This document shows, in pieces, positions 1-64,000 of a stretch of 64,000 bases of DNA. The stretch covers positions 1,214,322 through 1,278,321 of the forward strand of contig NC_018015.1 in assembly GCF_000265525.1 (NCBI RefSeq). The letters run 5' to 3'. Made by a program: the position numbers and the translations under genes. The first letter of the stretch is position 1. Every line of letters starts with the position of its first letter. The notes beneath the pieces are model-generated. The model made no database searches. It saw nothing but the letters and a program-made list of their open reading frames with translations, and was not told the origin of the DNA. This DNA is from Thermococcus cleftensis (GTDB lineage Archaea > Methanobacteriota_B > Thermococci > Thermococcales > Thermococcaceae).

Positions 1-436
1 AGTTCTCAGGGAGGCCGGACTCGAGGTTTCCACCACTGAGAACGTCCTGGGCTGGAAATGGGCCAAGGCGATAGTCAATTCCGTGATAAACGGCCTTGGA
101 ACAGTTCTTGAAGTCAAGAACGGGGCTTTGAAGGACGACCCGTACCTCGAGGCGGTCTCGGTGGACGTGGCAAGGGAGGGCTGCATGGTGGCCCAGCAGC
201 TCGGCGTGGAGTTCGAGATGCACCCCCTGGAGCTCCTCTGGGACACGATTGAACGCACGAGGGAGAACTACAACTCCACCCTTCAGGACATAAGGAGGGG
301 CAAGAGGACGGAGATAGACTACATCAACGGCAAGATAGTTGAGTACGCGGGCTCCGTCGGTCTGGAAGCGCCGAGGAACGAACTCATCTGGGCCCTGGTC
401 AAGGCGAAGGAAAATCTAAATAAACCGGGCGGTTGA
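1..436 (+). CDS. panE: 2-dehydropantoate 2-reductase, C-terminal part (truncated by window edge)
   Basis: Reads open in frame 2 from the first bases of the window, so the 5' part lies outside. The visible residues include the pattern [14 protein letters not shown], which matches the start of the helical C-terminal domain of ketopantoate reductase, followed by the typical helical region ending with the A-P-R-N-E segment. The enzyme reduces 2-dehydropantoate to pantoate in coenzyme A synthesis; in Thermococcales the enzyme is known to use NADH and respond to CoA. The NAD(P)-binding Rossmann part is not visible here. It is followed after 21 nt by the DUF47 gene on the same strand. Confidence 0.85.
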
Positions 437-457
437 ACTTAACTTGGGGGATTGAAG

Positions 458-1105
458 ATGCCCATATTTGGGGGTAAGGAGAGCAGCGTTTTTGAGGCCA
501 TAGAGAATCATCTCAAGGTCGTGGACGAAGCACTGGTTGCGTTCAGGGCTCTGGTCGAGGCTTACCTCGAGGGCGACTTCGAGAGGGCAAAGGCCTTCGA
601 GAGGGAAGTGGACCAGCTCGAGAGTAAGGCGGACTCCCTTAGGAGGGGCATAGAGACCATGCTCTACGAGGGGGCCTTCCTACCTGCCAACAGGGGCGAC
701 TACGTCCGCTTGAGCGAGCTCATAGACCAGGTGGCCGATGCCGCCGAGAGCGCGGCCCACACTCTTATTCTGGCAAAACCAAAGGTGCCGGCCGAGCTGA
801 AAGATGAGATCCTTCGCCTCGTGGATTCGGCTAGAGACACCTATTCAGTCCTCGTTCAGGCGGTCAATGCTCTCAATACTGATGTTGATAAGGCTATAGA
901 GCTTGCCAAGGCCGTCGAGGACGCCGAAGAAAAGGCCGATGAAGTGGAGTACGATGTCAAGGGTAAGGTTTTTGAGAGCGAGACCATCACCACCTACGCC
1001 AAGCTCATCTGGAACCAGATACTCACCAAGATGGGCGACATAGCTGACAGGGCGGAAGATACTTCCGACCAGGTCATGCTGATGGCCATAAAGAGAAGGG
1101 GTTGA
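458..1105 (+). CDS. DUF47 family (PhoU-like) protein
   Basis: A 215-residue, almost entirely helical and strongly charged protein of the DUF47/TIGR00153 family, which is related in fold to PhoU and is commonly found with Pit-type phosphate transporters. The ATG at 458 is chosen over the in-frame TTG at 452 because a GGGGG ribosome site at 446-450 sits 7 nt before it. Repeated acidic residues along amphipathic helices are typical of metal-binding PhoU-like bundles. No phosphate transporter is visible beside it; the next gene (SerA) begins 10 nt after its stop. A role in phosphate uptake control is inferred from family only. Confidence 0.85.
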   Translation: MPIFGGKESSVFEAIENHLKVVDEALVAFRALVEAYLEGDFERAKAFEREVDQLESKADSLRRGIETMLYEGAFLPANRGDYVRLSELIDQVADAAESAAHTLILAKPKVPAELKDEILRLVDSARDTYSVLVQAVNALNTDVDKAIELAKAVEDAEEKADEVEYDVKGKVFESETITTYAKLIWNQILTKMGDIADRAEDTSDQVMLMAIKRRG

Positions 1106-1115
1106 GGTGATGGAA

Positions 1116-2033
1116 ATGGCGAAGGTACTCGTTGCAGCTCCGCTCCACGAGAAGGCTATGGAGGTTCTAAGGAAAGCCGGTTTTGATGTTATCTACGAGG
1201 AGTACCCCGACGAGGAGAGGCTCGTTGAGCTCGTGAAAGACGTCGATGCGATAATCGTCAGAAGCAAGCCGAAGGTGACGAGGAGGGTCATCGAGAGTGC
1301 ACCCAAGCTCAAGGTCATCGGGAGGGCCGGCGTTGGACTGGACAACATAGACCTCGAAGCCGCTAAGGAGAGGGGCATTAAGGTTGTGAACAGCCCCGGG
1401 GCGAGCTCAAGGAGCGTCGCCGAGCTGGCGATAGCTTTGATGTTCAGCGTGGCCAGGAAGGTAGCCTTCGCCGACAGGAAGATGCGCGAGGGCGTCTGGG
1501 CCAAGAAGCAGTGCATGGGAATCGAACTTGAGGGCAAGACCATAGGAGTAATCGGCTTCGGAAGGATAGGCTACGAGGTGGCCAAGATTGCCCATGCCCT
1601 TGGTATGAAGGTTCTCCTCTACGACCCCTACCCGAACGAGGAGATGGCCAAAGAGGTCGGCGGGAAGTTCGCCCAGCTTGAGGAGCTTCTGAGGGAGAGC
1701 GACGTAGTTACCCTTCACGTTCCGCTGGTGGAGCAGACCTACCACCTCATCAACGAGGAGCGGCTCAAGCTGATGAAGCCAACGGCAATACTCATCAACG
1801 CCGCCCGCGGTGCAGTTGTCGATACCAGCGCCCTCGTCAAAGCCCTCCAGGAGGGCTGGATTGCCGGAGCGGGCTTAGATGTTTTCGAGGAGGAGCCCCT
1901 GCCGAAGGACCACCCACTCACAAAGCTCGACAACGTCGTCCTCACACCCCACATCGGTGCCTCAACGGAAGAGGCCCAGATGCGCGCCGGGGTTCAGGTT
2001 GCCGAGCAGATAGTTGAGATTCTCAAGGGCTGA
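1116..2033 (+). CDS. serA: D-3-phosphoglycerate dehydrogenase
   Basis: A 305-residue D-isomer-specific 2-hydroxyacid dehydrogenase of the short, ACT-domain-free type. An N-terminal substrate domain (about 1-100) is followed by a Rossmann NAD domain with the G-F-G-R-I-G dinucleotide motif near residue 150. The R-A-G-V-G-L-D-N-I-D motif near 73-82 and the C-terminal L-T-P-H-I-G-A-S-T-E-E-A-Q active-site segment (catalytic His, conserved Arg/Glu) are characteristic of phosphoglycerate dehydrogenases. It oxidises 3-phosphoglycerate to 3-phosphohydroxypyruvate, the first step of serine synthesis. GAGGTGA at 1104-1110 places the start at ATG 1116 rather than the upstream GTG/ATG. Confidence 0.92.
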   Translation: MAKVLVAAPLHEKAMEVLRKAGFDVIYEEYPDEERLVELVKDVDAIIVRSKPKVTRRVIESAPKLKVIGRAGVGLDNIDLEAAKERGIKVVNSPGASSRSVAELAIALMFSVARKVAFADRKMREGVWAKKQCMGIELEGKTIGVIGFGRIGYEVAKIAHALGMKVLLYDPYPNEEMAKEVGGKFAQLEELLRESDVVTLHVPLVEQTYHLINEERLKLMKPTAILINAARGAVVDTSALVKALQEGWIAGAGLDVFEEEPLPKDHPLTKLDNVVLTPHIGASTEEAQMRAGVQVAEQIVEILKG

Positions 2034-2052
2034 TTGCCTCTTTTCTGTTAAC

Positions 2053-2060
2053 TTTTTAAA
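2053..2060 (+). promoter_or_regulatory. TATA box for the fumarase operon
   Basis: TTTTTAAA in the serA-fumA gap, about 37 nt before the chosen TTG start at 2094. Spacing predicts transcription starting near 2083, just at the GGTGA ribosome site. Inferred from pattern only. Confidence 0.55.
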
Positions 2061-2093
2061 CTCTGGCCCCTATTTTTGCCCGGTGAGTGGCAA

Positions 2094-2945
2094 TTGATTG
2101 ACGGATTGGTAGAAGCCATAAGACTCGCGGTTACTCGCATTCCTGATGATACGGTTTCTGCGCTCCAACGTGCCTATGAAGAGGAGGAGAGCGAAATAGC
2201 GCGCTTCAACCTTGAGAACATTCTCAAGGCCATAGAGATCGGAAAAACCGAGTCCATTCCCGTCTGCCAGGACACCGGAACGCTAATCTTCTTCGTTAAA
2301 GCCGGGGTTAACAGCCCCTTCCTCGGGGAGCTCAAGGGAGCGATAATCGAGGCAACGCGGAGGGTGACGGAAGAGGTGCCCCTCAGGCCAAACGCCGTCG
2401 ACATTCTGACCGGGAGGAACTCGGGCGACAACACTGGGAGGGGCGTTCCGGTGATCCACTGGGAGATAACTGAGGGCGACGAAATCGAGGTGGCGGTCCT
2501 TCCAAAGGGTGGTGGGAGCGAGAACTGCTCCGCCCTGGCTATGCTCACCCCCTCCGAGGGCTGGGAAGGGGTTAAGCGCTTCGTGGTCGAGCATCTTAAG
2601 GCCTGCGGCGGAAAGCCCTGCCCACCGGTCGTCCTCGGGATAGGAGTCGGCGGGGGAGCCGATTACGCGATGGGGCTGGCGAAGAGAGCTCTCCTGAGGA
2701 GGCTCGGCGAGAGGAACCCGGACGGGAGGATAGCGGAGCTCGAGGAAGAGCTTTTGAAGGAAATAAACGCCCTCGGGATCGGCCCGATGGGAATGGGTGG
2801 CAGAACGACCGCCCTCGACGTCAAAATTGAGGTGGCCCACAGGCACCCGGCAAGCTTTCCGGTCGGTCTCGTTGTCCAGTGCTGGGCCAACAGGAGGGCC
2901 TTCCTGAGAATAAAGCCCGAGGGGAGGGTTGAGGTTTGGCAGTGA
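2094..2945 (+). CDS. fumA: Fumarate hydratase class I, alpha (N-terminal) subunit
   Basis: About 283 residues, the catalytic Fe-S half of the two-subunit class I fumarase, hydrating fumarate to malate. The P-V-C-Q-D-T-G-T motif near residue 56, the G-G-G-S-E-N segment and the A-C-G-G-K-P-C-P-P segment carry the conserved cysteines expected to ligate a [4Fe-4S] cluster. The start is taken as TTG 2094 because GGTGA at 2082-2086 lies 7 nt before it; an in-frame TTG at 2076 would put that site inside the coding region. It overlaps the beta subunit by four bases (GTGA), indicating translational coupling. Confidence 0.9.
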
Positions 2946-3451
2946 AGCTAGAAACGCCCCTGGGCGAGGAAGACGTCCTGAAACTGAGAGCCGGTGATAT
3001 AATCCTCCTCTCCGGAACGATCTACACCGCCCGCGACTCGGCCCACAGGAGGATTCTGAGTTTACCGAGGGAGGAACTGCCCTTCGAGCCGGAGGGGGCG
3101 GTGATATACCACTGCGGTCCCGTGGTCAGGAAAAGGGGAGAAAGCTACAAGGTCGTTTCGGCGGGGCCGACGACGAGTGCCAGAATGAACCGCTACCTCG
3201 ACGGGATTCTGGGTCTTGGGGTTCGGGGGATAATAGGGAAGGGCGGAATGGAGGTCGGGCCTTTCAAAGGCCGCGCAGTTTACTTCGCCTTCACTGGCGG
3301 TGCGGGTTCGCTCGCGGCAAGGAGCATAAAGGGGGTTAAAGCCGTCCACTGGCTCGACCTTGGAATTCCAGAGGCCCTGTGGGTTCTTGAGGTTGAGGAC
3401 TTCCCGCTGATTGTGGCCATAGACGCGCACGGTGGAAGCCTCTACCGGTAG
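2942..3451 (+). CDS. fumB: Fumarate hydratase class I, beta (C-terminal) subunit
   Basis: About 169 residues, matching the C-terminal swivelling domain of class I fumarases. Visible family signatures are the [14 protein letters not shown] segment near the N-terminus, G-P-T-T-S-A-R-M, and I-G-K-G-G-M near the middle. GTG 2942 is preferred to TTG 2936 because it overlaps the alpha-subunit stop (GTGA) and has GAGG at 2931-2934 before it. It pairs with the upstream alpha subunit to form the enzyme. Its stop overlaps the stop of the convergent malic enzyme gene by ten bases. Confidence 0.9.
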
Positions 3452-4728
3452 TTCCTCCTCTTCTCGTTCAGCGGGACTATGTTCCCCTCGTAGAACCGCC
3501 TCCAAGTTCTGAGCCTCTCCTCAACCTCCTCAGGATTGACGCGGACCCTCGCGATTCCCTCCCTCATCGCTTCCTCGGCGACGGCCCTCGCCACCCTGGG
3601 GTGAACTTCCGGGTGGAAGGGCGACGGGATTATCTCCCCCTCGCTCGGCTCTATTACGGAAGCGATTGCCTTTGAAGCCTCTATTATCATGCCGTCGGTT
3701 ATGGTCCTGGCCCTCACGTCAAGTGCTCCCCTGAATATCGCGGGGAAGCCGAGGAGGTTGTTGATCTGGTTCGGATAGTCGCTCCTTCCAGTGGCAACTA
3801 TCCGAGCACCGGCCTTTTTAGCCTCCTCAGGGAGTATCTCGGGGATTGGATTGGCCAGAGGGAACACTATCGCGTCGTCGGCCATCTTCCCTATCCACTC
3901 GGGCTTTATCACGCCCGGTCCGGGCTTCGTGAAGGATATTAGAACGTCCGCACCCTCTACTGCCTCCTCCGGGCCACCTTCGACTCCCTCGCCGTTCGTT
4001 TTCCCCAGCAGTTCCCCGCGGTACGGGAAGAGGTTCTCAAGGGGTAAATCGGGCGTTAGAACCCTCGGCCTCCCCTCCACGAGCTCGACGACGCGAACCT
4101 TTTCCGGCTTAGCCCCCGCCTTCACCAGAAGCCTGAGAGTCGCGAAGCCCGCCGCGCCCGCTCCAAAAAGGGCCACGCTTACCTCGCTGAGCTTTTTTCC
4201 CACAACTTTAAGCGCGTTGAGCAATCCGGCCAAGACAACGCTCGCAGTCCCCTGCTGGTCGTCGTGGAAGACTGGTACATCGAGCTCCTCCCTCAGCCTG
4301 TCCAGTATGTAGAAGCACTTGGGCGAGGCTATGTCCTCGAGGTTTACCCCGCCGAAGGAGGGAGAAACTGCCTTAACAACTTCAATGAACTTTTCGGGGT
4401 CTTTCTCAGCTAGAACAAGAGGGGACGCATCGACACCGCCGAAGACCTTGAAGAGGAGTGCCTTACCCTCCATGACGGGGAGAGCTCCGAGGGGGCCAAT
4501 ATCTCCGAGTCCAAGTACCCTCGTGCCGTCACTTATCACGGCCACGGTGTTGCCCCTGTTGGTGTATTCGAAGGCTTTGTCCGGCTCTCTGGCTATCTCG
4601 CGCGATACCTCGGCGACTCCAGGCGTGTACGCTAAAGGAAGGGTTTCCCTCGTGAGGGGAACCTTCGGAATGACCTCGATTTTCCCGTTACCAATGAAGT
4701 TGCTCCTGTGAAAGCCCCTCGCGTCCAT
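3442..4728 (-). CDS. NAD(P)-dependent malic enzyme
   Basis: A 428-residue malate oxidoreductase (decarboxylating), converting malate to pyruvate and CO2. N-terminal malic domain carries [10 protein letters not shown] and [16 protein letters not shown] motifs; metal-binding acidic residues lie in N-L-E-D-I-A-S-P and [10 protein letters not shown]; the NAD domain has G-A-G-A-A-G-F-A near residue 190-197. The start is ATG 4728, 5 nt after a GGTGG ribosome site; an upstream in-frame ATG would add 26 residues not expected in the family. It converges on the fumarase operon, so enzymes making and consuming malate face each other. Confidence 0.93.
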
Positions 4729-4830
4729 TGAACCACCGAAGTTGGTTAGCATCTTGAAGTTAAAAGTCCTTCTTTTCCAGTGGAAATTAAACTCAAAAAT
4801 GTCCACTGGATTCCGCGGTTGGACGGAAAC

Positions 4831-4838
4831 TTTTTAAA
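4831..4838 (+). promoter_or_regulatory. TATA box for tRNA-Ala
   Basis: TTTTTAAA preceded by purine-rich GGAAAC (BRE-like), centred about 33 nt before the mature 5' end of the tRNA, the usual spacing when a few leader bases are removed by RNase P. Confidence 0.75.
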
Positions 4839-4867
4839 GCCAAGTTGTGCCCAATATAACCGGGAGT

Positions 4868-4945
4868 GGGCCGGTAGCTCAGCCTGGTACGAGCGCCGCC
4901 CTCGCAAGGCGGAGGCCGCGGGTTCAAATCCCGCCCGGTCCACCA
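4868..4945 (+). tRNA. tRNA-Ala(CGC)
   Basis: Folds as a full cloverleaf: acceptor GGGCCGG with CCGGTCC (one G-U pair), D stem GCTC/GAGC, anticodon stem CCGCC/GGCGG with loop C-T-C-G-C-A-A (anticodon CGC, reading GCG alanine codons), variable loop, and a T stem GCGGG/CCCGC with a TTCAAAT loop. Discriminator A is at 4942 and CCA is encoded at 4943-4945. No intron is seen. Confidence 0.95.
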
Positions 4946-5068
4946 CACGACTCTCTTCTGGGGTTTTTCGCGGATCTTAGTTCCCGGTTCCGCTGTTTTA
5001 GTACTCCACTTGATAGATGTATAGTACCCCCTTTTGGAATTCACGCATTCGGTTGTTGTTTATCCTGG

Positions 5069-5092
5069 AAAACTTGGATTTAATCAAGTTTT
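5069..5092. promoter_or_regulatory. Inverted repeat upstream of the M20 peptidase
   Basis: Perfect 8-base arms AAAACTTG and CAAGTTTT separated by 8 A/T-rich bases, about 65 nt before the peptidase start and just before a weak TATA-like TTACTTAA at 5114-5121. The position suits an operator, but no regulator is known for it. The rest of the 4946-5156 gap shows nothing else recognisable. Confidence 0.35.
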
Positions 5093-5156
5093 GTTCCGCG
5101 TCATTAGGGAAAATTACTTAAGCAGTTTGTCGTTTTTGTTACCTGGTGGTGATTAT

Positions 5157-6263
5157 ATGGAATTCGACCTCCTTAAGGGGCTGGTTTCCATCAGTTCCCC
5201 TTTCGGAAGTGAGGAGGAAATCTCCCGCTTCATAGCATCGTTTCTGGAGGAGCACGGCTTTGAGGTCGAGCTCCTTCCAGTTGATGGCTTCGGGGACAAC
5301 GTCATCGCCCGGCTTCCGGGCAGGGGACACACCGTCGTTCTCAACGGTCACATGGACACGGTGAATCTCTCCTCCGGCTGGACTCGGGATCCTCACGGCG
5401 AGCTGGACGGCGACCGCTTCTACGGCCTTGGCAGCGCCGACATGAAGGCCGGTCTCGCGGCACTTATGGCGGCTTTCGTGGAAGTCGCTGAACTCCCAAA
5501 GAAGGAGAGGCCCAACGTCATCTTCACCGCGGTGGTCGATGAAGAGGGCTACTCCCGCGGGGCCTGGGAGCTCATAAGGAGCGGCAAGTTGGACAAGGCT
5601 GACGTGGTCCTCGTGGGCGAACCCACCAACGAGCGGCTGATGCTCGGTGCCAGGGGAAGGTTCGTTGTTCAGGTCGAGGTCTTCGGCAGGAAGGCTCACG
5701 CCGCCAGGCCCCACGAGGGGCTGAACGCCATAGAGGAGCTGGGCCGCTTCGTGGGAAGCCTTTGGAAGATACGCTTCAGGAACCACCGGAAGCTCGGTGC
5801 CGGCTCATACTGCACCCTCCACATAGAGGGCTCGGCCGACGGTTTGAGCGTCCCGGACTACGCCAGGGCGATAATCGACAGGCACATAGTCATCGGCGAG
5901 GACTGGGAAAGGGTTGAGAGGGAGCTGATGAAGCTGGCGGAGAGGATAAAGCTCAACGGAAAGCTCAGGGTCTCGAAGTTCGAGCGGCCAACGCCGGACA
6001 TGCTCCCCTACGTCGTCAGGGAGAACGACCGCTTCGTGAACGTCTTCAAGTCCGCCCACAGGGCCGTTCTCGGAGGAGAACCGGAGATTATCTACGGGAG
6101 GAGCGTGGGGGACTTCAACTACTTCGGCACATACCTTGGGAAGCCTACCCTCGTCTACGGGCCGGTAGGTGGCAACTGGCACGGTAGCGACGAGTGGGTG
6201 AGCGTCGAGTCCATGAAGCGGGTGAAGAGAGTCTACGTGGAGTTCCTGAAGTCGCTGGTGTAG
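5157..6263 (+). CDS. M20 family metallopeptidase (ArgE/DapE/CPG2-like)
   Basis: A 368-residue zinc-dependent amino-hydrolase. The first metal-site motif G-H-M-D-T is at residues 64-68 (His65, catalytic Asp67), bridging Asp95 lies in G-S-A-D-M-K, and the general base pair Glu129-Glu130 is in V-V-D-E-E-G. A central dimerisation domain begins near residue 175 (R-G-R-F-V-V-Q-V-E), and the C-terminal metal His is likely in G-N-W-H-G-S-D-E. Substrate could be an N-acyl amino acid, a carboxypeptidase substrate or a diaminopimelate-type amide; the sequence alone does not decide. ATG 5157 follows a GGTGGTGAT ribosome site; upstream in-frame codons are not family-like. Confidence 0.87.
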   Translation: MEFDLLKGLVSISSPFGSEEEISRFIASFLEEHGFEVELLPVDGFGDNVIARLPGRGHTVVLNGHMDTVNLSSGWTRDPHGELDGDRFYGLGSADMKAGLAALMAAFVEVAELPKKERPNVIFTAVVDEEGYSRGAWELIRSGKLDKADVVLVGEPTNERLMLGARGRFVVQVEVFGRKAHAARPHEGLNAIEELGRFVGSLWKIRFRNHRKLGAGSYCTLHIEGSADGLSVPDYARAIIDRHIVIGEDWERVERELMKLAERIKLNGKLRVSKFERPTPDMLPYVVRENDRFVNVFKSAHRAVLGGEPEIIYGRSVGDFNYFGTYLGKPTLVYGPVGGNWHGSDEWVSVESMKRVKRVYVEFLKSLV

Positions 6264-6285
6264 CTGAGAAAAAAAGGAAAGGTGA

Positions 6286-8214
6286 TCACAGCTTTCTGCC
6301 CACGAGGGCACCGACGAGGAACGCCCCAATCGCCGCCAGGGCAAGCGCTGTCTCCGGAACGCCACCTTGGCTCTCAGTCTGTTCATCAGGCCCTCCAGCG
6401 TCTGGAGTGCCCGTGGGTATGACGATCTGTGGCACGCCGGTCGTGTTGTCCTGTGGTACCTGAACGCTTCCGCCCGGACTGCTGAGGAACAGGCCGGCGG
6501 TTTCCCTGGCGTACTGGTAGAATATCATGGCTGTCTGGAGGTCCTCGAGGCTGTTGTTCTCCTCCGCGCTCTTCTCGTAGCTCTCGGCGAACTCGTAGTA
6601 GGCCATGGCCAGAACGGGGGTTATGCCCTGGCTCTGCGCTATGCCTATGGCCACCTTGGCCTCCTCCTTCATCGCCCTCGCCTTGTCCATCAGCACGCTC
6701 TGGTTGTCTATGCCGAGGGTGTCGAGGAAGACCTGCGCCCTCACGCGCGCCTCCATCGCCGTGAAGAGCGCCGCCGAGTACTTGCCGTCCTCGTAGTACT
6801 GCTCCGCCTGGACTATGCTCTGGCTGAGGTCGCCCCCCACGTCCCCGTACATGGACTCTATGTAGGTCACTATGAGGCTGGACTCGTCTATGTAGTCCCT
6901 GGCCGTTGCCTTCACAACGTCCCTGCTTATGACCTCGTCGCCCGCGAACCTCTCGCCCAGTTTGGCCCAGAACTCGGCAGTTTTGGCCCTCTCGTAGGCA
7001 TAGGCTGCATCACCAACGGCGTCCCAGTAGTCCCCGTTGTAGTAGTACTTCCAGGCCTCGTCAAGGAGGCTCTTCGCCTGCTCCACCCTCTCTTCGGCCG
7101 CCGCGACCGCCTGGAGCATCGTTATTCCTTTTATCGTCACGTTGGAAACCGAGACCTCAGAGGCGTTTATCTGACTCTCCACGGTCTTTAGGAGCCTCTG
7201 CACGTCGTCGGGGCCGTTGGAGTCCAGGTACCAGTCCACGTGCCTTATGATGATCCTAGCCTGGAAGTCCTTGCTGAGGGCGGTGTAGTACATTCCGTCG
7301 TCTATTGCTTCCCTTGACTGGTTGAGGATAACGTTCGCCTGGTTCAGGGCCTCCATCAGGGTGGTGTAGGTGGCGTAGCTCACGTCGCTGTCCTTGAGCT
7401 TGTCCAGCGTTGCCTGGTAATATGAGGTGGTGTTTTTGTAGTCTTTGAGCGCATCGTCCTTGAGGAAGGAGGTGTCGATGGTGACGTAGGAGGGCGCCTT
7501 TGGCCTGGGTATCCTGTGGCCGGTGAAGTAGTAGACGGCGTCGTAGATGTCCTTTATCTCTATGACCGTCAGTCCCCAGCGCTCCTTGGCGTACTCGACC
7601 ACGTCCACCTTCTTGGTTTGGGTGTTTATCTCCACTATGCCGCCTATCTCCTTCTTCTGGGTCTCCTGGACGTACTGTATCCTCTGGCCCTCCGGAATCA
7701 GGAACACCTCGGCCCCGACGTCGTGGGCGGCGGAGGCCTTCTCGAGGATTCCGCCGACGGGCCCTATCGTTCCGTCCGGGTTTATCATGCCCGTCATCAT
7801 CACCTTTGGATTGACCTGCCAGCCCTCGAGGGCCGCTATTATCCCAACCGTCATGGTTCCTCCCGCGGAAGGCCCGCCGATTATCGGGGAGTCCGCCTTT
7901 ATCTGAATGAAGACGTCGTACTTGCTCATATCGACCCCGAGAACCTTGCCCGCTATTTGCGAGGCCAACCTCGCGCTGGCCTGCATGTCCACCTCAGCCA
8001 GCGGCCAGGTCTCCACGTAAACGTGGCCCGTTCCTGGGGCGACGGTTATAACGAAGTCAGTGGCCACTCCAACGAGCTGGCCGTCCGATGTCCTCGATAC
8101 TGCGGGGGCCTTCAGGACGACGGTGTGCCCCTCGCTCGGGCACTGGGCTGCTGTGAAGCCCACGAAAGGCAGAATCAGCAGGGCCGTGATAAGCATTGCT
8201 ATGATTTTTTTCAT
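6286..8214 (-). CDS. Secreted Lon-type (S16) serine protease without ATPase domain
   Basis: A 642-residue exported protein. A signal peptide covers about residues 1-24 (M-K-K-I-I-A-M then a hydrophobic run ending T-A-A-Q). Residues about 28-230 form a Lon S16 proteolytic domain: nucleophile Ser116 in G-G-P-S-A-G-G-T and the dyad Lys159 in G-I-L-E-K-A-S, with the D-G-T-I-G-P-V-G-G segment between. There is no AAA+ domain, so it cannot be the ATP-driven Lon. The remainder is helical and ends with a hydrophobic segment and R-K-L, a likely membrane anchor. Start ATG 8214 follows AGGGTG. It ends 22 nt from the convergent M20 peptidase, so both may act on peptides, but no shared transcript exists. 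Confidence 0.83.
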   Translation of the reverse strand: MKKIIAMLITALLILPFVGFTAAQCPSEGHTVVLKAPAVSRTSDGQLVGVATDFVITVAPGTGHVYVETWPLAEVDMQASARLASQIAGKVLGVDMSKYDVFIQIKADSPIIGGPSAGGTMTVGIIAALEGWQVNPKVMMTGMINPDGTIGPVGGILEKASAAHDVGAEVFLIPEGQRIQYVQETQKKEIGGIVEINTQTKKVDVVEYAKERWGLTVIEIKDIYDAVYYFTGHRIPRPKAPSYVTIDTSFLKDDALKDYKNTTSYYQATLDKLKDSDVSYATYTTLMEALNQANVILNQSREAIDDGMYYTALSKDFQARIIIRHVDWYLDSNGPDDVQRLLKTVESQINASEVSVSNVTIKGITMLQAVAAAEERVEQAKSLLDEAWKYYYNGDYWDAVGDAAYAYERAKTAEFWAKLGERFAGDEVISRDVVKATARDYIDESSLIVTYIESMYGDVGGDLSQSIVQAEQYYEDGKYSAALFTAMEARVRAQVFLDTLGIDNQSVLMDKARAMKEEAKVAIGIAQSQGITPVLAMAYYEFAESYEKSAEENNSLEDLQTAMIFYQYARETAGLFLSSPGGSVQVPQDNTTGVPQIVIPTGTPDAGGPDEQTESQGGVPETALALAAIGAFLVGALVGRKL

Positions 8215-8246
8215 CTTTTTCACCCTTTCTTTAGGTCGTTTTGACT

Positions 8247-8254
8247 TAATAAAG
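8247..8254 (-). promoter_or_regulatory. TATA-like box for the secreted Lon-type protease
   Basis: CTTTATTA on the minus strand, about 36 nt before the ATG at 8214, in the divergent gap shared with the USP operon. Confidence 0.4.
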
Positions 8255-8304
8255 CTCTTTTGGTTCAATTCTCTTATAGAGTGGTGCCGTGGTTCGAGGA
8301 CAAA

Positions 8305-8312
8305 TTTTTAAA
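8305..8312 (+). promoter_or_regulatory. TATA box for the USP/permease operon
   Basis: TTTTTAAA about 36 nt before ATG 8345; predicts transcription starting near 8335, consistent with the downstream start choice. Confidence 0.6.
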
Positions 8313-8344
8313 CTGTATTTCTTACTGGGTGAGTGGTGGGTTTA

Positions 8345-8893
8345 ATGGGCCTGTTCAGCTCGCTGATAAACCGCAAGTTCAAGAACATCGCGGGAGACAG
8401 GTACGAGGAGATTTCAAGGCGCTACCGCGAGTTTCTCCTCCTGCCTGAGGAGTTCGTTCTCCCGGAGGTGCACTCCATACTGATGCCCATCGACAGGTTC
8501 TCCGGCGAGATTCCGGAGGAGCTCTACGAGACGCTGAGCGCGTACCTCGGGGCCTCGGTGACTCTGGTTTACATCTCCGAGAAGCGGACTCTCTCCCTCA
8601 TCGAGCAGACCCTGGGTAAAGAGGAGGCGGAGAAGCTCAAGAGGGCAAAGATAGAGTTCGCCGAGGGAATGCTGGCCAAGATAGCCCCGAGGCTCGAGGA
8701 GCTGGGCCTCCGTGTTGAGAGGAGGTACTTCATAGGGAGCAAGGGGGACGACGTGATAAGGCTTATGGGGGAGGGCTTCGATCTCCTTGTGGTTTCAAGG
8801 AGCTACGGCTCCGAGGTCACGAGAACGTCTCCCGTAAGTCCCATAGTCCTTAAGATCGTTCAGCACCTTGACAAACCCGTCCTGGTTTACTGA
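8345..8893 (+). CDS. Universal stress protein family protein, first copy
   Basis: A 182-residue cytosolic protein with a UspA-type alpha/beta fold beginning after an unusual helical N-terminal extension (residues 1-40). The S-I-L-M-P-I-D segment near residue 50 corresponds to the first strand and nucleotide loop, and D-L-L-V-V-S-R-S-Y-G-S-E near 147-158 to the fourth strand. The typical ATP motif G-x2-G-x9-G-S/T is not clearly preserved. ATG 8345 is favoured over GTG 8333 because it lies after the predicted transcription start. It is followed by a permease gene after 11 nt and a second USP, forming a three-gene operon. Confidence 0.82.
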   Translation: MGLFSSLINRKFKNIAGDRYEEISRRYREFLLLPEEFVLPEVHSILMPIDRFSGEIPEELYETLSAYLGASVTLVYISEKRTLSLIEQTLGKEEAEKLKRAKIEFAEGMLAKIAPRLEELGLRVERRYFIGSKGDDVIRLMGEGFDLLVVSRSYGSEVTRTSPVSPIVLKIVQHLDKPVLVY

Positions 8894-8904
8894 GGGTGAT
8901 GGCA

Positions 8905-10191
8905 ATGGAGCAGGCAGTGATGACCGGAATCGCAGTGGTCGTGTTCCTTGTAACTTACGCCATGATAATCAGTGAGAGGGTTCACAGAACGGTGGCGGCC
9001 CTGTTCGGTGCGGCGCTGGTTCTTTTGCTCGGAATAGTTCCCTGGGAGGCTGTCCCAGAGCACCTGGACCTTGGAACGCTCCTGCTTCTTATCGGAATGA
9101 TGATAATCGTGAACACCGCCAAGGAGAGCGGGCTGTTCGAGTTCATAGCGATAAAAACCGCCAAGTTCGCCCGTGGAAGTCCAATGAACGTTCTCCTGTT
9201 GTTCTCGATCGTTACCGCCCTCGTGAGTTCTGTTCTCGACAACGTCACGACGGTTCTGCTCCTTACGCCTATGCTGCTCTACATAACCCGCCTCATGGAC
9301 GTTAATCCCGTCCCGTTCCTCCTGGCCGAGGTCTTTTCCTCCAACATCGGCGGAATGGCAACGCTGATAGGTGATCCCCCCAACATAATGATAGGCTCGG
9401 CCGCTGGGTTAAGCTTCAACGAGTTTCTCCTCAACATGGGACCGATAGCGCTGGTGGACCTCTTCGTATCCCTGGGGCTGATATACCTGTTCTACCGGGG
9501 GGCAATGAGGATAAGCGATTCCAAGAGGAAAAGAATCCTCTCTACCCTCGAGGGGCTGAGCGAGGAAGATGCGATAAGGGACTACTCCCTGTTCCGGAAG
9601 TCGGTCATCGTCATAGTCGGGGTTATTCTGCTCTTCTTTGTCCACGACAGGCTTGATATTCCCCCGGCAGTGGTGGCCCTGGTGGGTGCCTCCGTGCTCC
9701 TCCTCTGGAGCGGAATGGACCCGGAGTCGATACTGGAAAAGATAGAGTGGACGGCGATATTCTTCTTCATGGGGCTCTTCATACTGGTAGGAGCGCTCGT
9801 CGAGACCGGCGTCATCGAGGACATTGCCCTCTGGATAACCAGCTACGTAAACAATACCGGGGAAGCGCTCGTCATAATAACCTGGTTCTCTGCAATAGCG
9901 TCCGCCGTAGTGGACAACATTCCCCTGACTGCGGCGATGATTCCCCTCATAAAGGCGATGGGGAGCACGATGGACATTTATCCCCTCTGGTGGGCACTCT
10001 CGCTCGGTGCCTGTCTTGGAGGGAACGGAACGGCCATAGGTGCGAGCGCCAACGTCGTCGTGCTTGGTATAGCCGCCAAGGAGGGCGTCAGAATAACCTT
10101 CATGGACTTCCTCAAGGTTGGACTGGTCATAATGCTCGTCACCGTCACCGTCGGCTTGGGATTGCTCTGGATAAGGTACATAGGGGTGTGA
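8905..10191 (+). CDS. ArsB/NhaD-type ion permease (IT superfamily)
   Basis: A 428-residue polytopic membrane protein with about eleven hydrophobic segments and two pseudo-repeated re-entrant signature regions: G-G-M-A-T-L-I-G-D-P-P-N-I in the first half and C-L-G-G-N-G-T-A-I-G-A-S-A-N near the C-terminus. These match the ArsB/NhaD/P-protein group, which moves arsenite, sodium ions or dicarboxylates; Na+/H+ antiport is plausible but not proven. S-V-L-D-N-V-T and A-V-V-D-N-I-P-L carry membrane Asp residues in matching positions of each half. GAGGGTGAT at 8892-8900 points to ATG 8905. Flanked on both sides by USP genes in the same operon. Confidence 0.85.
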   Translation: MEQAVMTGIAVVVFLVTYAMIISERVHRTVAALFGAALVLLLGIVPWEAVPEHLDLGTLLLLIGMMIIVNTAKESGLFEFIAIKTAKFARGSPMNVLLLFSIVTALVSSVLDNVTTVLLLTPMLLYITRLMDVNPVPFLLAEVFSSNIGGMATLIGDPPNIMIGSAAGLSFNEFLLNMGPIALVDLFVSLGLIYLFYRGAMRISDSKRKRILSTLEGLSEEDAIRDYSLFRKSVIVIVGVILLFFVHDRLDIPPAVVALVGASVLLLWSGMDPESILEKIEWTAIFFFMGLFILVGALVETGVIEDIALWITSYVNNTGEALVIITWFSAIASAVVDNIPLTAAMIPLIKAMGSTMDIYPLWWALSLGACLGGNGTAIGASANVVVLGIAAKEGVRITFMDFLKVGLVIMLVTVTVGLGLLWIRYIGV

Positions 10192-10194
10192 GTT

Positions 10195-10644
10195 ATGAGG
10201 ATACTCGTGTTGATAGACGGCTCGAAATGGAGTCAGAAAGCGGCGCTTCATGCAATAGCGGTGGCCAAGAGGAGGCACGGCAAGGTGATACTATTCTCCG
10301 TCCTCGACAGGAGGGAGGCAAAGGCGATGGCCTTCAACCTCGGCCTCTACAGCGAGAACCTTTCCCAGGTGGAGAAGTTCGAGGCGGAGATATGGAAGGA
10401 TATGAAGAAGAGCATAAAACACCTGATGACCACGCTCCTCGAACTGTGTCATGAGGAAGGAGTGAACTGCTCCTTCAGGATAGTGGAAGGCTCGGCGAAG
10501 GAGAAGATACTCGAGGAGGCCAACTCCGGCCAGTACTCCCTCGTGGTCATGGGCGCCTACGGGAGGAGCGGAAAAACGAGGATAGGAAGTCTCCTTGAGG
10601 AGGTCGTCGGCTCCATAAACCCGCCCGTTATGGTGGTCCGCTAG
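10195..10644 (+). CDS. Universal stress protein family protein, second copy
   Basis: A 149-residue canonical UspA domain. The first strand M-R-I-L-V-L-I-D-G-S-K begins at the initiator; the V-V-M-G-A-Y-G-R-S-G segment followed by I-G-S-L-L-E-E-V and the P-V-M-V-V-R tail correspond to the ATP-binding G-x2-G-x9-G-S type region. Start ATG 10195 lies 3 nt after the permease stop, indicating a polycistronic message. The likely job is a nucleotide-sensing partner of the permease, inferred from context. Its 3' end overlaps the convergent membrane gene by four bases. Confidence 0.88.
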   Translation: MRILVLIDGSKWSQKAALHAIAVAKRRHGKVILFSVLDRREAKAMAFNLGLYSENLSQVEKFEAEIWKDMKKSIKHLMTTLLELCHEEGVNCSFRIVEGSAKEKILEEANSGQYSLVVMGAYGRSGKTRIGSLLEEVVGSINPPVMVVR

Positions 10645-10892
10645 CGTCTCCAGAGGGAGAGCACGAGCAGGGCCAGCACGAGCACCTCGAGGGCCCCGAC
10701 TATCAGTCCCACGTCCCTCTCTATCCACTCCGCAAGGCTCGCCATTTCTATCGTTTTTTTGATTGCCATCAAGAGGAAGGCCGCGAGCAGGTAGAGGGCC
10801 GGACGCAGGTGGCTCTTCCTGTAGGCTATGAAAGATACCCCCGCCAGGACGAGGGCCAGCACAAGCGCCGCTATCGTCAGTAGAGTTTCCAT
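10641..10892 (-). CDS. Small membrane protein paired with HTH regulator
   Basis: An 83-residue protein with two or three hydrophobic segments (about 4-23, 32-50, 60-80) and a basic tail; no recognised family. It begins at the ATG pair at 10895/10892; GAGGAGG on the minus strand gives better spacing to 10892. The start overlaps the stop of the upstream winged-helix regulator, so the two are translationally coupled. This pairing suggests the membrane protein works with or senses for the regulator, an inference only. Confidence 0.7.
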   Translation of the reverse strand: METLLTIAALVLALVLAGVSFIAYRKSHLRPALYLLAAFLLMAIKKTIEMASLAEWIERDVGLIVGALEVLVLALLVLSLWRR

Positions 10893-11401
10893 CATTCCTC
10901 CTCACCCATGCCAGCAAGTAGGTCTATCAGGTTGTCGGCCAGCTTCTCCCAGAGACCGGGCCGGTAGTCCCTTATCACCCTTGCTATTACCTCCGGGTCG
11001 TACGACAGGGAATAAATCACGCTCTTCCCGTCTTTTCTTGCCCTCACTATACCGAGCTTGACCAGCTCACCCATGTGGTAGCTCACCGTCGGCTGACTGA
11101 GGTTCAGCTTTTCGGCCACGTCCTTCTGATTCCTCTGTCCCTCCAGCAGTAGCAGGAGGATTCTCCTTCGGGTCTCCGTCGAGATGGCTATCAGCAGTCT
11201 CTGAGCTTCCTCCTCGAAGCCCCTCGGGAACAGGTAGCGCCTCTTCCCGACCTTCCTGGAGAATATCCTGCCCTCCTTCTCTAGCCTCCTCAGGTGGTAC
11301 TGGAGGTCACCGATGCCGATCCCAAGCTCCCTCGCCAGCTCCCTGAAGGTTATCCCCGGCTTCGCCTGGATCGCGTGGAGTATCTCGTTACGCCTCTCCA
11401 T
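10892..11401 (-). CDS. Transcriptional regulator with two winged-helix domains
   Basis: A 169-residue DNA-binding protein containing two HTH units. The first (about 5-50) has the F-R-E-L-A-R-E-L-G-I recognition region; the second, ArsR-like (about 75-140), has R-R-R-I-L-L-L-L-L, V-A-E-K-L-N-L-S-Q-P-T-V-S-Y-H and a wing with K-D-G-K-S-V-I-Y. No metal-binding cysteines are visible. ATG 11401 is the start. It is divergent from tldD, and a repeated CCAACCCTT element in the gap between them could be its operator (see the repeat entry). The downstream partner is a small membrane protein. Confidence 0.82.
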   Translation of the reverse strand: MERRNEILHAIQAKPGITFRELARELGIGIGDLQYHLRRLEKEGRIFSRKVGKRRYLFPRGFEEEAQRLLIAISTETRRRILLLLLEGQRNQKDVAEKLNLSQPTVSYHMGELVKLGIVRARKDGKSVIYSLSYDPEVIARVIRDYRPGLWEKLADNLIDLLAGMGEEE

Positions 11402-11466
11402 AAACCAACCCTTAAATCCTATGGTTCATCTATCTATCCGATAAAAATCCATATAAGCCAACCCTT
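11402..11466. promoter_or_regulatory. Divergent promoter region with CCAACCCTT direct repeat
   Basis: The element AARCCAACCCTT occurs at 11402-11413 and again at 11455-11466 in the same orientation. The first copy covers the leader of the winged-helix regulator; the second overlaps and follows the TATA-like ATATAAG (11451-11457) of tldD. A reverse-strand TATA-like TTTTTATC (11440-11447) lies between. The arrangement suits an autoregulating repressor site, inferred from the pattern. Confidence 0.4.
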
Positions 11467-11488
11467 TTTATGCCCATCGGTGAGAGAG

Positions 11489-12850
11489 ATGGAGAACCTC
11501 GTGAGAAAAGCCGAGGCTCTCGCGGAGCGCTACGGCGTGTCCTATTATGAGATAAGGATAACCCGTGTAACTGCTTCCCACCTCAGCATTAGGAACGGTC
11601 AGCTCGACGAGCTATCGCTCAACGCGGAGATGGGTATAGGCGTGAGGGCCTTCAACGGGGCCTGGGGCTTTTCCAGCGCCAACGACATGACGCGGGCGGA
11701 GGAGGCCATAAAAACGGCCATGAAGATAGCCAAGCTCTCCCGCGGGGATTCGAGGATACACCTCGGTGACCCCGTGAGGGAGAGGGCGGAGATAAAGGTG
11801 AGGAAGCCCTTCACCGACATCGAGGTCGAGGACAAGCTGACCCTCGTTAAGGAGATAGACTCCCTCCTCGAGGGGGAGAGAATAGTCAGCAGGGAGACGG
11901 CTTACGGCGACGGCCTGAAGGAGCAGCTCTACTTCAACTCCCTTGGGAGCGAGATAGAGACGGTGGTTCCGAGGGTGAGGGTGGGGTTCTCGGTTACGGC
12001 GAGGGAGAACGGGGAGATGCAGACCTACTGGAGGTACTTCGGTGGAACTGCTGGCTGGGAACTGGTCGAGGACATAGACTTCCCCCACTGGGCCGAGCTG
12101 GTGAAGGAAAAGGCACTCTCGCTCCTCCACGCTCGCTCGCCGCCCTCTGGAGAGTTCGAGATCATAATGGACCCCGAACTGACTGGCGTCTTCATACACG
12201 AGGCCCTGGGCCACGCGGTCGAGGCGGATTCAGTGAAGAACGGCGACAGCATCTTGGCCGGGAAGCTGGGCGAGAGGATAGCGGTGGAGGGGCTGACCGT
12301 TGTGGACGACCCAACGCTTCCCGGCAAGTACGGCTCCTACGTCTACGACGACGAAGGAATCAGGGGGAAGCGCGTGGAGATAATCCGGGACGGCGTGCTC
12401 GTGAACTACCTCAACGACCGCGAGACGAGCGCTTTGCTTGGTCTCGAACCCAACGGCCACGGAAGGGCGCAGGGCTACGCCTACCAGCCCCTCGTCAGAA
12501 TGAGCAACACCTACGTTGAGCCTGGAAGCTGGAGCCTCGAGGAGATGCTGGAAGAGGTTAAGAACGGCCTCTACATGGCCGGCGACAAGGGGGGCCAGGT
12601 GGACACCGCGAGCGGAACCTTTACCTTCGGTGCCACCGAGGGATACATCATAGAGAACGGCGAGATAAAGGATATGGTGCGCGATGTGGCCATGAGCGGG
12701 AGCATTCTTGAAGTTCTGAGGAACATCAGGGCCGTGGGGAAGGAGTTGAGGGTGGAGTTCCCCGGCTACTGCGGTAAGGGACAGGTGGTTCCGGTGGACG
12801 ACGGCGGGCCGCACCTTTTGACGAGGGCTCTCGTGGGGGGATTGAGGTGA
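11489..12850 (+). CDS. tldD: TldD, metalloprotease subunit
   Basis: A 453-residue protein of the TldD/PmbA family; TldD and TldE together form a heterodimeric zinc protease that degrades unfolded or peptide substrates in the cytosol. The zinc-site motif H-E-A-L-G-H is visible near residue 236 (HExxxH type), followed by E-A-D-S, with the downstream metal ligand expected in the C-terminal half near the G-Y-C-G-K-G or G-T-F-T-F-G-A-T-E-G segments. Start ATG 11489 has GGTGAG five bases before it. It overlaps tldE by four bases, consistent with stoichiometric coupled production. Confidence 0.9.
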   Translation: MENLVRKAEALAERYGVSYYEIRITRVTASHLSIRNGQLDELSLNAEMGIGVRAFNGAWGFSSANDMTRAEEAIKTAMKIAKLSRGDSRIHLGDPVRERAEIKVRKPFTDIEVEDKLTLVKEIDSLLEGERIVSRETAYGDGLKEQLYFNSLGSEIETVVPRVRVGFSVTARENGEMQTYWRYFGGTAGWELVEDIDFPHWAELVKEKALSLLHARSPPSGEFEIIMDPELTGVFIHEALGHAVEADSVKNGDSILAGKLGERIAVEGLTVVDDPTLPGKYGSYVYDDEGIRGKRVEIIRDGVLVNYLNDRETSALLGLEPNGHGRAQGYAYQPLVRMSNTYVEPGSWSLEEMLEEVKNGLYMAGDKGGQVDTASGTFTFGATEGYIIENGEIKDMVRDVAMSGSILEVLRNIRAVGKELRVEFPGYCGKGQVVPVDDGGPHLLTRALVGGLR

Positions 12851-14145
12851 ACTCTTCCGTCGAGACCCTGGTGTCGATACTGGAGCGGGAGAACGTCGAG
12901 TGGGAGCTCTACTGGGAGGCTGGTAGGGGAGGCTCCTTCAGGATAGAGCGCGAGAGGCTCGAGCGCTCCCAGAGGAAGTTCTACTCGGGAATGGGCCTGC
13001 GCGTTGGTTACAACGGAAGGCTGGGCTTCTCCTACATAACTGGCCTCAACCACGATCGGAAGACCCTGGAGGAGTTCGTGAAGAGGGCGGTAAAGTTGGC
13101 CCGGGTGAGTGAGATACTCTTCAGGGGCTTTCCGGCTCCCTCGAAGGTTCCCCGCGTCGATGGCCTCTACGACCGGCGCATAGAGGATATCCCCTTTGAA
13201 GAGGCCCACTCGCTCGCGGAGGAGTTCGCCGGCAAGATGCGCGAGCTGAAGGGGGACTCTCTGACCCTATCTGGCTCGCTGGCCCTGGGGGTGAACTCCT
13301 ACGGCGTGGCCAACTCCAGCGGTGTGTTCCTCGAGGGGCGCTCCACGGGAATGAGCGTCTCGGCCTACGCCGTGGTCGAGGGCACGCGGCCCGGCACGGG
13401 CTACCACTACCAGTCCTACCGCTCGCTCCAGCCACTCGAGGAGCTGGGGAGATCGATAGCCCTTGCCAGGGAGGAGGCGCTCCTTAGCTCGGCCGCCGAA
13501 AGGCTCGAGCCCTTCAGCGGGGAGCTGGTTCTCGAGCCGAGCGCCTTCCAGTCCCTCCTCGGGATATTCCTCGAGAACCTCTACGGCGACAGCGTCTACT
13601 TCGGCAGGAGCAGGTTCTCGGGTACGGGCGAGGAGGTGGCGGGTGAGGCCGTGACTCTCGTCGATGATCCAACCTTGCCCGGCCTCCCCGGCAGCTACCC
13701 CTTCGACGGGGAGGGAACTCCTGGAAGGAGGACCGTTCTAATCGAGAAGGGTCTCCTAAGGAACTTCCTCCTGGACCACACCTATGGCTCTTTCCTCGGA
13801 ATGGAGAGCACGAGCAACGCGGTGAGGGACTTCCGCACCGTTCCGCACATTGGGACGAGCAATCTCGTCGTGGAGCCGGGGAAGGAGAGACTGGAGGACT
13901 ACGAGGGCGTTGTGGTGAGGAGGGTCTTCGGCGAGCACACGGCCAACCCCGTCAGCGGCGACTTCTCGCTGACGGTGGAACTTGGTTACGTCATCAAAAA
14001 CGGTGAGCTGAGGCCCTTCCGGGACAACATGCTCACAGGCAACGTCTTCGAGGTTCTCAGGTCGGTGAGCTCGGTTGGCAGGGAATCCGTCCGTGAGGGT
14101 TCCTTCATATCCCCGCGGGTGCTGACCGTGGGAAGGATCGTGTGA
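12847..14145 (+). CDS. pmbA: TldE/PmbA, partner subunit of TldD
   Basis: A 432-residue TldE/PmbA family protein that lacks the HExxxH zinc motif seen in the upstream TldD, as expected for the non-catalytic partner. Shared family features are V-D-D-P-T-L-P-G near residue 275, the G-R-R-T-V-L-I-E-K-G-L-L segment and N-P-V-S-G-D-F-S-L near the C-terminus. Start is GTG 12847, whose last bases overlap the TldD stop (GTGA). Known TldD/E complexes mature or destroy small peptides; no peptide precursor gene is visible next to this pair. Confidence 0.9.
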   Translation: MNSSVETLVSILERENVEWELYWEAGRGGSFRIERERLERSQRKFYSGMGLRVGYNGRLGFSYITGLNHDRKTLEEFVKRAVKLARVSEILFRGFPAPSKVPRVDGLYDRRIEDIPFEEAHSLAEEFAGKMRELKGDSLTLSGSLALGVNSYGVANSSGVFLEGRSTGMSVSAYAVVEGTRPGTGYHYQSYRSLQPLEELGRSIALAREEALLSSAAERLEPFSGELVLEPSAFQSLLGIFLENLYGDSVYFGRSRFSGTGEEVAGEAVTLVDDPTLPGLPGSYPFDGEGTPGRRTVLIEKGLLRNFLLDHTYGSFLGMESTSNAVRDFRTVPHIGTSNLVVEPGKERLEDYEGVVVRRVFGEHTANPVSGDFSLTVELGYVIKNGELRPFRDNMLTGNVFEVLRSVSSVGRESVREGSFISPRVLTVGRIV

Positions 14146-14165
14146 AACGGTTGCCACGCGGTAAC

Positions 14166-14173
14166 CTTTTATA
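14166..14173 (+). promoter_or_regulatory. TATA box for DUF257 gene, overlapped by an imperfect palindrome
   Basis: CTTTTATA about 37 nt before ATG 14207. Immediately upstream, GGTTGCC (14149-14155) and GGTAACC (14160-14166) can pair with one G-U wobble around a four-base loop, overlapping the BRE position. This may be an operator or a 3' hairpin of the tldE message. Confidence 0.5.
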
Positions 14174-14206
14174 CGTTGCCTGTAAAATGTATCTGGTGGT
14201 ACCACA

Positions 14207-14869
14207 ATGGCCCCTCACGCAGTGGATTCGATTCTTTTCGGACTTAGACCGGGCGAAACGGTCCTCATTGAGTACAGTGCGGTTTCCTCCCCCGAACTTC
14301 TTCTCTACCTGATCTGCCGCAGATGCAGGGCCAGAGGGACGCCGCTCATAATCGATGACATCTCAGACGCCTTCGCGGAGAGCGTCATCCGCCTTGACCT
14401 CATGGGTCTGGAGCTCGAGGGCCTCAGGAACGCCCCGGTTATAAAGATCGGGGGTAGCCGCGAAATAGGGAGAGTCTTCGGGAGGGTTGAGGTGGATAAG
14501 TACTCCCTTGATTTCAGGTACTACAACGAGATCTACGAGAAGATAGTCCCAGAGGAGGTTGTTTTCAATCCTGTACTTGGAATCCACAAGCTCTTCATCG
14601 CCCTTGAGCGGCACGAGGTTATGCGGCTGATCCGCAACATCTCGACCTTCGTCGGGAAGAAGAGCCGCGTAGCGCTGTACTTCCTCAACGCCGACATCAT
14701 GGAGAGGTACTCGCCCGAGCTGCTCTCGTTCTTTGAGGAGACTGCCAGCACTGTGATCCGGTGGGACTTCGAAGGGGGCAAGTACCGTCTCCGGGTCATC
14801 AAGGCTGCGAACGCTTCTATCGTTGGCTCCACGGCTTCCCTGAGCTTCAAAGACATATCGAGACAGTAG
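14207..14869 (+). CDS. DUF257 family protein
   Basis: A 220-residue cytosolic protein of the DUF257 family, found almost only in Thermococcales. Residues 1-60 read like a KaiC/RecA-related fold (G-L-R-P-G-E-T-V-L-I-E-Y-S, then T-P-L-I-I-D-D-I-S-D) but the Walker A lysine-containing loop is absent, so ATP binding is unlikely or altered. The rest continues alternating strands and helices. Function is unknown. It has its own TATA box and is followed by the separately promoted CGTase gene. Confidence 0.8.
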   Translation: MAPHAVDSILFGLRPGETVLIEYSAVSSPELLLYLICRRCRARGTPLIIDDISDAFAESVIRLDLMGLELEGLRNAPVIKIGGSREIGRVFGRVEVDKYSLDFRYYNEIYEKIVPEEVVFNPVLGIHKLFIALERHEVMRLIRNISTFVGKKSRVALYFLNADIMERYSPELLSFFEETASTVIRWDFEGGKYRLRVIKAANASIVGSTASLSFKDISRQ

Positions 14870-14877
14870 TGTGAAGG

Positions 14878-14885
14878 CTTTTAAA
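14878..14885 (+). promoter_or_regulatory. TATA box for the CGTase-type amylase
   Basis: CTTTTAAA about 33 nt before ATG 14915, predicting transcription starting near 14907 inside the downstream TGM operator. Confidence 0.7.
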
Positions 14886-14895
14886 CTCCCGTTCT

Positions 14896-14912
14896 TATCA
14901 CCTTTGGTGATA
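14896..14912 (+). promoter_or_regulatory. Thermococcales glycolytic motif (TGM) operator
   Basis: TATCAC-CTTTG-GTGATA, a perfect match to the TATCAC-N5-GTGATA element bound by TrmBL1/Tgr-type sugar regulators in Pyrococcus and Thermococcus. It lies downstream of the TATA box, the position associated with repression when maltodextrins are absent. It also contains the GGTGAT ribosome site of the gene, which the palindrome would pair in RNA. Confidence 0.85.
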
Positions 14913-14914
14913 TA

Positions 14915-17032
14915 ATGAGGTCAGCGGTGGCGGCTCTCCTCGCAATCCTCCTGCTCCTCCCCCTCGCGGGCGCTTACCCCGTTCCCGAGAGGGGAGTGGT
15001 TTATCAGGTGATGGTGGACCGCTTTTACGACGGAAACGCGAGCAACAACGGGCCCTTCTACGACCCCTCAAGGAGCGACTACCGCCTCTACTGGGGAGGC
15101 GACATAGAGGGACTCACGGAAAAGCTCGACTACATAGCCAGCCTCGGCGTCTCGATGATATGGGTATCACCCCTCAACGACAACATAAACAGAATGGCCT
15201 CCGGCTCGGCCCCATACCACGGCTACTGGACGAGGGACTACAAGAGGATAGAGGAGCACTTCGGAACCTGGGAGGACTTCAGGGAGCTGGTGGAGGAGGC
15301 TGAAAAGCGGGGAATCTGCATAATCGTTGACTACGTGCCCAACCATGCCGGCCCGGCAACGGACGGTGAGTTCGGCTCCCTCTACGACAACGGCACCTTC
15401 GTCACCCACTATTACGCCGACGCCGAGAACGCCACGCGCAACCCCTACACCGGTAGCGTCGATGGAATCTACCACCACAACGGTAACATAAACGACTGGT
15501 TCGGCTTTCAGCTCAAGTACGCCAACCTCTTTGGTTTAGCCGACTTCAACCAGCTCAACCCCTGGGTGGATTCATACCTCACCGAGGGCGCGCTTCTCTT
15601 CGCCGACTCAGGCGCCTGCGGCTTCAGGATTGATGCCGTCAAGCACATGGATCTCGGCTGGCTTGAGAGCTTCTACCTGCGCCTCTACTCAAAGGGCCCC
15701 CTCTTCATCTACGGGGAGTACTACTCCCTCTCGCCCGATAAAACGGACGACCTCTACGAGCTCTACCGCTACTCCAACGTCTCGCCGGTCCTCAACATAC
15801 CCATACGGGAGGAGATAGTCAGGACGTTCGCGGTCTTCGGTGGCCTTGACGCTCTCTCAGAGGAGCTTGAGGACTATTACTCCCTCTTCACCTATCCCAA
15901 TAAGCAACTCAACTTCCTGGACAGCCACGACCTCGTTCGCTTCCTCAACGCGGCGGGGAGGAAGGACAGGGTGGAGCGCTTCCACATGGCACTGGCCTTG
16001 ACCATGACCTTGCCCGGAATTCCGGTGATATACTACGGCGACGAGAGCTACCTGGTGAGCGGGGACGGAAAGGGCGACCCGTACAACAGGCCGATGATGG
16101 TGTTTAACAACACCACCGAGGCCGCCCACATAATCAGAACCCTGGCTGAGCTGAGGAAGACCAACGACGCCTTAGCTTTCGGCGACTTCAAAACCCTTTA
16201 CGCCGACTACAACACCTGGGCCTTCGAGAGAACCTTTGGAAGCCACAAAATTTTCGTGGTCATGAACAAAGGCTCTCCGAGGAACCTCACGGTTTCCCTG
16301 GATTGGGGGGACGGAACCTACCGCGACGCGTTGAGCGGTGCCGAGATGAGGGTTTCCGGTGGAGAGGCCTCGCTCGAACTCCCGCGCAACAGCTTCTACG
16401 TCTTCCACGTCGAAGGGGAGCAGGGAGAACCTCTCATCGGCTCGGTGACTCCATACACCGCCCAGCCCGGTCAGAGGGTTCTCATCGGAGGGGCGGGCTT
16501 CGGCTCCTCGGGAAGGGTTATCATCGGCGGCGTCGAGGCGAGGGTCATCTCATGGAACTCAACCGAGATACTCGTCGAGGTTCCCGAAGTGAAAACTCGG
16601 AAGGCTTGGCTCGACGTCGTGGTCGAAACCGGGGGAAAGGCCAGCGACCCGGCAAAGCTGCGCTACTACTCCGGGAACGACGTTCCGGTTCTCCTCGTGC
16701 TGAACGCCACAAACATCACGGGCCAGCTCTGGATTAGGGGCAGCCTCCCGGAGCTGGCTGAACCAAGGCCCCTGCTCAAATCATCGACCGGCCACTACTT
16801 CACCGTCGTTCCGCTCCCCAACGGGACGGCCTTCGAGGTCGAACTTTACCGCGGTCTCCGCTGGGAAAACCTTGAGCCGACCGGCCTGGTCTACCACGGG
16901 ACGGCGAACGGCACGGTGGTGCTTGAGCAGGGCCCCTTGCAATCCACAACGACGGCTCCTGAAAAAACCTGCGGGCCGGCCGCGCTCCTGCTCATCGCCC
17001 TGCTCCCGCTCCTTCGCGGGCGGCGTCAGTAG
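14915..17032 (+). CDS. Secreted cyclodextrin glucanotransferase-type alpha-amylase, CGP-CTERM anchored
   Basis: A 705-residue GH13 enzyme acting on starch outside the cell. Signal peptide about 1-20. Catalytic barrel: region I D-Y-V-P-N-H (139-144), nucleophile Asp240 in G-F-R-I-D-A, acid/base Glu268 in G-E-Y-Y, and stabiliser Asp339 in L-D-S-H-D. A beta-domain follows, then a TIG/IPT-like domain (about 505-590) and a short, degenerate CBM20-like starch-binding region (about 600-680). The A-B-C-D-E order is that of CGTases. The tail T-C-G-P-A-A then a hydrophobic run and R-G-R-R-Q is a CGP-CTERM anchor with Cys686 expected to be processed. Transcription is likely controlled by the TGM immediately upstream. 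A plain alpha-amylase activity remains possible. Confidence 0.88.
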   Translation: MRSAVAALLAILLLLPLAGAYPVPERGVVYQVMVDRFYDGNASNNGPFYDPSRSDYRLYWGGDIEGLTEKLDYIASLGVSMIWVSPLNDNINRMASGSAPYHGYWTRDYKRIEEHFGTWEDFRELVEEAEKRGICIIVDYVPNHAGPATDGEFGSLYDNGTFVTHYYADAENATRNPYTGSVDGIYHHNGNINDWFGFQLKYANLFGLADFNQLNPWVDSYLTEGALLFADSGACGFRIDAVKHMDLGWLESFYLRLYSKGPLFIYGEYYSLSPDKTDDLYELYRYSNVSPVLNIPIREEIVRTFAVFGGLDALSEELEDYYSLFTYPNKQLNFLDSHDLVRFLNAAGRKDRVERFHMALALTMTLPGIPVIYYGDESYLVSGDGKGDPYNRPMMVFNNTTEAAHIIRTLAELRKTNDALAFGDFKTLYADYNTWAFERTFGSHKIFVVMNKGSPRNLTVSLDWGDGTYRDALSGAEMRVSGGEASLELPRNSFYVFHVEGEQGEPLIGSVTPYTAQPGQRVLIGGAGFGSSGRVIIGGVEARVISWNSTEILVEVPEVKTRKAWLDVVVETGGKASDPAKLRYYSGNDVPVLLVLNATNITGQLWIRGSLPELAEPRPLLKSSTGHYFTVVPLPNGTAFEVELYRGLRWENLEPTGLVYHGTANGTVVLEQGPLQSTTTAPEKTCGPAALLLIALLPLLRGRRQ

Positions 17033-18297
17033 CCGGCCGGGAGCTTCTCCACTCCCATTTTTTCCAGCAGCCTTACCTCCCACTCCGCTAAGCTCGGACA
17101 TACAGTGCAGCCGAGTCTATAGAAGCCCTCGTAGTAGAGAGGGTGGAGTTCAAGTCCCCTCATAAGTATGAATAGCTGCACCATCATTCCACTCCAGAAC
17201 TTCACCGGCATGGCCTCGAGGACGGTTCCGGAGTTGGTCTTTCTCTCCACCACCGGCGGTTTGAGCCGTCTCCTCGCGCTCTCCCCGTCCCTGTCTCCGA
17301 CGAGAAGAACGGGTTTCTCGAACTCCGAGACGACGGAGTAAAGGGCTTCTACCTTCTTCCTCGTGCACCAGCGGTTGCCGTGGGTCGGCATGCCAAACTT
17401 ATCGAGGGGCATCGGAACATCGACGCGGATCAGATTGACGCCGAGCTTTCCCGCGAGCCTCTCAACGTACTCGTCCGTCATGGGCATCTCGTGCTCCATT
17501 CTCACGTATACTGCGGTGACCTCGTCAAAGACCTCGCTCGCGAGGAGCAGTGTGGCGGTCGAGTCCTTGCCCCCGCTCCAAGGCACTATCACGTCGTGTT
17601 CCTTGAACCGCTCGAGAAAGGCCCTGCTAGCCCGCGCGAAGGCCTCGATGTAGTTCCTGTTGGCGTCGATGAGCCGTTCGAGGGGAACGTCCTCAACGCA
17701 GGGACAGCGCCATAGAACCTCCGTCGGAACGCCGAGCTTCTTGCTGACCTCGGCGACCCTGTTGGGGCCGGAGAAGTAGACCTCCTGGTTCATCTTCTTC
17801 CTGAGCACGAGGGAGTTCTCACCCAGCTCGACTCCGAGGAGAGAGCGCATGGCCTTTCTAAAGCCCTCGCCGGTGGCCAGGTAGATGTCGTAGTCGGGGT
17901 TGATTTCGACTCCAAATGGATTCTCCGGGTTGAGGAGGTACGCTTTTCTCCACTCGATTCCGAGGCGAAAGCGGGCTTTTATCTCCTCGATGTTGGAGTG
18001 TAGCTCATCAACCCGCATGTTCCTGACGCGCTTCGTTCTCAGAATCCGCGCGTAGAAGGGCTTTCCTGACTCGCGCAGAACTGGCAGTAGCTCCTCCATC
18101 AGGTCCTTCTCTTTTTCCCCGAGGAGCAGTATGGGAACGTACGGCTTCTCAAGGATCTCGTTGAGGTTTTCGAGAACCTCCTCCTTCCTCCTGCCGCCGC
18201 CGAGGCTCTCGACGCTCAGGAAGCCGCCGTAGTTCCTCTCGTTGATGTACTCCAGCGCCTTCGCGTCCTTTCGGGCGCGGGCTATGAGGGCGAACAT
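17026..18297 (-). CDS. PAPS reductase-family PP-loop ATPase
   Basis: A 423-residue protein with an N-terminal extension (1-190), a Cys pair C-P-C at 198-200, and a PP-loop S-G-G-K-D-S-T at 241-247 that binds ATP in the adenine nucleotide alpha-hydrolase superfamily. Later motifs are R-W-C-T-R-K-K and G-C-T-V-C-P near residue 404, resembling PAPS-reductase family C-termini with Cys for Fe-S or thiol chemistry. It is longer than true PAPS reductases, so sulfate reduction is not implied; a sulfur-transfer or RNA-modification role is possible. ATG 18297 sits about 27 nt from the TATA box, so the transcript is probably leaderless. It overlaps the CGTase 3' end by seven bases. Confidence 0.82.
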   Translation of the reverse strand: MFALIARARKDAKALEYINERNYGGFLSVESLGGGRRKEEVLENLNEILEKPYVPILLLGEKEKDLMEELLPVLRESGKPFYARILRTKRVRNMRVDELHSNIEEIKARFRLGIEWRKAYLLNPENPFGVEINPDYDIYLATGEGFRKAMRSLLGVELGENSLVLRKKMNQEVYFSGPNRVAEVSKKLGVPTEVLWRCPCVEDVPLERLIDANRNYIEAFARASRAFLERFKEHDVIVPWSGGKDSTATLLLASEVFDEVTAVYVRMEHEMPMTDEYVERLAGKLGVNLIRVDVPMPLDKFGMPTHGNRWCTRKKVEALYSVVSEFEKPVLLVGDRDGESARRRLKPPVVERKTNSGTVLEAMPVKFWSGMMVQLFILMRGLELHPLYYEGFYRLGCTVCPSLAEWEVRLLEKMGVEKLPAGY

Positions 18298-18319
18298 GGA
18301 AGGAGTTAAAAGCCGGAAG

Positions 18320-18327
18320 CTTAAAAG
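18320..18327 (-). promoter_or_regulatory. TATA box for the PP-loop ATPase gene
   Basis: CTTTTAAG on the minus strand, centred about 27 nt before ATG 18297, implying a leaderless message. Confidence 0.55.
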
Positions 18328-18388
18328 GATTGCCGCCGATGAGGAGAACTCCCTGCCCTGAGCGGTGATGACACCGGCTTTCCCGAGG

Positions 18389-18967
18389 CTAAATCTGGTC
18401 GAGTAGCTTCTTCCTCTTCTCCTCGTACTCCTCCTGGCTTATCACGCCCATGTCGTAGAGCTCCTTGAGCTTCTTCAGCTTTTCCAGCGGATCTTCCTTC
18501 TTCTCCACTGCCGGCTGGTGCTGGACGGTGGTTCCTGCAGGAACGACCCTGCTAACCAGCTCCTTGGGCTTCTTGAGCGTCCACGTCTCGTGGGTGAGGC
18601 CCTTCTTCACCTCTATCGTCACCGGTTCGATGGCTATCGCGTTGAGGGCGTCCTTTATGGCGTTTATCGTTTCTCTCGCCTGTTCCTTGTTCATCCAGCC
18701 GAGCTTGAGCCTTATGTTCTCCTCGCCCTTTATGAGGAACTCCGAGGACACAACCCCCAGCTCGACCTTGACCTCCTCGAGCTTCTGGTAGGGAATGGCC
18801 TTGACCTCGTACCTCCCGAGGACCTTCTCGTCCAGGTAGATTATCCTCCTGTCGGTTATAAGGAGCCACTTGGGCTTTTCCAGGCTTATCTTCTTCCTCA
18901 CGGTGAAGAGAACCCTCTCCCCCTCCTCAAGAATCCTGGAGGCGGCCTTGGGAAGTTTTTCGCTCAT
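18389..18967 (-). CDS. Bacterial-PH-like and SHOCT-domain protein
   Basis: A 192-residue cytosolic protein. Residues about 20-110 show the YokE/bPH pattern (E-R-V-L-F-T-V-R, W-L-L-I-T-D-R-R-I-I-Y-L, I-P-Y-Q-K-L-E-E-V). A linker leads to a C-terminal SHOCT-type helical pair (L-K-K-L-K-E-L-Y-D-M-G-V-I-S-Q-E-E-Y-E-E-K-R), which is common in short oligomerisation domains. No enzymatic motif is present; membrane-stress or scaffold roles known for PH/SHOCT proteins are only suggestive. GGTGAG at 18973-18978 selects ATG 18967. A minus-strand TATA-like TTAATATAGG lies near 18999-19007. Confidence 0.8.
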   Translation of the reverse strand: MSEKLPKAASRILEEGERVLFTVRKKISLEKPKWLLITDRRIIYLDEKVLGRYEVKAIPYQKLEEVKVELGVVSSEFLIKGEENIRLKLGWMNKEQARETINAIKDALNAIAIEPVTIEVKKGLTHETWTLKKPKELVSRVVPAGTTVQHQPAVEKKEDPLEKLKKLKELYDMGVISQEEYEEKRKKLLDQI

Positions 18968-19003
18968 GTTTCTCACCGGGGTGAATATGCTCGGCGACCT
19001 ATA

Positions 19004-19813
19004 TTAACCTTCCCTATCCACCCGATAGAGAAGGAACAGCGTTTTCCCGTCGGTGCTCTCAATCAGGGGGATTAGAATTCTCTCCCCATCATCGTTTCTC
19101 AGCCTCACCCTCTTTGGTCTCTCCTCAAGCTCCACCTCCAGTCTGAGGGTGTCCCACTCGAACGCGGAGGAACGGCTGATGGGAACGCTTTTCTCTCCCC
19201 CCGATGTTTCGATTACCACCTCTCCGTTCATCGGCGGAACCTCGACGGCCGCGATTACCCTCCCGTACCTTCCGCCCTCCACCGACGAGTAGGCCAGCAC
19301 GATTCCCAGGAGAAGGAGGAGCAGGGGGAGGACGATTCCCCCGGTGGTGATGTTAAGGCTTCTTCCGAGCCACATCAGGCCGGTCGAGACCAGGAGGGCC
19401 AGAACAACCACTGGCAGGGCGTAAATGAAGACCCTCCAGCCCGGCACTCCAAGTGCCTTTTCCAGTCCCTCCGCGGAGTCCGCGTACTCGGCCAGAACGC
19501 TCAGCCCGATCAGTGATAGGATTACCGCGGGGCTGGAGAAGTAGGGGTCATTCAGCACGGCCTCGCTTATGGCCTCGTGAGCCTGGGGGAAGGCAACCCT
19601 CAGGAACCCGGAGAGGGCCATCGCGTAGGGCACGGAGTAGAGGACGGTAGAGAGGAATACCGTCCCGCTCGCCGAGCCGCCCAGCAGGTGGAGACCCAGG
19701 AGGATTATTCCCACCGCGGTGGCGAGGAGGGGGTCTCCGCCGAAGGCGCTCGAGTAGGCGAGTGGGGTAAGCGCTATCGCCGGAGCGACGACCGCGAGCT
19801 TCAGGACTCTCAC
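19004..19813 (-). CDS. Polytopic membrane protein of the DUF58 cluster
   Basis: A 269-residue protein with roughly five or six hydrophobic segments in residues 1-180 followed by a soluble beta-rich tail of about 85 residues ending in a basic/acidic mix. No family was recognised. Its start overlaps the DUF58 stop by four bases, so it is the last gene in a coupled series of five running from the transglutaminase-like gene. It may be the membrane partner of a cell-surface assembly or chaperone system, by context only. Confidence 0.7.
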   Translation of the reverse strand: MRVLKLAVVAPAIALTPLAYSSAFGGDPLLATAVGIILLGLHLLGGSASGTVFLSTVLYSVPYAMALSGFLRVAFPQAHEAISEAVLNDPYFSSPAVILSLIGLSVLAEYADSAEGLEKALGVPGWRVFIYALPVVVLALLVSTGLMWLGRSLNITTGGIVLPLLLLLLGIVLAYSSVEGGRYGRVIAAVEVPPMNGEVVIETSGGEKSVPISRSSAFEWDTLRLEVELEERPKRVRLRNDDGERILIPLIESTDGKTLFLLYRVDREG

Positions 19814-21054
19814 GCTATCTCCCCCAGGAGTTTGCTTAGCGTCTCGCCCAGGTCTTCCCTTCCCGGAACCCAGCGGACGACGTGGGCCAGGCCCTCAAGC
19901 TCCCCGAGCACGGCGCGCTTCTCTAGCTCGATGAGGGTTCCCGTTCTCTCGTCGAGGGTCGGGTAAACCGAGACGTCCACGAGCACGGGGCGCCTTCTCT
20001 CCACCCTCCCCACGGTTCTGAGCCCCCTGGTGGTATCCTCCTTCGTCCCCTCGAGCACGTTGGAGACGTAGATGACCAGGGGGCTGTACTGGACGAGGGC
20101 CCGCTTGAGCCTCTCCACGGCGTCGGAAAGGCTCTCCTCCTCACCTGGAACCCTCTCGAAGTCCATCATTGTCCTGACGATGCTCTCGAGCTGTCTCCTC
20201 CCGGTGGTGGGAGGCAGGAACTTTCTCGCCCCCAGGAGGTAGAGGCCCACGTGGTAGTCTCTCCGGAGGTAGTGATGGGCCGTCGAAGCCACGAGCTTCA
20301 TCGCGTGCTCGTAGGGGCTCTCACCCTCAGTTCCCACCTTCATCTCCTCCCTCGCGTCCACGATGAAGAGTACCGCCTTCTTTCCTTCCCTCTCGAACTC
20401 GTTCACCAGAACCCTTCCCGTTCTTGCAGTGGCCTTCCAGTTGATGAGCTTCATCGGGTCGCCGGTCCGGTAGTCCCTTATCTCCTTGAAGTCCGTGGAG
20501 ATGGGCCCCCTTATGGAGAAGCTCGTCTCGGGGACGCTTATCCTGGCTTTCCTCCTCGTTCCGGTCACCGGAACGGCCCTTATCATCTCGGGAACAGCTA
20601 TAAGCAGCAGCTCCCGGCCGTAGATCCCCCAGCGGTACCTCGTCCCCAGGGGGTTCCTTGCGGTGACTTCCGTCCTCGGCAGGGTGTAGGTTCCCCTCAG
20701 GGTTGGTTTTATCCTGTAGGTGTAGCGAACCCTCAGCGGTTTTGGCCCCTTGAAGAATGCCCTGGCGTTGCTTCCCGCGGTGAGGGCCGTGCTCCTCGGC
20801 AGTCTGTCCTTGACCGCCACAATCCCCAGCCCCCTCCCCACGCTCACCTCTACCTCAACCTCGACCTCCTCTCCCAGCCGGATTTCCCGCTTCGAGAGCC
20901 TCTTCCTTACCTCGATTTTCCCGGGCGGGTCAATGAGCGCCGCCAGCGCCAGGACTGAGAGCGGCACCAAGGCTAGTGCAATCATTCCCGGGGCCAGGAG
21001 GGCCGTTCCCAGTATCAGTGCCCAGAGGACGTACCCCACCAGGCGCTTCTTCAT
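19810..21054 (-). CDS. DUF58 domain-containing protein
   Basis: A 414-residue protein with two N-terminal membrane segments (about 7-43), a beta-rich CARDB/immunoglobulin-like region (about 50-130) and a DUF58/vWA-related domain. The family signature is clear: F-K-E-I-R-D-Y-R-T-G-D-P, then I-N-W-K-A-T-A-R near residue 203 and F-I-V-D-A-R-E-E-M for the vWA strand (MIDAS-like Asp-x-Ser is degraded to D-A-R-E). DUF58 proteins normally work with a MoxR AAA+ ATPase encoded next to them; here that gene is collapsed (21051-21230). ATG 21054 overlaps the remnant's stop (ATGA). Confidence 0.88.
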   Translation of the reverse strand: MKKRLVGYVLWALILGTALLAPGMIALALVPLSVLALAALIDPPGKIEVRKRLSKREIRLGEEVEVEVEVSVGRGLGIVAVKDRLPRSTALTAGSNARAFFKGPKPLRVRYTYRIKPTLRGTYTLPRTEVTARNPLGTRYRWGIYGRELLLIAVPEMIRAVPVTGTRRKARISVPETSFSIRGPISTDFKEIRDYRTGDPMKLINWKATARTGRVLVNEFEREGKKAVLFIVDAREEMKVGTEGESPYEHAMKLVASTAHHYLRRDYHVGLYLLGARKFLPPTTGRRQLESIVRTMMDFERVPGEEESLSDAVERLKRALVQYSPLVIYVSNVLEGTKEDTTRGLRTVGRVERRRPVLVDVSVYPTLDERTGTLIELEKRAVLGELEGLAHVVRWVPGREDLGETLSKLLGEIA

Positions 21055-21230
21055 TTTTCCTCGCCTTTTGGCACTGGAGTCTTCCTCAGGGCCTCCCTCA
21101 CGGCCTCTTCTCCACTCACACCCTTAGAAGAAAACTCGGGCTTGATAACGGCCCCATTACCAACAAAAACCTCCGAGATCGTTTCAACTACCCCCTCCAG
21201 TCTTTCTGGGGCTTTATCTATTCCCATCAT
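21051..21230 (-). CDS. MoxR-like remnant or microprotein (about 59 aa)
   Basis: A tiny open frame wedged between two genes with ATGA overlaps at both ends. The first part (R-L-E-G-V-V-E-T-I-S-E-V-F-V-G-N then A-V-I-K) reads like the N-terminus of MoxR ATPases just before Walker A, while the second (P-E-F-S-S-K-G-V-S-G-E-E-A-V-R-E-A-L then T-P-V-P-K) reads like the last MoxR residues. The AAA+ core of about 250 residues is missing in frame at the I-K-P-E-F junction near 21141. The ORF can be extended to GTG 21239, but ATG 21230 overlaps the preceding stop. It is either an internal-deletion relic kept for coupling or a small functional protein. Confidence 0.6.
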   Translation of the reverse strand: MMGIDKAPERLEGVVETISEVFVGNGAVIKPEFSSKGVSGEEAVREALRKTPVPKGEEK

Positions 21231-22201
21231 TTCTCCCACCCCATCATCTTTCTCAGCTCCTCGAGAACTTCCTCAACGATTCTGGCCCTCCGCTCTAGCT
21301 CCCTTCTCTCTATGACCCGCCTTATCCACGGGGGCGTTAGCGGGGAGGTTTTTCTCCCCTCGTAGTCCGCTATCCTGGCTATCAGCTCCTCGAACTCTTC
21401 CCTCTCCTCGAAGACCCTTGCCCCGTAGTATGCCAGGAACGCCGTGAGCGGTCCCCTCCTTCCCCTGACCACGAAGTCCTCTATCGCCTTGCTGGCGTTT
21501 TCCAGTTCCTTTCCCAGCTTCCTGGCCGTCTTCGACTCGTGCCTCCTCCACTGGGAGATGAGGTACTCCTCCGGGTCGCTCCCGCTCACGTGGGCGTGAA
21601 CGAGGCTCCCGGCCGTTATTACCGCCAGCAGTAGGGCCAGCCACTCGCCATAGAACACCAGCGATGGGTGGCTTTCGCTCAGGGTCCCCCTGAAGGACGC
21701 GTACAGGCCGAGCGCTCCCCCGAGGACTCCCACCCCGATGAGGTTCCTCTCCACCGGCTCGGCCCAGGAGTGCCCCCTCTCGTGGAGTTCGGCCAGGAGG
21801 TAGCCTGCGAGGAGGAAAAGGCCAGCGTAGGTGAAGACGCTCCCGATAGGCTCGAGCGGCGGAAGGAGCGAGAGGCCGTAGAGGAAAACCATCAGCCCGG
21901 CACCCCTGGCCGTTCTCGAGAAGCGCTCGAGCCTCGGCGCGATGAGGGCCGTTCCTCCTCCGAGGATTACCAGAGCCAGGGGCACGGTGCCGACGGCGAG
22001 CGCGAGACCGACGATCCTGACCGCGAGGCCCGCCTTTTCTCCCCTGGCGGCTTCGACGGCGTCCCCGGCCATCATGAAAACGGTCAGAATGAGGGCTGGT
22101 CTGAGAAGGTTTTCCAGACCTCCAACGCGCGTTGAGAGGGCGTAGATTAGACCCAGTATCCCGAGGTACACCGCGACCCTTCCCAAGTTGGGCTTAAACA
22201 A
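21227..22201 (-). CDS. Membrane protein with C-terminal cytosolic helical region (DUF58 cluster)
   Basis: About 324 residues with eight or so hydrophobic segments in the first 200 residues and a charged helical tail rich in Glu and Arg. Not matched to a known family. GGGGGTGA at 22208-22215 gives good spacing to a TTG at 22201; a GTG at 22210 would sit inside that site, although it overlaps the upstream stop more classically. It lies between the transglutaminase-like gene and the MoxR remnant, overlapping both, so it is part of one coupled operon. Confidence 0.72.
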   Translation of the reverse strand: MFKPNLGRVAVYLGILGLIYALSTRVGGLENLLRPALILTVFMMAGDAVEAARGEKAGLAVRIVGLALAVGTVPLALVILGGGTALIAPRLERFSRTARGAGLMVFLYGLSLLPPLEPIGSVFTYAGLFLLAGYLLAELHERGHSWAEPVERNLIGVGVLGGALGLYASFRGTLSESHPSLVFYGEWLALLLAVITAGSLVHAHVSGSDPEEYLISQWRRHESKTARKLGKELENASKAIEDFVVRGRRGPLTAFLAYYGARVFEEREEFEELIARIADYEGRKTSPLTPPWIRRVIERRELERRARIVEEVLEELRKMMGWEK

Positions 22202-25200
22202 CGCATTCACCCCCGGTAAGCTCGAGCATCGCGCGGTGGAAGCGTATGAACTCCTCCCTCGTCACCTCCCCTCCGCCGTACTTGACTCTCTCGAGTGTCT
22301 CCGTCACCACGTTGATGGGCTCCCAGGGGTACATCATGTCCTTCAACGCCTTCGCTATTTCCCTCGGCGTCAGTTCCTCGACATTGAGTCCGGCTTTCCT
22401 GGCCCATGGGAGGAAGCACCTCTCGTAGTCCTCGACCACCACTTTGCCGTAGCTCGGAACCACCCTGACCGCGGTCCTTTCAACTTCGTCCCCGCAGATG
22501 GCTTCAATCTCGTGCCTCCCCGGCGGAAGGTCCAGCCGGAACCTTCTCCCCCTGCCGAGCGGCGTCCCATCGACGCGGAGCTCGGCCTCACCGCCGCACT
22601 CCACCTCCAGCTCGATCTCCTCGCCCTTCCTGAAGAGGGGCAAACCGTCCCGGAAGATTATCTTGACGGTTCTTCCCGAGGTCTCTTCCCGCCTCGTCCT
22701 TCCAAGCCAGTACTTCCCTGCGAGGACGCCGACGATCGCCAGGACAACCAGGTAAGGCCAGGGAAAGCTCTTCTCCCTCGAGAGGACGATGTGAAGCTCG
22801 GCCCTCGTGGGGAGGTAGTAAGTCGAACCCCTGAAGACAACCGTCACCGTTTCGTTGGTCTCCTCGTCGGGCACAGGGAGGTAAACGGTCGCTATTCCCG
22901 AGCCGTTGGTGAGGGCTAGGGTTGAGAAGTTCCCCGCCTTCACCTCGAGCTGGATCCCCTCCACGGGTTCGTCCAGGACGTCGGTCACCTTGAGTTCCAC
23001 CCGGGCCTTCTCCTCTCCCTCCGCCCGTTTGGTGAGGGCCTCTATCCTCAGGGGTGAGACCACCTTCACCGCCGTCCTCCCGAGGACCCTCGCTCCCTGC
23101 CTGAACTCCACGGACTTCTCGCCAACGGTCTGGAATGGCTCGAGGGTCAGGCTGAAGCTTCCGTTGGCCACTCTAACGGTGTAGGTCTTTTCAGGGAACA
23201 CGTAGGCCTCTATCACAGCGTCCTCTATTCCGATCACCCTCCCGCTGATTTTGACCGGCTCCCCGGGTCCTGCCTCTACCTCCCTCGGCAGCTCAAGCTC
23301 CACCGCCGCGACGGTGACGTTCAGGACGGAGGGCGCGTAATCCTTGCTCCCCGGGTGTTCCAGGGTCAGAACGTGCCTCCCGACCTCTGGAAGGTAAAGT
23401 CTCAGCGAGAAGCCCCCGCTCGTCAGGGTTTTTGTCCCTCCCAACGGCCTTCCGTCAAGGTAATAATTCACGCTGGCGTTGGCTATCGGCCTTCCCGCTC
23501 CGTCCCTCAGCGTCCCGACGATGGTAACGTTGCCAGGTCTGGTCAGAATCGGCCCGGAAAGCGAGAATCTGGAGAGCCCCCTGATTCTGACCGTGACCAC
23601 GTTGCCTCCTGGGAGGTAGGGATATCCAATGGGTGCGATGTAGTAGAGCATCACCTGTCCCGTTCCGGGTTCGAGGTACGGAGGAATCCTGGCGAGAACG
23701 GAGAAGGTTCCGTTCGAGACGTTGGAAACCCCGAGGAGGATCATTCTATTCCCGTCGCTGATGAAGGCCGCTGCCTTGCCCCTTGTCGGTCTTTCGCCCG
23801 TGGGGGTAATCACCTCGCCCGTTAAGTTAAGGAACTCCCCCGCGGTCAGGGTTTTTGGAACGTTGGCTTTCACCTCCGTCCTCTCAACAACGATCACCGG
23901 CAGGTAAACGGGGAACTTCTGGCCGTCCTTCGTCACCACCAGCTTCTCCACGTGGAGGCCGTTTGGGTAGTCGGCCGGGGCGTTGAGCCTGACGTAGATC
24001 TTCGTCTCGTTTCTTACCGTTTCGATGGCGGACCAGGACTCAACGAGGCGTGAATCGGTCTCCAGGTCGATTTTCCCCGTTCCGTAAACCGTGATTTCAA
24101 CCTCCTCGCTCCCGCTCTTGAGCAGATTAACGGCCGTCCGGTTTGGCCTCGCCGAAAGCTCGCCCGGAACCAAAACCTGGGCGAACCTTACGATGCTCTC
24201 TCCCCTTTCAGTCGAGGCGTTCACTATTATGGGGTAGTATCCGGGTTTCCAGAACGGGCCGATTGTCACGTTGTGTATCCCCGATTCGTTGATTAGGGCA
24301 ATGACACCAACTTCCGGTGCCTTTACCTCAACCCTTGCCCCGCTCTCGCTCGCCACGCGCTCGAACCTGATCCCCAGGGTTCCCGTCCCGTTCGGTTCGA
24401 GAATCGGGGGGACACCCCTGATTGACAGCTCGAAGGGGGTGTAAACGTTCGGGTCTGGGTGGAGGGGGTCGAAGACTAGCCAGCCGGCGCCGTTGAAGTA
24501 AACCTCCGCCCAGAAGTGCCTGTTTTTCTCGGTCACGACCTGGGTCTGGGGTATCGCCTCGATGTATAGGCCCTCCACCAGCCTCGCGGGAAGGTCGTTG
24601 AGCCTCGCGAGGATCACGAAGGCCGTTGCGAAGTCGTACGGAGTGCCAGCCTTCGAGTCAAGGAGGAACCACCTCAGCCTGTCGGTGCCTTCCGGTGGAG
24701 CTACATCGTCCTCCACCCGATAGTTCTCGGCCAAGTATCTAGCTATCCTGACGGCCTTCTCGTAGTCCGAGAGCGAGCCGAGGGTTATCCCCCTAGCCAG
24801 AGATTCCAGCCTCGTGTCGTTGGGGGCGGAGAGGTAGATGCTCTGGTTTCCAGCTGTGAGGTTCACCAGGTGGGGCCAGTCAAATGTGTAGCTGACCGAG
24901 GAGAAGGAGTAGGAACTTACCCTCAGGCCGGTTCTGAAGAGGTTGTACTCCGGCACCACCTCCGCCCCGGCCCCCTCGACCCTCGTCGTGTAGAGGGACG
25001 TGAAGAGGTTCCCGGTGAGGGGTGTGAAAGATACCACCGTCACGTTGTCCCTCTCGGCATGGTGTGGAACGGTTATCTCCGGTGGGGCGATGACGTTCCT
25101 CTGAACCGCCGTGGCGTTCCTGGTCACCCACCTTCCTGCCTCGTAGTCCGTGTAAACGTTGAGCCTCAGGTAGTGGGTGTGTGCTGCCCCGCTGACCAGA

Positions 25201-25394
25201 AGAACGAGGTTTGGTTCCCCGGGCGGTCCGGTCTCGTTGGTCTCGTTCCCGGGCGGAAGCTTTGGGGAGAGGAGCTCCTCGATGCTCTTCGTCCCCGGGG
25301 GCGCCTTTATGATGACTGGCCTCAGGGCGATCGAAGTGAGGAGCAGGGAGATTAGGGTTATGGTGAGAAAGGTCACTTGCTTTCTTTGCACCAT
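22194..25394 (-). CDS. Large surface protein with cysteine-less transglutaminase-like domain
   Basis: A 1066-residue exported protein. An N-terminal membrane/signal segment (about 7-27) is followed by a beta-rich region and a transglutaminase-like domain (about 210-315). In that domain the catalytic His293 (R-H-F-W-A-E-V) and Asp309 (V-F-D-P) are present, but the nucleophile position reads T-P-Y-D-F-A-T-A-F, with Pro252 where Cys is expected. Many Ig/CARDB-like beta modules follow, then a membrane segment near 885-905 and a cytosolic tail of about 160 residues. The start ATG 25394 lies about 28 nt from the TATA box. Related TgpA-like proteins accompany DUF58 and MoxR genes, as here. Confidence 0.82.
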   Translation of the reverse strand: MVQRKQVTFLTITLISLLLTSIALRPVIIKAPPGTKSIEELLSPKLPPGNETNETGPPGEPNLVLLVSGAAHTHYLRLNVYTDYEAGRWVTRNATAVQRNVIAPPEITVPHHAERDNVTVVSFTPLTGNLFTSLYTTRVEGAGAEVVPEYNLFRTGLRVSSYSFSSVSYTFDWPHLVNLTAGNQSIYLSAPNDTRLESLARGITLGSLSDYEKAVRIARYLAENYRVEDDVAPPEGTDRLRWFLLDSKAGTPYDFATAFVILARLNDLPARLVEGLYIEAIPQTQVVTEKNRHFWAEVYFNGAGWLVFDPLHPDPNVYTPFELSIRGVPPILEPNGTGTLGIRFERVASESGARVEVKAPEVGVIALINESGIHNVTIGPFWKPGYYPIIVNASTERGESIVRFAQVLVPGELSARPNRTAVNLLKSGSEEVEITVYGTGKIDLETDSRLVESWSAIETVRNETKIYVRLNAPADYPNGLHVEKLVVTKDGQKFPVYLPVIVVERTEVKANVPKTLTAGEFLNLTGEVITPTGERPTRGKAAAFISDGNRMILLGVSNVSNGTFSVLARIPPYLEPGTGQVMLYYIAPIGYPYLPGGNVVTVRIRGLSRFSLSGPILTRPGNVTIVGTLRDGAGRPIANASVNYYLDGRPLGGTKTLTSGGFSLRLYLPEVGRHVLTLEHPGSKDYAPSVLNVTVAAVELELPREVEAGPGEPVKISGRVIGIEDAVIEAYVFPEKTYTVRVANGSFSLTLEPFQTVGEKSVEFRQGARVLGRTAVKVVSPLRIEALTKRAEGEEKARVELKVTDVLDEPVEGIQLEVKAGNFSTLALTNGSGIATVYLPVPDEETNETVTVVFRGSTYYLPTRAELHIVLSREKSFPWPYLVVLAIVGVLAGKYWLGRTRREETSGRTVKIIFRDGLPLFRKGEEIELEVECGGEAELRVDGTPLGRGRRFRLDLPPGRHEIEAICGDEVERTAVRVVPSYGKVVVEDYERCFLPWARKAGLNVEELTPREIAKALKDMMYPWEPINVVTETLERVKYGGGEVTREEFIRFHRAMLELTGGECVV

Positions 25395-25417
25395 GATGTT
25401 CCTTACCTCAACCACTG

Positions 25418-25426
25418 ATTATATAA
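25418..25426 (-). promoter_or_regulatory. TATA box for the transglutaminase-like/DUF58 operon
   Basis: CTTATATAAT on the minus strand. Spacing predicts transcription beginning within a few bases of ATG 25394, which excludes the upstream in-frame GTG 25415. Confidence 0.65.
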
Positions 25427-25508
25427 GGCTTTGCATTGATGTGCAGATGTGAGCATTTCCCTCCAAAACCCTTAACTATTCCCTGCCCTTTGTTGGCTTG
25501 GTGGTGGT

Positions 25509-26294
25509 ATGGACTTTGGAAGGAAGCCGCTCATCGGAATGGTACACCTCAAGCCCCTTCCCGGCTCGTACCTCTACGACGGGAACCTTGAGGCGGTCAT
25601 CGAGAGAGCTATACGCGATGCCAGGACGTTAGAAAAAGCGGGCTTTGACGCGATAATGGTGGAAAACTTCGGCGATGTTCCGTTCCCGAAGTACGTGGAC
25701 AAGACGACAGTGGCCGCTTTTACCGCGGTGGCCAAAGCGGTGCGCGACGAGGTGAGCATTCCCCTCGGAATAAACGTTCTCCGCAACGACGGGATAGCCG
25801 CTTACTCCATAGCCTACGCCGTCAAAGCGGACTTCATAAGGGTGAACGTGCTGAGCGGTGTGGCTTACACCGACCAGGGCGTAATCGAGGGCATCGCCCA
25901 CGAGCTGGCAAGGCTCAGAAAACTCCTTCCGAGCAGAATAGAGGTCTTCGCCGACGTCCACGTCAAGCACGCGGTCCACTTCTTCGACTTCGAGGACGCC
26001 ATCAGGGACACCGTTGAGAGGGGCCTTGCAGATGCCGTAGTGGTGAGCGGGAAGGCAACAGGAAAACCCGTCGATGTGGAAAAGCTCGCCCTGGCTAAGA
26101 GGATCTCGCCGGTGCCAGTGGTGGTGGGTTCGGGCACTTCCTACAACAACCTTCCCGAGCTGTGGAAGTACGCCGATGCCTTCATAGTTGGCACGTGGAT
26201 CAAGCACGACGGCAAGGTTGAGAACGAGGTCTCGCTTGAGAGGGCTGGAAAGCTGGTGGAACTGGCGAGAAATCTTCGAAAAACCTATCCGTAA
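25509..26294 (+). CDS. BtpA/SgcQ family TIM-barrel protein
   Basis: A 261-residue protein matching the BtpA family: the N-terminal L-I-G-M-V-H-L-K-P-L-P-G-S motif, V-E-N-F-G-D-V-P-F near residue 57, the central G-I-N-V-L-R-N-D segment and the phosphate-binding-like V-V-V-G-S-G-T-S near residue 205. The family has a phosphate-binding TIM barrel related to phosphoribosyltransfer or indole-type enzymes; BtpA in cyanobacteria affects photosystem I stability, which cannot be its role here. Substrate unknown. ATG 25509 follows a GGTGGT ribosome site. It stands alone, with its own T-rich 3' region (26309-26318). Confidence 0.85.
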   Translation: MDFGRKPLIGMVHLKPLPGSYLYDGNLEAVIERAIRDARTLEKAGFDAIMVENFGDVPFPKYVDKTTVAAFTAVAKAVRDEVSIPLGINVLRNDGIAAYSIAYAVKADFIRVNVLSGVAYTDQGVIEGIAHELARLRKLLPSRIEVFADVHVKHAVHFFDFEDAIRDTVERGLADAVVVSGKATGKPVDVEKLALAKRISPVPVVVGSGTSYNNLPELWKYADAFIVGTWIKHDGKVENEVSLERAGKLVELARNLRKTYP

Positions 26295-26332
26295 TGTCCT
26301 TTTACGGAATTTTCTTTTCCGAAAGGCTTATT
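26295..26332 (+). terminator. T-rich 3' region after btpA
   Basis: A run of T-rich stretches (CTTTTA, ATTTTCTTTT) containing a weak CGGAA/TTCCG inverted repeat at 26305-26321 directly after the stop, typical of archaeal oligo-T termination. Confidence 0.45.
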
Positions 26333-26419
26333 ACTCTTGAATGCGTAATTAGTTAAGTCGAACCTGTCCCGCTTTTCTTTTCTGCGAGATGGTTTGGTGA
26401 ACTGTGAGAGGTGCTTACA

Positions 26420-26803
26420 ATGGGATTGTTGAAAAAGCTGGTGGTTGGGTTTTTCCTTCTCCTGGTCCTCGGAATGGTGGCAGTGTTCGGAATGCAGTAC
26501 TACTATGAGACGGCATACGACAAGGTCCCGGTCGAGGTCAAGAGCGAGACCGTCAGCGGGGACGTCTTCTACCTTTCGCACGTCCTTGAGCCCGGCAAGT
26601 ACAAGATAACCGCGGACAGCGAGGGGACGGTGGTGAAGATAACGATACTCGATGGAAGCGGGAACGTTGTAACCGAATCCGAGACGAACGAGTTCATATA
26701 CGGCTCGAGCCAGCCCTTCCAGGTGAGGATCGACTACAAAGCTCCAGAGAACGTGGACACCTACAACGTGTCGGTCGGTATTTACAGGCTCGTAAAGAAG
26801 TGA
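26420..26803 (+). CDS. Membrane-anchored secreted beta-domain protein
   Basis: A 127-residue protein with a single N-terminal membrane segment (about 6-25), then an extracytoplasmic domain of roughly 100 residues predicted to be beta-rich (strands around S-G-D-V-F-Y-L, G-K-Y-K-I-T-A, T-V-V-K-I-T-I-L-D and F-Q-V-R-I-D-Y). No enzymatic motif was recognised; the pattern resembles small adhesion or pre-peptidase C-like beta-sandwiches. ATG 26420 follows GAGGTG at 26407-26412; the in-frame GTG 26411 lies inside the ribosome site. Confidence 0.65.
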   Translation: MGLLKKLVVGFFLLLVLGMVAVFGMQYYYETAYDKVPVEVKSETVSGDVFYLSHVLEPGKYKITADSEGTVVKITILDGSGNVVTESETNEFIYGSSQPFQVRIDYKAPENVDTYNVSVGIYRLVKK

Positions 26804-26810
26804 CGAAAGC

Positions 26811-26818
26811 GTTATATC
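26811..26818 (+). promoter_or_regulatory. TATA-like box for glmM
   Basis: GTTATATC about 60 nt upstream of ATG 26876, allowing a leader of about 35 nt containing the GGTGG ribosome site. Confidence 0.45.
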
Positions 26819-26875
26819 TCCCTTTTTTGATTTCCCCACAAAGCCAGTCTCTCAATTTCATACCGGGTGGTCGAG

Positions 26876-28225
26876 ATGGGGAAGTACTTCGGAACCAGCG
26901 GGATTCGAGAGGTCGTCAACGAAAAGCTGACCCCCGAGCTCGCTCTCAACGTCGGAAGGGCCCTCGGGACGTTTCTCGAAGGGGGAACGGTCGTCGTAGG
27001 TATGGACACGAGGACGAGCGGCGAGATGGTAAAGCAAGCTTTAATAAGCGGCCTCCTCTCAACCGGGGTCGATGTGGTAGACATAGGCCTCGCGCCCACC
27101 CCGCTGACAGGCTTTGCAATCAAACTCTACAATGCCGATGCCGGCGTCACAATAACCGCCTCCCATAATCCCCCGGAGTACAACGGCATAAAGGTCTGGC
27201 AGGCCAACGGAATGGCCTACACCCCCGAGATGGAGAACAGACTTGAGGCCATTCTGGAGTCCGGAAACTTCAGGAAGGCCCCGTGGAACGAGATTGGAGC
27301 GCCCAGAAAAGCCGACCCCAGGGAGGAGTACATAAAAACCGCCCTCGATATGGTTCACCTTGAGGATTCCTACACCGTCGTTATCGATTCGGGCAACGGG
27401 GCAGGCTCTGTTCTCAGCCCCTACCTCCAGCGCGAGCTGGGGAACAGGGTTATAAGCCTCAACTCCCACCCGAGCGGATTCTTCGTTAGAGAGCTTGAGC
27501 CGAACGCCAGGAGTCTCTCGATGCTGGCCAAGACAGTTAAGGCCATGGGCGCCGATGTTGGGATAGCGCACGACGGCGACGCGGACAGGATTGGCGTCGT
27601 CGATGACGGGGGAAACTTCGTGGAATACGAGGTCATGCTGAGCCTCATAGCCGGCTACATGCTGAGGAAGTTCGGAAAGGGAAAGGTGGTAACGACGGTC
27701 GATGCCGGCTTTGCCCTCGATGACTACGTTAGGCCACTCGGCGGGGAGGTCGTGAGGACCCGCGTTGGAGATGTGGCCGTTGCCGACGAGCTTGCCAGAC
27801 ACGGCGGGGTCTTCGGCGGCGAGCCGAGCGGGACGTGGATAATGCCGGAGTGGAACCTAACGCCGGACGGTATTTTCGCCGGGGCGCTGGTCCTTGAGAT
27901 GATCGACAGGCTCGGCCCACTGAGCGAACTCGCTAAAGAAGTCCCGCGCTACGTGACGCTTCGCGCCAAGATACCCTGCCCCAACGAAAAGAAGGCCAGG
28001 GCGATGGCGCTCATAGCCGAGGAAGCCCTCAGGAGCTTCGACTACGAGAGGCTCATAGACATCGACGGCGTTAGAATAGAGGGTGCCGACTGGTGGATTC
28101 TGTTTAGGCCGAGCGGGACGGAGCCGATAATGCGCATAACCCTCGAAGCGCACACAGAGGAAAGAGCAAAGGCGCTGATGGAAAAGGCCGAGGAGATCGT
28201 GAGGAGGGCGGTGGAGAGAGCTTGA
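26876..28225 (+). CDS. glmM: Phosphoglucosamine mutase / phosphohexomutase
   Basis: A 449-residue alpha-D-phosphohexomutase that interconverts glucosamine 6- and 1-phosphate, or related hexose phosphates. The phosphoserine is Ser96 in T-A-S-H-N-P-P; the metal loop D-G-D-A-D-R is near residue 240; the sugar loop G-E-P-S-G is near 308; and the phosphate-binding loop R-P-S-G-T-E-P is near 412. All four catalytic elements are intact and the length is normal. Archaeal members are often mixed-specificity, so phosphomannomutase activity is possible. GGTGG at 26866-26870 chooses ATG 26876. Confidence 0.9.
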
Positions 28226-28231
28226 GGTGGT

Positions 28232-29020
28232 GTGGGCTTGGATTGGCAGAGTTTTGGGGCTAATTTAATTATAAGTGCAATTGCTACCATTTTATTGATT
28301 CTAGCTAACTGGGTGGTTAATGCATGGGATAGACATTCAGGTTGGGGACAATGGAAGCAAACTTTTTTGAGATATTCACCTGTTTTATCTGTTTATGTTG
28401 AGGTTCAAAAACAGAAAATCCGGATATTGGAAAAATGGAAGACAATTGGAGGATTGTTATTTTTTGTATTGGTGTCATTGAATGTATTTGAAATGATATT
28501 TGTTCCATTACTCCCTTCATGGTGGGGGAGAAGTCCTGACGGGGTGTATTCTCTTCTGCTTGCTATATATTTCCTTTTGGAATTGCTTTTAATGAGTTCA
28601 GTTTTAACAAGGGTTTTACTCGGGGCTAATGTCACTAGGGAGTATCATGGAGTTCGTTTTACTATCTACTCGATATATCTTAGTGCTATCGGTATTATCT
28701 TAGCAGGAATGAATCTCAAGAGAGATGAACCTTCTTCGCTTTTTGGTCTCCTTGTATTTCAGGCCATAGTTGTTGGAATAGTCGCATTAGCTGGGAAGTA
28801 TTTAGAACTCTCACTGTTTAATATATTGTGGAACAAAAGAATAAAAGACGACAGTTATACCGTGTTTCCTTATCTCAAACTAACTTTAAAGTCCGGGCGA
28901 GTAATTTCGGGGAGACTAGTTGATTTTATGGACAGATCAAACTTAGTGATTAAACATGGTAGAGAGTATATTCATGTGCCTTGGAATGAAGTTGAAGTTA
29001 TTCATATCTTGGATCAATAA
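28232..29020 (+). CDS. AT-rich multi-pass membrane protein with possible Sm-like tail
   Basis: About 262 residues. Five or so membrane segments occupy residues 8-190, followed by a soluble tail of about 60 residues. The tail (F-P-Y-L-K-L-T-L-K-S-G-R-V-I-S-G-R then N-L-V-I) resembles the strand order of an Sm/SH3-like small barrel. Base use is strikingly AT-rich with A/T-ending codons, unlike both neighbours, which suggests recent transfer. GTG 28232 lies close to the GAGGTGG site at 28224-28230; a TTG at 28238 has better spacing and may be the real start. It follows glmM by only 6 nt but is probably an insertion. Confidence 0.72.
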   Translation: MGLDWQSFGANLIISAIATILLILANWVVNAWDRHSGWGQWKQTFLRYSPVLSVYVEVQKQKIRILEKWKTIGGLLFFVLVSLNVFEMIFVPLLPSWWGRSPDGVYSLLLAIYFLLELLLMSSVLTRVLLGANVTREYHGVRFTIYSIYLSAIGIILAGMNLKRDEPSSLFGLLVFQAIVVGIVALAGKYLELSLFNILWNKRIKDDSYTVFPYLKLTLKSGRVISGRLVDFMDRSNLVIKHGREYIHVPWNEVEVIHILDQ

Positions 29021-29026
29021 CCTTTC

Positions 29027-29593
29027 TCACTTCAACCTCTTCAGCTTCTTCCCTATTATCGCGAAGGTCGCTATCAACGCCATCAGCATGACCCAGCCCA
29101 GGTTCCGGCTCGTCTCCTCGGGCAGGAGCAGGTAGGCGAAGAGCACCAGCGTGGCGAAGGTGACCAGTATCAGAACCAGCCCCTCTCCCCGCGTTCCGGT
29201 TCTTATCTTCCCCCTCGGGTGGAAGCTCGAAAAGCGGCTCCACTTAATGCCCGAGACCGTCAGGGTGTCCGCGAAGAGGTGGGAGATGTAACCGATGAAG
29301 AACGCTATGCCTAGCCAGTAGCTGTCGGTTATCCAGTAGGCAAGGCCGCCAACGAGGGCGGTTATTAAAAAAGCCGCCTCTATCGTGTGGGTCGCGCCCC
29401 TGTGCTCGACGAAGCGGGGCATGACCGTTCCACCGGGGAGCTTGGTAGAGATGTAGGACTTGGGGTGGTCTATGTCGGGCATCAAGGCTCCAAGGGCCGC
29501 CATTCCAATGTTGATTAAGCTCATCGGGGCGCCGAAGAGCACCGCTATTAGGTAGAAGAGAACCCCGAAGACAACGTGGGTGTACCACATCAT
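29027..29593 (-). CDS. YdjM-like membrane metal-dependent hydrolase family protein
   Basis: A 188-residue membrane protein with about five hydrophobic segments. The family motifs are the N-terminal Y-T-H-V-V-F-G, the metal-site L-M-P-D-I-D-H-P, E-H-R-G-A-T-H-T and S-H-L-F-A-D-T-L, all of which carry His and Asp residues typical of YdjM/LexA-binding-related membrane hydrolases. Natural substrate unknown. The ATG at 29593 overlaps the stop of the TudS-like gene (ATGA), so it is the last cistron of the vapBC operon. A second gene of the same superfamily sits at 51476-51934. Confidence 0.82.
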   Translation of the reverse strand: MMWYTHVVFGVLFYLIAVLFGAPMSLINIGMAALGALMPDIDHPKSYISTKLPGGTVMPRFVEHRGATHTIEAAFLITALVGGLAYWITDSYWLGIAFFIGYISHLFADTLTVSGIKWSRFSSFHPRGKIRTGTRGEGLVLILVTFATLVLFAYLLLPEETSRNLGWVMLMALIATFAIIGKKLKRLK

Positions 29594-30186
29594 TTTGCAT
29601 CATCTGGCCCCAGTTCGGCAAGAACCGATTTAACCCTTTCCATGCTGCCCTCGACGTCGTCCTTGTCGAACTCAACGTAAACCCCCTCCGGGAACCTCGC
29701 GGTGAGTATCTCGAAGAGTATCCCGGGCATCTTCACGAGCTTGAAGTTCTGTCCCTCGACGATCTCCCTCGAACGTCTCACTCTCTCCTCCTTTCCCAGG
29801 TAGAAGAACTCCTGCATGGCGGAATAGGGGTAGCCCTCTGGGTCGCTGGAGCTGGTGTGAAAGACGCCGCAGGTTGGCGAGCCTTTAACGCCGATTAAGA
29901 CGACCTTCTCTGGCCTCTCCTCGGTCAAGACCCGGCCTATGAAGTCTGCTATCACCTTGGCCCTCTCCCTCATGCCCAGCCTCCCGTAAACTTCCCTGCT
30001 CGCCGGTGCCCTCGGCCAGCCGATCAGCTCGAACTCTGGGCAGGGATAGGCTAAAACCTGCCAGCCCTCGCCTAGCTCTTCGATAAACTTCCTCAAAAGC
30101 TGGGCCGTCCTGTACTCCTTCTCTTTCGGCCCGCGGTAGACGTAGAAGGGGCTGAGCAGGCAGGGTGCTATGACGAGGAGTTTCAT
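29590..30186 (-). CDS. DUF523/TudS-like iron-sulfur family protein
   Basis: A 198-residue protein in which three cysteines fall in the positions that bind a [4Fe-4S] cluster in 2-thiouracil desulfidase TudS: Cys9 (A-P-C-L), Cys49 (Y-P-C-P-E) and Cys106 (S-P-T-C-G). The C-P-E and S-P-T-C-G motifs are the best family matches; P-R-A-P at 58-61 also fits. A role in removing or adding sulfur on a nucleobase is plausible by family but not shown. Both ends overlap neighbours by four bases (ATGA), tying it to the vapC gene upstream and a membrane hydrolase downstream. Confidence 0.75.
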   Translation of the reverse strand: MKLLVIAPCLLSPFYVYRGPKEKEYRTAQLLRKFIEELGEGWQVLAYPCPEFELIGWPRAPASREVYGRLGMRERAKVIADFIGRVLTEERPEKVVLIGVKGSPTCGVFHTSSSDPEGYPYSAMQEFFYLGKEERVRRSREIVEGQNFKLVKMPGILFEILTARFPEGVYVEFDKDDVEGSMERVKSVLAELGPDDAK

Positions 30187-30623
30187 GGCTCCTCACCTCC
30201 GAAGAGCAGTTCTACCGCCTCACTGAGGGTCATCACCGGCAGGCCCTGCTCTCCGAGGGCCGAAATCAGCCTCTTGTCACCCGTGAGGAGGGGTGAGCCG
30301 GTGGCCAGAACCGTTGCAACGTACAGGACATCGTACGGGTCGGGGCTTATCGCCCTTGCCTCCTCGATCCTCTCCTTCACCCACTCAAAGGGGACGACCG
30401 TCGTTTGGAAGCGGATGAGCGAGAGCATCTCCTCGAGGTCGTTCCGGTCGAGTCTCGTTAGCCTCACCAGCCTGTCCATGTGCCCGTAAAGCTCCTCCCC
30501 GAAGAACTCGGGGACGAGGAAGTTGAACTGCCTCGCTATGTGGTTCACGGCGAACAGCCTGTGGGCGACGCCCCTGCTGTGCAGGGCTGAGAAGGCCACG
30601 TTGAAGTCGAGGATGACCTCCAT
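30183..30623 (-). CDS. vapC: PIN-domain ribonuclease, VapC-type toxin
   Basis: A 146-residue PIN domain. The first acidic residue is Asp6 in V-I-L-D-F-N; later metal ligands are expected in E-E-L-Y near residue 44 and in D-P-Y-D-V-L-Y-V-A-T and G-D-K-R-L near the C-terminus. Such proteins cleave tRNA or other RNA when released from their antitoxin. The ATG at 30623 overlaps the antitoxin stop (TGATG), a typical toxin-antitoxin coupling. The 3' end overlaps the TudS-like gene. A non-toxic housekeeping PIN role cannot be excluded. Confidence 0.82.
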   Translation of the reverse strand: MEVILDFNVAFSALHSRGVAHRLFAVNHIARQFNFLVPEFFGEELYGHMDRLVRLTRLDRNDLEEMLSLIRFQTTVVPFEWVKERIEEARAISPDPYDVLYVATVLATGSPLLTGDKRLISALGEQGLPVMTLSEAVELLFGGEEP

Positions 30624-30847
30624 CAAAGCACCCCGTAGCGCTTGGCAAGTCGTTCTTTCATGGCCCTTGAAAGCTCTTCGGCGTCCTTCTCCTCGAGTTC
30701 GCTCCTCTCGGCCAGGACGATGAACCGCTGGGCCCTCTGAATCCTCTCCTCGATCTCCCTTAGCACTTCCAGCTCTATCTTCCTCAGGGCCCTTGGAGTT
30801 AGCACGTTCTCAAGTTCCTTGGGAACTTTGACCACTATGTCTCCCAT
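30623..30847 (-). CDS. vapB: VapB-type antitoxin
   Basis: A 74-residue charged protein placed directly before the PIN gene. The start (D-I-V-V-K-V-P-K-E-L) reads like the short strand of a DNA-binding antitoxin N-terminus; the rest is a long helix with many Glu, Arg and Lys residues that could wrap the toxin. The first gene of a four-cistron operon. A minus-strand TATA-like TTTAATAG at about 30878-30885 lies inside the end of the next gene and suits a start near 30856. Confidence 0.75.
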   Translation of the reverse strand: MGDIVVKVPKELENVLTPRALRKIELEVLREIEERIQRAQRFIVLAERSELEEKDAEELSRAMKERLAKRYGVL

Positions 30848-30880
30848 ACGCTCACCGGCTAAATTTTGGTTCCCACCCTA

Positions 30881-31459
30881 TTAAACCTTCCCCGCTATCT
30901 CCTCGATGATCCTCTCTACCTTCTCCCTCAGCTCCTCCAGCGTCCCCTCGTTGACTATCACGTAATCCGCTAGGCCCTTCAGCTCGCTCGTGTGGTACAA
31001 CCGCTCCTCGGCGTCGTCCATGCTTTTAAAGTCCTCAAAGCTCTTTATGCCCTTATCCTTGCTCGCCTTCCTCTTCACCAGCCGCTTGAACCTTATCTCG
31101 GGCCTCGCCTCGACGTAAATCACCTTTCCGCCGAGTTTCTTTATCGCCTCTATCTCCTCCCGCGAGCGGACGCCGTCTATGACGATGTTCCTGCAGTTCC
31201 TCTTTTTATCGACGGCGAGCCTTATGAGGACGTCCCCGCCGTACTTCTCCTTCAGGTACTTCCCGAACTCTATGAGCCTCTCGCGCGTCGGTTCGGCCTT
31301 TTCAGGCAGTTCCGGGATCCACGAGTAGTCGGAAACGTTGTGGGTGAGCAGGTCTATCAGCGGGTCGCTGCAGGAAACCCTGCAGAATCCCTTCTCCTCG
31401 AAGAACCTGGCAACGGTGGTCTTTCCGGCGGCGATCTTTCCAACGACACCGACTATCAT
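30881..31459 (-). CDS. P-loop nucleotide kinase (UPF0200, dephospho-CoA-kinase-like)
   Basis: A 192-residue P-loop kinase fold. Walker A is G-V-V-G-K-I-A-A-G-K-T-T at residues 5-16; a lid-like Arg-rich segment (R-F-K-R-L-V-K-R-K-A-S) lies near 125, and V-I-D-G-V-R-S-R near 95 looks like the substrate or Walker B strand. The UPF0200 group is annotated from similarity to dephospho-CoA kinases, but the archaeal enzyme for that step belongs to a different family, so substrate is uncertain. ATG 31459 overlaps the preceding gene's stop (ATGA). Confidence 0.75.
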   Translation of the reverse strand: MIVGVVGKIAAGKTTVARFFEEKGFCRVSCSDPLIDLLTHNVSDYSWIPELPEKAEPTRERLIEFGKYLKEKYGGDVLIRLAVDKKRNCRNIVIDGVRSREEIEAIKKLGGKVIYVEARPEIRFKRLVKRKASKDKGIKSFEDFKSMDDAEERLYHTSELKGLADYVIVNEGTLEELREKVERIIEEIAGKV

Positions 31460-32256
31460 CTTCTCCACATCCTCCAGATTAGATTGGCCCCGTCGGTCGA
31501 TTCCATAAGCCCCTCGTAGGTTAAGTCTGTGATGAACCGGATTAAGGCTTTTTTGTCGTATACCACCGGCCTCTCGAAGCCGAAGAGGTACTTCAGCTCG
31601 AAGAAGCCGATGTGGAGCAGTCGGAAGGGGTTGAGGAGGGCGATTTCCTTCTCGAATCTTAGACCGAAGGGAAAATCGGCGAGGACGAGCTTCGCTTTCC
31701 TCTCTCCCGCGAGATTGATGAGCTTTTCCCCATCGGGGAAGAGAACCTCCGCCGGCTCACCATCAATCGGCTCGTACTTCATCTTTGGAAAGGCGTATTT
31801 TAGCCCCACCGCCTCGTAGGGAAGATTCAGCCTTTCGGCAAAGCCGAGCAAAGCTTTCGCGTTGAAGCTCAGGAAGACGAGTGTTCTGACGTTCCCGCTA
31901 ACCTCGGGCCACTTTCTTGGCGGGAAGCGCTTCTCGGCCTCGATAATTGGTTTTAGAAACTCAAGCTCCGTCCCTTCGACGAGCCTTTCCGCTTCCTCAA
32001 GCTTCCTCCGCTTTATCTCCAGGTCGAGGTTGGAGTAGACGGTAACCTGCTTCACCCCGAGCCTCTCGCGGAGCTTCCCGATGACGAGGCTGTTGCCTAT
32101 GACGACGCTCTTGTCCGTCCTGTCGTGGGCGATTATGAAGAGCTTGTCGCCCTCGGGGTCGTAGCGGACCTCGTCTATCCTGAATGGGCTGTCCGGAAAG
32201 CCGTTCTCACGCCTTATTGCCCTCACCAGCTCCGATATTCCCTCGACCGTGAACAT
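31456..32256 (-). CDS. Conserved hypothetical protein
   Basis: A 266-residue, probably cytosolic protein with mixed alpha/beta composition and no membrane segment. I do not recognise a family. Visible features are a short basic start, K-L-F-I-I-A-H-D-R-T-D-K near residue 40, a long central charged helix, and a tryptophan-rich end (L-I-W-R-M-W-R-R). It is translationally coupled to the downstream UPF0200 kinase, so a shared pathway is likely. A minus-strand TATA-like CCTTAAAAG at 32286-32294 sits at suitable distance from ATG 32256. Confidence 0.65.
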   Translation of the reverse strand: MFTVEGISELVRAIRRENGFPDSPFRIDEVRYDPEGDKLFIIAHDRTDKSVVIGNSLVIGKLRERLGVKQVTVYSNLDLEIKRRKLEEAERLVEGTELEFLKPIIEAEKRFPPRKWPEVSGNVRTLVFLSFNAKALLGFAERLNLPYEAVGLKYAFPKMKYEPIDGEPAEVLFPDGEKLINLAGERKAKLVLADFPFGLRFEKEIALLNPFRLLHIGFFELKYLFGFERPVVYDKKALIRFITDLTYEGLMESTDGANLIWRMWRR

Positions 32257-32310
32257 GGTCCTTCCCTCCTACCTCGCGGGGTCGGCTTTTAAGGTTCTCG
32301 CCGGAAGATT

Positions 32311-32326
32311 GTTCCATTATGGGAAC
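32311..32326. promoter_or_regulatory. GTTCC-N6-GGAAC inverted repeat before the ECF S gene
   Basis: GTTCC at 32311-32315 and GGAAC at 32322-32326 flank six bases, just upstream of the TATA box; another GGAAC occurs at 32344-32348 downstream of it. This looks like an operator set around the promoter of the transporter gene. The regulator is unknown. Confidence 0.45.
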
Positions 32327-32331
32327 AAAAA

Positions 32332-32339
32332 TTTATAAA
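32332..32339 (+). promoter_or_regulatory. TATA box for the ECF S component
   Basis: TTTATAAA, predicting transcription starting near 32362 and thus favouring GTG 32371 or ATG 32377 as the translation start. Confidence 0.65.
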
Positions 32340-32376
32340 ATCTGGAACAAACCTTCGCCCGGTGATGGGTGTGAGG

Positions 32377-32958
32377 ATGAGTTCGAGGGAGATAGCTCTA
32401 ATCGGAATGATGCTCGGCCTCTCGCTGCTCTTCGATGTGATGCCGATTGAGATGCCCACAGTGTGGGGTATGAAGATAGACCTCGTGGCGGTTCCGATAA
32501 TAATGGTTTACCTCCTCACAGGCTTCACCGGCGGCTTAACCGCGGTTCTGCTCCTCTTTGCGGGCCTGAGCGTCGTCTCCTCCGCCAGCTGGCTCGGGGC
32601 GATGATGAAGTCCTTCGCGACCCTGGCGGTCATAGTGGGCTTTGAAGTGGCGAAGAGGGCTACAGGCTTCGAGCTTTCCACCGGTGGGGGGAAACTCGTG
32701 GTCTTCGCCGTCCTGGCCTACCTCGCCGGCCTTGCCGTCAGGATACCGCTCATGCTGGCCCTCAACTACTACGTTGCCCTTGAGATATGGCTCGGCCTCC
32801 CGAGGGAGCAGGTGGTTCAGGCTGTCGAGAGCTGGACCGGTGTTCCGTTCTGGGTTGCCATCGGCCTTCCGAACGCGATACAGAGCGCCATAGACGTCTT
32901 CCTGGGACTGGCGGCGACGATACCGGTGCTGAGAAGGGTTCCCCACCTGCTGGAATAA
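32377..32958 (+). CDS. ECF transporter S (substrate-binding) component
   Basis: A 193-residue membrane protein with about six hydrophobic segments, the size and topology of ECF S components. Near the N-terminus S-S-R-E-I-A-L-I-G-M-M-L-G-L contains a small-residue face of the type that docks onto the T component. The substrate cannot be decided: loops between segments show no clear riboflavin, biotin or thiamine signature. No ECF A or T genes lie beside it, so it probably uses a shared module encoded elsewhere (group II system). GGTGTGAGG just before ATG 32377 supports that start. Confidence 0.75.
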   Translation: MSSREIALIGMMLGLSLLFDVMPIEMPTVWGMKIDLVAVPIIMVYLLTGFTGGLTAVLLLFAGLSVVSSASWLGAMMKSFATLAVIVGFEVAKRATGFELSTGGGKLVVFAVLAYLAGLAVRIPLMLALNYYVALEIWLGLPREQVVQAVESWTGVPFWVAIGLPNAIQSAIDVFLGLAATIPVLRRVPHLLE

Positions 32959-32975
32959 TGGAAACTGAAAAGGGG

Positions 32976-33431
32976 CTAGAGGTTGCCCATTATCTCCTCT
33001 TCTTCCATCGTCCTCTCGCAGTAGTGGCAACGTAGCTTGAGGGGTTCCTTCGAGACGACGTGGAACCTTGGCTTCACGTGCTCGTGGTTGCTGACGCAGT
33101 TTGGGTTGGGACAGCGAAGGATTCCAACTATCTCGCCCGGAATCGAGACCTTGAACTTCTCCACTATCTTGTAGTCCCTGACTATGTTCACCGTTGCGCT
33201 CGGGGCGATGAGGGCTATCTTGTTCACTTCCTCCTCGCTCAGGTAGCGCCCCTCGACCTTGACGATGTCCTTCCTTCCGAGCTTCCCGCTTGGGACGTTC
33301 GAGGCTATGAGCAGGGTCCCCCCGTTGGGCTTGGTTAGGCCGAGAATCTCGATGACCTTGAGCCACTTTCCGGCGGGAATGTGGTCTATAACCGTTCCTT
33401 CCGGAATTACTTCAACCTTGAGCTCGGGCAT
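32976..33431 (-). CDS. pyrI: Aspartate carbamoyltransferase regulatory subunit
   Basis: A 151-residue protein with the allosteric nucleotide-binding domain (V-I-D-H-I-P-A-G near residue 14, D-I-V-K-V-E near 55) and a C-terminal zinc domain whose four cysteines are in C-P-N-P-N-C and C-H-Y-C. It binds the catalytic trimers and mediates ATP/CTP control. ATG 33431 follows directly after the pyrB stop, so the two are co-transcribed in the usual pyrBI order. Confidence 0.95.
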   Translation of the reverse strand: MPELKVEVIPEGTVIDHIPAGKWLKVIEILGLTKPNGGTLLIASNVPSGKLGRKDIVKVEGRYLSEEEVNKIALIAPSATVNIVRDYKIVEKFKVSIPGEIVGILRCPNPNCVSNHEHVKPRFHVVSKEPLKLRCHYCERTMEEEEIMGNL

Positions 33432-34405
<974 letters not shown>

Positions 34406-34435
34406 CGTTTTTTGACAAAATCTTGTTGAGGCAAG

Positions 34436-34443
34436 CCTTTAAA
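34436..34443 (+). promoter_or_regulatory. TATA box for the HTH-ThiN regulator
   Basis: CCTTTAAA about 46 nt before ATG 34486, preceded by GCAAG. A small CTTG/CAAG inverted repeat (around 34423-34435) lies just upstream and could be a regulator site. Confidence 0.55.
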
Positions 34444-34485
34444 CCCAGGTTCGAAGTTTCAATAACCCGGTTTTAGGGTGGTGCT

Positions 34486-35382
34486 ATGAGGACGCCGAGC
34501 GTTTACGTCGCGGAGGAGCTGATGCCCTACCTGCGCGCCAGGATAGCTGAAGGCCTCTACCGGGCGGGAATGCGGCAGTCGGTGATAGGTGAATACCTCG
34601 GCATAACCCAGGCGATGGTAAGCAAGTACCTGGCGGGCAAATACAAGCGCCCCCCGGCCGAGGTCGCGGAAAAGCTTGACGAGATAGCTGGGGAGGCGAT
34701 ACGGCTGATTCTCTTCGGCGGTAAGAAGGAGGAAGCTATAGCTCTCGTTTCCAGGAGGATTTTCGAGCTGTTTCAGACCGGCTTCCTGTGCCGCTTTTAC
34801 TCTGCATACTCCGGGGTGAGCGAAGAGACCTGCCGCTCGATGTTCTCGGTTCAGGGGAACAGGGCAGAGGTGATAGAGGTTCTCAACCTGGCCCTCGGAG
34901 AGCTTGCCAAGATGAGGGGATTCCCCAGCCTCATTCCGGAGGTTAGGAGCAACCTTGCCTATGCCCTTCCATCTCCGCGCGGCCCGGAGGACGTGGCCGC
35001 TGTTCCTGGCAGGATAACGGCCGCGAAGGGAAGGGTCTTCTACCTCCCGCCGGAGTTCGGGGCGAGTCACTTTACCGCTGGTATACTGGTCGAGCTCGCC
35101 TCCATCAGGCCGGAAATCAGGAGCGTCCTCAACATCAGGCACGGTGGGGACGTCGAGACCGCCCTGGGGAGGGCCGGCTTCAAGGTCTGCCGGGTGAGGA
35201 CCGGCGGGCTGGAGGAGAACGAGGCGGTCAGGGTCATCGCGGGGGCTCTTGGAGAACGGCCCTGCGATGCGGTCATAGACGAAGGCGGGCCGGGTGTTGA
35301 GCCGCTGGTTTACATCTTCGGGGAAAGCCCGATGGAGGTCGTGGAGAAGGTCAGGAGGCTCATCGGTGCGCTGGAGGAGTGA
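34486..35382 (+). CDS. thiR: HTH-ThiN thiamine regulator (ThiR-type)
   Basis: A 298-residue protein with an N-terminal HTH (about 20-60: M-R-Q-S-V-I-G-E-Y-L-G-I-T-Q-A-M-V-S-K-Y-L) and a C-terminal ThiN domain (about 120-298). ThiN is a thiamine-phosphate synthase domain in fusion enzymes; in archaea the HTH-ThiN form is known as the thiamine repressor ThiR, with ThiN as the ligand sensor. The ThiN part here contains the A-L-P-S-P-R-G-P-E-D-V and V-I-D-E-G-G-P-G-V-E-P motifs. ATG 34486 follows GGGTGGTG. The YjbQ gene just downstream adds a thiamine-phosphate theme. Residual enzymatic activity cannot be excluded. Confidence 0.83.
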   Translation: MRTPSVYVAEELMPYLRARIAEGLYRAGMRQSVIGEYLGITQAMVSKYLAGKYKRPPAEVAEKLDEIAGEAIRLILFGGKKEEAIALVSRRIFELFQTGFLCRFYSAYSGVSEETCRSMFSVQGNRAEVIEVLNLALGELAKMRGFPSLIPEVRSNLAYALPSPRGPEDVAAVPGRITAAKGRVFYLPPEFGASHFTAGILVELASIRPEIRSVLNIRHGGDVETALGRAGFKVCRVRTGGLEENEAVRVIAGALGERPCDAVIDEGGPGVEPLVYIFGESPMEVVEKVRRLIGALEE

Positions 35383-35680
35383 CGGCCCCCTGCTGGCTTA
35401 TCTGGTCCTTCTCTTTCTCCTCAACTGCCTTCCCCCGTTGGGGGCGGCGACAAGCTTGCCCACCTCATTATGTTTCTATTCCTGGGCTTCCTCGGCTTTA
35501 GAAAATGGGAGTCCTTCTTCCCGTTCTCACAGGCTTCTCCAGCTTCTGGTCTCAGGAAGGACGTTCTCCCCCGCTGACATGGCGGCAAACTTAATAGGCT
35601 TCTCCGCCGGAGTTCTGCTCGGGTGGTTGTATGAGGGTCGTGACGAGGGAGTTGAGGTTTCAGACGGAGGGCGAGATTGA
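35366..35680 (+). pseudogene. VanZ-like membrane protein, frame-broken
   Basis: Joined across frames this region spells a small VanZ-like protein. The first part (L-L-A-Y-L-V-L-L-F-L-L-N-C-L-P-P-L-G) reads in the frame of GTG 35366. After the G-run at 35440-35444 the family sequence continues in another frame (G-G-D-K-L-A-H-L-I-M-F-L-F-L-G-F-L-G-F-R-K-W to about 35508), and the end (L-L-Q-L-L-V-S-G-R-T-F-S-P-A-D then N-L-I-G) returns to the first frame, running to a stop at 35680. The D-K-x-x-H and L-L-Q/G-R-T-F-S/D/N motifs are VanZ hallmarks. Two or three indels, one in a homopolymer, make it non-functional unless they are sequencing errors. It overlaps thiR and yjbQ. Confidence 0.65.
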
Positions 35681-36044
35681 CCTCGTTGATATAACCGCGG
35701 AAGTAGAGAGGGTAGTTGAGGAGTCTGGGATAGAGAACGGACTCTGCCTCGTCTTCGTTCCCGGAGCGACCGGGGCCATAGTGACGATAGAGCACGAGTC
35801 CGGCCTTCTTGAGGACTTCAGGAGAGCACTTAAGGAGCTTATACCTAAAGGCAAGGGTTACCTCCACGACAGGATAGACGATAACGCCCACAGCCACCTC
35901 CGCGCTACGCTCCTCGGGGCGAGTGAGTGCTTCCCCGTCGTTGACGGCAGGCTCGTGAGGGGCACGTGGCAGCAGATTTTCTTCGTCGAGCTGGACGTGA
36001 TACCGAGGCACAGGAGGGTCATCGTTCAGGTGGTTGGGGAGTGA
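35631..36044 (+). CDS. YjbQ/UPF0047 family protein (secondary thiamine-phosphate synthase activity)
   Basis: A 137-residue protein of the YjbQ fold. Key residues are in P-G-A-T-G-A-I-V-T-I-E-H-E (His/Glu pair near 55), the central D-D-N-A-H-S-H-L-R-A motif (two His near residue 85), and the R-G-T-W-Q-Q segment near 113. YjbQ members complement loss of thiamine-phosphate synthase in bacteria, though this may be a side activity. Its location after an HTH-ThiN regulator fits a thiamine function. ATG 35631 follows GGGTGG. It overlaps the 3' end of the damaged VanZ-like gene. Confidence 0.85.
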   Translation: MRVVTRELRFQTEGEIDLVDITAEVERVVEESGIENGLCLVFVPGATGAIVTIEHESGLLEDFRRALKELIPKGKGYLHDRIDDNAHSHLRATLLGASECFPVVDGRLVRGTWQQIFFVELDVIPRHRRVIVQVVGE

Positions 36045-36062
36045 GGACTCCCGGCTCTCACA

Positions 36063-36071
36063 CCTTTATAA
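36063..36071. promoter_or_regulatory. Orphan TATA-like CTTTATAAA
   Basis: A strong TTTATAAA core in the convergent gap between yjbQ and the 375-residue secreted protein gene, with no gene starting downstream in either direction. It could drive an antisense or small RNA, or be chance. Core is palindromic, so direction is undecided. Confidence 0.3.
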
Positions 36072-36118
36072 ACCTTGAGAAGTGGGAGTTCTTATTATCT
36101 CAAAAATTGAAAAACGAA

Positions 36119-37246
36119 TCATGAATCGTACTCAACAATCTTCCAGGGATACACCGTCACGTGGAACTTTATCGGCGGCGCGCTCATGGTGTATATGGCT
36201 CCGCTTCCGCCCCTGACCCAGAAGGTTCCCTTCACAACGTGGTCCAGGCTTAAATAGTAGGTACGTCCCATTCCCTTTGATGGATCCGCTGAGAATATCG
36301 CCGAGGGTTCCACGGTCAGCTGTGATCCCCAGGCTATGTCAGGGCGGAGATAATGTTGTTTGTAGTACTCATGAATGACATCGAGCCTGCTCTCGTATCC
36401 GCTGGTGCGGTCCTTCCATTTCATGTAATAACCGTCGCTGGTTTCATAACTGACGGTGGCACTTACAGATCCTTCTTTTGCATTGTTGATCTGGAATGTG
36501 TAACTGTAAACCGTTTTAGGACCTCCGTCGTTTTTGGGGCACCAGTCCTCTATCTGCTGCCACGGGTTCTGCGGGTGGTTGGCGTCTATTATTGTCTCCA
36601 GGCTTTTTACGGCCACGGTAGATGCCATTGCCCTGCCCTGGGTTACTGTGTGAACGAGATACCAGTACTGGCCGGAGGTTGTTGTCACGTAGCTGTAGTC
36701 CGCTTTGAATTCAAGGTAGGCGCGTGGGGCGGAATCCAGCGTGCTTCTCTTCCAGTGAACGCTCCCTATGGGATTCCAGTCATAGGAGACCTGAAGGCTT
36801 AGGGGCGATAACTTGGACCTGGCGGATAGGATTTCAATGTCCGTTCTTTTTACCCCCTCACTTATCTTCTGGAGTTCGCGTACCTCCCGCTGCGGGTCTA
36901 TTCCCGGGCCTTCGACAATGTAGTATACCGTGTAGTACCTGTCCCCGGGGGTTGGCTTGGTCACTATTCCGATGAACTTTACGTTGGACTTCTTCAGTTC
37001 CTTGAAGTCCAGGACGATACCCAATTTTGTCCTAAGAGAATCCACCAGCCTCCGGGCATTCTCTGGAGCGTCGTCTCCGTAGAAGTAAACGGGATTACCT
37101 CTTAGAAGCCTCTGAGCGGATTCCGAGATGACTACGTCTTGGCCCTGGAAATCCGTTTCCGGATTATTGAGTATGGGAGTCACGAGGCTCAGCGTACTTA
37201 GCAGGATAGTCAAACTGAGGAGCAATCCCACGATTGGTGCTCTCAT
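36119..37246 (-). CDS. Secreted protein of unknown function
   Basis: A 375-residue exported protein with a signal peptide (R-A-P-I-V-G then a hydrophobic stretch to about residue 25). The mature part is rich in Tyr, Trp, Ser and Thr with predicted beta strands (Y-Y-T-V-Y-Y-I-V-E-G, G-Q-Y-W-Y-L-V-H-T-V). No family recognised. The base composition is less GC-rich than the neighbours. ATG 37246 is preferred over 37276 because GGAGG lies eight bases before it and the TATA box at 37275-37282 puts transcription near 37253. Confidence 0.7.
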   Translation of the reverse strand: MRAPIVGLLLSLTILLSTLSLVTPILNNPETDFQGQDVVISESAQRLLRGNPVYFYGDDAPENARRLVDSLRTKLGIVLDFKELKKSNVKFIGIVTKPTPGDRYYTVYYIVEGPGIDPQREVRELQKISEGVKRTDIEILSARSKLSPLSLQVSYDWNPIGSVHWKRSTLDSAPRAYLEFKADYSYVTTTSGQYWYLVHTVTQGRAMASTVAVKSLETIIDANHPQNPWQQIEDWCPKNDGGPKTVYSYTFQINNAKEGSVSATVSYETSDGYYMKWKDRTSGYESRLDVIHEYYKQHYLRPDIAWGSQLTVEPSAIFSADPSKGMGRTYYLSLDHVVKGTFWVRGGSGAIYTMSAPPIKFHVTVYPWKIVEYDS

Positions 37247-37573
37247 TTTCTGGGCCTCCTCCGGTTTATGGGACATATTATACTTTGTGCAATTGTATTT
37301 AGACTTTTCTATTGTCGGTTTAATTTAAAGATCAATGTTGTTTCGTTACTGATTATCTTGTTATGTGTTTGAATGAACAGCGAGAAGAAAAAGAGCTTGA
37401 GAATACTCCTGTGGTGGGCTTCCCACATGGTTTGTTTTACTTAGAATTTGAGAACCGATAGGATTTTTCCCTCTATTGTCTTATGTGGAACATAAAGGGG
37501 GTAATAACCCGCCCAAGTTCATTGACTCCGCCCTCGGCGGTGCTCCCCGGGCAGAATGAGTTGGGCGTTGTAC
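37247..37573. other. Intergenic stretch without a clear gene
   Basis: About 330 bases, AT-rich in the first two thirds. It holds the minus-strand TATA box ATATTATA (37275-37282) of the secreted protein gene. A 23-codon plus-strand ORF at 37373-37444 (M-N-S-E-K-K-K-S-L-R-I-L-L-W-W) looks like the beginning of a membrane protein and may be a relic; I see no other gene, tRNA or repeat array. Confidence 0.5.
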
Positions 37574-37804
37574 CTAAAAGGCTTCCGGTTCCCTTTCGTA
37601 GCGATGCTCGCGCTTGATGACGAAGTAGTAAACAGCCGCGCCGATCGGCCCCAGGAGGAAGGCGACGGTTATCCAGATGACCTTCTCCACCCCAGGCATT
37701 CTCTTCTGCCTGGTCACCGAGTCGAGGGTTACCCAGACGATTGAGAGGAGCATTGAGATGCTGTAGATAAACAGAAGAACCCCGGTGTAGTCGGCGTTTG
37801 ACAT
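37574..37804 (-). CDS. Small two-helix membrane protein
   Basis: A 76-residue protein with two membrane segments (about 8-28 and 45-64) separated by a short charged loop (T-R-Q-K-R-M-P-G-V-E-K). The second segment has the L-L-G-P-I-G-A-A-V-Y-Y-F-V pattern of PLD-nuclease N-terminal-like (PLDc_N) small membrane proteins, a group of uncertain function. GGTGG at 37809-37813 selects ATG 37804 over GTG 37813. It sits 36 nt after the cyclic diphosphoglycerate synthase gene on the same strand and could be transcribed from the same promoter. Confidence 0.72.
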   Translation of the reverse strand: MSNADYTGVLLFIYSISMLLSIVWVTLDSVTRQKRMPGVEKVIWITVAFLLGPIGAAVYYFVIKREHRYEREPEAF

Positions 37805-37840
37805 GAAAACCACCGGAAGAATGATTAAAAATGGAAAAGG

Positions 37841-39190
37841 TCACTCCTTCTTGAGCTTCTCGCACTTCTCGACGAACTCCTTGAGAATGTCCCTGAGCTT
37901 CGGCTCGCCGATCTCCTCAAGCTCGTAGCGGACGCGAACGGCCGGCTTGTTGAGCTTCATGACGCGGCGGAGGTCGATGGGGGTACCCATGATGACGACG
38001 TCTGCATCTGCGCGGTTGATGGTCTCCTCAAGCTCCTTGATCTGCTTGGCGCCGTAGCCCATGGCCGGCAGGATAACGTCAAGATGGCTGTACTTCTTGT
38101 AGGTCTCAACGATCGAGCCGACGGCGTAGGGCCTTGGATCGACTATCTCCTTAGCCCCGTACTTCTTGGCGGCTATGTAGCCGGCACCGTACTTCATGCC
38201 ACCGTGGGTGAGGGTCGGACCGTCCTCAACGACGAGAACGCGCTTGCCCTTTATCAGCTCCGGCTTGTCCACGTAGAGCGGTGAGGCACCATCGATGACG
38301 ATGGCGTTCGGGTTGACCTTCTCGATGCTCTCGCGGACCTTCTGAATGTCGTCCCTGTTGGCGGTGTCTATCTTGTTGATGATTATGACGTCAGCGGCGC
38401 GGAAGTTGGTCTCACCCGGGTGGTACTTGAGCTCGTGGCCGGGCCTGTGCGGGTCGGTGACGACTATCCAGAGGTCCGGCTCGTAGAACGGGAAGTCGTT
38501 GTTTCCGCCGTCCCAGAGGATTATGTCGGCCTCCTTCTCGGCCTCGCGGAGGATCTTCTCGTAGTCAACGCCGGCATAGACGACCATGCCCCTGTCGATG
38601 TAGGGCTCGTACTCCTCGCGCTCCTCGATGGTGCACTCGTGCTTGTCGAGGTCCTCATAGCTGGCGAAGCGCTGGACGACCTGCTTCCTGAGGTCACCAT
38701 AGGGCATCGGGTGCCTTATGGCAACGACCTTGTAGCCCATTTCCTGGAGGATCTGGGCGACCTTCCTGCTGGTCTGGCTCTTTCCACAGCCGGTTCTGAC
38801 TGCCGTAACCGCTATGACGGGCTTGGTGCTCTTCAGCATGGTGCTCTTCGGTCCAAGGAGCCAGAAGTCGGCTCCAGCGGAGTGAGCCCTGCTCGCGAGG
38901 TGCATGACGTGCTCGTGGGAGACGTCGGAGTAGGCGAAGACGACGATGTCGATGTCGTGCTCCTTGATTATCTTCTCCATATCGTCCTCGCTCCAGATTG
39001 GGATTCCGTTCGGGTAGAGCTCGCCGGCGAGCTCGGGCGGGTAAAGCCTGCCCTCGATGTCGGGAATCTGAGTTGCGGTGAAGGCCACAACCTCGTACTC
39101 GGGGTTGTCCCTGAAGAACACGTTGAAGTTGTGGAAGTCCCTACCAGCGGCGCCCAAAATGAGAACCCTCTTTCTCTTCTTTTCGGCCAT
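37841..39190 (-). CDS. cpgS: Cyclic 2,3-diphosphoglycerate synthase
   Basis: A 449-residue P-loop protein making cyclic 2,3-diphosphoglycerate, a thermoprotective solute in hyperthermophilic archaea. The N-terminal Rossmann-like segment R-V-L-I-L-G-A-A-G-R-D-F-H is followed by a P-loop V-R-T-G-C-G-K-S-Q-T near residue 137, D-G-G-N-N-D-F-P near 225 and G-E-T-N-F-R-A-A-D-V near 253, then I-N-K-I-D-T. These match known family members. GGTGG a few bases upstream fixes ATG 39190; the ORF could extend 43 residues upstream but without family support. TATA at 39241-39248 (minus strand). Confidence 0.9.
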   Translation of the reverse strand: MAEKKRKRVLILGAAGRDFHNFNVFFRDNPEYEVVAFTATQIPDIEGRLYPPELAGELYPNGIPIWSEDDMEKIIKEHDIDIVVFAYSDVSHEHVMHLASRAHSAGADFWLLGPKSTMLKSTKPVIAVTAVRTGCGKSQTSRKVAQILQEMGYKVVAIRHPMPYGDLRKQVVQRFASYEDLDKHECTIEEREEYEPYIDRGMVVYAGVDYEKILREAEKEADIILWDGGNNDFPFYEPDLWIVVTDPHRPGHELKYHPGETNFRAADVIIINKIDTANRDDIQKVRESIEKVNPNAIVIDGASPLYVDKPELIKGKRVLVVEDGPTLTHGGMKYGAGYIAAKKYGAKEIVDPRPYAVGSIVETYKKYSHLDVILPAMGYGAKQIKELEETINRADADVVIMGTPIDLRRVMKLNKPAVRVRYELEEIGEPKLRDILKEFVEKCEKLKKE

Positions 39191-39240
39191 GTTGACCACC
39201 TCAAAAGCTGTTAATTCGGCACTGGTGTATCGTTTTTGGC

Positions 39241-39248
39241 ATTTATAA
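39241..39248 (-). promoter_or_regulatory. TATA box for cpgS
   Basis: TTATAAAT on the minus strand, about 54 nt before ATG 39190, leaving a leader of about 30 nt with the GGTGG site. Confidence 0.6.
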
Positions 39249-39400
39249 CGGTTTTTGTTTAATGGTGCAAGCTTCTGGCGTGAATTATTCGGAACGGCCC
39301 TCAGCAAACTGAAAAACATTCAAGCACCGCTGGATAATCTCCGTCTGAATTTACCTGTGGGGTTAATAACCTGCACTGCCATTCCCTAACGTCCACAATC

Positions 39401-39408
39401 GTTAATAA
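39401..39408 (+). promoter_or_regulatory. TATA box for alaX
   Basis: GTTAATAA about 30 nt before the ATG codons at 39430/39436, implying a leaderless transcript. A GGTTAATAACC palindrome at 39361-39371 containing GTT-N3-AAC, half of the SurR consensus, lies upstream. Confidence 0.5.
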
Positions 39409-39435
39409 GCCCTCCGAGAATATGGAACGATGCCT

Positions 39436-39891
39436 ATGTCATCGGTTGAGGTCAGGACTCACACGGCCCTGCACGTCGTTAAGGGGGCTGTCGTTAAGGT
39501 TCTCGGCGAGGGGGCGAAGTGGACGGCGAGCGTTTACGTTGACGGGAACCACGGGAGGCTGACGGTCAAGTTCGACAGGAAACCAACGCCTGAAGAAATC
39601 GCCGAGATAGAGCGCCTCGCCAACGGGAAGGTGAGGGAGAATGTTCCCATCGAGGTCTATGAGCTGCCCAGGGAGGAGGCTGAAAAGCGCTTCGGCGAGG
39701 ACATGTACGACCTCTTTCCAATCCCGCCAGAAGTTAAAACGCTGAAGGTGGTCGTCATCGAGAACTGGAACGTGAACGCATGCAACAAGGAGCACACGAA
39801 AACCACTGGCGAGATAGGGGAGATAAAAATCAGGAAGGTTCGCTTCAGGAAGAGCAAGGAGTTGCTTGAGATAAGCTTTGATGTCCTTTAG
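39436..39891 (+). CDS. alaX: AlaX-type alanyl-tRNA editing protein
   Basis: A 151-residue stand-alone editing domain that hydrolyses mischarged Ser- or Gly-tRNA(Ala). The zinc ligands are His9 and His13 in T-H-T-A-L-H and Cys116 and His120 in A-C-N-K-E-H. Length and sequence agree with the short AlaX form of Pyrococcus (AlaX-S). The 39430 ATG would add two residues; alignment of the family start (V-E-V-R-T-H) favours 39436, and the TATA spacing allows either. Its stop overlaps the convergent extradiol dioxygenase-like gene by four bases. Confidence 0.9.
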
Positions 39892-40679
39892 TTCTTCCTC
39901 ACCCACAGCGCCCCCGCCATGCCGAAGTAGGTAGGACATGCGTAGGCGGAGCTTTTCAGTTTGAATTCAGCCTTTCTCATCGCGCCGAGCATTATCAACA
40001 TCTGCCAGTAGCTGTCCACCAAGGCGTTCCTCACGAGCTCCTCTGGAACGCTGGGGAGCTCATCGAGGCGGTTCTCTTTAATCAGCTCCATTACCAGCCT
40101 GTCGTACTCCTCGCTCTCCTTTCTGTGGCCGTAGGGTCCGTTCGGATCGTGGGCGTGTCCGTGGTCTGCGCTGACTATCAGCGCGACCCTCTTTTCTTCC
40201 CCCTCAACGACCTCCCCGAGGACCTCACCGAACTTTATGAGGGTCTCCCTCGACACTCCCCTTGTGGGGGTCATGAGAACCAGCGGTTTCCTCTCAAGGA
40301 ACTGGAGCGGGATCAGCTCCCCCCAGCTCAGGGGCCATCTTGAATACTGTCCTTTGAGGGAGGCGAAGTTCAAATCAACGACCGGCATTCCTGCCTCTTT
40401 CTCCGCGCGGTAGATTTTTTTAGCTAACTCAACGTCGGTCTCCCATTTGCCGGGCAGCTCCTTCCCCTCGAAGCCGAGCCACGAAACCAGGTGTTCCGCC
40501 ATTACAACCCCGAGGTGGTCGCTCATGCGGGCGTTGTGCGGGCTTATGAGGACGTAGGAATCGACGTCCTTGAACTCCTCGCCGATTCTCCTCAGAACCT
40601 CCGCCAGCTTCCTCGTTTCCCCGTCTGGAGGCTCAAGAACCGGGTTCCCGTGGGGCATCAGGCCTATTCCGACGAGCAT
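39888..40679 (-). CDS. Class III extradiol dioxygenase (DODA/LigB)-like protein
   Basis: A 263-residue LigB-fold protein. His residues expected to hold iron or another metal are in L-M-P-H-G-N near residue 10 and S-P-H-N-A near 48, with S-A-D-H-G-H-A-H-D near 171. This is the DODA/MEMO-related family; substrates in archaea are not established and ring cleavage is unproven. GAGGTGA before ATG 40679 decides the start; GTG 40688 overlaps the ribosome site. It directly follows threonine synthase on the same strand, probably on one transcript. Confidence 0.82.
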
Positions 40680-40684
40680 TCCCA

Positions 40685-41815
40685 TCACCTCAGACAGTCC
40701 TCAAGTCTTTCGAGGGGGCATTCCCTTACCTCCCCGGCCGGCGCGTTTCTCAGAGTTCTCAAACCCGAACCGGTGAGAATGGAGACGACCTTTGCCCCCT
40801 CCGGCAGGTCGAGCTTTCTCAAAGCGGCCACCCCTGTGGCGCTCGCGGGCTGGACGAAGAGGCCCTCGCGGGCGAGCTTTCTCTGTGCATCGAGGATTTC
40901 CCCGTCGCTCACCGAAACGCAGCCCCAGCCGAACTCCCGGAGGAGCTTCAGAACCGCGTTCCCGCTCGGCGGGTAGGGGTTGGCTATGGCCTTGGCTATC
41001 GTCTTCGGGTTGTCAAAGCGCTCTATTCTCTCTTTCCCTCCCTTGAATGCCCGGCATATTGGCGAGCAGCCCTCGGCCTGAACGGCGATTAGCTTCGGGA
41101 GTTCTTCAATGAGCCCGCTCTCGTGTAGCTCAATGAAGCCCTTTGCTATTCCTCGGAAAAGGCCCCCCGAGCTCGTTGGAATCAAAACGTAGTCCGGTGT
41201 CAGCTCTTCCGCTATCTCGAAGGCGATGCCTTTGTAGCCCTCTATCCTGAAGGGGTTGTCGGAGTTGATGAAATAAACGCCCAGCCTTTCCCCCAGCTTC
41301 AGGCTCTCGAAGTAGAGCTTTCCATAGTCACCGCGAACCCTGATGACGTCCCCGCCGTAGACGGAAACTGCTTTGAGCTTCTCGTCGCCCGCGCTCTCTG
41401 AGACGAGTATCTTCGCCTCCAATCCAAAGCGGGAGGCGTAGGCCGAGACGCTCGCCGCCATGTTGCCGGTTGATACCGTTCCGACCGCCCTGTAACCGGC
41501 CTTGAGGGCGTAGCCCATTGCTAAAAACGTCCCCCTGTCCTTGAAGCTCCAGGTCGGGTTCACCGTCTCGTTCTTGAGGTAGAGCCTTATTCCAAACTCC
41601 TCTCCGAGCTTCGACCTCACTAGCGGCGTGTCGCCCTCGCCGAGGGAAAGCTCAAGCTCTGGTTCGACCGGCCAGAAATCCCAGAAGCGTTCCCAAACGG
41701 TCTTTCCGATGTAAGGCTCCCCTGTGAAGGGCTCGAACTCCACGGGTTCGCCGCACTCGCACCTCTGAACCGGTTCGTCGTAGGTTTTCCCGCAGATCGG
41801 GCAGACGAGCTTCAC
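40685..41815 (-). CDS. thrC: Threonine synthase
   Basis: A 376-residue PLP enzyme converting O-phosphohomoserine to threonine. A short zinc-ribbon precedes the fold (C-P-I-C-G and C-E-C-G in the first 25 residues). The PLP lysine lies in S-F-K-D-R-G near residue 92 and the PLP phosphate loop in P-T-S-S-G-G-L-F near 210; S-T-G-N-M-A-A-S contacts substrate. It is the shorter archaeal type. Its stop is within six bases of the downstream LigB-like start. ATG 41815 lies just after the stop of the anchored protease gene. Confidence 0.92.
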   Translation of the reverse strand: MKLVCPICGKTYDEPVQRCECGEPVEFEPFTGEPYIGKTVWERFWDFWPVEPELELSLGEGDTPLVRSKLGEEFGIRLYLKNETVNPTWSFKDRGTFLAMGYALKAGYRAVGTVSTGNMAASVSAYASRFGLEAKILVSESAGDEKLKAVSVYGGDVIRVRGDYGKLYFESLKLGERLGVYFINSDNPFRIEGYKGIAFEIAEELTPDYVLIPTSSGGLFRGIAKGFIELHESGLIEELPKLIAVQAEGCSPICRAFKGGKERIERFDNPKTIAKAIANPYPPSGNAVLKLLREFGWGCVSVSDGEILDAQRKLAREGLFVQPASATGVAALRKLDLPEGAKVVSILTGSGLRTLRNAPAGEVRECPLERLEDCLR

Positions 41816-41816
41816 G

Positions 41817-42914
41817 TCACTCCCTCCTTTCGGCTATCAGGAGAACGGAGCTTCCATCAATCCTTATCGTGTAGTTCGCGTAGGTGTTGCCCTCCGCGAG
41901 CCTGGAGAGGGTCTCCCCAAAGGTCTTTGAGGCGTTCTCGTTTGAGAACTCGACCTTCCAGAGGAGGACGTAGACCGTTCCATTGGTAGTTAGGACGAGG
42001 CGGTCCCCGAACCATGCACTAGAGACGTTCCATGCGCTCTCGTTGCCGAGCTTCGCCACGTCCCGCAGGAGGACGTAGACGTAGAACGCCCCCAGTCTAT
42101 CGTCTCTCAGAACCTGAACGCCGGCGGGAACATCTAGCTGAACGCTTGCAGGCGTGAAGCCCTCCAGGTAGAGTTCGGGCTTCATCACCTCGAGCGCCGT
42201 TTCGGGGTAGCGCTCATAGGCCCTGTTCACGAGGCTCCAGTTGCCTTTCTCGTAGAGGTAACGGACGAACTTATCTCCGAAGACGTAGGGGAAGATGTTG
42301 ATGTCTGTGAGGGCGTTCCCGCTCAGGGAGCGTATCTTGTGTATCGGAATCCCGTTCCTCTCGCAGTAGATGTCCGCGACGAGGTCGGCGTCGCCCTCTA
42401 TCAGTGCCTTGGCCGCCAGGGAACCGTCGAAGGTATCCGAGCCGTACCTCGCGTCGAACCACTGCTTTTGAAGCACGTGGGTCAGCTCATGGGCCATCGC
42501 CCTCTTCGCCGTGTCGGGATCGCCGATGAAGTTCTCCTGTATAACGTATATCGTGTTGCCAGAGGTCGCGGCTATCCAGCCGGCGCTTCTCCCGGATTCC
42601 TCCTTGACGTACTGGTAGTCCGGTGGGAGGAGAAGCGTCATCTTGTAAACGAGCTCTTCCCGGTGCATTCTCTCGAGGTCAGCCTTCCCGGGCTTCCACA
42701 TTCTGAGCGCCTCGTGCCGGGTTATGACGATTACCGTGGGCTTTTCCTTGAACATCAGCCCCCTTATCTCCTGGACCTGCTCGATTATCTCGCCTATCTG
42801 CTCCATAACCGCCTCAGAGCTGAATCGCCCTTCGAGTAGCGCGGCGGTGTAGAGGGAAGCCGCAAGAAGGCCGATGAGAACCGCCGAGAGAACCTTTCTT
42901 CCAGGCTCAGCCAT
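41817..42914 (-). CDS. Membrane-anchored gluzincin-type metalloprotease
   Basis: A 365-residue protein with an N-terminal membrane anchor (about 8-26) and an outside catalytic domain. The zinc motif H-E-L-T-H (142-146) and a third ligand Glu173 in L-I-E-G-D-A-D place it among gluzincins. The C-terminal half is beta-rich with many N-x-S/T sites, consistent with an exposed surface domain. Substrate unknown. Start ATG 42914 is preceded by weakly purine-rich sequence. It is followed after one base by threonine synthase, which probably shares the transcript by position rather than function. Confidence 0.82.
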   Translation of the reverse strand: MAEPGRKVLSAVLIGLLAASLYTAALLEGRFSSEAVMEQIGEIIEQVQEIRGLMFKEKPTVIVITRHEALRMWKPGKADLERMHREELVYKMTLLLPPDYQYVKEESGRSAGWIAATSGNTIYVIQENFIGDPDTAKRAMAHELTHVLQKQWFDARYGSDTFDGSLAAKALIEGDADLVADIYCERNGIPIHKIRSLSGNALTDINIFPYVFGDKFVRYLYEKGNWSLVNRAYERYPETALEVMKPELYLEGFTPASVQLDVPAGVQVLRDDRLGAFYVYVLLRDVAKLGNESAWNVSSAWFGDRLVLTTNGTVYVLLWKVEFSNENASKTFGETLSRLAEGNTYANYTIRIDGSSVLLIAERRE

Positions 42915-42952
42915 GGTGGGAGATAGGAGGGGGAGTTAAAAAGGGCTTTGGT

Positions 42953-43555
42953 TCATTCCTTGAACTCAACGAACTCCTCCTTCATGCCGTCCTTCGTGAT
43001 GACGACGACCTGAACCTTCCTGCTGCCGGTGTAGACGTCCCTCTTGCCGGCAGTCCTGACGGCCCTGATGGCGAGCTCCCTCGCCTCCTTGACGCTCATG
43101 TCCTTCTTGAAACCGTCCTCAAGGACGGCTATGGCGAAGGGACTGCCGGAGCCAGTCGCCGTGTAGTCGTCGAAGATTAACCCTCCCATCGGGTCGAGGT
43201 TGGCAAGGGTTGGCTCCTCGACGTAGCCCCCTATGATTATCTGGACGAGGTAGGGGAACCACTTGTTCTCGTTGAGTATGTTGCTGAGCAGGTTAGCCAT
43301 CGCCTTGGTGCTCATGGGCCTGTTCCAGGTGAACTGGTAGTACCTCGCCTCCGCCTCGAGCATCCTCGCGAGGGCCTGCACGTCGCCGACGCTTCCCGCG
43401 GTGGTTATGGCGATTCTGTCGGTGATCGGGACTATCTTCCTGATGTTCAGCGTTTCGACCATGTGGTCGAGGGAAGCCTGCGTATCCGCGGCCAGAACGA
43501 CACCGTCCCTGGCCTTTATTCCCACGGTGGTGGTGCCGGTTTTCTTCGTTTCCAT
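42953..43555 (-). CDS. psmB: Archaeal proteasome beta subunit
   Basis: A 200-residue N-terminal nucleophile hydrolase. A seven-residue propeptide (M-E-T-K-K-T-G) precedes the catalytic Thr8 in T-T-T-V-G; Lys and Asp of the active site follow in the usual positions (D-G-V-V-L-A-A-D-T and N-I-R-K-I). G-S-G-S-P-F near residue 130 is the conserved loop. The 20S proteasome degrades proteins in the cytosol with PAN or Cdc48. ATG 43555 after GGTGAGAG is chosen over upstream extension; a TATA box (TTTAAAAC) lies at about 43588-43595. Thermococcales often carry two beta subunits; no alpha gene is in this window. Confidence 0.94.
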
Positions 43556-43587
43556 TCTCTCACCCCTAACCCTTCTTCTCACGCCGG

Positions 43588-43595
43588 GTTTTAAA
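43588..43595 (-). promoter_or_regulatory. TATA box for psmB
   Basis: TTTAAAAC on the minus strand, about 37 nt before ATG 43555. Confidence 0.6.
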
Positions 43596-43601
43596 CCTTT
43601 G

Positions 43602-44321
43602 CTAGACGCTGGCGAGAAGAACCCTGTGGCCGTCCACCTCCGCTATCCTTGCCTTCACACCGTAGACCTCTTCGATAATATCCGGCTCCAGCTCGCCCGG
43701 CTTCCCCTCCCAGTACTTTTCTCCTTCCTTCAGGAGGACCAGCCTGTCCGCGTAGCGGAGCGCTAAATTCAGATCGTGGAGAACGGCCACGATTATCTTC
43801 TCCTCCTTGAGGCCCTTCAGCAGCTCCATCACCATGAGGGCGTGGTTTATATCTAAGTGACTCGTCGGCTCGTCGAGGAGTATGGCTTTGCTCCCTTGAG
43901 CTAGGGCCCTCGCTATCAGCGCCAGCTGGTACTCGCCGCCGCTCAGGTTCGTTACCGGCTCCCTCCTGCGCCCCCAGAGGCCTACCCTTTTGAGCGCCCC
44001 CTTGACGTCGCCCCTCGTGACGTAGGCTCCCATCTCCACGAACTCCTCTATTGTGAAGGCAAACTCCGGAAAGGAACTCTGGGGGACGTAGGTTATAAGC
44101 CTCGCCCGCTCTGCTGGCTTCATGGCCATTAATTCCTTCTCCCCGAGCCTCACCTCGCCCCTCGGGTGGAGTATCCCGACGAGGCACTTGAGAAGTGTGC
44201 TCTTTCCGGCGCCGTTGGGTCCTATCACGACCATCAGCTCCCCAGTCCCGGCCTCTATCTCGACGCCCCTAAGAACCTCTCGCTCACCGTACGAGAAAGA
44301 AACCCTCGCCTTCAGCTTCAT
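43602..44321 (-). CDS. ABC transporter ATP-binding protein (iron/cobalamin type)
   Basis: A 239-residue ATPase with Walker [10 protein letters not shown] near residue 34, Q-loop in V-P-Q-S-S, signature L-S-G-G-E-Y-Q near 126, Walker B A-I-L-L-D-E-P-T and the switch His in V-L-H-D-L-N-L-A. It belongs to the FecE/BtuD class and pairs with the FecCD permease encoded immediately upstream, whose stop overlaps its start by four bases. No substrate-binding protein gene accompanies them here, so the substrate (ferric chelate, cobamide or heme) is open. Confidence 0.9.
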
Positions 44322-45334
44322 GAGTACAGCTCCCCCCTCTTGTGCTTCATTAGGAGGTAGAGAAAGAAGGGCGCGCCCATCAGGGCGGTGATTATGCCCA
44401 CGGGGAGCTCCGCTGGCCTCGCGAGGATTCTCGCAAGGAGGTCTGCAACGACGAGGAGTGTCCCGCCGAAGAGCGCGCTCGCGGGGGTCAGCTCGCGGTG
44501 GTTTGGACCGAGGAGGAGGCGCATTATGTGGGGGCTGACTAGACCGATGAAGCCTATTATTCCAGCCGTTGAGACTGCGAAGGCCGTGAGAAGGGCTATG
44601 GCTACGATGAAAAGCTTTCTGTAGAGGTGCAGGTCAAGGCCGAGGGCTATGCTTTCCTCTCCGAGGAGGATAAGGTTCAGCTCGCGCCACTTCCAGACGA
44701 GGAAGCCAACACCGAGGAGTGCAACGATGAACATTTCACCCACGTCTCTCCAGCTCGACCCGTTGAATGTGCCCATGAGCCACATCCAGGTCACGTGGGC
44801 CCTCTCGCCCTGGCTGATGATGAGGTACCAGGTCACCGCTCCGGCCAGGAAGCCGTAGGCTATCCCCGCCAGCAGGAGCGTATCGACCGGCACCCTTCCA
44901 TCGACCTTGGAGACGGTGTAGACTATGAACACCGAGAGCAGGGCCGAGGCCAGGGCCAGGCCGCCCATATGCTGGGGCGCGTAGATAGCCCCTAGCGCCG
45001 CACCTATGCCCGCCCCCGCGCTGACGCCGATTATGTACGGGTCAGCGAGAGGGTTCCTGAAGAGGGCCTGACTCGCCACGCCAGCGGAGGCCAGCGCGGT
45101 GCCCACTAGATAAGCCAGTAGAACCCTCGGGAGGCGGAGCTCCCAGATTATGACGAAGTACCTCGGCTTCTCGCCGGGAGAAATTCCTGGGAAGAAGGCG
45201 GACAGGGTCGATTTTATCCCGTAGGCTATGCCTGCCGTCACGTCCGAGGGGCTGAGGCTAACGGAGCCGACGTAGGTGCCCAGGAAGAGGGAAACCACTG
45301 AGAGCAGTGCCAGCCCTGGGAGCCACTTTCTCAT
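44318..45334 (-). CDS. FecCD-family ABC transporter permease
   Basis: A 338-residue polytopic permease with about ten membrane segments. Family motifs include L-R-L-P-R-V-L near residue 69, the F-R-N-P-L-A-D-P-Y-I-I-G-V segment near 92 and G-F-I-G-L-V-S-P-H-I-M-R near 268, which forms the coupling region with the ATPase. Start ATG 45334 is at a distance from the TATA-like CTTTAAA (45359-45365) that predicts a leaderless message. With the overlapping ATPase it makes an importer core; the binding protein must be encoded elsewhere. Confidence 0.9.
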   Translation of the reverse strand: MRKWLPGLALLSVVSLFLGTYVGSVSLSPSDVTAGIAYGIKSTLSAFFPGISPGEKPRYFVIIWELRLPRVLLAYLVGTALASAGVASQALFRNPLADPYIIGVSAGAGIGAALGAIYAPQHMGGLALASALLSVFIVYTVSKVDGRVPVDTLLLAGIAYGFLAGAVTWYLIISQGERAHVTWMWLMGTFNGSSWRDVGEMFIVALLGVGFLVWKWRELNLILLGEESIALGLDLHLYRKLFIVAIALLTAFAVSTAGIIGFIGLVSPHIMRLLLGPNHRELTPASALFGGTLLVVADLLARILARPAELPVGIITALMGAPFFLYLLMKHKRGELYS

Positions 45335-45358
45335 GGAGTCGGATTATTTGTCCAGGCG

Positions 45359-45365
45359 TTTAAAG
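45359..45365 (-). promoter_or_regulatory. TATA box for the FecCD/FecE-type operon
   Basis: CTTTAAA on the minus strand, centred 28 nt before ATG 45334. A direct repeat GTTCCGGAG at 45375-45383 and 45398-45406 in the divergent gap flanks the opposite TATA box and may be a shared operator. Confidence 0.5.
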
Positions 45366-45389
45366 GTTTTGGGTGTTCCGGAGGGAAAC

Positions 45390-45397
45390 GATAAATA
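45390..45397 (+). promoter_or_regulatory. TATA-like box for the 642-residue surface protein
   Basis: GATAAATA about 37 nt before ATG 45431, between the two GTTCCGGAG copies. Confidence 0.5.
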
Positions 45398-45430
45398 GTT
45401 CCGGAGTGTAAGTTCCATGGGGTGGTTAAG

Positions 45431-47359
45431 ATGCGGAGGATCCACGCGCTCTTCGTATCATTGCTGCTGCTGGCTTCTGTTTTGCCCGCCGCGGCTCCAG
45501 CCGTGGTGGTGACGGCCCCCAGACCTCCCCTGATCATCGTTGGCAATCCCCCCGCCGGACACTCCGTGGCGCCCTACACCGATTACACCGTCTATTTCCT
45601 CGTGGCCGATGACTACGGCGTCACCACAGGCTCGGGCAGGATAGCGGCCTACTACAGGATAAACGGCGGCGAGTGGAAGGAGGCTTACCTCAAGACCACC
45701 GCCGAGAACCCTGTGGTGGCATCTCTGAGGGCGAGGTTCTACGGGGAGAGCCAGAACTTCTACGTCTTCTACCGCAGGTTCACCATACCTGGCCTTCCTC
45801 CCGGGAGCAGGGTTGAGTTCCGCGTGGAGGCAACCGACGTTGAGGGGCACACCTCATACAGCCCGGTTTACACCTACTACGTCGTCAATCCCCAAAGCCC
45901 GAGGGTTCTCGTAGTGGATCCGTCGGTGGACGCGGTGGGCTTCCTTCCGTATCTCGACTCGATAGAGGGGCAGCTGAACGTTTCTCGGGATTACTACCAC
46001 TACAACCTGTCCGACGTCGAGGCCGTGGCGGGGCCGCTGGGTAGGGTTAAGGGCGATCTCTTCACCGTCCACCGCTGGGAGCTCCTGGCTGGGGAATACA
46101 ACATCAGCGTCGTTTCACCCAGCGAGCTGAGAAAAGCTCTCGAGGATTTCGAACCCCAGGTCGTGATACTCTCTAACCTGTGGCTCCCGGAGTGGGGACT
46201 GAGCGGAGAGGATATGAAGGCCCTCCACGATTACCTCCACCTCAACGGGGCGGGCCTCATCGTGACGTCCGGAACGCTCCTCGACTCCACGAACCCCCAG
46301 CACATAGGAACTCCCGGAAACATCAGCGTGGCTTCAATGCTCCGCATGGAGCCCCTCCAGCTTGCTCTGGCCGTTCGGAAGGCTCTCAACGTGAGCGACG
46401 TCCCGCTCATGGTGATGAACGTGAACACGGGCTATCCGCTGACCCTCTCCAGGAAGGGTCCCTTCGACGGCGGCCGCCTGGAGGTGAACGTTTCGACCAC
46501 CGTTGGCTGGCAGTACTACCTCCCTGCCCAGGCCAGGGGAATCGCTGATAGGAGCGTGGAGCTGTTTATCCGGGAGAACGGAAGGGCTGTGCGCGAGATG
46601 GAGGAGGCGGTGGCCAACCTGACCGGTGCGAGGTTCAACTTCTCGATGACGTTCGCCATGGCGGGAGCACTCGCGAATATGGAGGTGGTAGACGGCGGAG
46701 TCCTCGTGACCTACGGTGGCCTCTCAGCCACACTTCCCCTAGAGGGAAAGCTCCTTGAAAGGGTGAGGCTTCTCCACGCTCTCCGGAAGCGCTATCCCGT
46801 AATCCTCGCCCGCACTGACGACTACAGTGCTGCCATACTGGCCAGCGACGGTGATTACCGCGCGGTTTACAGCTCCCTTGAGCTTGAAGCCGGTGGCGAG
46901 ACGGAGTTTGGCATTCTGAGGGATCTGGTAGACTGGGCAATGAAGCCCTCTCCCCAGATGCCCGAGGTCGTCGTCCTCTCCAACGACATCGACTGGAACA
47001 TAAAGGGTCGCCTCCTGGCCTCCCAGCTCCAGGCTCTCGGCTTCACCGTCACCAGGGTCACCGCGGAGGACATTGAGTCGCGCAGGGACGCGAAGGTCGT
47101 CCTTATCCTTGGGGGGCCTGACGCCTACGACGGGGTTGGAGACTACGTCAGGCAGGTGCTCAGCGCTGGGGAGCAGGAGGCCGTGAGAACCGGCAGGAGG
47201 GGAGTTTTCGCCAAGACGGACGTCTGGAGCGGTGGACAGGTGGTGATAGTGCTCGCCGGCAGGGACAGGTGGGGAACGGGAGAAAAGATAAAGGCCTACA
47301 TGGAAGGGGTCGATTTCGGATACGCGGAGCTGCTTGCGGGGTTCGCGGCCCTGATCTGA
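45431..47359 (+). CDS. Secreted surface protein of unknown function
   Basis: A 642-residue exported protein with a signal peptide (R-R-I-H-A-L-F then a hydrophobic stretch to about residue 25). The N-terminal third is beta-rich (Ig/fibronectin-like, Y-T-D-Y-T-V-Y-F-L-V-A-D-D-Y). The middle contains alternating strands and helices (V-V-I-L-S-N-L-W, G-L-I-V-T-S-G-T) like a glutamine-amidotransferase-like fold. The last 130 residues (V-V-V-L-S-N-D-I-D-W, V-V-L-I-L-G-G-P-D-A-Y-D) resemble S-layer-associated C-terminal domains of Thermococcales. It shares a divergent promoter with the FecCD/FecE-type importer. ATG 45431 follows GGTGG. Confidence 0.72.
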   Translation: MRRIHALFVSLLLLASVLPAAAPAVVVTAPRPPLIIVGNPPAGHSVAPYTDYTVYFLVADDYGVTTGSGRIAAYYRINGGEWKEAYLKTTAENPVVASLRARFYGESQNFYVFYRRFTIPGLPPGSRVEFRVEATDVEGHTSYSPVYTYYVVNPQSPRVLVVDPSVDAVGFLPYLDSIEGQLNVSRDYYHYNLSDVEAVAGPLGRVKGDLFTVHRWELLAGEYNISVVSPSELRKALEDFEPQVVILSNLWLPEWGLSGEDMKALHDYLHLNGAGLIVTSGTLLDSTNPQHIGTPGNISVASMLRMEPLQLALAVRKALNVSDVPLMVMNVNTGYPLTLSRKGPFDGGRLEVNVSTTVGWQYYLPAQARGIADRSVELFIRENGRAVREMEEAVANLTGARFNFSMTFAMAGALANMEVVDGGVLVTYGGLSATLPLEGKLLERVRLLHALRKRYPVILARTDDYSAAILASDGDYRAVYSSLELEAGGETEFGILRDLVDWAMKPSPQMPEVVVLSNDIDWNIKGRLLASQLQALGFTVTRVTAEDIESRRDAKVVLILGGPDAYDGVGDYVRQVLSAGEQEAVRTGRRGVFAKTDVWSGGQVVIVLAGRDRWGTGEKIKAYMEGVDFGYAELLAGFAALI

Positions 47360-47360
47360 T

Positions 47361-47380
47361 CCCGCTTTTCTGTTTTCTTT
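47361..47380 (+). terminator. T-rich 3' end after the 642-residue protein gene
   Basis: CTTTTCTGTTTTCTTT follows the stop at 47359 at once; no stem precedes it. Typical oligo-T archaeal termination. Confidence 0.45.
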
Positions 47381-47461
47381 AGCCCCGTGTGGTCTTTTGA
47401 ACAAAAATCAGCCAGGAATCCGGTCATCATCTCGCCCTCAGTTTCGAGAGTGCTCATCACG

Positions 47462-47479
47462 CCGGGGTGGCCACCCCGG
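47462..47479. repeat. Perfect 18-bp GC-rich palindrome
   Basis: CCGGGGTGGCCACCCCGG reads identically on both strands. It lies about 65 nt upstream of the TATA box of the next gene in a 215-base gap. It could be an operator, a recombination site or chance; nothing else in the gap was recognised. Confidence 0.5.
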
Positions 47480-47543
47480 TTTGGGATTCTCCCCGGGCCT
47501 TAAAAGCTTTGATGGGCCAGTTTATAATTATCAAATCGAAAAG

Positions 47544-47551
47544 TTTTTATA
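47544..47551 (+). promoter_or_regulatory. TATA box for the AT-richer secreted protein
   Basis: TTTTTATA centred about 27 nt before ATG 47575, predicting a leaderless transcript. Confidence 0.6.
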
Positions 47552-47574
47552 CTACAAGTTGTTTGCTCTCCTCG

Positions 47575-49128
47575 ATGATGACAATGGAATGCAGAAAAGC
47601 TGTTGCGTTAATTCTCGGCCTCGTGATAATAGGGCCCTTCCTGTGGACAGTTTTCAGTACGCCGGTTGAGGCGAGCGACTATGCCGGAGTCAAAGTTGTT
47701 TACTACAAGAGTCCTCCGCTAAAAGAGCCGGTGGTTAGGGTAATACTGCAGGACAAGGGTCTTAAAACAGTGACGGTTATTGCAATGCTTCCAGATGGGA
47801 CTCCATTGAGTTTAGGAGTTTATTCCGGAAGAAATGAAATTAAACTTGACTATAATAGACTTAAGGAGTATGCAGAAAACTGGGAACTGCAGTTGAGGGC
47901 TTCTGGCACGAATCCTTCTTGGGTAAGACCGGGAATAATTCTTCTTGGCACGAGCTATGAAGACGATGGGCTCTACTACTTCATCGGTGGGGTTCCACTG
48001 GATATCGGAAAATTCCGTGAAGGTAACACAGTAGAAATCCAAGTAAACAGGAGATTCCAAAAGTTGCTCTCTAGGGAACAACTCCAAAAACTTGAACTAA
48101 ACGTTAGCTTCGATGCAACAAGTCAAGATGTTAGTGTGGAGAGCTTTCCTCCGGATTGGTTTTTAGAGGAGTGTTATTCTGATCCGTATTACCCATATTG
48201 CTATGTATGGGAGCTTGAGGAGGTTATTGATATTGAAAGAGACACTGAGATTCCTTTGGCAGTGGCGTATGTCCATGGGGACGTTAATGATATAGACGAC
48301 ATTGTTCTCAGAGAGCAGTTTGAATCTTCCACAAGCTATGGCATTGAAATAACCTTCTCTGCCGTCGCTGCGGTTGACAAAACGGGAACCGGTTCAAGTT
48401 ACGAGGGCAGTGTTGTAGGAACGGTTTACACACTAGGGGGGGACAATATTTGGCTTTCGTATTCAGAATGGATACATAATGATGAAATTAGTAATCCCAC
48501 CATAGTTGGGATCGGTATTAAAGGTGATGCTGCCATAACGAAATATCGTTTACACTTGGTTGGTGCGGTAGATGTAGAACTCGATCAAACTGCATATATT
48601 CTCATGGCCCAGCCAGTCGTAAATTATAATCAACTCCAGGCTGTTTCCTTGAAGGAGTATGGATATCCTTCTCCATATGGTGGCACATTATCAAGAATCA
48701 TGTACTATACACAGAAATACTGGGAACCTGGAGGTACTGTAAATACAAACTACCTTGATGTGAACAACATTGTTGTTGCACACGATGTCTCAACTATTCC
48801 GCTACTTAGCGCTTCGGCGGCAGTTTTACCTGCTCTTTCACTGCCAGCGGATGTTGTTCTCTATCCTCTGCTGCTTTCAGTTGGAATTGGGCTAACTGAA
48901 GACCGTCAGGAATATGCCCTTGTTGGTATAACAGTCTTGCCTACTGACAAAGACAAGACATTCCAAGCTACTTTCTATCGCAGTTCGGTGAGATTTGACT
49001 ATAACGGCCAGGGATACTACCTTGGTTCTATGTATGCGGACATATACGTGCCAGAATCATATTGGATTCCGATATGCGATCCTAATACTGGGATATGCAT
49101 TGAGGCTACAGAGTATTCTGAAGAATGA
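47575..49128 (+). CDS. Secreted protein of unknown function, AT-richer gene
   Basis: A 517-residue exported protein with a signal or anchor segment (A-V-A-L-I-L-G-L-V-I-I-G-P-F-L-W). The mature part has many short beta strands, four Cys in the E-E-C-Y and Y-C-Y, P-I-C and G-I-C segments, and a hydrophobic stretch near residues 405-435. No family recognised. Codon use is visibly more A/T-ending than in neighbours. The TATA spacing predicts a leaderless start at ATG 47575; the ATGs at 47578 and 47584 are alternatives. A T-rich terminator region follows at 49131-49156. Confidence 0.7.
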   Translation: MMTMECRKAVALILGLVIIGPFLWTVFSTPVEASDYAGVKVVYYKSPPLKEPVVRVILQDKGLKTVTVIAMLPDGTPLSLGVYSGRNEIKLDYNRLKEYAENWELQLRASGTNPSWVRPGIILLGTSYEDDGLYYFIGGVPLDIGKFREGNTVEIQVNRRFQKLLSREQLQKLELNVSFDATSQDVSVESFPPDWFLEECYSDPYYPYCYVWELEEVIDIERDTEIPLAVAYVHGDVNDIDDIVLREQFESSTSYGIEITFSAVAAVDKTGTGSSYEGSVVGTVYTLGGDNIWLSYSEWIHNDEISNPTIVGIGIKGDAAITKYRLHLVGAVDVELDQTAYILMAQPVVNYNQLQAVSLKEYGYPSPYGGTLSRIMYYTQKYWEPGGTVNTNYLDVNNIVVAHDVSTIPLLSASAAVLPALSLPADVVLYPLLLSVGIGLTEDRQEYALVGITVLPTDKDKTFQATFYRSSVRFDYNGQGYYLGSMYADIYVPESYWIPICDPNTGICIEATEYSEE

Positions 49129-49130
49129 GC

Positions 49131-49156
49131 TCTCTTTAATTTTCTTTATCTTTTTT
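49131..49156 (+). terminator. T-rich terminator
   Basis: Three T-rich runs (CTCTTTAATTTTC, TTTATC, TTTTTT) follow the stop at 49128, a typical archaeal oligo-T terminator. Confidence 0.55.
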
Positions 49157-49195
49157 AAGGCTAAACATTAAAAGCTCCGGGGCGTAGGTTATAAC

Positions 49196-49699
49196 ATGAG
49201 CGTCTCCTTCAGGCAGTTTGGGGGGAGGATCCCCCTGGCGATGGTGGCTATAAGGCCAGCAAAGCTCTTTGACATTCCCGACGTGGTGAGGATAGAGCGT
49301 GAGTCTTTCCGGGAGGAGTACCCCCGTGGCGTGTTCCTGGTTTTCCTCGAGAACAACCCGGACACTTTCCTGGTGGCCGAGTACAACGGAAAGGTGATAG
49401 GCTACGTTATGGGTTACCTCCGGCCAGATTTGGAGGGGCACATAATGAGCATAGCCGTTGATCCAGCTTACCGGGGTAACGGCATAGGCTCCGCCCTTCT
49501 CACCGAGGTCATCGAAAGGCTAATAAGCAAGGGCGCGCGCTACATCGGCCTGGAGGTTCGCGTGAGCAACGAAAAGGCCATAAGGCTCTACGAGCGCCTC
49601 GGCTTCAGGAAGATAAAGAGGATAATCGGCTACTATGCCGACGGCGAAGATGCTTACTACATGCTAATGCCCGCGGAGGAGTGGGGTGGGAGGAATTGA
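49196..49699 (+). CDS. rimI: Ribosomal-protein-alanine/N-terminal acetyltransferase
   Basis: A 167-residue GNAT acetyltransferase. The acetyl-CoA loop is R-G-N-G-I-G near residue 97; the preceding strand H-I-M-S-I-A-V-D and the following helix fit the RimI/Ard1 group, which acetylates protein N-termini in archaea. N-terminal residues 1-15 precede the GNAT core. ATG 49196 lies about 27 nt from an ATTAAAAG TATA-like element (49167-49174), consistent with a leaderless transcript; a second ATG about 15 codons in could also serve. It overlaps the endonuclease gene by four bases (TTGA). Confidence 0.9.
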   Translation: MSVSFRQFGGRIPLAMVAIRPAKLFDIPDVVRIERESFREEYPRGVFLVFLENNPDTFLVAEYNGKVIGYVMGYLRPDLEGHIMSIAVDPAYRGNGIGSALLTEVIERLISKGARYIGLEVRVSNEKAIRLYERLGFRKIKRIIGYYADGEDAYYMLMPAEEWGGRN

Positions 49700-50211
49700 A
49701 GGAACCCATAGTCTTTCAGCTCAGTGGCGACAGGGTCTTCAGCGAGCGCGAGAAGGCGATAAACCAGTTCTACAACAAGCGCTATTTCGGGGAGGTCGTG
49801 AACGGAAAGCTCTTTCTCTCGCTCATAGAGGCCGCCTACCTGATGGAGAAAGGAAAGATAAGGGTCTTCGACGGTGACAGGGAACTCTCCTTCCGCGAGC
49901 TGGTTGAGCTCGGCAGGAAGCGCGACGACCAGTTCGACATAAAGCTCCTCGTTTACACCGACCTGCGCGACAGGGGCTACACGGTGAAGTCCGCCCTCAA
50001 GTTCGGCTCCCATTTCCGCGTTTACAGGCGGGGAATGGACGAGCACTCCCAGTGGCTGATATGGGTTGTCCCGGAGAACCTTCGCTTCAGTCCAAACGAC
50101 ATTACCGCCCGCGTCCGTGTCGCCCACGGCGTCAGGAAGAACATGGTGATGGCGGTCGTTGATGAGGACAACGACGTGGTGTACTACAAGATCGAGTGGG
50201 TGAAGTTCTAA
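49696..50211 (+). CDS. endA: tRNA-splicing endonuclease
   Basis: A 171-residue archaeal splicing endonuclease of the homodimer/homotetramer size. The catalytic triad is present in the C-terminal domain: Tyr in R-V-Y-R-R-G, His in D-E-H-S-Q-W, and Lys in G-V-R-K-N. It removes bulge-helix-bulge introns from tRNA and other RNAs in the nucleoid/cytosol. The TTG start at 49696 overlaps the rimI stop and follows a GGTGGGAGG ribosome site; the upstream GTG 49681 would put that site inside the gene. Confidence 0.93.
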   Translation: MKEPIVFQLSGDRVFSEREKAINQFYNKRYFGEVVNGKLFLSLIEAAYLMEKGKIRVFDGDRELSFRELVELGRKRDDQFDIKLLVYTDLRDRGYTVKSALKFGSHFRVYRRGMDEHSQWLIWVVPENLRFSPNDITARVRVAHGVRKNMVMAVVDEDNDVVYYKIEWVKF

Positions 50212-50232
50212 AAGAAAATGATGGGGTGGGGT

Positions 50233-51420
50233 TCACTTCAAGAACCCGGTCTTCTTCCCGAGGTCTTCGAAGGCGTCGATGACGTACTGGAGGTCCTCCT
50301 TGCTGTGGCCGGCCGATGGCTCGAGCCTTATCCTCGCGGTTCCGAGCGGGACGGTCGGGTAAACTATCGCCTGCGCGAAGATGTTGTACTCCTCGTAGAG
50401 CCTCCTGCTGAACTCCTGGGCGAGCTTCTCGTCGTAGAGCATGACCGGCGTAATCGGGTGCTTGGTGTTGCCGAGGTCGTAGCCTAACTCGCGGAGCCCG
50501 TTCTGGAGGAAGTGGGTGTTGTCCCAGAGCTTTTTAACGAGCTCGTCGCTCCTCTGGAGTATCTCGACGGCCGCTATTGCAGCCGCTACATCGGGCGGGT
50601 TGGGCGCGCTGGAGAAGAGGAACGGTCTGGCCCTCTGGCGGAGGTAGTCTATGGCCTCCTCCGGGCCGGCGACGTAGCCGCCTATAACACCGAAGGCCTT
50701 GCTGAGCGTTCCCATCTCGAAGTCAACCCTGTCGTGGAGCTTGAAGTGGTCCACTATACCTCTCCCGTGCTCTCCGAGGACGCCCTCACCGTGCGCGTCG
50801 TCGATGTAGATTATCGCGTCGTACTGCTCCGCCAGCTCGGCCATCTCGGGGAGCGGGGCGAGGTCACCGTCCATCGAGAAGACACCGTCGCTGACGATGA
50901 TTTTCTTCTTCTTGTCCTTGTTCTCCTTGAGGCGCTTCTCGAGGTCCTCCATGTCGATGTGCTTGTAGATCACCTTCGGCGCGCCGCTGAGGCGCATTCC
51001 GTCTATGATGCTCGCGTGGTTGAGCTCCTCGCTGATGAAAACCCCGTCCTCGCCCTTCCTGAGGAGTGCACTTATAGCTCCCAGGTTCGCGTTGTAACCG
51101 CTCTGGAGGAGTATGGCAGCTTCCCTCTTCTTGAACTTGGCCAGCTTCTCCTCCAGTTCAACGTGGAGCTCCATGGTGCCGGCTATGGTTCTGACGGCAC
51201 CGGCACCGACGCCGTAGTCGAGGATTGCCCTTATCGCGGCGTAGCGGATCTCCGGGTGGGCCGCTAAGCCGAGGTAGTTGTTGGAGCACATGTTGAGAAC
51301 CTTCTTCCCATCAACGACAACCCAGGGGCCCTGGGCGCTTTCAAGCTTCCTTATGGTCACGTAGAGCCCCTTGTCCTTGAGCTCCTGAAGCTCCTCCTTA
51401 ATCCAGTCAAGCTTCCCCAT
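50233..51420 (-). CDS. kbl: 2-amino-3-ketobutyrate coenzyme A ligase (alpha-oxoamine synthase)
   Basis: A 395-residue PLP-dependent alpha-oxoamine synthase. The lysine that binds PLP lies in T-L-S-K-A-F-G near residue 242; [10 protein letters not shown] near 208 and N-N-Y-L-G near 46 are family motifs. The enzyme cleaves 2-amino-3-oxobutyrate to glycine and acetyl-CoA in threonine breakdown; the Thermococcus enzyme can also be ligase-type for other acyl-CoAs. Length is normal. GGTGG before ATG 51420 selects the start; TATA (minus strand) at 51452-51459. Confidence 0.93.
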
Positions 51421-51451
51421 GAGAACCACCGGTTGTAGTTGGACACCGGAG

Positions 51452-51459
51452 TATAAAAG
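51452..51459 (-). promoter_or_regulatory. TATA box for kbl
   Basis: CTTTTATA on the minus strand, about 35 nt before ATG 51420. Confidence 0.65.
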
Positions 51460-51475
51460 TTTTGCAGTGAACCCG

Positions 51476-51934
51476 TTAGTGCAGTCTGATTATTGCCACG
51501 AGAAGTGCTAAAAGGGCCAGCGCAAAACTTCCGCCGATTTCCAGCCTGTAGTCGTGCCTCTTATCTGGATACTTTTCGATTAACTTTGCCTTTACCCTAA
51601 AATTTCTCGGCCCGATAACGGTAATCGACAACCCCCACCCCCTTCTGGAGAGCGGGTAGAATGGTGGGATAACGCCGGTGAAGAAGTCGAGGAAGAGGTG
51701 GCTCGCCCAGCCGAGGGCGAAGAGCAGGGGGAGGCCTTTGAGGAGGTAACCGGCCAGCAGGGCGGGCAGAAGCGCCAAGAGGGAATGGAAGTAGGAGCGG
51801 TGTTCTTCGGCCAGGGCGTCCAGGTCGGGAAAGACAGCACCGATGGTTAGGGCAACCAGCGCCCCGACTTTTGGCTCCGGAGCGAGTGCCAGATAAACCA
51901 AGCCCGGAATCGAGGCGTGCTCAAGCGGGTCCAT
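51476..51934 (-). CDS. YdjM/DUF457-like membrane hydrolase family protein
   Basis: A 152-residue membrane protein with about four hydrophobic segments and the metal-site motifs H-A-S-I-P, F-P-D-L-D, S-Y-F-H-S and S-H-L-F-L-D-F of the YdjM/DUF457 superfamily; it is a distant paralogue of the 29027-29593 gene. Substrate unknown. The start is ATG 51934; a minus-strand TATA-like CCTTTATGAG at 51959-51968 predicts a leaderless message. It is divergent from the RFC small subunit and probably shares the intervening region. Confidence 0.78.
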
Positions 51935-51943
51935 GGCAAAGCC

Positions 51944-51968
51944 CTTAAACTCTTGGCTCTCATAAAGG
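51944..51968. promoter_or_regulatory. Divergent promoter between YdjM-like gene and rfcS
   Basis: CTTAAAC (51944-51950) serves the plus strand (rfcS start at 51984) and CCTTTATGAG (51959-51968, minus strand) the hydrolase gene. The two core elements interleave within 25 bases, so activity in one direction may affect the other. Confidence 0.45.
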
Positions 51969-51983
51969 TTTAGGTGGAAATCC

Positions 51984-54900
51984 ATGTCGGCGGAGATTCA
52001 GGAGGTTAAGATCCTCGAGAAACCCTGGGTTGAGAAGTACCGGCCCCAGAGGCTCGACGACATCGTCGGTCAGGAGCACATAGTCAAGAGGCTCAAACAC
52101 TACGCTAAAACCGGTTCCATGCCGCACCTTCTCTTCGCGGGCCCGCCCGGTGTCGGGAAGTGCCTCACGGGGGACGCGAAGGTCATCGCCAACGGCGAGC
52201 TGACGACGATCGGGGAGCTCGTTGAGAGGATCGGCAACGGCAGGTTCGGGCCAACCCCGGTTAAGGGCCTTAAGGTTCTTGGCATTGACGAGGACGGCAG
52301 GCTTAGGGAACTTCCCGTGGAGTACGTTTACAAGGATAAGACGAACGAGCTTGTCAGGATAAGGACGGGGCTCGGGAGGGAGCTCAAGGTAACGCCCTAC
52401 CACCCCCTCCTCGTTAACAGAAAGAACGGCAGAATCGAGTGGGTGAAAGCGGAGGAGCTGGAACCTGGCGACAGGCTCGCCGTCCCGCGCTTCCTCCCCG
52501 CGGTTCTCGAGGAGGACCCGCTCGCCGAGTGGCTCGGATACTTCATAGGCGACGGTCACGCCGACGCGCAGAGCAACGTCATAACCTTCACGAACACGGA
52601 CGCAAAGCTTAGAAAGCGCTTCATGGAGCTTACGGAGAGGCTCTTTCCAGATGCAAAAATCAGGGAGAGACTCCACAGAAACCGCGCGCCCGACGTCTAC
52701 GTGAACTCGAAGATGGCCAAGGAGCTCGTCAAAGGCCTCGACCTCGCTGGCAGAAAGGCCGACAGAGTTTACATACCCCCCCGGGGGTGGAGGGGCCTAC
52801 GCTCCTTCCTGAGGGCCTACTTCGACTGCGACGCCGGCGTTGAGAGGGGGGGTATAGTCCTCTCCACCGCCAGCAGGGAGATGGTGGAGCAGATTTCTTA
52901 CGCCCTCGCCGGGCTGGGAATCACGGCCAAGGTCAAGGAAAGGCGCGTGAAGAAACGTCCCTACTACTACGTCGTCATATCCGGCTCGAACAACGTGTCG
53001 CGCTTCCTGGCTGAGGTTGGATTCTCGATTGAAGAGAAGAGAAGGAAAGCGGAGGCGCTCATAAGGAACCCCAACCCTAACGTCGGTTCCCTCTACGCTG
53101 ACAGGGAGCTGATTTCCTACGTCAGGGACAGGCTCAAGCTGAGGTTCTCAGATGACAAAGCCCGCTGGAGCCCTGAGAAAGCCAGGAAAATATCCTGGGA
53201 GCTCATGAAGGAAATCTACTACCGCCTCGATGAGCTTGAGAATCTGGAGAAAGCCCTGTCGAGGAGCATTCTGATAGACTGGAACCAGGTCGAGGAGAGG
53301 AGAAAGGAGATAGCGGAGAAGACCGGGATAAGGGCTGATAGAATCCTCGAGTACGTGAGGGGCAAGAGGAAGCCGAGCCTGAGGAACTACCTGAAAATAG
53401 CAAAGGCACTCGGCATTGACCTTGAGGAGACGGTAGAGGCAATGCGCCTCTTTGCCAGGAAGTACTCCAGCTATGCGGAGATTGGAAGGCTCGTTGGGAC
53501 GTGGAACTCAAGCGTCAGGATAATCCTCGAGGGCAACACGGAGAAGATAGAGACCCTTGAAGAGATCAGGAAGGCGGAGCTAGAACTCCTCAGGGGCATA
53601 CTGAATGATGAGAAGCTCAAGAGGGGAGTGGCCTACCTGATCTTCCTCGCCCAGAACGAGCTCGTGTGGGACGAGATAGTTGAGATCGAGAGGCTCAGGG
53701 GAGATTTTGTGATCTACGACCTGCACGTTCCCGGCTACCACAACTTCATCGGTGGGAACCTCCCGACGGTTCTCCACAACACGACCGCCGCTCTGGCCCT
53801 CGCTCGCGAGCTCTTCGGCGAGAACTGGAGGCACAACTTTTTGGAACTGAACGCAAGCGATGAACGCGGGATAAACGTTATCCGAGAGAAGGTGAAAGAA
53901 TTTGCAAGGACGAAGCCGGTCGCGGGGGCGAGCTTCAAGATAATCTTCCTCGACGAGGCAGACGCTTTGACCCAGGATGCCCAGCAGGCCCTGAGGAGAA
54001 CGATGGAGATGTTCTCCAACAACGTCCGCTTTATCTTGAGCTGCGTTACCGGCGATACGAGGATATACACCCCCGACGAGAGGGAGGTCAGGATAAGGGA
54101 CTTCCTGGGACACTTCGAGAGGGGGCTCCTGAGGGAGGTCAGCAACCGCGCCGGGAGGGACACGGTTATTGCCGCGGTTGCCTTCAACTCCAGGATTGTG
54201 GGCCACCCGGTCTTCAGGCTGACCCTTGAGAGCGGAAGGACGATAGAGGCAACCGGCGACCACATGTTCCTCACCCCTGAAGGCTGGGTTCAGACGTACG
54301 ACCTCAAGGAGGGCTCGGAGGTTCTCGTCAGGCCAACGCTTGAGGGAACCCCCTACGAGGAGGACCCGAGGCCGATAATTGACCTGGGGGACTTTTACGC
54401 CTTCCTGGAGAAGATCGAGAGGGAGCACGGGCTCAAGCCCATCGGCGAGGCCAGAACCTTCCGGGAGCTGCTGACTCGGGAGAAGGAGAAAATCCTCGCG
54501 AGGGCACTGGAGCTCAAGGCGGAGATGGAGAACGGCCTCACGGCGAGGGAGGCGGAGGTACTTGAGCTGATACCCGGGGAGTGGATTTCGAGGGAGGAGC
54601 TCCAGCGGAAGACCGGCCTCTCCCGCGTGAGGATCAACCAGCTCCTGAAGTCCCTGGAGGAGAAGGGCTACGTCGAGAGGAGGATTTCGGGGAAGGCCCA
54701 GCTCGTCAGGAAGGTTCGTGAAGGAAGGCCCCTGAGGAACCCGATGGACGTGAAGAGGGCCCTTGAGGAGGAGTTCGGGATAAGGATAAGCTACACCACC
54801 GTCAGGAAGCTCCTGGCCGGCGAGGTCAGCGGAATGGCCTACGACATACTCCGCGAGGTCAGGGAGAAGTGGCTCGTCCGCTACGACGACGAGAGGGCCG

Positions 54901-56405
54901 GAATCCTCGCGAGGGTTCTTGGATTCCTGCTCGGGGACGGCCACCTGGCCAAGGGAGTAAGGGTGTGGTTCAACTCGGGCAGGGAAGAGCTTGAGATGCT
55001 CGCCGAAGACCTCCGGAAGCTCGGCCTTTCGCCCTCTGAGATAATCGAGCGCGAATCCGGCTCGGAAATCAACGGGAGGCCTGTTAAGGGCAGAATCCAC
55101 ATGCTTTACGTGGACAGCTCGGCCTTCCATGCCCTCATGCGCTACTGGGGTGTCGAGGCCGGCAACAAAACGCGCAGGGGCTACCGCGTGCCGGAGTGGA
55201 TAAAGAAGGGCAACCTATTCGTCAAGAGGGAGTTCCTGCGCGGCCTCTTCGGCGCCGACGGGACAAGGCCGAGCGGAAGGCGCTACAACTTCAACGGGAT
55301 AAAGCTTGAGATGCGCGCGACCCGCGAGAGCCTTGAGCTCACGACGGAGTTCTTCAACGACCTCTCCGAGCTGTTGAGGGAATTCGACGTCGAGTCCAGA
55401 GTCACGGTCTCGCCCGTGGGCGACAGGTTCATAGTCCGCCTCGTGGTTACTCCCAACGACGCCAACTACCTCCGCTTCCTCAGCAGGGTCGGCTACGCCT
55501 ACGCCAAGGACAGCCACGCGAGGCTCGTTGGGGAGTACCTCAGGATCAAGCTCGCCTACAAGGAGATCGTCCTCCCGGAGCTGGCAGAGAAGGCCGTTGA
55601 GCTGGCAACGTCGTCCAACCCGACCAGCGCCGCCAGGCTTCTGGGCGTCAAGAGGGACTTCGTGGTCAGCAGGCTCAAGGGTAAAGAGATTGGCCTGACG
55701 AGGGACTTCATGACGTTCGAGGAATTCCTCCGGGAGAGAACCCTCGACGGCTACGTGGTCGAGAAGGTAATCCGGAAGGAAAACCTTGGGTACCTCGACG
55801 TCTACGACGTCACCTGCGCGAGGGACCACAGCTTCATCTCAAACGGCCTCATCAGCCACAACTGCAACTACTCCTCAAAGATCATCGAACCCATACAGTC
55901 GAGATGCGCCATCTTCCGCTTCAGGCCGCTGAGCGACGAGGACATAGCGAAGCGCATAAGGTACATAGCCGAGAACGAGGGACTGGAGCTTACCGAGGAC
56001 GGCCTGCAGGCCATACTGTACGTCGCAGAGGGGGACCTCAGGAGGGCGATAAACGTCCTGCAGGCGGCAGCGGCCCTCGACAGGAAGATAACCGATGAGA
56101 ACGTCTTCCTCGTGGCAAGCAGGGCGAGACCAGAGGACGTCCGCGAGATGATGCAGCTCGCTCTGGAGGGCAACTTCCTGAAGGCGAGGGAGAAGCTCAG
56201 GGAGATACTCCTCAAACAGGGCCTCAGCGGCGAGGACGTGCTGATTCAGATGCACAAGGAAGTGTTCAACCTGCCGATTCCGGAGGACAGGAAGGTCGCC
56301 CTGGCCGACAAGATAGGCGAGTACAACTTCCGCCTCGTTGAAGGGGCGAACGAGATGATACAGCTTGAGGCTTTACTCGCGCAGTTCACGATTATGGGCA
56401 AGTGA
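51984..56405 (+). CDS. rfcS: Replication factor C small subunit with two inteins
   Basis: A 1473-residue precursor. After removing the two inteins (residues 60-599 and 687-1293) the spliced product has 326 residues, the normal archaeal RFC-S length. The first extein ends inside Walker A, G-P-P-G-V-G-K followed by T-T; the second contains Walker B (I-F-L-D-E-A-D-A) and N-N-V-R-F-I-L-S; the third starts at C-N-Y-S-S-K, the sensor 1 region, and carries S-R-C. RFC loads the PCNA clamp with the large subunit encoded immediately downstream. GGTGG at 51973-51977 gives ATG 51984. Splicing is required for ATP binding. Confidence 0.97.
52161..53780 (+). mobile_element. Intein 1 of RFC small subunit (Walker A site), LAGLIDADG type
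   Basis: A 540-residue intein. Starts C-L-T-G-D at residue 60 of the precursor; ends V-L-H-N before the +1 Thr. Block-type sequences (T-P-Y-H-P-L-L after the splice start) and two LAGLIDADG motifs (L-G-Y-F-I-G-D-G-H and [10 protein letters not shown]) indicate a homing endonuclease that looks intact. Near 53310-53450 an XRE-like helix-turn-helix ([13 protein letters not shown]) is present. It occupies the same P-loop site known as RFC-a in Pyrococcus inteins. Confidence 0.93.
54042..55862 (+). mobile_element. Intein 2 of RFC small subunit (sensor 1 site), LAGLIDADG type
   Basis: A 607-residue intein. Starts C-V-T-G-D at precursor residue 687 and ends I-S-H-N before the +1 Cys of C-N-Y-S-S-K. 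LAGLIDADG motifs are [10 protein letters not shown] and [10 protein letters not shown]. Between the splicing N-block and the endonuclease, a winged-helix-like segment (about 54537-54690: [15 protein letters not shown], then [11 protein letters not shown]) sits as an extra DNA-binding module. It matches the second RFC intein position known from Pyrococcus. Confidence 0.93.
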
Positions 56406-56410
56406 TGGCC

Positions 56411-57907
56411 ATGCAGGAAGTGCCCTGGGTTGAGAAGTACCGGCCGAGGAAGCTCAGCGAGATAGTGAACCAGGAGAAGGCCATAGAGCAGGTGAGGGCC
56501 TGGGTGGAGGCCTGGCTCCACGGCAACCCGCCGAAGAAGAAGGCGCTGATCTTGGCAGGTCCACCGGGAGTGGGCAAGACGACGACGGTTTACGCTTTAG
56601 CAAATGAGTACGGCTTCGAGGTCATCGAGCTGAACGCGAGCGACGAGAGAACCTTTGAGAAGATAGAGCGCTACGTCCAGGCAGCTTACACGCTCGACAT
56701 CCTCGGGAAGAGGAGGAAACTGATATTCCTCGATGAAGCTGACAACATCGAGCCGAGCGGGGCGAGGGAGATAGCGAAGCTCATCGACAGGGCCAGGAAC
56801 CCGATAATAATGAGCGCCAACCACTACTGGGAGGTGCCGAGGGAGATAAGGAACAAGGCGCAGATAGTCGAGTACAAGCGCCTAACGCAGAGGGACATCA
56901 TCAAAGCTTTGATCCGGATTCTCAAGCGCGAGGGCAAGACCGTCCCGAAGGAAATTCTATACGAGATAGCCAAGCGCGCCAGCGGCGATTTGAGGGCGGC
57001 CATAAACGACCTCCAGACGGTGGTTACCGGCGGAACTGAGGACGCGAAGGAAGTTTTAGCCTACCGCGACGTGGAGAAGAGCGTCTTCCAGGCGCTGGCG
57101 CAGATATTCGCCACGGACAACGCGAAGAAGGCCAAGATGGCCACTCTCGGCGTGGATATGTTCCCCCACGAGCTCCTCCAGTGGATAGACGAGAACGTCC
57201 CCTACGTCTACTACAGGCCGGAGGACATTGCTCGCGCCTACGAGGCCCTCAGCAGGGCCGACATATACCTCGGCAGGGCACAGAGGACAGGGAACTACTC
57301 GCTATGGAAGTACGCCACCGACATGATGACCGCTGGAGTTGCCGTCGCGGGGGTTAAGAAGAAGGGCTTCGTGAGGATTTACCCGCCGAAGACGATAAAG
57401 CTCCTCACCGAGAGCAAGGCGGAGCGCTCGCTGAGGGATTCGATAGTCAAGAAGGTCATGAGCGAGATGCACATGGCGAGGCCAGAAGCCCTGGAGACGC
57501 TCCACTACCTCAGGGTAATCTTCGAGAACAACCCCGATTTGGCGGCGCACTTCACCGTCTTCCTCGACCTGAGCGAGAAAGAGGTCGAGTTCCTGGCGGG
57601 GGATTCAGAGAAGGCCAGGACGATTTGGGGCAAGGCGATGAACATCGAGAAGAAGCTCAAGGAGCGGGGCAGGCTGGAGGAGAGCGTCCGCGAGGGCCTC
57701 GCGAGGGCGAAGGAAGAGGCCAAAGAGTCCCCCACTGCTGAGGAGCAAGAGACCGGGGAAGTTGCCAAACCCGAGACGGCTGAAGGGGAACTCACGGAGG
57801 AAGAACTGGAAGAGGCCGAGAAAGAAATCGAGCCCCTCGGCAGGAAGAAGCCCGAAAAGAAGAAGGGCAAGCAGGCGACGCTGTTTGACTTCCTCGGGAA
57901 GAAGTGA
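56411..57907 (+). CDS. rfcL: Replication factor C large subunit
   Basis: A 498-residue AAA+ protein with Walker [10 protein letters not shown] near residue 50 uninterrupted by an intein, and Walker B I-F-L-D-E-A-D-N. The box VII arginine-finger-type region and a long acidic tail rich in Glu follow; the last residues Q-A-T-L-F-D-F-L form the PCNA-interacting PIP box. It is the single L subunit in the RFC complex (1 L with 4 S). It starts just after the RFC-S stop, and an ATG at 56411 is selected by family start (E-V-P-W-V-E-K-Y) over the overlapping ATG 56405. Confidence 0.96.
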
Positions 57908-57919
57908 AGGAACTGCTCT

Positions 57920-58942
57920 TTATCCTTCTTTTAATTCGATATCGGCGCACACCTTGAAAACGTACGGCTTGAAGTCGCTCACCTTCTTCACCCTCACCGA
58001 GCAGTCCCTTCCGAGCTTTGCGCACTCCTCAAGGATTCTTCTTCGGAAGGCGTCGAGCTCACTCTCATGCACGAAGTCGTAGTAGTGGAGCCACCTCTTG
58101 GCTTTGTCCAGCGTTAGGGCGAGGGCATCAACGCCCCTCGGCGTCGGGCTTACCACGCGGTCATACTTTGGTAACTCGGGGAGAACCTTGAAGGCATCGC
58201 CGTGTATGAACTCTATCTCGCCCCTCAGCCTCTTCCTGTTCCGCTCGATGTTCTCAAGGCCGAGCTCGTAGGCTTCTCTGTTCAGCTCCACCGCCGTTAT
58301 CTTGGCCTTTCTATAGCGCGCTATGACGAGCGCATAGGGCAGAACCCCTGCAAAGGGAATCAGAATCCTCTCGCCGTCGCGGACGAGCTGGGCCAGGCGG
58401 TAGCGCTCGCCCTTCATCCTCGGGTTGAAGAAAACCCTGGAGAGGTCAACCTTAATCTCGACGCCGTTCTCCCTGTGGACTGTTTCGAGCCTGTTCTCGC
58501 CCCAGATTATCGAGTAGTCCCTTATCCTAAACGCTCCCTCGTGGAAACCCTTCCTGGCAATGACTTTCAGGAACGGGTGAACCTTCCTCAGCCCCCAGAC
58601 GATGTCATCAACGCGGTGCTCCAGTTCGGGAGGAATCTGGATTATCGCTATGTCGCCTATCACATCGTAGCGCCTTAGGTGTTTCAGCTCCTCCGCGCTC
58701 AGCCTTTCAGCTAAGACACTCTCAAGGTTCCTGTAAATCTGCCTCTCCGGCCTGAGGGGAAGCTCCACCGGGAGAACCTCGTAGCCGAGCGAGTGAGCCC
58801 TCTCGTCCTCGATGACCGGTAGGAGGACAAAGTCACCCTCCCTCCTTGGCCTCCTCTTCCCGTCGTAGAGGTTCAGCTTTTTCAGCTTCCGTTTCGCGTA
58901 CTCTGCTTCAGTCCTTGCTACCTTTACCGCCGGCATTATCAT
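57920..58942 (-). CDS. Trm5-like SAM-dependent tRNA methyltransferase
   Basis: A 340-residue class I methyltransferase of the Trm5 family. The N-terminal region ends in V-D-L-S-R-V-F-F-N-P-R-M; the SAM site is in L-I-P-F-A-G-V-L-P-Y near residue 200 with A-V-E-L-N-R near 222, and the motif IV region reads S-P-T-P-R-G, unlike the N-L-P motif of Trm5b, which points to the Trm5a/Taw22 branch for m1G37 or wyosine precursors (inference). ATG 58942 lies two nt after a GGGAG site and overlaps the 3' end of the DUF835 gene by 35 bases. Confidence 0.8.
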   Translation of the reverse strand: MIMPAVKVARTEAEYAKRKLKKLNLYDGKRRPRREGDFVLLPVIEDERAHSLGYEVLPVELPLRPERQIYRNLESVLAERLSAEELKHLRRYDVIGDIAIIQIPPELEHRVDDIVWGLRKVHPFLKVIARKGFHEGAFRIRDYSIIWGENRLETVHRENGVEIKVDLSRVFFNPRMKGERYRLAQLVRDGERILIPFAGVLPYALVIARYRKAKITAVELNREAYELGLENIERNRKRLRGEIEFIHGDAFKVLPELPKYDRVVSPTPRGVDALALTLDKAKRWLHYYDFVHESELDAFRRRILEECAKLGRDCSVRVKKVSDFKPYVFKVCADIELKEG

Positions 58943-59747
58943 CTTCTCCCGATTTTTCACTTCCTGTGAGCCTCTCGAGGTCCTCCCTCCGTACGGTTCC
59001 GAAGAACGCCTTCTCTGAGAGAATATCCTCGATCTCCCTGAAATCTGGCCTTTTAAATTCTCTCGCCAGCACTGCAAACCTCTTTGAACCCAGGAGCTCT
59101 GGTGAAGCCATAACTATCATATATGCCCCTGCGGCAAGGGCGTAGTCCCGCAGGGTGAAGAGGAACTTAGCTATCGCTCTGAAGTCGGAGTAGAACATAA
59201 GGTACTCGATACCCTCCACGTAAACCGCCCCTCCGGGGTGTTCCCTCATGAACCTTACTGCCTCTTCCCTTAGAACGTGGAGACTGCTTGGACTGACCGC
59301 CAGGGGATGTCGCACGTTGCTGAGCCAGAGGAACACGTTGGGCTGGAATCCGAAGGTCGAAATCCATTCCTCGCGGGGTCTCCTGCTTATGACCATCAAA
59401 GGCACCTTCTTGAGGTGGAGTATTTTCAGCACCATCTCCGCCTCGTCCTCGTTTTCCACTAGGAAAACACTGGACTTTCCTATCCCAACTCCTGGCATCG
59501 GGAGTATCCGGGGGGTTCCCCTGAAAAGCTCCCTCATCGCGAGCAGGGATATGGTAACAAAGGCCGCCAGTGCAACGATTTCAGGGGCCCTTGGGGGGAT
59601 GCTCCCAAGGAACGCGCCGAGTGTCAGGGCAATGCCTGCCAGCGTGAAGAGGGTGAAGACTACCGACAGCTCAAGAGAGTACTCTACCTTTTGGGATTCG
59701 TCTCGGAGGTGAAGAAGCCATATCCTGACGAGCAGGTACCCTGACAC
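58908..59747 (-). CDS. DUF835 family membrane protein, start apparently frame-disrupted
   Basis: A 279-residue DUF835 protein with two or three N-terminal membrane segments and a C-terminal soluble DUF835 domain (about 90-250; V-Y-V-E-G-I-E-Y-L and F-L-F-T-L-R-D-Y-A-L). The annotated GTG 59747 has no ribosome site and cuts into a hydrophobic segment. An ATG at 59802 followed by a G-run (59792-59797 on the plus strand, six C) would be in frame if the run had five bases: it would add M-V-G-A-I-D-A-V-T-F-V-E-G-L. The gene therefore looks damaged or mis-sequenced at its start. Function unknown. Confidence 0.72.
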   Translation of the reverse strand: MSGYLLVRIWLLHLRDESQKVEYSLELSVVFTLFTLAGIALTLGAFLGSIPPRAPEIVALAAFVTISLLAMRELFRGTPRILPMPGVGIGKSSVFLVENEDEAEMVLKILHLKKVPLMVISRRPREEWISTFGFQPNVFLWLSNVRHPLAVSPSSLHVLREEAVRFMREHPGGAVYVEGIEYLMFYSDFRAIAKFLFTLRDYALAAGAYMIVMASPELLGSKRFAVLAREFKRPDFREIEDILSEKAFFGTVRREDLERLTGSEKSGEDDNAGGKGSKD

Positions 59748-59828
59748 CCCTGCCAGCAGGAGTCCCTCAACGAAAGTTACCGCATCGATGGCCCCCCACC
59801 ATTCTCCATTGATCGGAGGGGTATTAAA

Positions 59829-60755
59829 CTATTTCCAGTACGGCTCCCTCATCTGGACAACCTCTCGGAAGATGCCCACGAGCTCGGCATCGCTCGCGCC
59901 GCTTCTCAGTGCCGAGGCGAAGTCCACCAGGTCGTTCTTCCTCAGAAGGCAGGTCTTGAACTTGCCGTCCGAGGTAACCCTCAGGCGCGTGCAGTTGGCG
60001 CAGAAGACGGTGTTGTGCATCGCCCTGACCACCTCAACCTCCGCAATGCCATAGTCCGTGGGGACGAAGTATTTCTTCCGCCTGTGCATTCTCCTCTCCC
60101 TTACCTCAACTGCCCTCTTTTCCAGCTCTCTCTCCACTGGCTTGAGGGGATAGAAGTACTTCCTGAAGAAGCCCGTATGGGTCATCTCCCTCGGCGCTTC
60201 CAGCTCGATGAGCTGGAGAATTGCTCCGGTCTTTGCCGCGAAGTCGATCATTTCCCATATCTCGGCGTCGTTTAAGCCCCTCATCACGGTCATGTTGAGC
60301 TTAACCGGGCTGAGATACTTGACGGCCTCTTCAATGCCCTCCAAAACGGTATCGAGCATATCGACGCCGGTGATTTTTCTGTAAACGTCCGGCCTTAGAC
60401 TGTGAAGTGAGACGTTCACCCTGTCGAGGCCGGCCTCGGCCAGTGGCTTGGCGAGCTCCTTTAAGCGACTCCCGTTGGTGGTCATGCTTAGATCCTTCAC
60501 ATAGGGCTTTATCCTCTTCACTATCTCGATTATGTCACTCCTAACGGTTGGCTCCCCGCCCGTGAGCTTTACCTTCATTATTCCCAGCCTGGAGGCTATC
60601 CTGACGAGCCTCTCTATTTCAGCGGGCGTCAGCTCGAGTCTCGCGTTGAAGTGCTGCCCCTCGCGGTGACAGAAGAAGCACCGGAAGTTGCAGTCCTGGG
60701 TGAGGGAGATGCGCAGGTTCGTTACTGGCCGGCCGAAGCGGTCGTAGAGGGTCAT
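59829..60755 (-). CDS. moaA: GTP 3',8-cyclase MoaA
   Basis: A 308-residue radical SAM enzyme that starts molybdopterin (in Thermococcales, tungstopterin) synthesis. The N-terminal cluster is C-N-F-R-C-F-F-C (Cys22, 26, 29); the C-terminal [4Fe-4S] cluster uses Cys in C-A-N-C-T-R-L-R and K-T-C-L-L. G-G-E-P near residue 67 is the SAM motif. The C-terminal G-G dipeptide typical of bacterial MoaA is not present, as in several archaeal forms. ATG 60755 follows GGTGG; a minus-strand TATA (TTTTTAAG) is at 60785-60792. Confidence 0.92.
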
Positions 60756-60784
60756 TCAACCACCGCACTGATTAGATTGAAGGG

Positions 60785-60792
60785 CTTAAAAA
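60785..60792 (-). promoter_or_regulatory. TATA box for moaA
   Basis: TTTTTAAG on the minus strand, about 33 nt before ATG 60755. Confidence 0.55.
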
Positions 60793-60879
60793 AAGGTTTT
60801 GGGTAAGTGGTTTCGTTTAACAGTTCTAATCGAAAACTACAAGTACGTGGAGGGGCAAGTTAAGAGCAGGGGGTTTTCC

Positions 60880-61623
60880 ATGAACATAGAGGAAATTAAG
60901 GCCCAGCTTTCCCGCCTGGAGTCTCTCCACTCCGCTTTTGAGGCCAGATTTCCGGCGCTCTACAGTGAGAAAGACAGAGAGTCCCTTCTGGAAACCATCA
61001 AGGCCCTTCACGCCGTATCAAGGGAGAAGCTCGAGGTATCCTCCTCCCTCTACCGAGAGATGAGCGGAATTGGAAGCCACGCTGAGGCCCAGGCCAAGGA
61101 GCTTTACCGGAACGAGCACCAAATGAAGTTCAGGCTTGAGGAACTGCTCTCCCTTCTGTCCAGGGACGACTACGACGCCCGCATGAAGCTTGAGACCACC
61201 ATGGAGCGTCTCGTCCAGTTCCATAGAGTCTACGACTACGCGGTCAGAAAGGCCCTCGGTGAGCTGATGGGTGAGGTCGAGGGAATGGCTCTTCTGGCGG
61301 AAGGCGAAAAGGAGAAAAAGGTACCTGCTGGTATAATGGAAGAGCTTAGAAAAATCAAGACGCTTGAGGCCGAACTCGATACTCTCAAGCGGTTCCTCCT
61401 CAGGCTTTACCTTCACCCAGGGGACGTGCACAAGGTCGAGGAGGCCCTGAGGGACTGGCACTCCAGGGGCCTGCTCTGGGTCGAGGCGAGAAACGTGGAG
61501 AAGTTGAGCGGCGTCGAGAACGCCGGCGAGATACTGGAGGGTCTGGCGCTCATAGGAGTGGTGGAAAAGAAGATGAGGGGTGGTGAAGGTGTCTACAGAC
61601 ACAGGAGTTACAGTTCGGGTTAG
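60880..61623 (+). CDS. Coiled-coil protein with C-terminal winged-helix-like end
   Basis: A 247-residue protein built mainly of long charged helices (Leu heptads in residues 1-60 and 100-190), ending in a compact region ([14 protein letters not shown]) resembling a winged-helix recognition segment. No known family. ATG 60880 is selected because CAGGGGG is six bases before it. Its 3' end overlaps the FAU-1 gene by 35 bases, suggesting co-regulation with an RNA-binding protein. The plus-strand promoter is not obvious; a distant GCTTAAAA at 60784-60791 would leave a long leader. Confidence 0.65.
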
Positions 61624-63004
61624 GGGCATATACAGCACTGCCCTCACCAAGCTGTTCCTCGACAGGGGCTTCGGAATTTCCCAGCCGAGCAACAAGATCG
61701 TTGAGAGGCTTGGGCTTGAGAAGACCTACGACGAGTTCGACGTCGATGTTTACGACAAGAAGGATCACCACGGGGTCGTGCTCGTTGGCACGAAGGTCGA
61801 TGCCGTCAAGGAGGTTCTCGAGGAGGAGTTCATAGACGTCTTCTTCAGAAAGCTCCCCTACCAGCTCTACGGCATATACAAGGGCATAGTCGTCCAGAGA
61901 GATGAAAGGTACGTTTACGTGGACATAGGGAGCGCGATAGGTACGATTCCCGTTAAGGACATTCCCCGTGCGAGGGAAGGTGATGAACTCCTCGTCCAGG
62001 TCAAGAAGCACAACGTTCTCCCCCAGCTGAGCGTCACGCTCACAATTCCCGGTGACTACGCCGTGCTGATTCCCAAGCCCGTTGGTGCTCAGAGACATGT
62101 CAAGATATCCCGCAAGATAAGGGAGCAGAGCGAGCGCGAGAGGCTCCGCATTCTCGGCCTGAGCGTCGATCTGGGTGAGTGGGGGATACTCTGGAGAACC
62201 GCCGCCGCCTACAAGGACTGGAACCTCCTCAGAGACGAGATAATAAAGCTCTCCAAGCTGGCCGACAGCCTCAAGAAGGCAGACTCCCACGACGCCCCCG
62301 CGCTCATCATTGAGGGAAGAAACATCTACGAGGTCGAGTTCGGCGGCGGGGCGAAGAAGAAGCTCGACGAGATACGGAACAGGGTCGTTCCGACCGTTGA
62401 TGGCCATCACCAGCTCAAGGCGTACGATTTGGAGCTCGGCTTTGCCGTCGAGATAGCGGAGGGGATACTTTCCAGGGTTCCTGGACAGAGGGAGAAGGTT
62501 AAGCAGGGGCTCTGGGAGGCCCTAGTTGAGAACAAGGGACCGAGGAGGGGCTGGCTCTTCAGCCTGGAGCATTACAAGCCGGACGGTCAGAGGATAAAGA
62601 TAGGCCCCGGTGAGGTTCAGGAGGTGTCAATGGAGCCGCTCAAGGTCACGGTAAAGAGGCACCTCAAGCCCGGCAAGTTCTACGACGGCCTCGACCTGCC
62701 CATAGAGTTCGGCGACTACGTGATAACCGAGATAGAGGCTGGAAAGTGGTGGTTCGTGCACCGCTACTACGACCGCGACGGCAACCTGAAGGGCGAGTAC
62801 TACAACATCAACACGCCGGTCGAGATATACCCGGACAGGGCCCGTTACGTGGACCTCGAGGTGGACATAGTCAGGTGGCCCGACGGCAAGAAGGAGATAA
62901 TCGACAAGGAGAAGTTAGCTGAACACTACGAGGAGGGCGTAATAAGCGAGAAGCTCTACCGGGCGGTGCTGAGAATAGTCCAGGAGGTTTACGAGCGGAT
63001 TTGA
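61589..63004 (+). CDS. FAU-1, AU-rich RNA-binding RNase E/G-like protein
   Basis: A 471-residue protein with an N-terminal S1/RNase E/G-like RNA-binding region (Y-G-I-Y-K-G-I-V then [10 protein letters not shown]) and a C-terminal DUF402 domain (about 300-471; [28 protein letters not shown]). This is the Thermococcales FAU-1 family; the Pyrococcus protein binds AU-rich RNA and may cleave 5S rRNA precursors. GTG 61589 is selected because GGTGA at 61582-61586 precedes it and the family start S-T-D-T agrees. Overlaps the coiled-coil gene by 35 bases. Confidence 0.85.
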
Positions 63005-63007
63005 GCC

Positions 63008-63020
63008 GTTTCTTTTTTCA
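63008..63020 (+). terminator. T-rich terminator after FAU-1
   Basis: TTTCTTTTTTC directly after the stop at 63004; oligo-T run of the archaeal type. Confidence 0.55.
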
Positions 63021-63067
63021 AACTCTCCAAATATTGCCAAATCGTAATACCGGTTGAGTAATATCCC

Positions 63068-63733
63068 TCAGTCCCCGACGTCCTCTATTCCCTTCTCGGT
63101 AATCCTGAAGTAGACCATTCCACCTTCCGGCCGGAGACGGTGCCTTTCGAGTATGGCAAGCCTTAAGCCAGGCTTTGGTAGTTTGTCGAGCCTCAGAATA
63201 TCCTTCGTCCTGTAGTTGAGGGTGTGCTCGGCCACGGGCTTCATCTGCCCTCTCCTGCTGTCGAAGTGGACCTGGTTGATGACGATGACGGGGACGTCGT
63301 TCTTCCTTGCTATCCAGAGGAGAACCTGGAGTTGCTTCCCGAGTTCTGAGCTCAGGCCTTTCCTGCTTTCCTCCACTCTGTAGTGTGCGGTTATTGAGTC
63401 TACAACCACGAGGGAGAAGTTTCTATCCACGACCTTCTTCAGGCTCCCTATCGTCCTGCGCTGCTCCTTGAAGTCGAGGGGCGTGAAGAGAATGAAGCGC
63501 TGAAGGGCCTCCTCCGGCTCGAACCCCCTAGCTTTAGCCATCTGGCTCAACCTCTCGGGGGAGAAACCCCCTTCCGTGTCCACGTACGCGACCTTTCCCC
63601 CGCTCAGGAGGCCTATCTGGAGGGCCAGAGTCGTCTTCCCCGTGGCGAAGTCTCCGTAAATCTGGGTGAGAACCCCGGGAGCGATGCCCCCGCCCAGGAG
63701 CTCGTCCAGTGATTTTACCCCGGTTGAGAGCAT
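63068..63733 (-). CDS. radB: DNA repair and recombination protein RadB
   Basis: A 221-residue RecA/RadA paralogue. It lacks the N-terminal DNA-binding domain of RadA, as expected for RadB. Walker A is G-D-F-A-T-G-K-T-T near residue 27; Walker B is L-V-V-V-D-S-I near residue 108; V-I-V-I-N-Q-V near 144 carries the RecA-family loop. It is implicated in Holliday junction processing and interacts with DNA polymerase small subunit in Pyrococcus. ATG 63733 after GGTGG is selected over GTG 63742. It follows the metallo-beta-lactamase gene by 11 nt on the same strand. Confidence 0.93.
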   Translation of the reverse strand: MLSTGVKSLDELLGGGIAPGVLTQIYGDFATGKTTLALQIGLLSGGKVAYVDTEGGFSPERLSQMAKARGFEPEEALQRFILFTPLDFKEQRRTIGSLKKVVDRNFSLVVVDSITAHYRVEESRKGLSSELGKQLQVLLWIARKNDVPVIVINQVHFDSRRGQMKPVAEHTLNYRTKDILRLDKLPKPGLRLAILERHRLRPEGGMVYFRITEKGIEDVGD

Positions 63734-63744
63734 CGGTTCCACCG

Positions 63745-64000
63745 CTAGACGGTGAACTCCTCGTAGTGCTCCAGGGGCTTGACGAGGGCCCAGATACGCC
63801 TTTTCTGGAGTTCCTCGCGGAGCTTGTCGGGACTTCCCGTTCCATAGACCCCGTAGTGCATTGGGATAACTATCCTGGGCCTGATGTCCTCCACTATCTG
63901 GGCCGCTTCGCGCTCGTTGGCGGTTGAGCGGCCGCTTATGGGTACGAGGAGGACATCGACCTTCCCCCTGAGCCTCTGAAGGGTGGGGGTTGAGTATGTA
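63745..64000 (-). CDS. MBL-fold metallo-hydrolase, C-terminal part (truncated by window edge)
   Basis: Open reading frame running off the right edge on the minus strand and ending at TAG 63745-63747. The visible 84 residues include [13 protein letters not shown] and [13 protein letters not shown], which match the last strand and the final metal-ligand region of UPF0173-type MBL hydrolases, with the His in P-M-H-Y. The zinc-binding H-x-H-x-D motif must be outside the window. The gene precedes radB by 11 nt, so co-transcription is likely. Substrate unknown. Confidence 0.8.

Follow-up and report, generated by a model that had tools for sequence, protein, structure and literature searches.

Operons that combine a MoxR gene with a DUF58 gene are widespread, and their MoxR protein is usually regarded as dedicated to the products of the adjoining genes. 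In Bat-type operons, the MoxR gene comes first (PMC11834572), and MoxR ATPases have been described as aiding dedicated protein complexes in a chaperone-like manner (PMC3893208). The window examined here, a 64,000-nucleotide stretch of the Thermococcus cleftensis chromosome, carries an operon (op1) consisting of five overlapping genes on the minus strand, which extends from window position 25415 to 19004 and unites DUF58 and transglutaminase genes (Table 1). In the genes it contains and in their tight overlaps, op1 conforms to the MoxR-DUF58-transglutaminase class, but in this genome it differs from that class in having no complete MoxR gene in cis, with a copy residing in another operon being the likely supplier. 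The third position in op1, which we designate moxR1, is instead occupied by a short open reading frame whose product corresponds to the two ends of a MoxR protein.

Table 1. Coordinates within the window of the op1 genes and of the segments of the moxR1 remnant
Feature	Position	Strand	Description
Transglutaminase-domain protein	22194..25415	minus	1073 aa; Pfam PF01841, 81.6 bits
327-aa upstream protein	21227..22210	minus	stop overlaps remnant start (ATGA)
moxR1 remnant ORF	21230-21051	minus	ATG start, 59 aa + TGA (TGA at 21053-21051)
N-terminal segment kept	21147..21239	minus	MoxR1 codons 1-31, counting from GTG
Deletion junction	21146..21147	minus	792 bp (264 codons) missing vs full-length MoxR1
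C-terminal segment kept	21051..21146	minus	MoxR1 codons 296-326 + stop
DUF58 protein	19810..21054	minus	intact, 414 aa; Pfam PF01882, 80.1 bits; ATG overlaps remnant stop
269-aa protein	19004..19813	minus	last op1 gene; conserved in orthologous operons

An alternative GTG start codon located 3 codons upstream of the ATG of this remnant (position 21239) would extend its product to 62 aa. An ATGA overlap at positions 21230-21227 joins the start of the remnant to the stop codon of the upstream gene, and a second ATGA overlap at 21054-21051 joins its stop codon to the DUF58 ATG, just 5′ of which the C-terminal segment of the remnant contains a purine-rich stretch. The op1 DUF58 protein is up to 75% identical to its orthologues. 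The 327-aa protein yields no Pfam match, and a partial DUF4129 signal is, by way of correction, to be assigned to the C-terminus of the op1 transglutaminase and not to this protein. A possible reading of the locus as a known anti-phage defence system was dropped, since PADLOC returned 0 matches for six proteins.

Searches with the remnant revealed matches to a complete MoxR gene elsewhere in the same genome (moxR2), both for its C-terminal part (G000:C1:1457030-1457140; E=4e-12, 70% identity) and for its N-terminal part (E=3e-5). As judged from these alignments, the resemblance at both ends is beyond chance and reflects common descent. Upon alignment of the DNA with that of a full-length MoxR gene, the remnant resolves into two gap-free blocks, corresponding to codons 1-31 and 296-326 of the gene in G001, which are separated by one gap of 792 bp; orthologues from the same operon in related genomes also align at both ends of the remnant. 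A preliminary description based on the letters of this DNA had proposed that a MoxR gene was reduced in frame to about 59 codons, that its MoxR-like ends were fused without the AAA+ core, and that both ATGA overlaps were kept. Each of these proposals is borne out by the single 264-codon gap, by the absence of AAA_3 between the two aligned ends, and by the overlaps as they are read directly from the DNA.

The remnant is therefore homologous at both ends to MoxR AAA+ ATPases, which are defined by PF07726 (AAA_3) and PF17863 (AAA_lid_2), but lacks all of AAA_3, including Walker A and Walker B, and most of AAA_lid_2. In the moxR2 product, which is a full member of the family (218 bits to AAA_3; nearest solved chain 2r44, E=6e-79), the sequences GLGKT at residue 50 and LLADEINR at residue 107 both lie inside the stretch deleted from moxR1, and only residues 293-311 of a lid that spans residues 241-311 have a counterpart in the remnant. 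The remnant itself matches no Pfam or NCBIfam model, AAA_3 and AAA_lid_2 included. The deletion junction falls at ~21147/21146, with an ambiguity of ~3 nt (GTC/GTT). When moxR2 is used as a proxy for the lost segment, its edges display only weak microhomology in the form of an imperfect short repeat, GTCGTCAGG versus GTCATCAAG, in which 7/9 positions match.

The distribution of intact MoxR genes was established by comparing this genome (G000; 1,950,313 bp, one contig) with 60 others of the genus. Op1 is present in 23 of the 61 genomes, with genes in the order transglutaminase, 327-aa protein, MoxR, DUF58, and 269-aa protein. Seven of the 23 (G000, G003, G019, G025, G046, G049, and G058) also contain a second operon (op2), which has its own moxR2, transglutaminase, and DUF58 genes. 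All 16 genomes with op1 only encode a full MoxR (~327 aa) at the exact place of the remnant, as do two of the genomes that carry both operons (G025 and G058). A scan of genome contigs returned five loci, two of which derive from Thermococcus MAGs matching G049 and G046. The preliminary description had offered two origins for the short ORF, and the intact genes of the 16 op1-only relatives support the first of these, an in-frame deletion that was fixed without uncoupling the downstream genes. On the strength of these alignments, we conclude that an in-frame deletion of 792 bp became fixed in moxR1 and left the ORF as its scar.

The second origin that had been offered is a microprotein with its own role, in which case the MoxR N-terminal helix and C-terminal tail might act as an adaptor or regulator binding to DUF58 or to the MoxR2 hexamer. 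The reading frame of the remnant is open, its ATG start and both overlaps are retained, and the C-terminal sequence VSGEE..REAL.KTPVPK is well kept, all of which would be compatible with a functional peptide. A single-sequence AlphaFold model of the remnant contains two helices, and a comparison with moxR2 at conserved codons yields nine nonsynonymous and 14 synonymous differences (dN 0.09, dS 0.70). However, the synonymous divergence may mostly predate the deletion, such that the low dN/dS is not assignable to the short form, and confidence in the AlphaFold model is low (pLDDT 66, pTM 0.24); a model of moxR2 made with a narrow alignment, at pLDDT 45, was left unused. An open frame is also expected in 55-78% of cases after 8-20 neutral substitutions, and the prior for an in-frame outcome of a deletion is one in three. 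Like a pseudogene, the remnant combines loss of the catalytic core (264 codons) with relaxed constraint, as F302 has changed to S and E303 to K, both residues being invariant in 31 intact MoxRs. V24, G27, and N28, which are invariant in the same set, are retained in its N-terminal segment. Moreover, no short in-frame version of MoxR exists in the 60 congeneric genomes, with G003 and G046 being in other states. The proposal of a functional microprotein thus finds no support in these data, and we consider it quite improbable.

Loss of moxR1 is a recurrent event, as the gene has been lost in three of the seven genomes that carry both operons (G000, G003, and G046). In G003, a 640-bp out-of-frame deletion with breakpoints different from those in G000 has left a frameshifted ORF of 91 aa, which ends 64 nt before DUF58; the DNA thereby ruled out G003 as a second case of in-frame reduction. 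In G046, there is no trace of moxR1, and an ATGA overlap links DUF58 directly to the homologue of the 327-aa gene. The contigs of G019 and G049 end inside moxR, so the state of moxR1 in these genomes is unscored, and the short MoxRs that they appear to encode represent contig ends rather than deletions. The three losses occupy different places on the op1 tree, with the placement of G000 being weakly supported, and are apparently independent.

Loss of moxR1 occurs only where op2 is present, affecting three of the five determinable genomes versus none of the 16 op1-only genomes (Fisher p=0.0075), or three of seven versus none of 16 if G019 and G049 are counted as intact (Fisher p=0.02), although the association shrinks once relatedness is considered. 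Because at least about half of the op1 tree's terminal branch length belongs to lineages with both operons, three losses among them could be due to chance. Given that the genomes are related, the association between moxR1 loss and the presence of op2 is best viewed as suggestive. The same losses could alternatively indicate that op1 needs no MoxR any more, or is itself decaying, and that the gene was simply lost. The terminal branches of op1 in G000 (0.46) and in G046 (0.82), where even the trace of moxR1 is gone, are indeed long compared with those in G003, G058, G049, and G019 (0.10-0.24), as might be expected of a decaying operon. But G025 likewise has a long op1 branch (0.54) with moxR1 intact, G000, G003, and G046 have kept the DUF58, transglutaminase, and remaining op1 genes open and conserved, and the losses are confined to genomes with op2. 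We consequently regard it as unlikely that op1 is decaying or has no further use for a MoxR.

A search for a replacement identified three other MoxR genes in this genome. One of these is the complete moxR2 (~1456 kb) of op2, which lies ~220 kb from op1 in the opposite orientation; its product shares 85% identity with G030 MoxR1 and is the likely replacement. Alternatively, op1 could be served by the remaining two MoxRs, whose identities to G030 MoxR1 are 55% and 48%.

Comparison of moxR1 with moxR2 in genomes that carry both operons reveals exchange of sequence between the two operons. In G058, the two genes share 907 bp of 100% identity (L050 3253-4159 and L073 3692-4598), with the repeat copies placed in opposite orientation in the chromosome; outside moxR nothing aligns between the DNAs of op1 and op2, and the DUF58 proteins share 34% identity. 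The two genes of G025 share identical patches of up to 194 bp exact, and the left moxR1 remnant of G003 is identical over 169 bp to moxR2 of the same genome. In MoxR trees, the two G058 copies pair and the G025 copies group. The patterns in G058 and G025 are the signature of ectopic gene conversion, which homogenises moxR1 and moxR2. Conversion of this kind is plausible, given reports that T. kodakarensis recombines stretches that are identical over 500 bp or more (PMC5495485) and that it is polyploid (PMC4502288).

Among 31 MoxRs, the nearest relative of the remnant is moxR2 of its own genome, with identities of 82.6% in DNA and 68% at third positions, whereas the next-best MoxR reaches 75% and 52%, respectively. 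This closeness suggests that conversion probably acted in this genome as well, before the deletion occurred. The same comparison bears on the possibility of an assembly artefact, wherein near-identical moxR copies would have confused the assembler and caused the core of one to be dropped. The moxR repeat does break assemblies, as is evident from the contig ends in G019 and G049, but the remnant and moxR2 are far from identical here, with a longest exact match of 26 bp. In addition, the changes in the remnant at residues invariant in intact MoxRs need time after the loss, and the assembly, which consists of one contig, has a junction that is exactly in frame. An artefact is accordingly very improbable.

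Repeated stretches frequently give rise to large inversions in Thermococcales (PMC5495485), and the 907-bp perfect moxR repeat represents a natural substrate for inversions in the rearranged genomes of Thermococcus. In G019, hybrid operons are observed (L058, L059, and L060) in which the front half of op1 runs into moxR at a contig end; op2 follows at the other contig end, and an op2-type moxR start precedes DUF58-1. These hybrids fit either an inversion through moxR, analogous to the recombination between paralogous stretches described for Thermococcales, or a misassembly. The published account of that recombination (PMC5495485) makes no mention of MoxR, and the main signs at the loci studied here differ in being the homogenisation of a gene core and the loss of one copy. 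Literature searches for MoxR in Thermococcus and for concerted evolution of MoxR genes returned nothing relevant. What is new here is that genomes possessing a second, gene-converted copy have repeatedly lost the cis MoxR, which suggests a generic ATPase, with specificity residing on the DUF58/transglutaminase side.

We consider it fairly likely that MoxR2 serves op1 in trans, making moxR1 dispensable, and that the short ORF is a leftover that drifts while maintaining translational coupling. Gene conversion would keep the MoxR cores of both operons alike, while their DUF58 proteins are only about one-third identical. If conversion exchanges the cores and neither operon disappears, then the cores must be functionally interchangeable, and one pool of MoxR produced from moxR2 could act on the DUF58/transglutaminase complexes of both operons. 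With MoxR2 supplied in trans, moxR1 would be redundant and free to be lost, and the deletion would need just an illegitimate event at weak microhomology. The remnant would now be drifting, with perhaps only its ends still visible to selection, where the ATGA overlaps and the sequence preceding the DUF58 start are located; these might allow ribosomes that have translated the 327-aa gene to continue into DUF58. Since the frame has been lost in G003, coupling through the remnant is not essential, and that genome shows that a lineage can survive the loss of coupling, at least for some time. The presumed need of DUF58 systems for their MoxR partner holds only if this partner may act in trans. A more elaborate version of the trans-supply model would have a single MoxR serving two divergent DUF58/transglutaminase machines, with ~0.9-kb conversion keeping the cores interchangeable and leading to repeated shedding of MoxR, and with the remnant in this genome being a selected coupling leader peptide made of two MoxR ends. 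This we put forward with considerable doubt.

Two housekeeping proteins encoded in the window (50233-51429 and 56402-57907) place this genome near G006, G012, G031, and G050 (RfcL 90-91%). These four relatives have op2 only, in a form that is ~55% identical in DUF58, whereas the op1 and op2 of this genome resemble those of G003 and G058. Judged by these similarities, the mismatch between the operons and the housekeeping relatives hints at horizontal transfer or patchy loss. Elsewhere in the genus, the search output includes an op2-like moxR with an internal TAG in G029 (L149), which is possibly another decaying moxR. Within the window, the ORF for the replication factor C small subunit (51984-56405) encodes 1473 aa and appears to carry two inteins.
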